Positions 1 to 27,713 of a stretch of 27,713 nt of DNA are shown one piece after another. A program made the position numbers and the translations under genes. This stretch comes from a virus, in IMG/VR virus record IMGVR_UViG_3300033993_000823, positions 1 to 27,713 of that record. One strand, 5' to 3'. The notes below the pieces were generated by a model. That model had not been told where the DNA came from and ran no database searches. It worked only from the letters and a program-made list of their open reading frames with translations. Positions within the stretch are counted from its first letter, which is position 1, and each line of letters opens with the position of its first letter.

Positions 1-57
1 CAGCAGTTCGGTCGTCTTGCCGCTGCCTGCGGCTCCGATCAGACGGGCGATTTTCAC
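1..57 (-). CDS. P-loop ATPase or helicase, N-terminal fragment
   Basis: Only the first 19 codons lie in the window; the gene runs off the left edge. The fragment contains a Walker A loop, GAAGSGKT, about eight residues after the start, so the product binds ATP or a similar nucleotide. A P-loop this close to the N-terminus, read as G-x-x-G-[ST]-GKTT, is common in UvrD/DnaB-like and SF1/SF2 phage helicases, which fits its place after a primase-polymerase gene. The start is a GTG at 57-55 with a poor ribosome binding site (GGGGG about six bases upstream). That GTG overlaps the stop of a doubtful 72-codon reading frame (54-272), so translational coupling is possible. The family cannot be decided from 19 residues. 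Confidence 0.6.
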   Translation of the reverse strand, partial: MKIARLIGAAGSGKTTELL

Positions 58-117
58 GCGACCCCCACTTGTGAGGAAGTTAGACTGGGCAACTTTGCCC
101 CCGAAACAGGTCGATTT

Positions 118-271
118 CCCAAAAGTTCTCGCGGCAAAACACGTTTTCCCGTCAGTTTTCGCGGCACGTTTGTGCCTTGTTTCCTAGAGCGAAACGCACC
201 TTGCCGGGAAAACGACGCGCCGCGAAGCCTCTCAGGCACGTTGCGATTTCCCATATACATAGGGCCGTTCA
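118..271 (-). repeat. Diverged intergenic repeat, copy A, with GTTTTCGCGGC-like motifs
   Basis: This stretch resembles 10455-10607 in order and sequence. Both copies begin with CCCAAAA(G/C)TTCTCGCGGC and end with the near-identical block GCGATT(t)CCCATATACATAGGG, whose end abuts the TGA stop of the preceding minus-strand gene. Within copy A, 11-base motifs related to GTTTTCGCGGC lie at 125-135, 143-153 and 155-165, with the inverted form GCCGGGAAAAC at 203-213 and a partial one at 219-226. Motifs in both orientations suggest a protein-binding or origin-like site. A 72-codon minus-strand frame (54-272, ATGA overlap with the primase stop and GTGA overlap with the next start) also spans it. Roughly half of its third codon positions are A or T, unlike its neighbours, so I read the stretch as mainly a DNA element. 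Confidence 0.6.
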
Positions 272-2014
272 TTCTCCCGGCGGCTCGGGCGTCGCGGAGG
301 TCGTCAACGTCGCGGCCATATCCTCCAGCACCGCGAACTCCCTCCGAGACCACACCACGTACGATTTGCGGGCTCCTCCGAGGTGCCGGTATTCCGAATG
401 CCGGAAGTCCTCCGCTGCCCCCATACGGGCCAGCAGACGCCTCTTGAGGGCAAGCCGCTCCCCGTTCTCGACTCGGTGCTGCCGCTCGATGTCTTCCCAA
501 ACCCGCCCCCACGCGAACCACAGAGTCCCGTCCTGCCGCCACGCGGCTCGCCCGGTCGGGTCAGGGACATCGTCCTCCGACGGCTGCGATGCCTGCGACA
601 GCCGGTCGTAGAGCCATGAGGCCAGAAGCACGTACCGCAGGCTCGATGCTCCCGGCCACTCCTCCCCCGCGTTGTCGAGCAGTTTGGCTTTGACCCCGCG
701 CGCCGTCCGCTTGGTCGCCCGGTCGCCAGCCGAGACGTTGTCGCGAACTTTGTAGCCGCCGTCCCAAATCTGCCGCCACCGCTTCGGGTCGTCGTCGAGC
801 ATCACCCGGCCGGTCGCGGCCAGCACCTGCGCCGCGACCTTCGCCGCCGAGCGGTACTGATCCACCGTCAGCGTGACGTTGCCGGTGCGGTCGGCAGTCA
901 TGGCCCGCCAGTGCGGAACGTGCAGCCGGTACTCGATAGGGTCGGAATGAACGATGGTGAGCCCCCACTCGCCCGGCCCCCACTCGGGTTCGCTGTCCGA
1001 ATCCGGTGTCAGCGGTGCGAACGACAGGCCGACTTCGGTGAACACCCGCTGCCATCCGGTCGCCGCCAGCCCCGGCTGGCGGGCGGCGGGTGCCGCCGGT
1101 GCCACCGCTGTCTCGGCTGCGACGAGGGCTGCGTCGGCCGTGACGCCAGCCGCCCGGTTCTTGCGGACGAACCCGATGGCCGACCGGTAGATCGCCACGC
1201 ACTCGGAATCGTCGAGCGGCGGCTTGCACTGGATCGCGTTGACCGCACGAATCTTGAGCAGCAGGTCTTGCTGCTCACGCTCGTTGTCGAGGTTCGGCCC
1301 GGCGCGGAACGCCTCCGCAACCGCGAACCGATGGAGTTCGTTGTTCCGGCCGACGCCGCCTTGGTCGCCGCTCATGACCGGGCGATGCAGCACCTCGCGG
1401 GCAGGCGAGCGGGAGATCGACCGCGTTTGCCCGGTGCCGTCGTCGTTCCAGAGCAGCGTGAGCAGCCGCTCGGGCAGCGGCTGAAGCTCAACGTCGTCGG
1501 GGCTCATACCGGGCACCCACTGGTACGTCACGCCCGTGTGGTGCGTACTCGGCGGAATCACAGACTGCGCCGCCTTGCCGCCGTTGCCGATCCGAACCTC
1601 GATGCCAAGCACCTTCCGCACCGCGACGGCGGGCAAGTCCTCCCGCCACCGGAACAATCGGTGCGGCCCGCGACCTGCTTGGTAGGTTGGCGTCCAGATT
1701 TCGCCGAGGCCGAGTTCGTTCCACGCCGCCTTCGCGTCTTCGCCGTCGAGTTCAACGTCGATGACTCCCGACTTCGGGCCGAGCAGCAGGCCGACGTTCG
1801 CCTGCCGGTCGTTGTCGAACCACGACAGAACCTCGTCTTCGTCGTTCGTGGCCGACAGGTGCCACGCCGGGCCGCCGCTAGGGTGCTTGCCCGGTGTGCC
1901 GCAGTCGCTGCCCTTGATGCAGGTGCAGACCTTCGGCTCGGCCACGCCGTACAGCGGCACGAGATGCCATCCGAGGCGGCAGTACGATGCCGCCAGTGCG
2001 CCAACTCCGTTCAC
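269..2014 (-). CDS. Bifunctional primase-polymerase (PrimPol, AEP family)
   Basis: The 581-residue product starts with a Prim-Pol N-terminal domain: A-x3-Y-x3-GWHLVPL at residues 9-21, a Cys-rich DCGTPGKHP segment near 37-45, the W-x(12-15)-ANVGLLLG strand near 72-79, and the acidic DVELD motif (D86, E88) expected to bind the catalytic metal. GRGPHRLF (114-121, H118) and SVIPPSTHHTG (151-161) match further conserved blocks of phage and plasmid AEP enzymes. These synthesise RNA or DNA primers and extend them. The C-terminal ~350 residues show no helicase motifs; a P-loop gene follows directly and may supply that function. I chose the GTG at 2014-2012 because AAGGAG lies seven bases upstream; the frame stays open further but would run through a hairpin. 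Confidence 0.85.
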   Translation of the reverse strand: MNGVGALAASYCRLGWHLVPLYGVAEPKVCTCIKGSDCGTPGKHPSGGPAWHLSATNDEDEVLSWFDNDRQANVGLLLGPKSGVIDVELDGEDAKAAWNELGLGEIWTPTYQAGRGPHRLFRWREDLPAVAVRKVLGIEVRIGNGGKAAQSVIPPSTHHTGVTYQWVPGMSPDDVELQPLPERLLTLLWNDDGTGQTRSISRSPAREVLHRPVMSGDQGGVGRNNELHRFAVAEAFRAGPNLDNEREQQDLLLKIRAVNAIQCKPPLDDSECVAIYRSAIGFVRKNRAAGVTADAALVAAETAVAPAAPAARQPGLAATGWQRVFTEVGLSFAPLTPDSDSEPEWGPGEWGLTIVHSDPIEYRLHVPHWRAMTADRTGNVTLTVDQYRSAAKVAAQVLAATGRVMLDDDPKRWRQIWDGGYKVRDNVSAGDRATKRTARGVKAKLLDNAGEEWPGASSLRYVLLASWLYDRLSQASQPSEDDVPDPTGRAAWRQDGTLWFAWGRVWEDIERQHRVENGERLALKRRLLARMGAAEDFRHSEYRHLGGARKSYVVWSRREFAVLEDMAATLTTSATPEPPGE

Positions 2015-2043
2015 GTTCCTACTCCTTGTTGGTGTTTTGAAAT

Positions 2044-2075
2044 GCCCCCCGCCGCGTCTCCACGCGGCGGGGGGC
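2044..2075 (-). other. Perfect 13-bp intergenic stem-loop
   Basis: GCCCCCCGCCGCG (2044-2056) pairs perfectly with 2063-2075 across a six-base loop. It lies between the stop at 2100 and the primase start. On the transcript it is followed by AUUUC rather than a U-run, so it is more likely an mRNA processing or stability hairpin, or a weak terminator, than a strong intrinsic terminator. Confidence 0.6.
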
Positions 2076-2099
2076 GAAAATCGACGAGCCGTTCCGTGG

Positions 2100-2861
2100 C
2101 TACGCCGCGTCCTGCGGCACATCGATCTGCGTTGCGACCCGCGAGAGCGGCTCGGTGTAGAGCCGCCGCACGATGTCGCCTTCCTCCTTCGTGATCGAGC
2201 CGACGAACTTCGGCACGATCTGCGAGTAGGGCTGGCCGCCCGCGTTCTCGACCCGGTCGAGCGTGAGGCTGACGATGGCCCGGTAGTGAGGCACCGACAG
2301 CCGCTTCACGAACGGCGTCACGGTCTTGAGGCTCCCCGGCCCAGCCGTCACCAGCAGCGGCCACGCCTCGTCGGCGCGGAGGATCGCCATGAGGCGGCTC
2401 TCCTTGCACCGCTTGCCGCGACCGGACTTGCTCGTGCCGTACTGGTTGTACGGCAGCCTCGTCCAGTCATAGGTGCGGTCGCCCGTGCGGCACGACTCCA
2501 GCACCTCCGCGTCGAGGTCGCCGATGTCGTCGTTGACCCTCACCGCAGTCATAAGGTCATACGACACCAACACCGGCGACACCTTGCCCTGCGGCTCCTC
2601 CGAGCCCCACAGCGTGCCACGCACGCCGTAGTAGACGAGGATGCCGTCGATGGACTTGGCACTCTGCTCGTTGTTGCCAGAGTCCGTCCACGACCACACC
2701 TTGCCGCCGCCCGCAGGCGTCGAGACTCGCGGCAGGTCGGACGCGAGCAGCGTCTCCCCCGGCCCGAGGTTTGCCATCAGAGCCTCGCGAACGTCCGAGT
2801 CGGGACGCAGCGCGAGGAACTTGCTGTCCGTGCCGACCATCAACTCACCACTCGGTGCCAT
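2100..2861 (-). CDS. Phage replication-region protein, possibly ssDNA-binding
   Basis: This 253-residue protein has no enzymatic motif I can identify. Its middle part, Y-D-W-x-R-L-P-Y-N-Q-Y-G-T with GRGKRCKESRLMAIL, followed by SLK, a VVS-like strand (AIVSLTLDRV) and GQPYSQIVPKFVG, resembles a widespread phage family that sits beside recombination and replication genes and is often suspected of binding single-stranded DNA. Its place just upstream of the PrimPol gene supports this. The start ATG at 2861-2859 has AAGGGG six bases upstream; an upstream in-frame TTG at 2909 overlaps the previous stop and is rejected. The function is an inference from fold-like conservation and context. Confidence 0.6.
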   Translation of the reverse strand: MAPSGELMVGTDSKFLALRPDSDVREALMANLGPGETLLASDLPRVSTPAGGGKVWSWTDSGNNEQSAKSIDGILVYYGVRGTLWGSEEPQGKVSPVLVSYDLMTAVRVNDDIGDLDAEVLESCRTGDRTYDWTRLPYNQYGTSKSGRGKRCKESRLMAILRADEAWPLLVTAGPGSLKTVTPFVKRLSVPHYRAIVSLTLDRVENAGGQPYSQIVPKFVGSITKEEGDIVRRLYTEPLSRVATQIDVPQDAA

Positions 2862-2905
2862 CGAAATCCCCTTTCTTGGAGAGGTTAGAAACCGTACCCG
2901 AACAA

Positions 2906-3364
2906 TCAACTCAGCGTGCGATGCGACAGCCGCATCTCACGGAACTCGCGAACCAGACCGTCGAACGGCGTGCCGCTGGCGAGGGCGGTGTCGCCGTCGC
3001 TGCCAGCCCGCTGCTCGATCAGCCACGACTTGAGCGTGGTGGTGTTCACCGCGATCAGGTCATCCAGCCCAGCCGCCTCGGCCGCCTCGACCACCGCCTC
3101 GCGGTTCTCGGTCGGCACCGACACGGAGAAAAACTCCCGCACGTACCACGACTTGCCCGCCGCACGCACGCCGTCGAGGCCCGACGCGGCCAACTGCTCA
3201 ACCGCCAACGCCTCGGCCTCCTTGAGCGCGCCGCCGACCTTGGACACCTCGTTCTCCAGCCGCTTCTTCTCGGCCTGCAACTCCGCGATGCGTTCCAGCA
3301 TCGTGGAGAGTTGCATCGACTGCCCGTGCTGGGCGTCGATCTCGCCATCAAAAATCGAACTCAT
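2906..3364 (-). CDS. Coiled-coil phage protein of unknown function
   Basis: The 152-residue product has a predicted coiled coil at about residues 18-58 (LERIAELQAEKKRLENEV and on). A compact domain follows, containing a GKSWYVREFFSVSVP strand pair and a helical AVVEAAEAAGLDDLIAVN segment. This plan, a long helix and then a small mixed domain, is seen in several phage early proteins near helicases and recombinases, such as Gp157-like ones, but I cannot assign it to a family. The ATG at 3364 overlaps the helicase stop (ATGA), so translation is probably coupled. The stop codon is the first triplet of a TGATTGTTCGG motif. Confidence 0.7.
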   Translation of the reverse strand: MSSIFDGEIDAQHGQSMQLSTMLERIAELQAEKKRLENEVSKVGGALKEAEALAVEQLAASGLDGVRAAGKSWYVREFFSVSVPTENREAVVEAAEAAGLDDLIAVNTTTLKSWLIEQRAGSDGDTALASGTPFDGLVREFREMRLSHRTLS

Positions 3365-4776
3365 GCCACCGACTCCTTCCTCGGCGAAAGATTCCGCAGC
3401 ACCGCGTCGATCACCGACCGCCGCTCCCGAAGTGCCGCGTAGACTTGCTCGTCCACCGTCCCCGGTGCGACGAGGTGGTAGTACCTCACGCACCGCGTCT
3501 GGCCGGGTCGCCGCAACCGGGCCAGAGATTGCTCGTAGTCGCCCAGCGAATAGCCGAGCGAGTAGTAGAAGGCGTAGGCCGCGCGGCTCAGGTCGATGCC
3601 CACGCCGCCCGATTGAATCTGCACGCCGAGGATCACAGCCTCGCCAGCCTGCCACCGCTCCAAGTCCTTGCGGTCGCCGCTCACCTCCGCGTACTCGCGG
3701 CCGAGCGAGCGTGCCGCCGCCTGCACATCATCGAGGTCGCTGCGGAACCGGCAGAACACCACGACCGGCTCGGTCACGGGCAGGTCATCGAGCCGATCCT
3801 CCAGCATCTGCCGCTTCGTCGGCGTGCCGTCGATCAGCACGGTGCCCTGTTCGTCGGTGCGAGCGTAGCCGCCGGTCGCCTGCTGGAGCCGCAGGAGTTT
3901 CGTGAGTGCGTTGCTCGCCGTCACGGTGCCAGCCTCGATCTCGGCGACCATCTCTCGCTCCATCGCTCGGTAGAACCGCATCGTCGCCGGGGACAGCGGC
4001 ACCGGGATCGTGTCGTGAATGGCCTCGGGCAAGTCCAGCACTTCGTCGGCCGTGACTCGCCACGAGTGGGCGTCAAGTTTTGTTGCAAGTTCGCTTTGGT
4101 TCCGCCACTTCTTGACCTTGCTCGGAAACCGGGCATCGCACTCCGCGTACCGAGCCCTCATCCGCGTGAACGATGAGCCGAACACGGCCGGATCGAGAAA
4201 GCGAAACTGGCCGTACAGGTCGAGCGGCGAGTGCGGCATCGGCGTGCCGGTGAGACAGAGCCGCTTCGCGTGTTCCTGCTTCGCGGCAAGACGGGCCAGC
4301 CACCGAGACGCCTTGCCGGTCGGTGCCTTGATCCTGTGGCTCTCGTCCAGCACGATGGCCGACCACTGCGTGGACTCGATCACCTTCCCCAGTTCGCCAC
4401 GCCACACGCTGTCGTAGTTGACGACCACGACCAGCGTGCGACCGCCCGCCGTCGCGAGTGCCTGCCGCAGCCGCTCGGCCCGCTGCGCCGACGTTCCGGT
4501 GTGGATCAGCACGACGCCGAGCATCTTGCTCACGGCCAGCAGCCCAAGGGCGAGCAGGGCCGTGAGTGTTTTCCCGCAGCCCATATCGAGGGCGAGCAGG
4601 GCCGCGTGCCTCGCCGCCGCCCACGCCGCCGCCTCGGTCTGGTGCCGCCACGGCGTGAAGTCGCCACGGGCCGCACCCGCCACGACCTTCTCCCACGCTG
4701 GAGCGACGGCCTGCGGACAGACGACCAGCACGTGCGGGCGAACCTTCATGCGTGCGAACGAGTCATGCCATGCCAT
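3361..4776 (-). CDS. SNF2/SF2-type DNA helicase
   Basis: The 471-residue product carries SF2 motifs: HQ (in PWRHQTEAAAW), Walker A DMGCGKT, the DESH box (motif II, IVLDESHRIKAP), motif III LTGTPMPHSPLDLYGQFRF, motif IV-like VVVFCRF, motif V GVQIQSGGVGIDL and motif VI SLARLRRPGQ. It should be an ATP-driven DNA translocase or helicase of the phage replication or recombination module. The block VLVVCPQAVAPAWE, normally found after Walker A as motif Ia, sits here near the N-terminus before Walker A, while the text that usually follows it (GVVLIHTGTSAQRAERL) stays behind Walker A. The start ATG at 4776 has AGGAG eight bases upstream and overlaps the preceding gene by 14 bases. Confidence 0.88.
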   Translation of the reverse strand: MAWHDSFARMKVRPHVLVVCPQAVAPAWEKVVAGAARGDFTPWRHQTEAAAWAAARHAALLALDMGCGKTLTALLALGLLAVSKMLGVVLIHTGTSAQRAERLRQALATAGGRTLVVVVNYDSVWRGELGKVIESTQWSAIVLDESHRIKAPTGKASRWLARLAAKQEHAKRLCLTGTPMPHSPLDLYGQFRFLDPAVFGSSFTRMRARYAECDARFPSKVKKWRNQSELATKLDAHSWRVTADEVLDLPEAIHDTIPVPLSPATMRFYRAMEREMVAEIEAGTVTASNALTKLLRLQQATGGYARTDEQGTVLIDGTPTKRQMLEDRLDDLPVTEPVVVFCRFRSDLDDVQAAARSLGREYAEVSGDRKDLERWQAGEAVILGVQIQSGGVGIDLSRAAYAFYYSLGYSLGDYEQSLARLRRPGQTRCVRYYHLVAPGTVDEQVYAALRERRSVIDAVLRNLSPRKESVA

Positions 4777-5017
4777 GCTGCTGCTCCTCGCGGTCGGCAT
4801 CTGTGATCTGATCCTCAGTCATCCGTTCGGCCCGCTGGCCGGGGTACGGCCGAATCGGCGAGCCCTCGGGAATCCCAAGCCGCACGAACGACTCGCTGGG
4901 CTTGCTGCCCCACAGGGACGGCAGCGGCGTATACCGCACGCTGCCGTCCTCGTAGGTGGTCGTGATCGTTCCCGACGAGTCGGCGTGCCGCTCGTAGGTA
5001 GACGAGATGACCTTCAT
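4763..5017 (-). CDS. Small hypothetical protein
   Basis: This 84-residue protein is not recognised. Its N-terminal half reads like a beta-rich segment (MKVISSTYERHADSSG, then TTTYEDGSVRYTPL) and the C-terminus is acidic and polar. The ATG overlaps the stop of the upstream gene (ATGA) and the 3' end overlaps the helicase start, so the three genes are probably translated together. Confidence 0.65.
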   Translation of the reverse strand: MKVISSTYERHADSSGTITTTYEDGSVRYTPLPSLWGSKPSESFVRLGIPEGSPIRPYPGQRAERMTEDQITDADREEQQHGMA

Positions 5018-5328
5018 GCCGCCGCCTCCTCGGTCACGAGGTCTTCGTGCAGAATCCTCGCCGCCATCTCGTCGGCCTTGGCCTGCATGAATCCGATGTA
5101 CCGCACCATCTCGCGGTGATAGTCGCGGAGTGCATCGCAGCGGCGAACCCGCCACTCCTCGGTCAGCGGCTCGATCATGCCGCCGCCGTACTCACGCTCG
5201 ACTCCTTGCACCGTCACTCCGTTGCGGACGACCTCCACCACCGTGCCCGCGAGGATCAACTCCAGCGGCGGGTGATCGTCGGCCACCCCGCCCCGGTACG
5301 CTCGATAGACCGTCTGTCCTGTCTGCAT
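5014..5328 (-). CDS. Small hypothetical protein
   Basis: This 104-residue protein has no recognised motif. The first half looks beta-rich (YRAYRGGVADDHPPLELI, GTVVEVVRNGVTVQGV) and the second half is a long amphipathic helix (about residues 55-98). I prefer the ATG at 5328 because GGAAGGGG lies upstream of it; the ATG at 5346 has no ribosome binding site. It is the first gene after an intrinsic terminator, so either read-through or an unseen promoter must serve it. Confidence 0.65.
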   Translation of the reverse strand: MQTGQTVYRAYRGGVADDHPPLELILAGTVVEVVRNGVTVQGVEREYGGGMIEPLTEEWRVRRCDALRDYHREMVRYIGFMQAKADEMAARILHEDLVTEEAAA

Positions 5329-5365
5329 GATCGCGACCCCTTCCATGTGGTTGCCGTTCGTTTTG

Positions 5366-5412
5366 AAAAAGAGCCGGGGCGGGAGGAGAACGGAGGAACC
5401 TCCCGCCCCGGC
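5366..5412 (-). terminator. Intrinsic terminator downstream of the DUF932 gene
   Basis: GCCGGGGCGGGAGG (5373-5386) pairs perfectly over 14 bp with 5399-5412. On the minus-strand transcript the stem is followed by UCUUUUUC. It stands between the DUF932 gene and 5328, within the leftward early operon, so it probably reduces rather than ends expression of the helicase and primase genes. Confidence 0.75.
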
Positions 5413-5442
5413 GAGCCGCCTTGCGGCGTCTCTGGCGGCGGA

Positions 5443-6330
5443 CTAGACCGCCATCACCAAGGCGAGCCGCTCGGCCTGAGCGACCCGGTTGTCGTGCATG
5501 GCGCGGACGATCCGCTCCATCTCGGTCGGGCGACCACGCCGCGTGGCGTCCCACTGCGTGTAGCCCTGCACCGCGTTGAACGCCTCCCATCCGCTCACGA
5601 CGAAGTCGGAGCCGATGTTGCCGCGTCCGGTGCGGAGCCTCTCGCTCTGGAGGCGGCGGAAGATCGCCTCGGTGCGGTTGCGGTGAATCGTCACCGACCG
5701 CCCCTCGTCGTTCTTCGGCTCGCCGTAGATCGCGGTGAGGAACTCGGTCATCCGAACCTCGCGGCTCTGCATCTGCTGGGCGACGAGGGCGAGGTTGCCC
5801 CAGCCCGCCTCCAGCGAGGCGAACGTCTCGATCAGTTCGTCCATCTGGAGCCGCAGTCCGCTCGTGTGGCGGATCGCGACGTTCACCCCCTCGGCCTGCC
5901 GCATGATCATCATGTTGCGGCAGACATCGCGGTACATCCCGAGGCTGGCCTTAAACGCCTGCCCGCCGTATCCCGCGTCGATGATGATGCGGGGGAAGAT
6001 GTTGTCGCTGGTGCCGTAGATCGCCACCCGCTTCTCCTTCGTCGGCTGGATCGTGACGTAGTGGCCGTTGTCGAAGTGCGTCTGCACATCGGCCACGCCG
6101 TCGAACGCGGTGCCAGCCGCCTCGACCAACGCGAGAACGTCGTCGGTCGTGTGCGCCGTGTAGCGGTCGCTGACCGAGCCGTAGCCGACCGCCGTGCCGG
6201 TGTCGCTGCGGAACAGCCCGTAGAAGGGCGTCCGCATCGAGTCGGGGCCGGTGAGCGGGAACTTGTCCACCGTGAAGTTGAAGGCCGAGCGAACCCGTTC
6301 GGCCACGTTGCAGGCAAGAGTCGTCGTCAT
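5443..6330 (-). CDS. DUF932-family phage/plasmid protein
   Basis: The 295-residue product matches the DUF932 family of phage and plasmid proteins. It begins with a domain containing GLFRSDTGTAVGYGSVSDRY, passes through YVTIQPTKEKRVAIYGTSDN, and holds the characteristic MYRDVCRNMMIM / IRHTSG block in its centre. A helical C-terminal half follows. Members are common in mobile elements next to replication genes; no activity is established, though a role in DNA transactions is often assumed. The ATG at 6330 follows GGAGACTCTGAC, a variant of the common early leader; the upstream in-frame start at 6363 lacks a site and lies in the boundary motif. It is the longest gene of this small-gene cluster. 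Confidence 0.8.
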   Translation of the reverse strand: MTTTLACNVAERVRSAFNFTVDKFPLTGPDSMRTPFYGLFRSDTGTAVGYGSVSDRYTAHTTDDVLALVEAAGTAFDGVADVQTHFDNGHYVTIQPTKEKRVAIYGTSDNIFPRIIIDAGYGGQAFKASLGMYRDVCRNMMIMRQAEGVNVAIRHTSGLRLQMDELIETFASLEAGWGNLALVAQQMQSREVRMTEFLTAIYGEPKNDEGRSVTIHRNRTEAIFRRLQSERLRTGRGNIGSDFVVSGWEAFNAVQGYTQWDATRRGRPTEMERIVRAMHDNRVAQAERLALVMAV

Positions 6331-6371
6331 GTCAGAGTCTCCGTAGTTGTCGAACCTAAACAATCAGTCCA

Positions 6372-6398
6372 GCGGCACGGGGAACACCCCCGTGCCGC
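6372..6398 (-). other. Perfect 11-bp intergenic stem-loop
   Basis: GCGGCACGGGG (6372-6382) pairs with 6388-6398 across a five-base loop, between the stop at 6406 and the DUF932 leader. No U-run follows; the TGATTGTTTAGG motif comes next. It is probably a processing or stability hairpin. Confidence 0.6.
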
Positions 6399-6405
6399 AA
6401 GTCCA

Positions 6406-6606
6406 TCAGCACTCGATCTCCTCGACCGCCAGCCCCTCCTGCTCGCGGATCACGCGGCAGAGGTTTTCGACCAGCGTGAGCGTGGCGTCCACGTTGGCGG
6501 GGTTGTCGCCCACCTTCGTCGTGAGCCGCGTCCGCATGTCGTCGCGGCCGAGGTAGTTGATCGCGTCCTTGATCTTCTTGAAGTCCATTTTGCTGGCAGG
6601 GGTCAT
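6406..6606 (-). CDS. Small hypothetical early protein
   Basis: This 66-residue, mostly helical protein (KMDFKKIKDAINYLGRDD, then VDATLTLVENLCRVIREQEG) is not recognised. It sits in a cassette, with the constant leader ACAACGGAGACGCGACG before its ATG. A hairpin follows its stop. Confidence 0.7.
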   Translation of the reverse strand: MTPASKMDFKKIKDAINYLGRDDMRTRLTTKVGDNPANVDATLTLVENLCRVIREQEGLAVEEIEC

Positions 6607-6652
6607 CGTCGCGTCTCCGTTGTGGGGGGTGTTGGGAAGTCCGAACAATCGG

Positions 6653-6940
6653 CTACTCGAAGTAGACGATATAAAGGCGGCCGGGGTTGTTGCTGATGTA
6701 GCCCTCATCAAGCACCTCGACCGCGATGTTGTTGCAACCGACTTCGGCCTTGTAGCCAGCGGCGACGAGCTTCTTGATCTTGTTGATCTGCCGCGTCACC
6801 GCCGCCTTGTTCTCACTGTAGTTGCCAGCGCACCCGCAGCAGCAGCGACCGGCCTTGCCGCTGTATGACCGCTTGGCCCCAGTGAAGTCGAGCAGGGCGG
6901 CGTCAGTGATCGTCGCGGGAAGGTTGTTTACCGTTTTCAT
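6653..6940 (-). CDS. Hypothetical early protein with CCCGC motif
   Basis: This 95-residue product is the first gene after the promoter at 6993-7020. It holds a short cysteine cluster, GKAGRCCCGCAGNYSE (about residues 28-43), followed by a basic helix (AAVTRQINKIKKLVAAG) and a beta-rich C-terminus. The CCxC cluster could bind a metal, but four nearby cysteines without a second pair is not a standard zinc finger. I do not recognise the family with confidence. CGGAG lies eight bases before the ATG, in the constant leader context. Confidence 0.7.
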   Translation of the reverse strand: MKTVNNLPATITDAALLDFTGAKRSYSGKAGRCCCGCAGNYSENKAAVTRQINKIKKLVAAGYKAEVGCNNIAVEVLDEGYISNNPGRLYIVYFE

Positions 6941-6966
6941 CGTCGTTTCTCCGTTTCGTCATTTGT

Positions 6967-7020
6967 CGCGGTGTCCGCCGCGTCATGCCCTCATTATACC
7001 TAACGTCCGAACCGCGTCAA
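6967..7020 (-). promoter_or_regulatory. Sigma70-type early promoter P1 with leader hairpin
   Basis: On the minus strand, TTGACG (7020-7015) and a perfect TATAAT (6998-6993) are separated by 16 bp. The region upstream (about 7024-7042) is A/T-rich and could act as an UP element. The expected start is near 6986, and a hairpin CGCGG-N6-CCGCG (6967-6982) would form at the very 5' end of the message. It would transcribe the genes from 6940 leftward. The promoter at 10166-10193 is a diverged copy. Confidence 0.85.
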
Positions 7021-7035
7021 TAGGGTTAGGAAAAA

Positions 7036-7072
7036 TATTTTTACCCCTGTTTTTCCCGGTGTTTTCAGGGGT
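7036..7072 (-). terminator. Possible weak terminator before promoter P1
   Basis: ACCCCTG (7043-7049) can pair with CAGGGGT (7066-7072) around a 16-base loop. On the transcript, AAAAAUAUUUUU follows. It lies directly after the stop at 7074. The short stem and long loop make it uncertain. Confidence 0.35.
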
Positions 7073-7073
7073 T

Positions 7074-7316
7074 TCACCGGACGACCCCCAGCCCGGCGTC
7101 GGCCAGATCGAGGATCGCCCGGCCGACGGCCCGCAGCCGCCCCGGCGGGGCGGGGGCCGGGGCCGGGCCGGGCGGCGGCGTCACGGCCACGGGCATCGCC
7201 GTCTGCCGATGGGCCGCGTCGATGCTCGCGAGTTGGAATCGCGTCTCGATCACGAGGCTCGCGGCCACCGACATCGCGATGATGCCGCACGCGGTGCGGA
7301 CGAGGTCGCGGATCAT
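7074..7316 (-). CDS. Small single-pass membrane protein
   Basis: The 80-residue product has one hydrophobic segment at about residues 4-22 (TACGIIAMSVAASLVI), then a helical stretch and a proline/alanine-rich linker (TPPPGPAPAPAPPG), ending with a short helix. This looks like a small inner-membrane protein with the longer part in the periplasm, or a Rz/spanin-like layout, but nothing specific identifies it. The ATG at 7316 overlaps the previous stop (ATGA), which excludes the longer upstream reading. It is the last gene of the operon begun at 10113. Confidence 0.6.
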   Translation of the reverse strand: MIRDLVRTACGIIAMSVAASLVIETRFQLASIDAAHRQTAMPVAVTPPPGPAPAPAPPGRLRAVGRAILDLADAGLGVVR

Positions 7317-7783
7317 GCCACCACCTCCTGCTGCGTCGGCCACCAGTACGGAAGGTCGGCGGGCTCCTGCCATCCGAACTGGCCGTAGTGCTGAGCATCC
7401 TTGCGGAGCAGGTTGCTCCGGTGCGATGCGTGCAGCCGGTCGTAGCCGAGCCAGTTCGGCGATGACACCCAGCCTGCGCTGGCGTCGAGCAGTCGATCCT
7501 TCGCCGCAATGAACTGCGGCCAGAGCGAGTCAATGAATCCGCGTTGCCGCCACACGACGCACATGATCTCGGCGTACTCCGCGAGCGATTGCTCGTGGCC
7601 TCGCCACATCTTCACCGCCGGGTGGTTCCGCCAGCGCGATGCCCGGTTGCCGCGATGCTCGCCGACATCGACGCCGAGCGCGAGCAGAATCTGCTTGCAC
7701 TCGACTCGCTGTTTGCCGAGCCGCTTGTTGTCGAGGCACCGGGCCGAGGCCCAGATGTTCGGGTAGGGCAAGAATGTCTGCAT
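7313..7783 (-). CDS. Pyrimidine dimer DNA glycosylase-like protein (MSMEG_6728 type)
   Basis: The 156-residue product opens with MQTFLPYPNIWASARCLDNKRLGKQRVE and continues with RWRNHPAVKMWRGHE, ending in LPYWWP. These blocks are characteristic of a family found in bacteria and phages that is annotated as pyrimidine dimer DNA glycosylase or MSMEG_6728-like protein. It may repair UV damage in phage DNA, though enzymatic proof for this subgroup is weaker than for T4 DenV. The start ATG overlaps the stop of the 41-residue gene upstream (TGATG). It sits in an operon of small early genes. Confidence 0.7.
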   Translation of the reverse strand: MQTFLPYPNIWASARCLDNKRLGKQRVECKQILLALGVDVGEHRGNRASRWRNHPAVKMWRGHEQSLAEYAEIMCVVWRQRGFIDSLWPQFIAAKDRLLDASAGWVSSPNWLGYDRLHASHRSNLLRKDAQHYGQFGWQEPADLPYWWPTQQEVVA

Positions 7784-7908
7784 CACTTCGCTCCCTGCTT
7801 GGTGGATCGCTTCGCCTCGGCCTGCTTCGCCCGCTGCTCCCAGCGGCGGCGTAGCCACTCGTGGTATCGCTCCCGCTTCATCCTGCGGCAGTCGCCGTTC
7901 GCGGTCAT
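7783..7908 (-). CDS. Very small basic protein
   Basis: A 41-codon gene beginning MTANGDCRRMKRERYHEW, with many Arg, Lys and Gln residues. It fills the space between its neighbours exactly: the ribosome site AGGG before the ATG overlaps the upstream stop region, and its TGA overlaps the next ATG. The tight packing supports it as real; the function is unknown. Confidence 0.6.
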   Translation of the reverse strand: MTANGDCRRMKRERYHEWLRRRWEQRAKQAEAKRSTKQGAK

Positions 7909-7911
7909 GCG

Positions 7912-8121
7912 TCACCCTATCCTTGCGTATGAGTTGAGCCAATCGACCAGACCGACCTTCGTTTTCGGAACCTCCCTGACGTAGACCTGCTGGCTGTCGC
8001 TGAGCTTGAGTTGCCGCAGCCTCCGCATCGCCTTGTTGAACGTGGTGAACCACTCCTGCGTGATGCCGCTTGGCGTGTCCTCCTCGTGGTAACTGATCAT
8101 GTAGAGCGTGGTGTTGCTCAT
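7912..8121 (-). CDS. Small hypothetical early protein
   Basis: A 69-residue protein with alternating strands and a helix (LYMISYHEE; WFTTFNKAMRRLRQLKL; QQVYVREVPK). The layout resembles a small ferredoxin-like or RRM-like fold, but no family is recognised. The ATG overlaps the preceding stop (ATGA). Confidence 0.65.
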   Translation of the reverse strand: MSNTTLYMISYHEEDTPSGITQEWFTTFNKAMRRLRQLKLSDSQQVYVREVPKTKVGLVDWLNSYARIG

Positions 8122-8300
8122 GTCTTTGCCTCCATACTCTGGTGACGCTTGACCACATCGCGAGCCTCGGCCCGCGTGTTGCATTCCGCGACGAGCCACT
8201 GGTAGCCGGTCGCTTGATTTGCACCCCAGACCTCGTAGATGACTTGACAGAGTCGTCGGTCAAGAAGTTCGACGATGCGGTAGGTGACTTCGTGAGTCAT
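8118..8300 (-). CDS. Small hypothetical early protein
   Basis: A 60-residue protein with beta-beta-helix character (VTYRIVELLDRRLCQVIYEV; TRAEARDVVKRH). It resembles its neighbours at 7912 and 8297 in size and in having strands first and a helix near the end, but sequence similarity is weak. AACGGAGGGGAGCAGAC precedes the ATG, a loose version of the common leader. Confidence 0.65.
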   Translation of the reverse strand: MTHEVTYRIVELLDRRLCQVIYEVWGANQATGYQWLVAECNTRAEARDVVKRHQSMEAKT

Positions 8301-8482
8301 GTCTGCTCCCCTCCGTTGATGTTGCGCCCCCGGCTGTCGAGAACGAACCACTCCTGCCCGGCGTAGCACCGCTCGGCGTAGGCGTTGGCACCGTCGTCGT
8401 CGAGTGCGATGAACCGCTCCAGCACATCGAAGCCTCCGTCCTCGCGGACAAACGCCACGCTGTATGAGTTGCCTTTCCACAT
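8297..8482 (-). CDS. Small hypothetical early protein
   Basis: A 61-residue protein, MWKGNSYSVAFVREDGG then YAERCYAGQEWFVLDSRG, mostly beta-strands. Not recognised. The leader CAACGGAGGGCGGGACG belongs to the cassette family, and the TGA overlaps the next ATG. Confidence 0.65.
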   Translation of the reverse strand: MWKGNSYSVAFVREDGGFDVLERFIALDDDGANAYAERCYAGQEWFVLDSRGRNINGGEQT

Positions 8483-8519
8483 CGTCCCGCCCTCCGTTGT
8501 TGTTGCTAGTCCCGAACAA

Positions 8520-9161
8520 TCAGCCCTGCCGTCGAGCGGCGACGGCTCCGTAGTAGTTGACCTTGCGGCGGTACTTGCCGACCTTCGTCTTTGCCATCTT
8601 GAGCCGCCGCTCCCACGCCGCGAGGAGTTCCGCAGCCCGTGCGGCCCGGCGATCCACGACGCTCGGCTTCGGCTTCGCCGGTCGCTGCGGCTTCTCGCGG
8701 AGCCAATCGGCCAGCAGCGTCTCGCGGGACTCGCGGAACGCGAGCAACGCCCGCCAATCGACCGCACGCACTCGCGGCTCGTGGTTGAGCCTCGCCCGCT
8801 CCTCCCAGTTGCGGGCGACCGCGTAGCACCGGGCGTGTTCCAGTTCGTGGGCGAGGATCGCCACGAACAACTCCCACTCGTCGTGAACGTCTCGCCCGGC
8901 GGAACGCTCCTCCGCGTTGTGCGCCATGCTGGTCGGGTACTCGTCGGCCGCACGGTCTCGGCAGAGCAGCACCTGCACGAGCCGCTGACCGTGGCGGTAC
9001 CATCCGCCCCAGCCGAGGCCGCTCTGGCTCTTGCGGTAGCCGACCTCGACGGTCAGCGTCCGCAGTACCTTGGCCTCCATGCCGAGGTGCTTTGCCGCCC
9101 AGCGGGCCGCACGCCGCACAACGTGCGCCGGGTAGCCGGGGTGCTTCGTGACGAGCTTCAT
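8520..9161 (-). CDS. Zincin-like protein with HExxH motif
   Basis: The 213-residue protein contains the zinc-protease signature AHELEHARCY (H105, E106, H109), followed by acidic residues at 120-121 and 128 that could give the third ligand. The spacing resembles SprT-like and other phage mini-zincins. The C-terminal third is basic (KPQRPAKPKPSV, KTKVGKYRRKVNYYG), which suggests nucleic-acid binding. It could be a protease acting on host or DNA-bound proteins, or an inactive relative; the substrate is unknown. The ATG overlaps the previous stop (ATGA). Its own stop is the first triplet of a TGATTGTTCGG motif. Confidence 0.65.
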   Translation of the reverse strand: MKLVTKHPGYPAHVVRRAARWAAKHLGMEAKVLRTLTVEVGYRKSQSGLGWGGWYRHGQRLVQVLLCRDRAADEYPTSMAHNAEERSAGRDVHDEWELFVAILAHELEHARCYAVARNWEERARLNHEPRVRAVDWRALLAFRESRETLLADWLREKPQRPAKPKPSVVDRRAARAAELLAAWERRLKMAKTKVGKYRRKVNYYGAVAARRQG

Positions 9162-9406
9162 CGCTGCACCGCCTTCCTGACGGCATCCATCACAAGTTCA
9201 ACCGCCGACCCGCGACCCGTGTACGACGAGCCGAGGTAGCGAGAATCGCGGCCGACACCGTGGAACGCCTTCCATGGCTGGCCTCGCCCCGGCTCCTTCT
9301 CCAGCAGGCCGTAGATGTGGCCTCCGTCTTTGACCAGATAGCAGCAGGAGTTGCCGCTGCGATCTACCAGCCAAGCGTCACGCGAAGGGAGTTTCTCGAC
9401 TGTCAT
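9158..9406 (-). CDS. Small hypothetical early protein
   Basis: An 82-residue protein with a glycine-rich, beta-type N-terminal half (AWLVDRSGNSCCYLVKDGG) and a C-terminal helix. Not recognised. It has the cassette leader ACAACGGAGGACGGGACG and is translationally coupled to the zincin gene. Confidence 0.65.
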   Translation of the reverse strand: MTVEKLPSRDAWLVDRSGNSCCYLVKDGGHIYGLLEKEPGRGQPWKAFHGVGRDSRYLGSSYTGRGSAVELVMDAVRKAVQR

Positions 9407-9440
9407 CGTCCCGTCCTCCGTTGTAGTCCCGTCAGTCCCG

Positions 9441-9471
9441 ACCCGTGCTGCGGAACGCCCGCAGCACGGGT
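9441..9471 (-). other. Perfect 13-bp intergenic stem-loop
   Basis: ACCCGTGCTGCGG (9441-9453) pairs with 9459-9471 around a five-base loop. It lies directly after a TGATTGTTCGG stop motif and before the next cassette leader. No U-run follows. Confidence 0.65.
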
Positions 9472-9481
9472 ATCCGAACAA

Positions 9482-9763
9482 TCACCAGATGCGAACCGAC
9501 TTGCCCTTGAGGAGGTCGGCATCGTTGGTGCCGAACGTGTGGCACCGGTTACCGCTGATCGCGTCCATCGCGGTCTGGAGCGTGTCGAGGATTGCAACCA
9601 GCCGAGGCAGCACATCCGTCTCGACGTTCACCATGTTCGACCGTGAGCCGTCGCCGTAAGGTGCGGCGATCTTTCGCAGGATCGCGGCCCGCAGCCCGAT
9701 TAGGTCGCAGCCCGCGTCCTCGATTGCCTCGACCAGCGTGTCGCGTTGTTCGTTGAGTCGCAT
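9482..9763 (-). CDS. Small helical early protein
   Basis: This 93-residue product is almost all helical: LNEQRDTLVEAIEDAGCDL, then VLPRLVAILDTLQTAMDAI. No family is recognised. It is a complete cassette, with leader GCAACGGAGACACGACG before the ATG and a TGA embedded in TGATTGTTCGG, flanked by hairpins at both ends. Confidence 0.7.
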   Translation of the reverse strand: MRLNEQRDTLVEAIEDAGCDLIGLRAAILRKIAAPYGDGSRSNMVNVETDVLPRLVAILDTLQTAMDAISGNRCHTFGTNDADLLKGKSVRIW

Positions 9764-9792
9764 CGTCGTGTCTCCGTTGCCTTGAGTCGTGG

Positions 9793-9819
9793 AACCCCGC
9801 CGCACAGTGCGGCGGGGTT
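9793..9819 (-). other. Perfect 12-bp intergenic stem-loop
   Basis: AACCCCGCCGCA (9793-9804) pairs with 9808-9819 with only a three-base loop. It is in the same relative place as the hairpins at 9441 and 6372, between the boundary motif and the next leader. Confidence 0.65.
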
Positions 9820-9834
9820 GAGGTAGCCGAACAA

Positions 9835-10113
9835 TCAGCCGTTGCCGGCCAGCACGCCGACCAGCACGGTGAACGCAGGGACGTGATCTTGAGCGACCGG
9901 GGGGCGGTACTCGCCAGAGGCGGCAGGCTCTGCCCACTGAATGATGGCCCGACCGTTCATCGTCGGGAAACGCTCGCGGGTGTATCCGAGCGAACGCAGC
10001 ACCTTGCCAGCCTTGACGCCAGATCGGCGAAAGAAGTCAGTCCGCTCCGTGTCGGCAGCGGTCATGCCGATCATCTGGAGTGCCTTGGCTTCCGCTGCTT
10101 GGTAAGTGGTCAT
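9835..10113 (-). CDS. First gene of the P2 early operon, unknown
   Basis: This 92-residue protein is the first gene after promoter P2. It contains ALQMIGMTAADTERTDFF and GKVLRSLGYTRERF followed by TMNGRAIIQW, a pattern of helices and a short strand that could be a small winged helix, though no standard HTH is clear. The ATG at 10113 has the constant leader ACAACGGAGAAACGACG. The stop is embedded in TGATTGTTCGG. Being first in the early operon, it may have a regulatory or anti-host role; this is inference. Confidence 0.65.
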   Translation of the reverse strand: MTTYQAAEAKALQMIGMTAADTERTDFFRRSGVKAGKVLRSLGYTRERFPTMNGRAIIQWAEPAASGEYRPPVAQDHVPAFTVLVGVLAGNG

Positions 10114-10138
10114 CGTCGTTTCTCCGTTGTTGGCGTCT

Positions 10139-10193
10139 CGCGGTGTCCGCCGCGTTGACCCCTGCATTATACCTATCGGCCAAACTGCGGCAA
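10139..10193 (-). promoter_or_regulatory. Sigma70-type early promoter P2 with leader hairpin
   Basis: On the minus strand, TTGCCG (10193-10188) and TATAAT (10171-10166) are 16 bp apart. The expected start is near 10159, and the 5' hairpin CGCGG-N6-CCGCG (10139-10154) is the same as at P1. An A/T-rich tract lies upstream. It serves the operon starting at 10113. Confidence 0.85.
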
Positions 10194-10206
10194 TAGGATT
10201 ACCCAA

Positions 10207-10604
10207 AAAAAGTTTTGCCCTGTTTTTTCCGCGAAAAGCGGGGTTCTAGGGAGCCGGGGGCGGGGCGACCCCGGCCAAGAGAACCGGGGCGTCGGTCTCG
10301 ATCCAGACCCGAGCCCCGCAGGAGAGCGGGCGGCAAGGGGCGTACACGACGCGGCTCGGCTCGGCCCCAGCATCGCCGAGGCGTCAACCCGCCTTAGATA
10401 TATGGGCCTCATCCGGTCGCGACCGACCCAAAAAAGTCCACGTTGATCCGCGCGCCCAAAACTTCTCGCGGCAAAACAGGTTTTCGCGGCGATTTCCCCG
10501 GCCCGAAAACCAAACGGCCGCAAGGGGTTAGGACGCGTGCCGCGAAAACGGGACGCCGCGAAGCCATCTCGGGCCTGTTGCGATTCCCATATACATAGGG
10601 ACGG
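10207..10604 (-). other. Gene-free regulatory region upstream of P2
   Basis: About 400 bp without a convincing gene. It contains the repeat copy B (10455-10607), a plus-strand TAGATATATGGG at 10395-10406 that mirrors the TATATGGG element of the repeat in inverted orientation, and a CCGCGAAAAGCGG hairpin at 10229-10241. A/T tracts next to P2 (10203-10228) are flanked by GC-rich DNA. Candidate roles are operator array, replication origin or attachment site; nothing here decides between them. Confidence 0.6.
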
Positions 10605-10607
10605 TCA
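10455..10607 (-). repeat. Diverged intergenic repeat, copy B, with GTTTTCGCGGC-like motifs
   Basis: This is the counterpart of 118-271. Motifs lie at 10462-10472 (CTTCTCGCGGC) and 10480-10490 (GTTTTCGCGGC), with inverted forms at 10500-10510 and 10539-10549 (GCCGCGAAAAC) and a partial one at 10555-10565. The block CCCATATACATAGGG is at 10586-10600 and abuts the TGA of the HTH gene. Compared with copy A it lacks one base after this block, which breaks the reading frame that is open in A, so the shared signal is at the DNA level. Confidence 0.65.
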
Positions 10608-10841
10608 GGCTTTTCGCCGCTTCGCCTTCGCAGCGGCGATCCAATCAGGGTTGCCCGGCGTGTCGTTGATGTGCGGCTTGAGCGCGACGAGGTCGGTCGG
10701 CGACAGGGCGGCAAGCCGCCCGCCGATGAACCAGATGCCTCGCCCGGTCTTGCGTGCAGCACGCGAAATCGTCTTCGCACTGCACCCGAGCTTCTCCGCT
10801 GCCTGCCTTGTCGAGTAGTAGCCCACGCGATCATCTCCCAT
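10605..10841 (-). CDS. Small HTH DNA-binding protein (excisionase/HTH_17-like)
   Basis: The 78-residue product has a helix-turn-helix of the MerR/excisionase type: YYSTRQAAEKLGCSAKTISRAARKTG (about residues 8-33), then a short wing (GIWFIGGRLAAL) and a basic C-terminus (AAKAKRRKA). Such proteins act as excisionases or as regulators of int/xis and early promoters. The ATG at 10841 has a strong AAGGAG seven bases upstream; the longer frame from a TTG at 10883 begins inside a -35 box and is rejected. It is the nearest regulator gene to the P2 control region. Confidence 0.75.
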   Translation of the reverse strand: MGDDRVGYYSTRQAAEKLGCSAKTISRAARKTGRGIWFIGGRLAALSPTDLVALKPHINDTPGNPDWIAAAKAKRRKA

Positions 10842-10855
10842 GCCGTTCTCCTTGC

Positions 10856-10883
10856 ATCCTAGGTGGAGGGCAAACCGAGTCAA
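10856..10883 (-). promoter_or_regulatory. Promoter P3 for the HTH gene
   Basis: TTGACT (10883-10878) and TAGGAT (10861-10856) are separated by 16 bp on the minus strand. The -35 region shares CCTATTGACNCGGTTTG with P1 and P2. The start would fall near 10849-10850, inside the AAGGAG at 10848-10853, so the message would have almost no leader; this is odd and needs a mapped start. Confidence 0.6.
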
Positions 10884-10891
10884 TAGGCGTC

Positions 10892-11116
10892 TCAGTCGTC
10901 GATCCGCGATCTCGGCCTACCAGCCTTCGTGCGGTCGCGGTCGAGGTACTCGCGAATGTTGTCCTCGACCGACTTCTTGCTCACGGCCCACGCGCGGCCG
11001 CTCAACTTGAATCCTTGGAGGTCGCCACGCTGGATCATCTTGATCACCCAAACGTCAGTGCAGCCAAGGGCTTGCGCCGCGTCAGGCACAGAAATCCACT
11101 CGGGGGCCTTTTGCAT
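10892..11116 (-). CDS. Small HTH protein, probable excisionase
   Basis: The 74-residue product has an HTH_17 domain: WISVPDAAQALGCTDVWVIKMIQ, then the wing RGDLQGFKLSGRAWAV and a C-terminal helix that becomes strongly basic (YLDRDRTKAGRPRSR). It is divergently oriented to the integrase, the usual place for a recombination directionality factor. It may bind near the attachment site and bias recombination towards excision, or control the int promoter. The ATG at 11116 has GGGAG eight bases upstream. Confidence 0.75.
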   Translation of the reverse strand: MQKAPEWISVPDAAQALGCTDVWVIKMIQRGDLQGFKLSGRAWAVSKKSVEDNIREYLDRDRTKAGRPRSRIDD

Positions 11117-11151
11117 TGTTTGCTCTCCCGTGCTATCTGGACTGAACAACG

Positions 11152-11176
11152 CCAGCCGCCCACGTTGGGCGGCTGG
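11152..11176. other. Perfect 10-bp inverted repeat between xis-like gene and integrase
   Basis: CCAGCCGCCC (11152-11161) pairs with 11167-11176 around ACGTT. It sits in the 144-bp divergent gap, with no T-run on either side. It could be an operator for one of the HTH proteins, or a binding arm for integrase. Confidence 0.55.
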
Positions 11177-11260
11177 TCGAATGGCGGGGGTAGGATTCGC
11201 CCTCCGCAAGAGTTGCCGCGCAGGATGCGTGACCTAAGAAAAAGCCGAGGGGGCTTCACG

Positions 11261-12136
11261 ATGAACCTGCAAGACTTGTTCGACCGGATGTATCGGCCGC
11301 TCCGATTACGCGGCCGGTCAGCCAATACAACCCGACTCTACGGATGCACGATCCGTGCGTTTGCGAAGTGGCTCGGCTACACGCCGACGACCGACGACCT
11401 GACTGACCTCACGCTTTCGCAGTACCTCGACCACCGGGCGGCGCATCGCAGCCCGTACACCGCCGAGAAAGAACGGAGCCAGTTGTGCAGCCTGTGGCGG
11501 TTCGCAGCGGATCGAGGGATCGTGACGACTCGACCGGAAGTTCCGCCTGCTCCGCTGCCTGACCGCGTGCCGCGAGCGTGGACACTCGGGGAACTCGGGG
11601 CGATCTACCGTGCCGCCGCCGCGACTCGCGGTGCGGTCGGCTCCGTTCCCGCCGGGGTCTGGTATTCCGCCCTCGTGTCGGTGCTGTGGGAGACTGCGGA
11701 ACGAATCGGTGCTGTGATGGAGTGCCGACCCGACGACTTCGACGGGTCGCACCTGCACGTGCGGGCCGAGTACCGCAAGGGCGGAAAGCGCGACCGCGTC
11801 TACCGCCTCTCGTCACGCACGTGCGGGCTGGTCACGCAGGCACGCGGGGCGAACCGGCTGCTGGAGTGGCCCCGGTCGCACACGCTCCTGTGGGCGAAGT
11901 ACGCCGACATCGTCGCTCGTGCTGGCCTCGGGCGTGGTCGGCACCTCTCGTTCCATGCCCTGCGGCGTTCGGCCGCGAGCCACTACGCCGCTCGCGGCGG
12001 CGATCCGGTGCAGTTGCTCGACCACTCAAGCCCACGCATCACGCATCGCTGGTACCTCGACCGCCGCATGACGGATCGCGGGCCTGCTCCGTGCGATGTG
12101 CTGCCGGGTCTAGAGGGCGAGCCGCCAGCCGCGTAA
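11261..12136 (+). CDS. Tyrosine recombinase (phage integrase)
   Basis: The 291-residue product has the two-domain plan of tyrosine recombinases. A SAM-like core-binding domain (about residues 18-90) is followed by the catalytic domain, with R148 in WETAERIGAV, a lysine in the KGGKRDR turn (K176), H232 and R235 in FHALRRSAASH, H255 in LDHSSPRIT and nucleophile Y265 in RWYLD. It should join phage and host attachment sites, making this element temperate. It is the only clear plus-strand gene. ATG at 11261 follows GAGGGGG; an in-frame ATG at 11225 is an alternative. Its last 98 bases overlap the convergent gene at 12039. Confidence 0.92.
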   Translation: MNLQDLFDRMYRPLRLRGRSANTTRLYGCTIRAFAKWLGYTPTTDDLTDLTLSQYLDHRAAHRSPYTAEKERSQLCSLWRFAADRGIVTTRPEVPPAPLPDRVPRAWTLGELGAIYRAAAATRGAVGSVPAGVWYSALVSVLWETAERIGAVMECRPDDFDGSHLHVRAEYRKGGKRDRVYRLSSRTCGLVTQARGANRLLEWPRSHTLLWAKYADIVARAGLGRGRHLSFHALRRSAASHYAARGGDPVQLLDHSSPRITHRWYLDRRMTDRGPAPCDVLPGLEGEPPAA

Positions 12137-12287
12137 CCGCCGCCTCGCCCTTCACGCGAGACAACTCCCGCAGCAGCCGCAGCACATCGGCCGCGAGCGT
12201 GCCGCTCGTGCCGGTGAACGCACCGGAGAATCGACGCGCCCGCATCTCGCACTCCAGCAAGTAGGCGTCGGGGAGCGGCTCGCTCAC
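12039..12287 (-). CDS. Small hypothetical protein, convergent with integrase
   Basis: The 82-residue frame starts with GTG overlapping the previous stop (GTGA). Its first half is a plausible helical protein (AYLLECEMRARRF, LAADVLRLLRELSRVKG). The C-terminal 32 residues are low-complexity, rich in Arg, Ala and Pro, and lie antisense to the end of the integrase gene. The original gene may have been shorter and its natural end replaced when the integration module was acquired. Function unknown. Confidence 0.55.
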   Translation of the reverse strand: MSEPLPDAYLLECEMRARRFSGAFTGTSGTLAADVLRLLRELSRVKGEAAVTRLAARPLDPAAHRTEQARDPSCGGRGTSDA

Positions 12288-12805
12288 CGTTGCTGCTCCT
12301 CGCGGTACAGCACGAGCGACAGGAGGGCGTAGGATGCGAGGTCAACCAACGTATCCTCGACGCCCTCGTAGGTCAGCGTCCCCTTGGCGTTGAACGTGGC
12401 GAGCCGCGTGACCTTGTCGGAGAGCCGCACCATCGCGGCCCGCCACGGCTCGATACCGACGAACGCCGCGCCGTTGCGAATGTTCGCGAGCGGGTCGGTG
12501 CCGGTCGGGCATCCGTAGTCGTTGCTCTTGGAGCGGTGCATCTCCTTCAACGCATCGCACAGATCATAGAACGCCTGCGACGACGGGTGCGTCGTGCTGC
12601 CGAACCGCTCGATCACTTCGGCGGCAGTCGGGCCACGCGAGACGTGTTGCGTTTCCTCGGTATTTGCAACGAAGTACCGAGGATCTATCGTCGGCTGCGA
12701 CGAGTCGTACCACTCGTCGCTCGGCCTCCCTGCTGCTTGCATCTCTCGCCGCTTCTCGATGGCCTTGCGGAGTTGTTCGTTGGCGGCCTCAAACGTCGTC
12801 GTCAT
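12284..12805 (-). CDS. DUF1599/nucleotide-modification-associated domain protein
   Basis: The 173-residue protein has the conserved pattern KSNDYG ... DPLANIRNGAAFVG, then a helix with RLSDKVTRL and a last helix GVEDTLVDLASYALL. This is the arrangement of the DUF1599 family, also called nucleotide modification-associated domain 1, found in phages and related in layout to MazG-like all-alpha NTP pyrophosphatases. A role in nucleotide metabolism or DNA modification is likely but unproven. The N-terminal ~70 residues are a variable extension. The ATG overlaps the phosphoesterase gene by 17 bases, so the two are co-translated. Confidence 0.75.
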   Translation of the reverse strand: MTTTFEAANEQLRKAIEKRREMQAAGRPSDEWYDSSQPTIDPRYFVANTEETQHVSRGPTAAEVIERFGSTTHPSSQAFYDLCDALKEMHRSKSNDYGCPTGTDPLANIRNGAAFVGIEPWRAAMVRLSDKVTRLATFNAKGTLTYEGVEDTLVDLASYALLSLVLYREEQQR

Positions 12806-13694
12806 TGTCGTCTCTCGGGGAGTCGTGGAAGGATGCTCGCAACTCCGTATGGTCTACACTCCACCGCAAGAGCATCCACCAGCCGCCCAGCGGGCGAGCC
12901 GACATCCCCTTCTCGACGGCCCAGCCGTCGGTCAAACACTCCTGCTTGTAGGCGGCACTCCGCACGAGGTGCATCGGCCGAATGCGTGGGATGCCGTTGG
13001 GCGACAGCCGTTGGCGGCTGGCCTCGATCAGCGTCCGCTGGTGAACGTGACCGGCATGGATGCAGTCGGCATCAACGTCCACGAGGTAGCGGGAGTAGTC
13101 GATAACTCCGCGTGTGACCGGGCCGCCGCCTCCATAACCGTGATGGTACCAGAGTCGATACAGAGCAGAACTCGTCTTGCCGACCTTGGCTCGGAACAGC
13201 ACCCAGCCCGAGTAGCCCGCGTGCCTGCACTTGCTGCCGCGTGTTCGCAGTTGCTCGACGAGCCGCGTGGTGAGGCACGTTTCCATCCGCTTTCTCACCG
13301 CCGTCTCGTGGTTGCCCGGCGTGATCAAAGCCATCTGCTCGCGGTACGGCTCCAGCCACTCGGCACACTGCGTGACGATGTCGTCGTAGTAGTTGCCTCT
13401 CTGAAACTCGGGCCTAACGTCCCACTTGCCGTTGGATCGCGGATCGTACTTCCCGCCCATCGCGTCAAAGTGGTCGCCGATACTCAGCACGGCGGCGTTA
13501 ATCTCCTTCGCCTTGCGGAGATCGGAGGCGAGCTTGTCGCGGTTGCACTTCATCGAGTCCCAGTGCCAATCGCTCGACAGCAGAACCCACAGCCGCGTCG
13601 AGAAGTCGATGCGAGTCACGCCGCCGTCGAGGCTCGTGACGTTCCACGGATCGCTGGCGTTCTTGCGTCGGAACGTGCCTGCTGACCTAACCAT
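12789..13694 (-). CDS. Calcineurin-like metallophosphoesterase
   Basis: The 301-residue product shows all motifs of the metallophosphoesterase fold: SDWHWD (D42, H44), GDHFD (D74), GNHE (N128, H129), a histidine pair at 184-185 (YHHG) and GHVH (H216, H218), which together bind two metal ions. Phage members are typically nucleases or phosphodiesterases acting on DNA ends or nucleotides. The residues are complete, so it should be active. The substrate cannot be told from sequence. The ATG at 13694, preceded by GGGAGG, overlaps the previous stop by eight bases; a TTG at 13715 is rejected. Confidence 0.85.
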   Translation of the reverse strand: MVRSAGTFRRKNASDPWNVTSLDGGVTRIDFSTRLWVLLSSDWHWDSMKCNRDKLASDLRKAKEINAAVLSIGDHFDAMGGKYDPRSNGKWDVRPEFQRGNYYDDIVTQCAEWLEPYREQMALITPGNHETAVRKRMETCLTTRLVEQLRTRGSKCRHAGYSGWVLFRAKVGKTSSALYRLWYHHGYGGGGPVTRGVIDYSRYLVDVDADCIHAGHVHQRTLIEASRQRLSPNGIPRIRPMHLVRSAAYKQECLTDGWAVEKGMSARPLGGWWMLLRWSVDHTELRASFHDSPRDDNDDDV

Positions 13695-13971
13695 CCTTCG
13701 CCTCCCTGTAGCCAAGACTCCACAAGACTTTGCTGATGTCCTTCCCGGCCTGCTCGGTGTGTTCCTCGCTGGCGGTCGGGTACAGAGCGTGCAGGAGTTC
13801 GTGGACGATGATGGTCATGCGGTGCTTGCCTCTCAGCCCGTCGTGGATGAGGATGCGAGGCCGCTTTGACTTCTGCGAGAACGTGTAGCCATACGCGCCG
13901 CCCTCCAGTTTCGTGAACCGAAACAGCCAGCGTTCGTCGCCGTTGAGGATGAAGTTGTGGTCGTCAGGCAT
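13687..13971 (-). CDS. Mini-zincin metallopeptidase-like protein
   Basis: The 94-residue protein carries VHELLHALYP (H57, E58, H61) followed by an acidic cluster ASEEHTE that can provide the third zinc ligand, and ends with the helix GKDISKVLWSLGYRE. This short layout matches small phage and bacterial zincins near the SprT/ImmA groups. It lacks the DNA-binding part of IrrE. It is the last gene of the tail-end block before the phosphoesterase and overlaps both neighbours. The target is unknown. Confidence 0.65.
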   Translation of the reverse strand: MPDDHNFILNGDERWLFRFTKLEGGAYGYTFSQKSKRPRILIHDGLRGKHRMTIIVHELLHALYPTASEEHTEQAGKDISKVLWSLGYREAKDG

Positions 13972-14368
13972 CCTCGGCCCCCCAGCGTGGCGGATCGTCA
14001 GGGCATCGCTGGTCGGCCCACGACAACTTGCTCAGCCATTTCCGCTCTCGGGCCACCGGGCATCCGCACAGGCCGCACGCCTTGCCGTCGAAGTGCGGGC
14101 ACGCCGTGCAGATTGCGTGGCGTCTCTGCACTTCGGCCTCGCTCGCCATAGGGGCTCCGGCGGCAACGTGCTGGGCGGCGGCGGCTGCGAAGTTGGCGGC
14201 TTTGCGCAGCAGGGTGACGCCCGGTTTAGGCCGGGGGTACGCCGCGTGCGTCTCGTCTACTGTGATCGTGTCGCCGTCCTCGCTGACGATGCACGCACGC
14301 ACCTCATCAAGCGTGTAACCTCGCTCTAAATAACGTCGCACGAAAAAGTGGCGTGGTCCCGTAATCAT
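13964..14368 (-). CDS. Phage protein with C-terminal zinc finger
   Basis: The 134-residue product has an N-terminal half with strands and a helix (YTLDEVRACIVSEDGDTITV) and a C-terminal cysteine module: ICTACPHFDGKACGLCGCPV, then RCPDDPPRW. CxxC, CxxCxC and CP at this spacing give a zinc-binding finger seen in phage proteins near tail genes. It starts in an ATGA overlap with the Cys-rich gene upstream. A structural or host-contact role is possible. Confidence 0.7.
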   Translation of the reverse strand: MITGPRHFFVRRYLERGYTLDEVRACIVSEDGDTITVDETHAAYPRPKPGVTLLRKAANFAAAAAQHVAAGAPMASEAEVQRRHAICTACPHFDGKACGLCGCPVARERKWLSKLSWADQRCPDDPPRWGAEDA

Positions 14369-14697
14369 GGAAAAATAAATGGCTCACACGTTTGTTCGCA
14401 GAACTCCTTAGAGCAGTACGCAGGCCCTTGTGGCGCGCTCTGCGCGTCTAGCGTGCAGTCGCCGTCAAAACCGCAGTACCAAAACTCCAACTGCTTACAA
14501 ACGCCGTCGCAGCAGACCTCACGCTCGCCAGAAGCGATCTCGGTTCCGGCAACCCCCTGCCAGCATCCATGCCCTGCTTCCCAGTAATAGTCAGGCGGAC
14601 AGCAGCCTTCGAGGCCGCCAGCAGGGTAGAGGGTGTGCGTAGGATCGACGCAACCGCAGTCTAGGAATGACTGGCACTTGCAACACGGGCAAACCAT
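14365..14697 (-). CDS. Cysteine-rich small protein in the tail module
   Basis: The 110-residue protein has 17 cysteines (about 15 %), in clusters such as CPCCKC, DCGC, GCC, VCCDGVC and EFCEQTC. It also has many aromatic and glycine residues and almost no basic helix. Such composition points to either several metal sites or a disulfide-stabilised extracellular knot. Sitting among tail genes, it could be an exposed part of the tail tip, but there is no signal peptide. The ATG at 14697 overlaps the previous stop (TGATG), which is the rule in this operon; the longer frame from a TTG at 14859 is rejected. Confidence 0.7.
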   Translation of the reverse strand: MVCPCCKCQSFLDCGCVDPTHTLYPAGGLEGCCPPDYYWEAGHGCWQGVAGTEIASGEREVCCDGVCKQLEFWYCGFDGDCTLDAQSAPQGPAYCSKEFCEQTCEPFIFP

Positions 14698-15356
14698 CAC
14701 GGCACTCTCAATCGCAGAAAAGATGACGGCGTGGTGGCGAGAACCATGATAGCCGTTTTCGTGCTCGTCACGATTGTGACCGTTTGCGTAGTATGCGTGA
14801 TAGCCTTGACCAAATCCTCGCTCGCAGTTGTTTTTGTAACTCCTATCTGGATTGCACAAGACGCAGTATCAAGCGCAGCCGTAACGCTAACGTCCGTTAG
14901 GTAAGTGATCGTTATTCCAGAAGTCGTCACGCCAGTTACAACAATCTGGCTTGCAGTGCTTGAGCAGTACGTGCTGGCCGTGGTCTGCGTCACGAACACC
15001 GCAGTGCGTGCCTCCAGCTTTGGCACGACGAGCCACCAGTTTGTCCCCTCTTTTCCGACGATGCAGTCCTCATTGCTGTACGCCGTGAGCGTGATCGGCC
15101 AAGAAAAGTTGAAGGCGTTGACGGTGGCCGTCGGCGCGTACTTGAACGTCACGATCTTGCTGCTGCCAGTAGGCCACGCACCTGAGAACGTCGCCGCCCG
15201 AACCTGCTTCGGGTGACGATCATCGAACCGCTTGGCGAACGTCAGCGGCGATGCCGCCGGGGGCGTCAGCTCGGCCTGACGCACCACGCCCGCAATCCGC
15301 TCTGCGGATTCGCGTGTGAACTGCACGGCGTCGAATGGGCCTCTTTTGCGTGCCAT
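14697..15356 (-). CDS. Probable virion-associated protein, Ser/Thr-rich
   Basis: The 219-residue product has a basic N-terminus and a SPLTFAKRF segment, then a beta-rich domain (ATVNAFNFSWPITLTAY; NWWLVVPKLEARTAVFV) and a long threonine/valine/serine-rich C-terminus of short strands. The C-terminal part recalls fibrous or adhesin-like phage proteins, but no family is recognised. It follows two tail genes and starts in a TAATG overlap. A role at the tail tip is inferred from position only. Confidence 0.65.
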   Translation of the reverse strand: MARKRGPFDAVQFTRESAERIAGVVRQAELTPPAASPLTFAKRFDDRHPKQVRAATFSGAWPTGSSKIVTFKYAPTATVNAFNFSWPITLTAYSNEDCIVGKEGTNWWLVVPKLEARTAVFVTQTTASTYCSSTASQIVVTGVTTSGITITYLTDVSVTAALDTASCAIQIGVTKTTASEDLVKAITHTTQTVTIVTSTKTAIMVLATTPSSFLRLRVP

Positions 15357-16282
15357 TACAGCGAGCCAATCGGCCACGTTCCTGTCGTCGGCGGAACGCC
15401 GAGCAGCGAGGTAAAGTCCATCGCAGGGTTGACTCGCCGATAGAGGATAGCGGGCTGGCCGAGCGTCTGTTGGCCGCTGCCGTTGAGGCCGACCGGATTC
15501 GCCGAGGCGACCCACTCTGAGTTTTTCTCGTCGAACACCATCGCGCGCTGCTTGACGCCGCCGTTGAGAAAGTTCCACCCAACGTCGGGAATCTGGAGAA
15601 CCCACGTGCTGGCACGGAACTGGAGTTGAATCTGCGTGGCCCAGTATTGGTACGTCGTGTTGGCGAAGAACTCCTGCGTGTAGTCGGTCGTGACGCCAGC
15701 ACATTTCAGCGTGTACCGGGCGCAGGTCATGTACGTCTCGCTATTGAGGAAGTTCTGCATCCCGAAGTACGCCTGCGGGAACGGCCAGAAGTTCTTCGTG
15801 ATCGTGATCTGCACGAGTGCCTCATCCGTGACTAGCCCCTCCAGATAGTCATAGGCCGAGTTGGTCAGAGGCCGAACGTCGTTGTTCCCGCTGAACGCAC
15901 CCGGCGACGAGTCGTGGTAGTAGTAGAGCGCGGGAACTTGACCGGGCTGCGTCTCAAACCTCCAATCGGCACGCCTGCTTGTCGGTGCCAGAACCAGTTC
16001 CGATGAGATAAACGAATACTCGGCGACCGCCTCCGCGTGGTAAGGAGAGTCTCCTGCACGCTCGATTACGCTCACCTTCCTTAGCCCAAGGTGCGTCCAC
16101 GTTGGGTGAGCGGCCCCCCACGTGCCAAGGTTGAGATGAGAGATAACCTCCGTCTCGGTAAGCGGGTTGTTCTGTAGCGTGTCGTTGGACAGCACCAGAT
16201 TCCATCGACGCACGGCGACCTCGGGGATCCCGAGCTCGGCTTCGTACGTCCGGGCAAGTTCGTGGCTCGATGCAATGCCCAT
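15356..16282 (-). CDS. Unrecognised tail protein downstream of tape measure
   Basis: The 308-residue product lies directly after the tape measure gene, where the distal tail protein is normally encoded. It is beta-rich and aromatic (NFWPFPQAYFGMQNF; YWATQIQLQFRASTW; LQIPDVGWNF), which suits a tail baseplate or hub. I see no clear Dit or Tal signature. The ATG overlaps the tape measure stop (TGATG). A structural role is an inference from gene order. Confidence 0.65.
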   Translation of the reverse strand: MGIASSHELARTYEAELGIPEVAVRRWNLVLSNDTLQNNPLTETEVISHLNLGTWGAAHPTWTHLGLRKVSVIERAGDSPYHAEAVAEYSFISSELVLAPTSRRADWRFETQPGQVPALYYYHDSSPGAFSGNNDVRPLTNSAYDYLEGLVTDEALVQITITKNFWPFPQAYFGMQNFLNSETYMTCARYTLKCAGVTTDYTQEFFANTTYQYWATQIQLQFRASTWVLQIPDVGWNFLNGGVKQRAMVFDEKNSEWVASANPVGLNGSGQQTLGQPAILYRRVNPAMDFTSLLGVPPTTGTWPIGSL

Positions 16283-19200
16283 CAGTTTCGATCCCCGAAT
16301 GACGAGTAGCCCACAATGGCAACCGGCTGGTTGAAGTAGTTGCTGGCCGCCTGGCCGATGCCCGTGGCGATCCGCTCGAGCAGCTTGGTCTGCAGCCGCT
16401 CCTGAATGAGCCGGGGATCCTGAGCGTTGGCCGTCAGGTTCAGCACGAGGGCGGCACCCTCCGCGGTGCGGATGTCGCTGCCCGTGATGGTCTGCGAGCC
16501 CAGCGTGTTGAGCTTGGTGAGCCGCTCTTCCTGCCGTTTGGCTTCGGCCTCGGCGGCCTTTTGCTGCTCCTCAAAAATCTTCTGCTGCTGCTGGGCGAAC
16601 TGTTGCTGGGCCTGTTGCTGGGCCTTGACGTTCTCCTCCGCCCGCTTCTGAAACTCCTCTCGCTGTTTGGCCGCACCGCTCGCGATGTCCCGCTCCAGTG
16701 CCGCCGCTTGGTCGAGTTGTGCCAGCCGGGCCGCACCGGCCTTGACCGCCTCGGAGTCGTCGGCCTTGCGGGCTGCGGCGACCTCCTCCTGCACCCGTGC
16801 GATCTCCTGCTCGATGGCGACCAACTGCTTCTTCGCCTCGGCCCGCTGCGAGTCGCCGCCCACCGACTGCAAGAGCAGGGCTTGATCGACCGCCTCGTTG
16901 ACTTTGAGCCGCTCGTCCGCGACCGCCTTGAGTTGGGCCAGTTCCTTCTCGTAGAGCCGCTGCTGCCGCTCGACCTCCCGCTGGTACGTCTCCTGACCGA
17001 TCCGCCCCTGCGATGCAAGGCGAGCGGCGTTGTTGAGCCCCTCGGACAGCCGCAAAGCAGCTTGCTGCCCTGCGGCTCCGAACTCCTCCGACTTCGCCAC
17101 GAGGTCGTCAAACTTCTCGCGGGTCTTGTCGAACGCCTCGGCGTAGCCCTGCTCAAAACCTTGGGCGACGGCCCGCTGCTTCTCGGCGAGTTCACCTTGC
17201 AGCCGCTGGAGGTCTTGAAGTTGCTGCCGCTGCTCGGGCGTGAAGAACCCTTGCGCCGCAGCCTCAGAACGCAGGCGGGCGACATCTCGCTCGACCGCAG
17301 CCCGGTCACGCTGCACTGCCCGCGTCTTGTCCAACTCGTCGAGCAAAGCCTCCGACCGCTTGCGATCTTCGTCGGCCTGCTTCTGCCGCTCGGCGTTCGC
17401 CTGCTTGATCTTGTCGATCTGCTTGTCGTACTCGCGGTTCGCGGCGGCGACCCCTTGCTCCAGTTGTTTCTCGTCGATGAACCCGGCGAGGAACTGACGC
17501 CGCAAGGCTTCGGCACGCTGGGCAAACTGCCCCAGCGAACGGTCGCCAGCAGCCCCGAAGCCCTCGGCCTTGATCGCCGCCTTGTCGATCTGGTCGGCGA
17601 CTCGCTCGACCGCCTTCTCGGCGTCCTCCTTGACCTTGATCTCCAGTTGCGTCCGATCCTCGATGGCCTTGATCTCGGCGTCGAACTCCTGCCCCGCGAT
17701 CCGCACCGCTCGCCGGAACTGCTCCGCGTCGATGAGACCCGACGACAGCCGCTTCTTGAGCGACTCGATGGAAGCCTCGTAGGCCGACGCCGCCTCGCGG
17801 CCAGCCGTACCAAACTTCCGCGAGTCGTCGATGGCATTGTTCACTTCCTCGCGGAGCCGCTGAAAGGTTTTCTCGCGTTCTTCGCGGGCTTTCTGCTCCT
17901 CCTTGGAAAGCTCCCGCGTCTGCTCCGTGACGCTGGCGGTCGCCGACGCCGCCGAGTTCGCGCTCGTGTCAATGCCGAGAAACGCCTCCGCGATGGTCAG
18001 CAGATCGTCAACGAATCCGCCGATGCCAGACACGAGGTTGCCTACGACTTCGGCGATGCCGCCGAACACGGCCGACGCGACATCGCCAAGCGTCTGGAGC
18101 AGCGGGCTTTGCGAAATCAAGTCCCCGAGGCGTGACGCAAGGTCGCCGACGAGGTCGGTCGCACGAGAGAACGCCGTGGTGATGATCGTCACGACGCGGC
18201 TCAGTGTTTCTCCAAGGACGCCGATGTTGTCGGCGACCATGCCGATAGGCGTGAACGACATCGCCCATTCGGTCGCAACGACAGCAGAGTCGCTCAAGGC
18301 TCGGAACACGCCAAGCACGCCATCGAGCAGCGGCTCAAGGGCGACGGACACGGCCTGCGCCGCGACGGCAAACGGCTCAAACACGGCCCCGATCACTCGC
18401 CCGACGTTCCCGAGTCGAATCCCGATGGCCTCGACCACGCGGCCGAGTTGCGTGAGGATCGGTTCCAGCACGCGACCGATGGGGTCGATGATCGCCGTCA
18501 GGCCAGCCGTGACCTCGGCGAAGGCACGGTTCACGCCTTCGCCGAGCCCGACGAACGGCAGCAGCAGCGACTGCCCGAGCCCCTGCGTGGCGACACTGAG
18601 GGAGTCCACGCTGGCACCGAAGTCATCGACGCGGCGTCGGTCAATCTCGGTGAGCGCGCGCCCGAACCGCTCCATATCGTCGGACGCGCTGCCAAGGTTC
18701 CTGAAGAACGGCAGCAAGTCGGCACCGGCCTTGCCGAACAGGCCGATGGCGGCGGCGGTTCGCTCGGCGGGGTTCTGGATCGCCTGCAACCTCTCACCGA
18801 TGAGGCGGTACTGCTCCTCTGGATTGAGCGACTGCAACTGCTCGGCCGTGACGCCGATCTTCGCGAGCGAAGCCTGCGCCGACTTGCTCTCCTCGTCCAC
18901 GCCGGTGACGCTTTTCTGGAGTCGTCCGAACGCGGCACTGACCGCGTCGATGCTGGTGCCGGATCGGTTCGCTGCGTTCTCCAGCGTCTGAATGAACTCA
19001 AACGACACGCCGAGCTTGTCGGCGGTGTTGCCAAGTTTCTCGACGCGCTCGTCTAGCGCGAGCAGCCCCTGCGCGACCGCAGCGGCGGCGGTGCCGAACG
19101 CGGCCACGCCGACGAGTGCCAAGTTCGTGGTCGTGAGCAGGCCCGTGAACTGCGTGCTGACTGATGCCAGCCCTTTGTTCAGCCCACCCGCGAACACGCG

Positions 19201-20028
19201 GCCGAGCCCCTCACCCGCACTCGACAGACCGGACAGCCTGCCAGCCACGTTGCCAATCGGCCCCGGCAGTGCAGACAGCACGCCGCTGAGTTCGTTGAAC
19301 TTGAGTTTCCCCGCGTCGCCGCCCTTCTTCGCTTCCTCCGCGAACTTGTCGGCAGCCAGTGTCGCCTTCGCGTAGTCCTTGGAGACTCGCTGTAACGCCG
19401 TGGAATACTCGGCCTCGGTGAGCAGCCCAGCCTTGCGAAGCGCGTTGAGTTCCCGCGTTGAGACTCCGTAGTCTCGCTGTGCCTTCTGCTCCTTGGTGAG
19501 ATTTGCCTCTACGATAGCGGCTGCTCTCGTTGCCGCATCAGTGCGTTCCTTCTCCGCAGCCGCTTGCTGCTTCGCCGCCTCCGCAGCCGCCCCGGTAGCT
19601 TGTGCCTTCTGTCGGCTGTACGTCTCCTCGCTGATCGCTCCGAGGTCGAGCAGTTCCTTGAGCCGCTCCAACTGGGCCGCCCGCTTCTCCTCCTCGGTGC
19701 GGCTCTGCTCGGTGAGCCTTGCCCCCTCGCGAAACGACTCGGCGGTCGCGTTCGCGGCGTCGGAGATGTTCTTGAACTCGGCTGCGAACTGCTCGCCGTC
19801 GATCTTGCCCGTGCGGAGTGCGGACTGCAAGAAAGCGAGGTCGGTGGCGAACTGCTGCTGTGCCCTCGCGGCTCCCTCGGTCGCACCGCCGAAGGTCTTG
19901 AAAACCTCCGTGACCTTCGCCGCCTCGGTGTCGAGTTGCTTGAGGGCACGCTCGACGGGCGTGAGCTTCTGCTGGACGCCCGTGGCGTCCGCAGAAATCC
20001 GCATCGCGAGTCCGAGTACGGTTGCCAT
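16282..20028 (-). CDS. Tape measure protein
   Basis: The 1248-residue protein has the marks of a tape measure. It is very long, mostly helical with coiled-coil blocks rich in Gln, Glu, Lys and Ala, and has a hydrophobic stretch at about 302-324 (ALVGVAAFGTAAAAVAQGLL). Further hydrophobic parts lie in the central region (about 480-680). A short motif G-x-I-x-x-E-x-[FY] recurs at about 74-81, 130-137, 201-208, 763-770, 847-854 and 1007-1014; the last three sit in ~55-residue or longer units beginning FG[TA]AG. It sets tail length and probably helps DNA pass the cell envelope. The tail chaperones lie directly upstream. Confidence 0.9.
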   Translation of the reverse strand: MATVLGLAMRISADATGVQQKLTPVERALKQLDTEAAKVTEVFKTFGGATEGAARAQQQFATDLAFLQSALRTGKIDGEQFAAEFKNISDAANATAESFREGARLTEQSRTEEEKRAAQLERLKELLDLGAISEETYSRQKAQATGAAAEAAKQQAAAEKERTDAATRAAAIVEANLTKEQKAQRDYGVSTRELNALRKAGLLTEAEYSTALQRVSKDYAKATLAADKFAEEAKKGGDAGKLKFNELSGVLSALPGPIGNVAGRLSGLSSAGEGLGRVFAGGLNKGLASVSTQFTGLLTTTNLALVGVAAFGTAAAAVAQGLLALDERVEKLGNTADKLGVSFEFIQTLENAANRSGTSIDAVSAAFGRLQKSVTGVDEESKSAQASLAKIGVTAEQLQSLNPEEQYRLIGERLQAIQNPAERTAAAIGLFGKAGADLLPFFRNLGSASDDMERFGRALTEIDRRRVDDFGASVDSLSVATQGLGQSLLLPFVGLGEGVNRAFAEVTAGLTAIIDPIGRVLEPILTQLGRVVEAIGIRLGNVGRVIGAVFEPFAVAAQAVSVALEPLLDGVLGVFRALSDSAVVATEWAMSFTPIGMVADNIGVLGETLSRVVTIITTAFSRATDLVGDLASRLGDLISQSPLLQTLGDVASAVFGGIAEVVGNLVSGIGGFVDDLLTIAEAFLGIDTSANSAASATASVTEQTRELSKEEQKAREEREKTFQRLREEVNNAIDDSRKFGTAGREAASAYEASIESLKKRLSSGLIDAEQFRRAVRIAGQEFDAEIKAIEDRTQLEIKVKEDAEKAVERVADQIDKAAIKAEGFGAAGDRSLGQFAQRAEALRRQFLAGFIDEKQLEQGVAAANREYDKQIDKIKQANAERQKQADEDRKRSEALLDELDKTRAVQRDRAAVERDVARLRSEAAAQGFFTPEQRQQLQDLQRLQGELAEKQRAVAQGFEQGYAEAFDKTREKFDDLVAKSEEFGAAGQQAALRLSEGLNNAARLASQGRIGQETYQREVERQQRLYEKELAQLKAVADERLKVNEAVDQALLLQSVGGDSQRAEAKKQLVAIEQEIARVQEEVAAARKADDSEAVKAGAARLAQLDQAAALERDIASGAAKQREEFQKRAEENVKAQQQAQQQFAQQQQKIFEEQQKAAEAEAKRQEERLTKLNTLGSQTITGSDIRTAEGAALVLNLTANAQDPRLIQERLQTKLLERIATGIGQAASNYFNQPVAIVGYSSFGDRN

Positions 20029-20339
20029 CAGTCGAGTCCAAGTTGCTTGCGGAGGTCGAGGATGACTTCGCGTGCCTGCGTCTGGTGCTGCGGGGGCGTT
20101 TCTACGGGGTTGAAATCATTGGCTCGCGGTGCCTTCCCTCGCTCGCAGTACGGGGCCATGATCGCCGAGGTCAGCAGCCCGGTTTCCGCCCACGAGTCGG
20201 GAATCGCCTGGAAGTACCTCGTGTATGCCAGCCATTCGGCAAACTCCTGCGTCGTCATCCGACGCGAGAGTTCGCCGACCGTCATGCCGAGATGCCCCGC
20301 CAAGCGAAACAGAAACCGTCTCGCAGGGCGGATGTTCAG
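20028..20339 (-). CDS. Tail assembly chaperone, C-terminal (T-type) part made by -1 frameshift
   Basis: This frame (103 codons counted from the shift point) has no start with a good ribosome site near its beginning and reads LNIRPARRFLFRLAGHLG, then TVGELSRRMTTQEFAEWLAYTRYF and a proline-rich tail. The middle resembles the T-type extension of phage tail chaperones (DUF4035-like): L-x3-L-G-x-T-V-x-E-L and M-[ST]-x2-E-[FL]-x-E-W. It joins in the -1 frame to the product at 20336-20713 through an A_AAA_AAC site, giving a fusion of about 228 residues. Its TGA overlaps the tape measure ATG. Confidence 0.8.
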   Translation of the reverse strand: MNIRPARRFLFRLAGHLGMTVGELSRRMTTQEFAEWLAYTRYFQAIPDSWAETGLLTSAIMAPYCERGKAPRANDFNPVETPPQHQTQAREVILDLRKQLGLD

Positions 20340-20713
20340 TTTTTTGCCAACTCCTCCACATCGGCTTCGGACATCGCGTTGTGCTTCATCGCCTTGTCGA
20401 ACAGCGTCGAGACGACGCGGGCCGACTTGCCAGCGAGCTTCTCGACCTGCTCGTCGGTGAACAGCCGCTCGCCCGTCTCGGGGTGGCAGAGGCAGCGGGC
20501 GAGGAACTTCGTGCGGAAGTTGTCGATGCCCGTCTCCCGCTTGCCGATCCACTCGCGCTCGTAGGCGTCTCGCTCGCCAACCGTCATGACGCGGATGCCG
20601 AGCGTCATCGGCTTGCCGTCGCTGCCAGGCCATTCGCCGACCGACACCTTGAGGATGCCGAGGTCGTCAGCCGCCATGATCTGCGCCGCGAGTTCTGCTG
20701 CCGTCAGTGCCAT
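20336..20713 (-). CDS. Tail assembly chaperone (G-type)
   Basis: The 125-residue protein has the acidic-helical plan of G-type chaperones, with ERDAYEREWIGKRETG, then ARCLCHPETGERLFTDEQVEKLAGKS and the terminal helix MSEADVEELAKN. Such proteins bind the tape measure protein and recruit tail tube subunits; they are not kept in the virion. Position between the tube genes and the tape measure fits. The reading frame ends at a slippery site, so a minor fraction should continue into the T-type part. The ATG follows GGAGTAGCAG. Confidence 0.85.
   Translation of the reverse strand: MALTAAELAAQIMAADDLGILKVSVGEWPGSDGKPMTLGIRVMTVGERDAYEREWIGKRETGIDNFRTKFLARCLCHPETGERLFTDEQVEKLAGKSARVVSTLFDKAMKHNAMSEADVEELAKN
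20339..20345 (-). promoter_or_regulatory. Programmed -1 ribosomal frameshift site A_AAA_AAC
   Basis: The minus strand reads gcA AAA AAC TGA in the zero frame, so the heptamer AAAAAAC is in the correct phase for a simultaneous -1 slip, with the stop codon immediately after. The -1 frame continues as CTG AAC ATC through to 20028. This is the classical arrangement of G/GT tail chaperones. Confidence 0.85.
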
Positions 20714-20716
20714 CTG

Positions 20717-21037
20717 CTACTCCATCACGATTTTGAAAGTGCCGACGTACCGCGTGACATCGTTCACGGTTCCGGTCGCACGCAGCGTCTGACAGATGGC
20801 CTTGGTGGTCATCGTCAGCCCGCCGCCAGTGATGGCGAGCGTGGCCTTGCGGCCGTACTGGCTCACCGTCAACTGGGCCGTGGACAGGGACGTTATCTCT
20901 ATAGTCCCTGCGTCAAGCGTCCACGTACTGGCGCGGGCCTGCGGCAGTTCGCCGCCGCGCGTGTGGTCAATCTTCGTGACCTCGGCGAACGACACGCCGT
21001 TCCACGTGGCCGAAACGCCCTCGCAGTAGGTCGGCAT
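20717..21037 (-). CDS. Tail tube-like protein, 106 residues
   Basis: The short beta-rich protein reads WNGVSFAEVTKIDHTRGGEL, then TIEITSLSTAQLTVSQYG and ends FKIVME. The first strand pair followed by a long loop and alternating strands resembles phage tail tube proteins, but at 106 residues it is smaller than usual. It follows a second tube-like gene and precedes the chaperones. It could be the tube protein, a minor tube component or a tail completion factor. GGAGG precedes the ATG. Confidence 0.5.
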   Translation of the reverse strand: MPTYCEGVSATWNGVSFAEVTKIDHTRGGELPQARASTWTLDAGTIEITSLSTAQLTVSQYGRKATLAITGGGLTMTTKAICQTLRATGTVNDVTRYVGTFKIVME

Positions 21038-21058
21038 GACGGGCCTCCGTCACGACGA

Positions 21059-21448
21059 CTAGACGCGGGCGATTCGGACGGTGGCCTGACCACGGATCGC
21101 GTCGTTGGTCGCCAGCGTCAGCGTGCTGGAGTTCACGGTGTACGCCACGCCGTTGAGGAGCGTGGTGCCGCCCGTGATGATGGTGCAGGTGCCGGTCGAG
21201 GCGTCGGCGATGATCGACTTGCCGAGGTAATCGAACTGCACCTGACGCCCGGTGTCGGTCGCCGAGCCTTGAAGCGGCCGGTCGATGGTGCGGATCGACG
21301 CGCCGGTGGTCAGCCCGAGGTGCGAAACGTCGATCTTTTCCTGATCGGCCGTGGGGTCGGTGAAGGTGACGACGATGTTCGTGACGGTGTAGAGCGTCGC
21401 GCCGAGGCGGAGGCTCGTGCCGGCACCATCATGAGGAGTGTCGGACAT
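21059..21448 (-). CDS. Probable major tail tube protein
   Basis: The 129-residue product begins with MSDTPHDGAGTSLRLG and goes on to YTVTNIVVTF, KIDVSHLGLTTG and IDRPLQGS. An early strand pair and an IDV[ST]H-L block followed by a strand are typical of siphovirus tail tube proteins. Length is at the low end for the family. Its neighbours (tail terminator upstream, chaperones downstream) agree with this role. AGGAG lies nine bases before the ATG. Confidence 0.6.
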   Translation of the reverse strand: MSDTPHDGAGTSLRLGATLYTVTNIVVTFTDPTADQEKIDVSHLGLTTGASIRTIDRPLQGSATDTGRQVQFDYLGKSIIADASTGTCTIITGGTTLLNGVAYTVNSSTLTLATNDAIRGQATVRIARV

Positions 21449-21463
21449 CTGATTCGGCTCCTG

Positions 21464-21880
21464 TTATTCGGACCACATCACGGAGAACGTCATCGTCACG
21501 CTGTAGACGAACGGCAGGTCGCCGCCCGTCAACTGGATGAACCCGTCGGACTCGTTGTCGAGGCTGACGTTCTTCACTACAGCCGAGTCTGCCGGTGTCC
21601 CCCCATAGCCATCCAGAGCGAGGCGGATGCGGTCAGCCAAGTCCCTTACTGCCTCGTAGGTCTCGGCGTATGCCTCGATGGTCAGCGTGACGGTCGGCAT
21701 CCCCATCGGGCCGGACAGCGTGTGCTGCCGCTGCACGCCTGACCGCCGCCACGTGACGAACGGCAACGCCGCCGCCGCCGGGGCGATGACCGGGTAGACA
21801 CGCTGCCCCACGAGGGAGGCGACGGCGGGGTCGGACACGAGAACCGTGGCGAGCCCCTGCTCTGGACTCTTGAGCGGCAT
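21464..21880 (-). CDS. Tail terminator/completion protein (DUF3168)
   Basis: The 138-residue product matches DUF3168: an N-terminal helix with VLVSDPAVASLVGQRVYPV, then AAALPFVTWRRSG, a strand TVTLTIEAYAETYEAVRDLADRIRLAL and a final strand FVYSVTMTFSVMW. Proteins of this family sit at the top of the tail and stop tube growth. Gene order agrees. The ATG at 21880 has only a weak upstream site. Confidence 0.8.
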   Translation of the reverse strand: MPLKSPEQGLATVLVSDPAVASLVGQRVYPVIAPAAAALPFVTWRRSGVQRQHTLSGPMGMPTVTLTIEAYAETYEAVRDLADRIRLALDGYGGTPADSAVVKNVSLDNESDGFIQLTGGDLPFVYSVTMTFSVMWSE

Positions 21881-21918
21881 ACTGCACTATGCCGTACCGC
21901 CCGGCACCCCTTGCAGCG

Positions 21919-22725
21919 TCAGAGCGTGTCGGTGCCGCTGACCGTCCCCGCGTCCCGGTACCGCAGAGCGGCCCACGCCTGCTCGATGGTGATCTTGAGT
22001 TCCCGCTCCATGATCGCCGCGATCTCGCCCCGCGTGTCCTCAAACGCCGACCGCAGCGGCGGGCGGCCTTGGCTCCCGCCGGGCGTCACGCCCGCGAGGA
22101 CGATGGGCGTTTTCGACTTGCGAAAAAACGCCCTCGGATAGCCGGGGTCGGTCTCGACGCGGCCATCTCGGCCGATGCTTTTCTTGATCGTGAACGGGCC
22201 GAGCTTGTTGAACGACGAGGCGATGTACGTCTCGGTCTGCTCCTCGACCATGTGCAGGACGCCCTTGCCCTGCACCGTCTCCTGCTGGCCTTTCCGCACG
22301 CGGACGAATGGCTTCGTGGGGCTCTTGCGGGCGTAGACCCGCCGCTTCGGCTTGAAGTTCGTGCGATCCTGCGTGCCTCGCTCCAGCCAATACTGGTGAA
22401 ACGCCCGATCATTCCCGGCCCGCACCGAGCCGCCCGCCGCGCTCGCGGCGGCTCCCCGGCCCGCCCGGCGGTACCCAACGAGGCCGATCGCCACGCCGTC
22501 CTGCTTGTACGTCACGACCTTGCTCGACGCCGCCCGCTTGAGGTTGCCCGTGGGGCCGACCGGGGAAATCTCGCGGAGCCGCCGAACCATCGGCTGGATG
22601 GCCTTACGGATGACCGGGGCCAGCACCTGCGCGGCTTGCTTGTTGGGCAAGAAGTTCCTGATCCGATCCCGCAGCCCGCGGAGTTCGTCCGTGTTGATGT
22701 CGATGCTGATTCCGCCGACGGCCAT
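21919..22725 (-). CDS. HK97 gp10-like tail/head-tail protein, enlarged
   Basis: The 268-residue product begins MAVGGISIDINTDELRGLRDR and contains RLREISPVGPTGNLKRA, a pattern of the HK97 gp10-like family, with a later basic beta region (YARKSPTKPFVRVRKG). A PAFR-like C-terminal segment, PLRSAFEDTRGEIAAIMEREL, also fits. Usual members have about 120-150 residues, so roughly 100 extra residues in the middle (about 100-220) are an insertion. The start ATG overlaps the adaptor stop (TGATG). Confidence 0.75.
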   Translation of the reverse strand: MAVGGISIDINTDELRGLRDRIRNFLPNKQAAQVLAPVIRKAIQPMVRRLREISPVGPTGNLKRAASSKVVTYKQDGVAIGLVGYRRAGRGAAASAAGGSVRAGNDRAFHQYWLERGTQDRTNFKPKRRVYARKSPTKPFVRVRKGQQETVQGKGVLHMVEEQTETYIASSFNKLGPFTIKKSIGRDGRVETDPGYPRAFFRKSKTPIVLAGVTPGGSQGRPPLRSAFEDTRGEIAAIMERELKITIEQAWAALRYRDAGTVSGTDTL

Positions 22726-23042
22726 CAGAGAATCTCTTGGCAAATGAGTTCGTGGATGCTGCGGTTCTCGTGTTCCAGAATCGAGATGATCTCCAGCGTG
22801 CGGCCACGCCACGACAGCCGCATCTGCGCGGACAAGCCGGTCAGGTACCGCATCTTCACCTTGTGGGAAATCTCGACCTGCTGCTGCCCGGCTTGCAGGT
22901 ACTCGCGAGCCGAGACGCCCTGCACGCTCGCCCACACCGTCGCGAACGTGGTGTCGTAGACCATGACGACCTCGTCCATGCGGCTCCGCGACTCGCGGCC
23001 TTGCAGCACCGTGACCCGCTCGCGGAGTTGCCCGGCGTCCAT
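22725..23042 (-). CDS. Head-tail adaptor (head closure) protein
   Basis: The 105-residue product starts MDAGQLRERVTVLQG and shows WASVQGVSAREYLQAGQQQ, then VKMRYLTGLSAQMRLSWRGRTLEIISI. These are the hallmarks of the SPP1 gp16-like phage head-tail joining family. It forms the ring closing the head after packaging. The ATG overlaps the preceding stop (TGATG). Confidence 0.88.
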   Translation of the reverse strand: MDAGQLRERVTVLQGRESRSRMDEVVMVYDTTFATVWASVQGVSAREYLQAGQQQVEISHKVKMRYLTGLSAQMRLSWRGRTLEIISILEHENRSIHELICQEIL

Positions 23043-23443
23043 CAGTCCGTCCCCCACATGATGATCATGTAGGTGCCGGTTCCAGCCCCGGCCGTCAGCA
23101 TCGGCACGGGCTCGCTGTCGGCCATCTGCGTTACGGCGATCTCGCCGTTCGACGAGATGAGCTTCCACGCGTCGTCGCCGCCGTCGTTGAGGGTACGCCG
23201 CGACGATCCCGACCACGCGAACGCCAGCCGCAGCGGAGAGTTCAGAGACACCAGTGATCCCGATGCGTTGCGGTAGTTGCCGAAGTTGATCGACACGCCA
23301 GCCGTCCCCGCCGACCCCGTGACAAAGACAACCTCGCCCGCCGTGTACGGCGTGGCGGAACGAAGCGACAGCACCTTCATCCGAGCCGTTCCGGTACGGT
23401 CGTGAAACAGGCAGTCCACGTTGATGCGGCCGTCGATGCTCAT
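23042..23443 (-). CDS. Structural-module protein, second of two tandem paralogues
   Basis: The 133-residue protein begins MSIDGRINVDCLFHDRTG and contains VLSLRSATPYTAGEVVFVTG. It is clearly related to the upstream protein at 23440-23859: the first ~45 residues align closely and both end in a YxII strand. It also looks like a small beta-sandwich. The family is not known to me. It lies between the connector and the adaptor and may be a minor head or neck protein. Confidence 0.7.
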   Translation of the reverse strand: MSIDGRINVDCLFHDRTGTARMKVLSLRSATPYTAGEVVFVTGSAGTAGVSINFGNYRNASGSLVSLNSPLRLAFAWSGSSRRTLNDGGDDAWKLISSNGEIAVTQMADSEPVPMLTAGAGTGTYMIIMWGTD

Positions 23444-23859
23444 GAGCCAAGCACGATGATGGTGTAGCCCGACACGCCGCTGCGAGACGCAATCGTCGGC
23501 AGGTACTCAGTGCCAGCGTCGAGGTTGAACAGGTTCAGGACGGCGATGTCGCCCTCAAACAAAGTCGTCTCCAGTTGGTTTGCAAGTTCGGCGTCCCAGC
23601 GATAGAACGACAGTTCACCAGACTCTGCTTTAACGACGGCCCGGGTGATCGCAACGAACGACACAAGGTTGCCGTCAGGGTCGCGGTACGATGTCGGCTG
23701 CAACGCAAGCGGCGTCGGGCTTTCGCCAACGGTGCCAGCGAGGATCGCCACCTTGCCCGCCGTGTACTCGTCTGACTGAGCCAGCGACAGGACGTTGATG
23801 CCTGCGTTGGTCTTGTCGTGAAACAAGGCGTCCACGTTGATCCGGCCTTCGATGCTCAC
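23440..23859 (-). CDS. Structural-module protein, first of two tandem paralogues
   Basis: The 139-residue protein begins with GTG (VSIEGRINVDALFHDKTN) and continues VLSLAQSDEYTAGKVAILAGTVG. It shares with the next gene the S-I-[ED]-GRINVD-x-LFHD-[KR]-T start and the YTAG-[KE]-V strand. The start codon overlaps the connector stop (GTGA). Function unknown; position suggests a neck or head-completion role. Confidence 0.7.
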   Translation of the reverse strand: MSIEGRINVDALFHDKTNAGINVLSLAQSDEYTAGKVAILAGTVGESPTPLALQPTSYRDPDGNLVSFVAITRAVVKAESGELSFYRWDAELANQLETTLFEGDIAVLNLFNLDAGTEYLPTIASRSGVSGYTIIVLGS

Positions 23860-24437
23860 GTGTATGACCCCCACGAAACGGTGTCGAGCAGCCGCATCGC
23901 CGCCTCGGGCATCGCCGCGTTGCCACGCTTCTCGTAGAGTTCGTGGACGCACATCAGCATCGCGTTCTTGACCCGCTGCGGCACGCTGGCCGGGTCGCCG
24001 TAGCCCGCCCACCACGTGACCGTGACCGAGTTCTTGTCGATGAGATGGCTCGGCCACGAGCCAGCGTAGGTGTTGCGGATGACGCCCGGCGTCGAGTTCC
24101 GATCCACCCGGTACTCCGACGCCGAGAGCGTGGCGGTGCCGCCAGCCTCGCCCGTCACGAACGTGACGCTCACGGCGGTCGCCGTGCCGACAGCGGCCAT
24201 CGGGGGACGCGGGAGTTCGATCTCGTTGGGGAACGTGTCGAGCGTCATCGTCAGCCGCTGCGTGACGAGCGAGCGGTCGATGTAGTCCTCGACCCACTCA
24301 CGCGATGCCGTGATGTAGCCTTGGATCAGCGAGTCGTCGGCGGTGTGATCGACGCGGCAGTGGGCCTTCGCCTCGGCGAGCGTGATCGGCTCGGTCGCCG
24401 GGGCGTCGATCCTGCGGAGGCTGCGGTAGCGTCTCAC
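23856..24437 (-). CDS. Head-tail connector (gp6-like)
   Basis: The 193-residue product has PITLAEAKAHCRVDHTADDSLIQGYITASREWVEDYIDRSL, the standard opening helices of gp6-like connectors, then a beta domain, and LKNAML-like VKNAMLMCVHELYEKRGNA at the end. These proteins form a ring below the portal. The start is a GTG at 24437 overlapping the previous stop (GTGA), with GGAG upstream; the longer upstream frame is rejected. Confidence 0.88.
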   Translation of the reverse strand: MRRYRSLRRIDAPATEPITLAEAKAHCRVDHTADDSLIQGYITASREWVEDYIDRSLVTQRLTMTLDTFPNEIELPRPPMAAVGTATAVSVTFVTGEAGGTATLSASEYRVDRNSTPGVIRNTYAGSWPSHLIDKNSVTVTWWAGYGDPASVPQRVKNAMLMCVHELYEKRGNAAMPEAAMRLLDTVSWGSYT

Positions 24438-24634
24438 TGGCGTCGTCTCCGTGGCGTGACATCGGCCCGCTCGACCACCGGCTCGACGCTCGCCGTCTCG
24501 ATCAGTCGCTGCTGCGTGTCCCGAACTTCGGTCGCGTAGGCCCACGCGATCAACGACTGTGCCTGCTGCTCAGGCAACTCGACGATCTCGCCGGGCTTGT
24601 AGGAGCCGTGGGCCTTCGCCATCCGTATCTTCAT
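24434..24634 (-). CDS. Small conserved head-module protein
   Basis: The 66-residue protein reads GSYKPGEIVELPEQQAQSLIAWAYA, a pattern common in short proteins between capsid and connector genes of siphoviruses, followed by a basic C-terminus (PRRRRQ). The Y-x-P-G-[ED]-[IV] strand and helix suggest a small SH3-like fold. Role unknown. GGTAGGG precedes the ATG. Confidence 0.7.
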   Translation of the reverse strand: MKIRMAKAHGSYKPGEIVELPEQQAQSLIAWAYATEVRDTQQRLIETASVEPVVERADVTPRRRRQ

Positions 24635-24637
24635 CGC

Positions 24638-25369
24638 TCACCCTACCTTCCATGCAGATTCGGGCGGCTTCCTCGTCTCCTGCCACTCGTTGCAGTATTG
24701 GAACACCGGCTTGCCGAGGTCTTGGCTGGGCCACGTGATGACGTACTCGCCGTGGCCGATGGGCACCCGTGGCGTGACGTAGAGCCGGTTGCCGCTGGCC
24801 TTGAACTGCCTCCAGAACGCGATGTCGGAATCGGTTCTGCCGTCGCCCCAACTGCCGGCCGGGTCGGGCTGCTCGTGAAACCACGGCTTCTTCATGCGCC
24901 GCAGAGCGGCGGTCGAGATGATCGTGCAGCCGAAGTGGGCGGTGTCCACCTGCTGCACGGGATGGCTAAACCACTCGCCCGGCACTCGCGTCACGCCGTC
25001 CTCGGGCGGGTTGTCGAGCGTGTCGAGCAGCGTGAGCATCGGCCTGCCGTCCTCCCGCTTGGTCTGGAGCGGGGCGAGAGCATCGCACTGGAACGTCATC
25101 GCGAGGGCGAACAGATGCTCGATGTTCTCCTTCGACACGAACGAATCCATGTCGAGCGTGATGATGTACTCCGTGGTCGGCTCAAACTTCTCCATCATCC
25201 GCGTCAGGACTTGGCTCCAGAACGCACCCTGCCCGAGCGTCGGGCGGATGTGCAGCGGCATCATCGCCTCGATGAACCCGAAGACGTTGATGAGCGGGCC
25301 GAATCGCGGGCCTGACAGCACGGCCTCGCAGCGGATGTCCACCGAAGAATCGCCGACCTTGACCAGCAT
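24638..25369 (-). CDS. GT-A-type glycosyltransferase in the head module
   Basis: The 243-residue product has the layout of a GT-A glycosyltransferase: an N-terminal domain, the metal-binding DMD (D73, D75) in YIITLDMDSFVSKENIEHLF, an acceptor-side FGCTIISTAALRRM segment (about 146-159) and a late DSDIAFWRQFKASG with a conserved histidine (GHGEY). It should transfer a sugar from an activated donor. Nothing shows the acceptor: capsid, tail, host surface and DNA are all possible. The start is the ATG at 25369; an upstream in-frame TTG would begin inside the terminator hairpin. It is the first gene after that terminator. Confidence 0.75.
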   Translation of the reverse strand: MLVKVGDSSVDIRCEAVLSGPRFGPLINVFGFIEAMMPLHIRPTLGQGAFWSQVLTRMMEKFEPTTEYIITLDMDSFVSKENIEHLFALAMTFQCDALAPLQTKREDGRPMLTLLDTLDNPPEDGVTRVPGEWFSHPVQQVDTAHFGCTIISTAALRRMKKPWFHEQPDPAGSWGDGRTDSDIAFWRQFKASGNRLYVTPRVPIGHGEYVITWPSQDLGKPVFQYCNEWQETRKPPESAWKVG

Positions 25370-25383
25370 GGGTTTGCTTTCCA

Positions 25384-25427
25384 GAAAAAGAGAAACGGCG
25401 GGGGAGGCCAACGCCTTCCCCGCCGTT
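25384..25427 (-). terminator. Strong intrinsic terminator after the capsid genes
   Basis: AACGGCGGGG (25394-25403) pairs with 25418-25427, extended inward by a G-T pair and AGGC/GCCT to a 15-bp stem. On the transcript it is followed by UCUCUUUUUC. It separates capsid and decoration genes from the glycosyltransferase and the rest of the operon. Confidence 0.85.
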
Positions 25428-25451
25428 CATCGTGCTGGCCTTGTCAAGCGA

Positions 25452-25901
25452 TCAGCCGACGGCCTGCGTGTTGACGCCCTTGTCGGTGGCACTCATCGGC
25501 CCGGCCTCGCCCTTGCCGAGACGGCAGGTCGTGACGACGCCGCAGGTCGAGGCGGGGGTGGCGTAGACCGTCAGGTACCGCCGCTTGCCACGGAGGTCGA
25601 TGTCGAAGCGGTGGGCATAGCCCACGCCCGCCGTCGCCGTGACACCGGCCGCGACCGTGAAGTCGGTGCCAGCGACGAACCCGCTGATGTCCGCCTGCCC
25701 GCTGCCGCTCGCGTCGCTCTGCGCGACCCGCAGCACCCGAGCCGCCGTGGTCGGCCCGGTGGCCGAAGTAAACGGCGAGAACAGAACGTCGATGGACGCG
25801 AAGCTGAAGCCGAGGGTGTCGATCTCCAGCGAGTGGGTCGCGGTCAGGGCCACCGACGTTTCGGCCTTGCTGACGCTCTTGGAAGCAGCGACGAAGTTCA
25901 T
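25452..25901 (-). CDS. Probable capsid decoration protein
   Basis: The 149-residue product follows the capsid gene. It is beta-rich and low in charged residues, with Ala/Thr/Val strands (FVAGTDFTVAAGVTATAGVGYAH) and RYLTVYATPASTCGVV. No motif defines it, but the place, size and composition fit a head decoration protein. AGGAG precedes the ATG by nine bases. Confidence 0.6.
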   Translation of the reverse strand: MNFVAASKSVSKAETSVALTATHSLEIDTLGFSFASIDVLFSPFTSATGPTTAARVLRVAQSDASGSGQADISGFVAGTDFTVAAGVTATAGVGYAHRFDIDLRGKRRYLTVYATPASTCGVVTTCRLGKGEAGPMSATDKGVNTQAVG

Positions 25902-25934
25902 GGGAACAGGTTCTCCTAGTGAGAGAGGTCAGGA

Positions 25935-27305
25935 TCAGCCGAACTTGAGGGCCACAACAGGACCGGCCTTGGTCGTGCTGCCGATGTCGTTCACGATCAT
26001 CGCGTTCCGCGTGGTCGCGAAGGTGAGCGTCTGGTCGAACTCGATGTACCGCTCGCTGGCGGTCTTGATCGAGATGGCCCGCCGCTCGCCGAAGATCGCG
26101 GCCTGCGACAGATCGCCGAACATGGCCGCCACCGCGCCGGTCGTGCCGGTGAGGCGGGACTCCATCGGCTGCACCAGCGTGACAGGGTAGCCGAGGAACG
26201 TCTCGCCGAAACCGGCGGCGACGTTGTCGGTGCTGTTCCCGCCCGCGTTGGACGAGCCACCGGGCAGCATGGCGAGCCGCAGCATCGCGGCACCCCAGCC
26301 AGCCGGGGAGATGTACCACCGGGCGTTCCGGTTGCGGGCGTACAGCGGGAGCCGGGCGAGAAGGTCGGTGAAGTTCTTCATCGTCAGGTCGCCGAAGGTC
26401 GTGTTGCTCGTGGCAGTCACGACGCTCGCCGAATAGGCCGACTGAAGAATCTTCGTGCAGATGCCGGTCGTGCCGTGGTAGGCCAGCGTGCCGTCACCGA
26501 TGAAGCCCGCGTTGTCGAACGCCTCGCTGAACGCCTGCGCCGTCTCGACGGCCATGGCATCGGCGAGGTCGATCACCGAGTCCTCCAGCAGCGAGTTCGG
26601 GGTGCGGTTCGCCACGCCCCAAATCTTCGCGTTGAGTTCGACGTTGTCGAACGTGACATCGCTCTGCGTGACCTCGACGTTCTCGCCGACCGGGCGGGCC
26701 GTGAGGCCGCCGGTGCGACGGGCGTAGACGAGCGTGTCGGAGTTCATGTTGACCCGCTTGGCCTGCTGCGGGAACACGCCAAACTCCTCGACCAGCCGGA
26801 TGATCTCCGTGCTGAGTTCGGGGCTGGTGAGGACACCGCCGAGAGTGTTGATGCCACCGGCCTGAGCCCGGCTCTCGACACCGTGATCGTTGCACCACCG
26901 ACGGGCCTCGGCATCGCCGAACACGTAGCCCTTGATGTGCATCCCGGCCCGGTAGGCCCGCTCGGACGCATCGGGGCCGCTGAACGCCTTGAGGGGGCCG
27001 TGCGACTTCGGCACGGCGTAGTGACGCTTCTCCACGGTCGTCTCCTTCGTCTCGGTGGCCTCGATCACCTTGGCGGGAGCCGAACGCTCCAGCACGGCAC
27101 GCAGTTCGACTTCCTTCGCCTGCACCCGCTGCAAGAACTCGATCCGCTCGCGGAGCTTGTCGGCCCGCTGCTCCAGCGACCGCAGCGAGGCTTCCTGCTC
27201 CTCGGACATCGGGGCGTCGTCGCCCTCGGGGGCACCTTCGGTCATCGTCTCCATCTCGGCGACGACAGCGGCGAGTTCGTCGAGCAGTGCCTTGATCTTG
27301 TCCAC
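25935..27305 (-). CDS. Major capsid protein (HK97 fold)
   Basis: The 456-residue product has the two-part plan of HK97-family capsid proteins. An N-terminal coiled-coil delta domain (about residues 1-75, with LRSLEQRADKLRERIEFLQR) is removed by a protease in HK97 itself. A linker (about 75-105) precedes the shell domain: GGVLTSPELSTEIIRL, ARRTGGLTARPVGENVEVTQ, NRTPNSLLEDS and FLGYPVTLVQPM. No lysine-asparagine crosslink can be asserted. The start is a GTG with AGGAG upstream. Confidence 0.93.
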   Translation of the reverse strand: MDKIKALLDELAAVVAEMETMTEGAPEGDDAPMSEEQEASLRSLEQRADKLRERIEFLQRVQAKEVELRAVLERSAPAKVIEATETKETTVEKRHYAVPKSHGPLKAFSGPDASERAYRAGMHIKGYVFGDAEARRWCNDHGVESRAQAGGINTLGGVLTSPELSTEIIRLVEEFGVFPQQAKRVNMNSDTLVYARRTGGLTARPVGENVEVTQSDVTFDNVELNAKIWGVANRTPNSLLEDSVIDLADAMAVETAQAFSEAFDNAGFIGDGTLAYHGTTGICTKILQSAYSASVVTATSNTTFGDLTMKNFTDLLARLPLYARNRNARWYISPAGWGAAMLRLAMLPGGSSNAGGNSTDNVAAGFGETFLGYPVTLVQPMESRLTGTTGAVAAMFGDLSQAAIFGERRAISIKTASERYIEFDQTLTFATTRNAMIVNDIGSTTKAGPVVALKFG

Positions 27306-27415
27306 GGCGGAATCTCCTAGTGCGATTCGTGGCGACGCGGACGCATCGCCTAAGATCGAAACTAGGGGTCGCCACCCGCACCCATGCAGAGGCGAGGTCG
27401 CGGAGAGTAAAAGAC

Positions 27416-27589
27416 TCAGGCGACCTTCACTCGCCGAATCTCAGTCGCAGGCAGCACGTGCTTGTCGGTCGCGCCGCAGCAACGGCATCGCAGATACCGA
27501 ATCTGGTACTCGCCCTGCTGCTGACTCGACGCGACGAGCAGCCTGCCGTCGCGGCACTTCGGGCACGGGTCGCCCGTCTTAGCGGCCAT
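27416..27589 (-). CDS. Small zinc-ribbon protein
   Basis: The 57-residue product has CPKC (residues 9-12) and RCRCC (34-38), which together can form a zinc ribbon, with a short basic C-terminus (IRRVKVA). Such proteins bind nucleic acids or regulate transcription, but here the gene lies between unknown structural genes. Its ATG overlaps the end of the upstream gene by 11 bases; the longer frame is rejected. Confidence 0.7.
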   Translation of the reverse strand: MAAKTGDPCPKCRDGRLLVASSQQQGEYQIRYLRCRCCGATDKHVLPATEIRRVKVA

Positions 27590-27713
27590 GCTTTTTGAGG
27601 TACTCGCGGAGTTCGGACGCCTTCGCCGTCGCGGCGTAGGACTTGACGGTACGCGACCGCACGAAGGCGTCGTAGGATCGCTTCGCCACCTTGGCATCGG
27701 CGTCGGGGTACGC
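27579..27713 (-). CDS. C-terminal fragment of an unknown gene
   Basis: The 44-residue fragment, running in from the right edge, ends ...KVAKRSYDAFVRSRTVK...LREYLKKHGR with TAA at 27579-27581. It is a basic helical tail. In this position a portal or protease would be expected, but the fragment alone does not show either. Confidence 0.5.
   Translation of the reverse strand, partial: AYPDADAKVAKRSYDAFVRSRTVKSYAATAKASELREYLKKHGR

Follow-up and report, generated by a model that had tools for sequence, protein, structure and literature searches.

Among tailed phages, glycosylated virions have been described chiefly in a small number of mycobacteriophages. In Corndog (cluster O), glycosyltransferases (GTs) and an O-methyltransferase are encoded within the structural operon, as described in the accessible part of the cluster O paper (PMC4351075), and the available text of a 2025 structural annotation describes Corndog gp38 and Che8 gp110 as essential for capsid glycosylation (PMC12363180). 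The cluster J mycobacteriophages Wanda, Omega, LittleE, and Thibault carry a block of GT and methyltransferase genes between capsid and connector; in Wanda, the order is major capsid protein (MCP), GT, kinase, methyltransferase, GT, and connector. According to the accessible sections of the cluster J paper, this block is a variable insertion of 8–10 genes, whose roles the authors call unknown, and LittleE gp17 is a fusion of a methyltransferase and a GT (PMC3706429). Part of an mBio article (PMC12691614) was also among the sources of prior knowledge. Two further genomes, annotated from sequence, have a GT in the corresponding slot of another virion type: MW202711.1 (MCP, small gene, GT, tail tubular A) and Microcystis phage Mel-JY34 (MCP, GT). 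The archaeal virus STIV, which belongs to a different virus realm from the phage considered here and has a double jelly-roll capsid, encodes the GT-A enzyme A197 (PDB 2C0N). The STIV review, in the portion available, reports that the coat protein is glycosylated and that A197 is essential (PMC10551542).

The DNA analyzed here, referred to as the window, is a linear and partial IMG/VR virus record of 27,713 bp. Its minus strand carries, in this order, the genes for the MCP, a 149-amino acid protein, a GT, a 66-amino acid protein, and a gp6-type connector. The MCP (25935..27305) is of the HK97 type (PF05065 Phage_capsid, E 9e-34; phrog_10, E 2.5e-41). The GT gene (24638..25369, minus strand, 243 amino acids) is a complete ORF starting with ATG at 25369 and ending with TGA at 24638. 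An earlier in-frame TTG start at 25411 was rejected, because it would take in the hairpin described below and relatives align from the ATG. The initial annotation had placed this gene between decoration and connector genes of the same direction. Its place and the connector (23856..24437, minus strand; PF05135, E 1.8e-14; phrog_442, E 7.5e-27) were confirmed, whereas the term decoration protein for the 149-amino acid product (25452..25901, minus strand) is a guess from position, the sole match being phrog_5707 of unknown function. The ATG of the 66-amino acid gene (24434..24634, minus strand) follows the GT stop codon after 3 nt, and the gene seems to extend 4 nt into the start of the connector gene; the likely connector start, inferred from the sequence, is the GTG at 24437, while the listed ORF extends to 24545. 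This short gap and the apparent overlap couple the GT to the connector side.

Behind the connector lie two tandem paralogous genes (23042–23443 and 23440–23865, 34% identical), the relatives of which belong to the most variable part of the block (median identity 40%–45%) and are each present in only 39 of 80 loci. They are followed by a small gene (22707..23045, minus strand), presumably encoding the head-closure protein, which anchors the conserved gene order and is present in 68 of 80 loci. Elsewhere in the window, a protein with a pyrimidine-dimer DNA glycosylase domain (7313–8263; Pyr_excise, E 7.8e-20) is likely involved in DNA repair, and a tRNA-Ala call (14166–14243) inside an open frame of the opposite strand is probably spurious.

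The spacer in front of the GT gene carries an intrinsic-terminator hairpin (25393..25428, minus strand; U-tract at approximately 25385–25395). From 25428 to 25393, it forms an 11+4 bp hairpin, followed by UUUCUCUUUUU, and the 82-nt spacer reaches −36.6 kcal/mol (z −3.3), in agreement with the earlier statement that the GT follows directly on a terminator. A simple terminator scan did not detect this hairpin. Among distinct spacers of relatives that were at least 25 nt long and had a capsid or 149-amino acid gene within 400 nt, 140 of 183 contained a hairpin and a T-run together, compared with 14 of 150 mononucleotide-shuffled sequences. The combination was found in 106 of 146 spacers behind the 149-amino acid gene and in 34 of 37 behind the capsid gene. 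Ten of the 16 spacers displayed had the hairpin; the stem sequences varied, but the pairing was kept. The terminator between the capsid-side genes and the GT is therefore real.

Profile databases matched the GT at most weakly. Pfam Glycos_transf_2 (PF00535) gave E 0.26 and 11.7 bits, below the curated cut-off of 23.3, and in 4 of 23 relatives a match with E 0.072 at best; NCBIfam contained no match to the window GT. In PHROG, the window GT matched phrog_1574 of unknown function (E 0.0046). This family also matches a methanogen-virus protein (L418:4543-5139, E 1.4e-21) and a planctomycete GT (L144:1453-2082, E 4.9e-21) and looks like a GT-A family lacking a label, the match of the window GT itself being weak. 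Structure prediction with AlphaFold2 from 20 close relatives reached a pLDDT of 36, whereas a 79-row alignment of diverse relatives yielded a confident model (mean pLDDT 91.4, pTM 0.89). The top PDB match of this model was STIV A197, both with Foldseek (E 1.2e-8) and by VIA (Z 17.4, 176 residues aligned, rmsd 2.7 Å), and the best PDB rows were GT-A enzymes with Z from 17.4 to 12. After A197, the matches included the collagen-modifying enzymes LH3 and COLGALT1 and Mimivirus R699; the aligned range of LH3 (approximately 288–545 of the chain) may, as we assume, not be its main catalytic domain. A197 was also the sole match when the 79-sequence profile was compared with the PDB (E 0.027 over 51 positions).

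That alignment sets an ED of A197 opposite D182 of the window GT. The catalytic base of A197 is Asp151 according to the available part of a review on archaeal structures (PMC4187194), and the aligned chain position agrees with it, provided that the numbering has no offset. D182 is hence a candidate for the catalytic base, the DMD motif at residues 73–75 (D73-M-D75) represents the DxD motif, and H206 lies toward the C-terminus. The residues P21, D75, G147, P162, W163, D182, G205, and H206 are invariant in the 79 sequences, and D73 is conserved in at least 90%. Together with the complete ORF, the model confirms the initial annotation of a complete GT-A-like enzyme with DMD: in this model, the window protein has a GT-A fold, and its DxD motif and catalytic Asp are conserved. 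With an identity of about 14%, A197 may be a remote relative in sequence; its substrates, too, are putative.

Among the phage systems, the enzyme of MW202711 matches the GT profile with an hhalign E of 3e-11, whereas the match of the Mel-JY34 enzyme is weak (E 2e-4), as is the sequence relation to the cluster J enzyme (hhalign E 2e-4, probability 46%). Wanda resembles the window in that the first gene past the capsid is annotated as a glycosyltransferase. However, the cluster J block is a variable multi-gene insertion, while the lineage of the window has one gene that is fixed across a large lineage. Corndog and Che8 (cluster F) are comparable by their descriptions, that is, virion glycosylation and, in Corndog as here, a GT inside the structural operon; in contrast to the single gene of the window, Corndog has several genes (gp35–gp38), which lie between portal and protease.

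The conservation of the slot was analyzed in IMG/VR, where at most the best 80 loci per scan were examined, so that the counts refer to examined loci and not to the whole collection. A search with the window GT found at least 599 relatives; in the best 80 loci, the 66-amino acid gene lies behind the GT in all 80 and the connector in 78. As this set was ascertained on the GT, loci chosen by their capsid served as the non-circular test. Among 80 loci found with the capsid, a GT is present in all 77 with room for it, 539–585 nt after the capsid; the remaining three contigs end 84, 469, and 517 nt past the capsid. With the capsid of a second lineage, which lacks the 149-amino acid gene, 80 loci were examined, and all 70 that have room carry a GT. 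With an outgroup capsid, 79 loci were examined; a GT is present in 46 of the 49 with room, in 45 cases as part of a long fused frame. Of the three outgroup negatives, L527 breaks off within its second capsid gene, and the absence is genuine in L550 and L553. Pooling 276 distinct GT sequences (identical sequences, minus-strand hits, and the loci L082, L280, and L341–L343 were left out), a capsid is found upstream in 150 of 154 cases with room, a connector downstream in 183 of 194, and both flanks in 89 of 98. Eleven rows deviate: nine are fused frames of great length, and two are stand-alone enzymes that are only distantly related. The GT is retained where capsids share only about 35% identity. 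It is also kept in the 33 of 176 loci in which the 149-amino acid gene is unrecognizable, the GT domain there starting 83–147 nt past the end of the capsid frame. The GT belongs to the obligate core genes of a large group of uncultivated phages, and within the core lineage its slot is always the same. In one locus (L056:46-66), a TAG at GT codon 8 interrupts an otherwise open frame, which may reflect a sequencing error, a later start, or decay.

In deep relatives, the GT forms the C-terminal part of a fusion protein, resembling LittleE gp17. The fusion partner is Methyltransf_23/11 in L336, and in the 662-amino acid protein of L337 (4882-6870), a Methyltransf_11 domain and a possible FkbM-like middle part precede the GT domain. 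In L338, the partner is an FkbM methyltransferase, and the gene lies behind a different capsid family and in front of an SU10-type adaptor. Several outgroup contigs have two capsid-like genes (L336:800-4862, L348:753-4872, and L527), with what we take to be a head-protease gene between them in L336 and L527. Distant GT homologs also occur outside head modules, among the replication genes of HTVC027P and near the baseplate genes of S-CAM9, which argues against a universal link to the virion.

Comparison of substitution rates in 400 pairs gave a median dN/dS of 0.13 for the GT, 0.25 for the capsid, 0.26 for the connector, 0.27 for the 149-amino acid protein, and 0.30 for the 66-amino acid protein; the pairs come from loci up to L222, many of them found with the GT, and since the median dS is near saturation and unequal (1.06 for the GT, 0.68 for the capsid), the twofold difference in dN/dS is approximate. 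The GT is thus the most constrained of the five proteins by this measure and is under strong purifying selection. Across 176 loci, its median identity is 56% compared with 42% for the capsid, and GT identity lies above capsid identity in 70% of 15,400 pairwise comparisons. The broader statement that the GT is more conserved than everything else was discarded: it applies to loci chosen by the GT, whereas capsid-chosen relatives include values of 61% for the GT and 76% for the capsid. In the 176 loci, GT distances track those of the connector (r 0.875) better than those of the capsid (r 0.735).

The contigs carrying the GT are environmental and come from many samples. Neither the GT (E 0.01) nor the capsid (E 1e-5) had a match in 50,697 phage records, and the GT had none in plasmids. 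A pattern scan of 84,980 species genomes found a sole relative, on a contig of a Planctomycetota MAG. G422, with a contig of 14,043 bp and the gene order capsid, GT, connector, was the one addition from a profile search in 396 genomes of that order. The Planctomycetota profile searches gave 2 of 294, 2 of 396, and 1 of 397 genomes, with G017 in each; the further matches were one cellular GT (L144) and the G422 contig. No relative adjoining clearly cellular genes was found in these searches. The binning of two related contigs into MAGs gives a hint of a Planctomycetota host. The tRNA-Ala at 14166 was rejected as a host marker: of 196 genomes from a single order, 9 matched it, with matches that were short and partial. 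Antibody evasion, which had been proposed as one role of the modification, has no support in a virus that infects bacteria of aquatic habitats, given the environmental origin of the contigs and the Planctomycetota as the sole host hint.

We consider it probable (roughly 0.6) that the protein is a soluble, metal-dependent GT-A enzyme, acting late, which puts a host-derived sugar on a new virion protein, most likely the MCP or a head or neck protein. The modification of a virion protein is suggested by the gene's slot, the constrained active site, the lack of a membrane segment, and the fusions to sugar-methyltransferase-like domains. The GT would be expressed late, as the first gene past the terminator behind the capsid genes, and because of this terminator it would be made at a lower level than the capsid. 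In the cytosol, it would transfer sugar from a host nucleotide-sugar to a virion protein, the likeliest acceptor being the MCP or a head or neck protein of the same downstream operon. The two variable paralogues behind the connector might be exposed on the neck or head and could serve as acceptors. In the deep relatives, the fused methyltransferase would probably methylate the added sugar. The sugar might protect the virion from traps on the host surface, from proteases, or from attaching wrongly. We infer here an active enzyme and a virion protein as acceptor, and likewise the donor sugar and the benefit; gene position by itself does not identify the substrate. The earlier suggestion of a modified virion protein thus gained support from the fixed slot, the late operon, the conserved catalytic site, the methyltransferase fusions, and the A197 fold, and still goes beyond direct observation. 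Its proposed acceptor, a capsid or tail protein, could be narrowed a little: the 149-amino acid protein is ruled out as the only acceptor, since 33 of 176 loci lack its gene and keep the GT.

The obligate core status of the GT, which the initial annotation had missed, makes it likely that the enzyme acts at the stage of morphogenesis. It is improbable, though, that head morphogenesis in a dominant lineage includes glycosylation as an obligatory step, with the GT marking completed heads, or the neck proteins joining them, once the capsid is assembled and before the tail is attached, and with its evolution tied to the connector and not to the capsid. The loci L550 and L553 indicate that the head type does not need the GT as such; if assembly did strictly require it, this could apply to particular lineages only. 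With its capsid, 149-amino acid homolog, and connector but no GT, L550 (4422-6964) offers a natural comparison for the effect of the GT.

Glycosylation of a virion protein has to be weighed against other targets. Altering the host surface glycan late in infection, by which released virions would avoid debris or the cell would exclude other phages, would be in line with the frequent occurrence of host-glycan GTs in temperate phages (see also the accessible part of a 2025 jumbo-phage paper, PMC12619734), and lipid-linked precursors in the cytosol would be within reach of a soluble GT. This explanation is unlikely, as the protein lacks a transmembrane segment (max KD19 1.3), neither a flippase nor an anchor partner was recognized next to its gene, and the gene is locked between head genes instead of lying in a conversion module. 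Furthermore, host-directed GTs are expected to vary with the host glycan, in contrast to the most constrained of five proteins. A serotype-conversion (gtr) GT in particular was rejected: besides the lack of a membrane segment, no gtrA/gtrB partners were recognized beside it and the neighbors are head genes.

The protein-glycosylating enzymes LH3, COLGALT1, and Mimivirus R699 among the top structural matches after A197 would also suit an enzyme that inactivates or retunes a host or defence protein. The late place in the head operon behind the capsid terminator and the fusion of relatives to sugar-type methyltransferases make this distinctly unlikely. Moreover, counter-defence genes usually turn over fast, whereas the GT is fixed. 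Phage GTs reportedly hypermodify DNA; for the window GT, a DNA base or nucleotide as the target is very unlikely, because T4 DNA GTs have another fold (GT-B) and no base-hypermodification gene was recognized among the scanned window proteins, the latter being a weak point in a partial record. A catalytically dead scaffold helping to join head and neck would account for the fixed place before the connector and for the distances tracking it, but is highly improbable given that the residues invariant across the 79 diverse sequences include catalytic ones and that the sister contig L550 has these head genes without the GT.

A fixed GT in the head module of an uncultivated or Planctomycetota phage lineage was not found described in the titles and abstract openings examined from the open-licence literature. 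What is new here is that one GT gene belongs to the core head genes in a large uncultivated lineage and is constrained more than the capsid. This lineage probably glycosylates a protein of its own particle as a routine step. If the GT does glycosylate the virion, capsid glycosylation would be old and routine among environmental phages instead of a late addition, and the fixed one-gene system would be a simple model for asking what role the sugars on phage capsids play.
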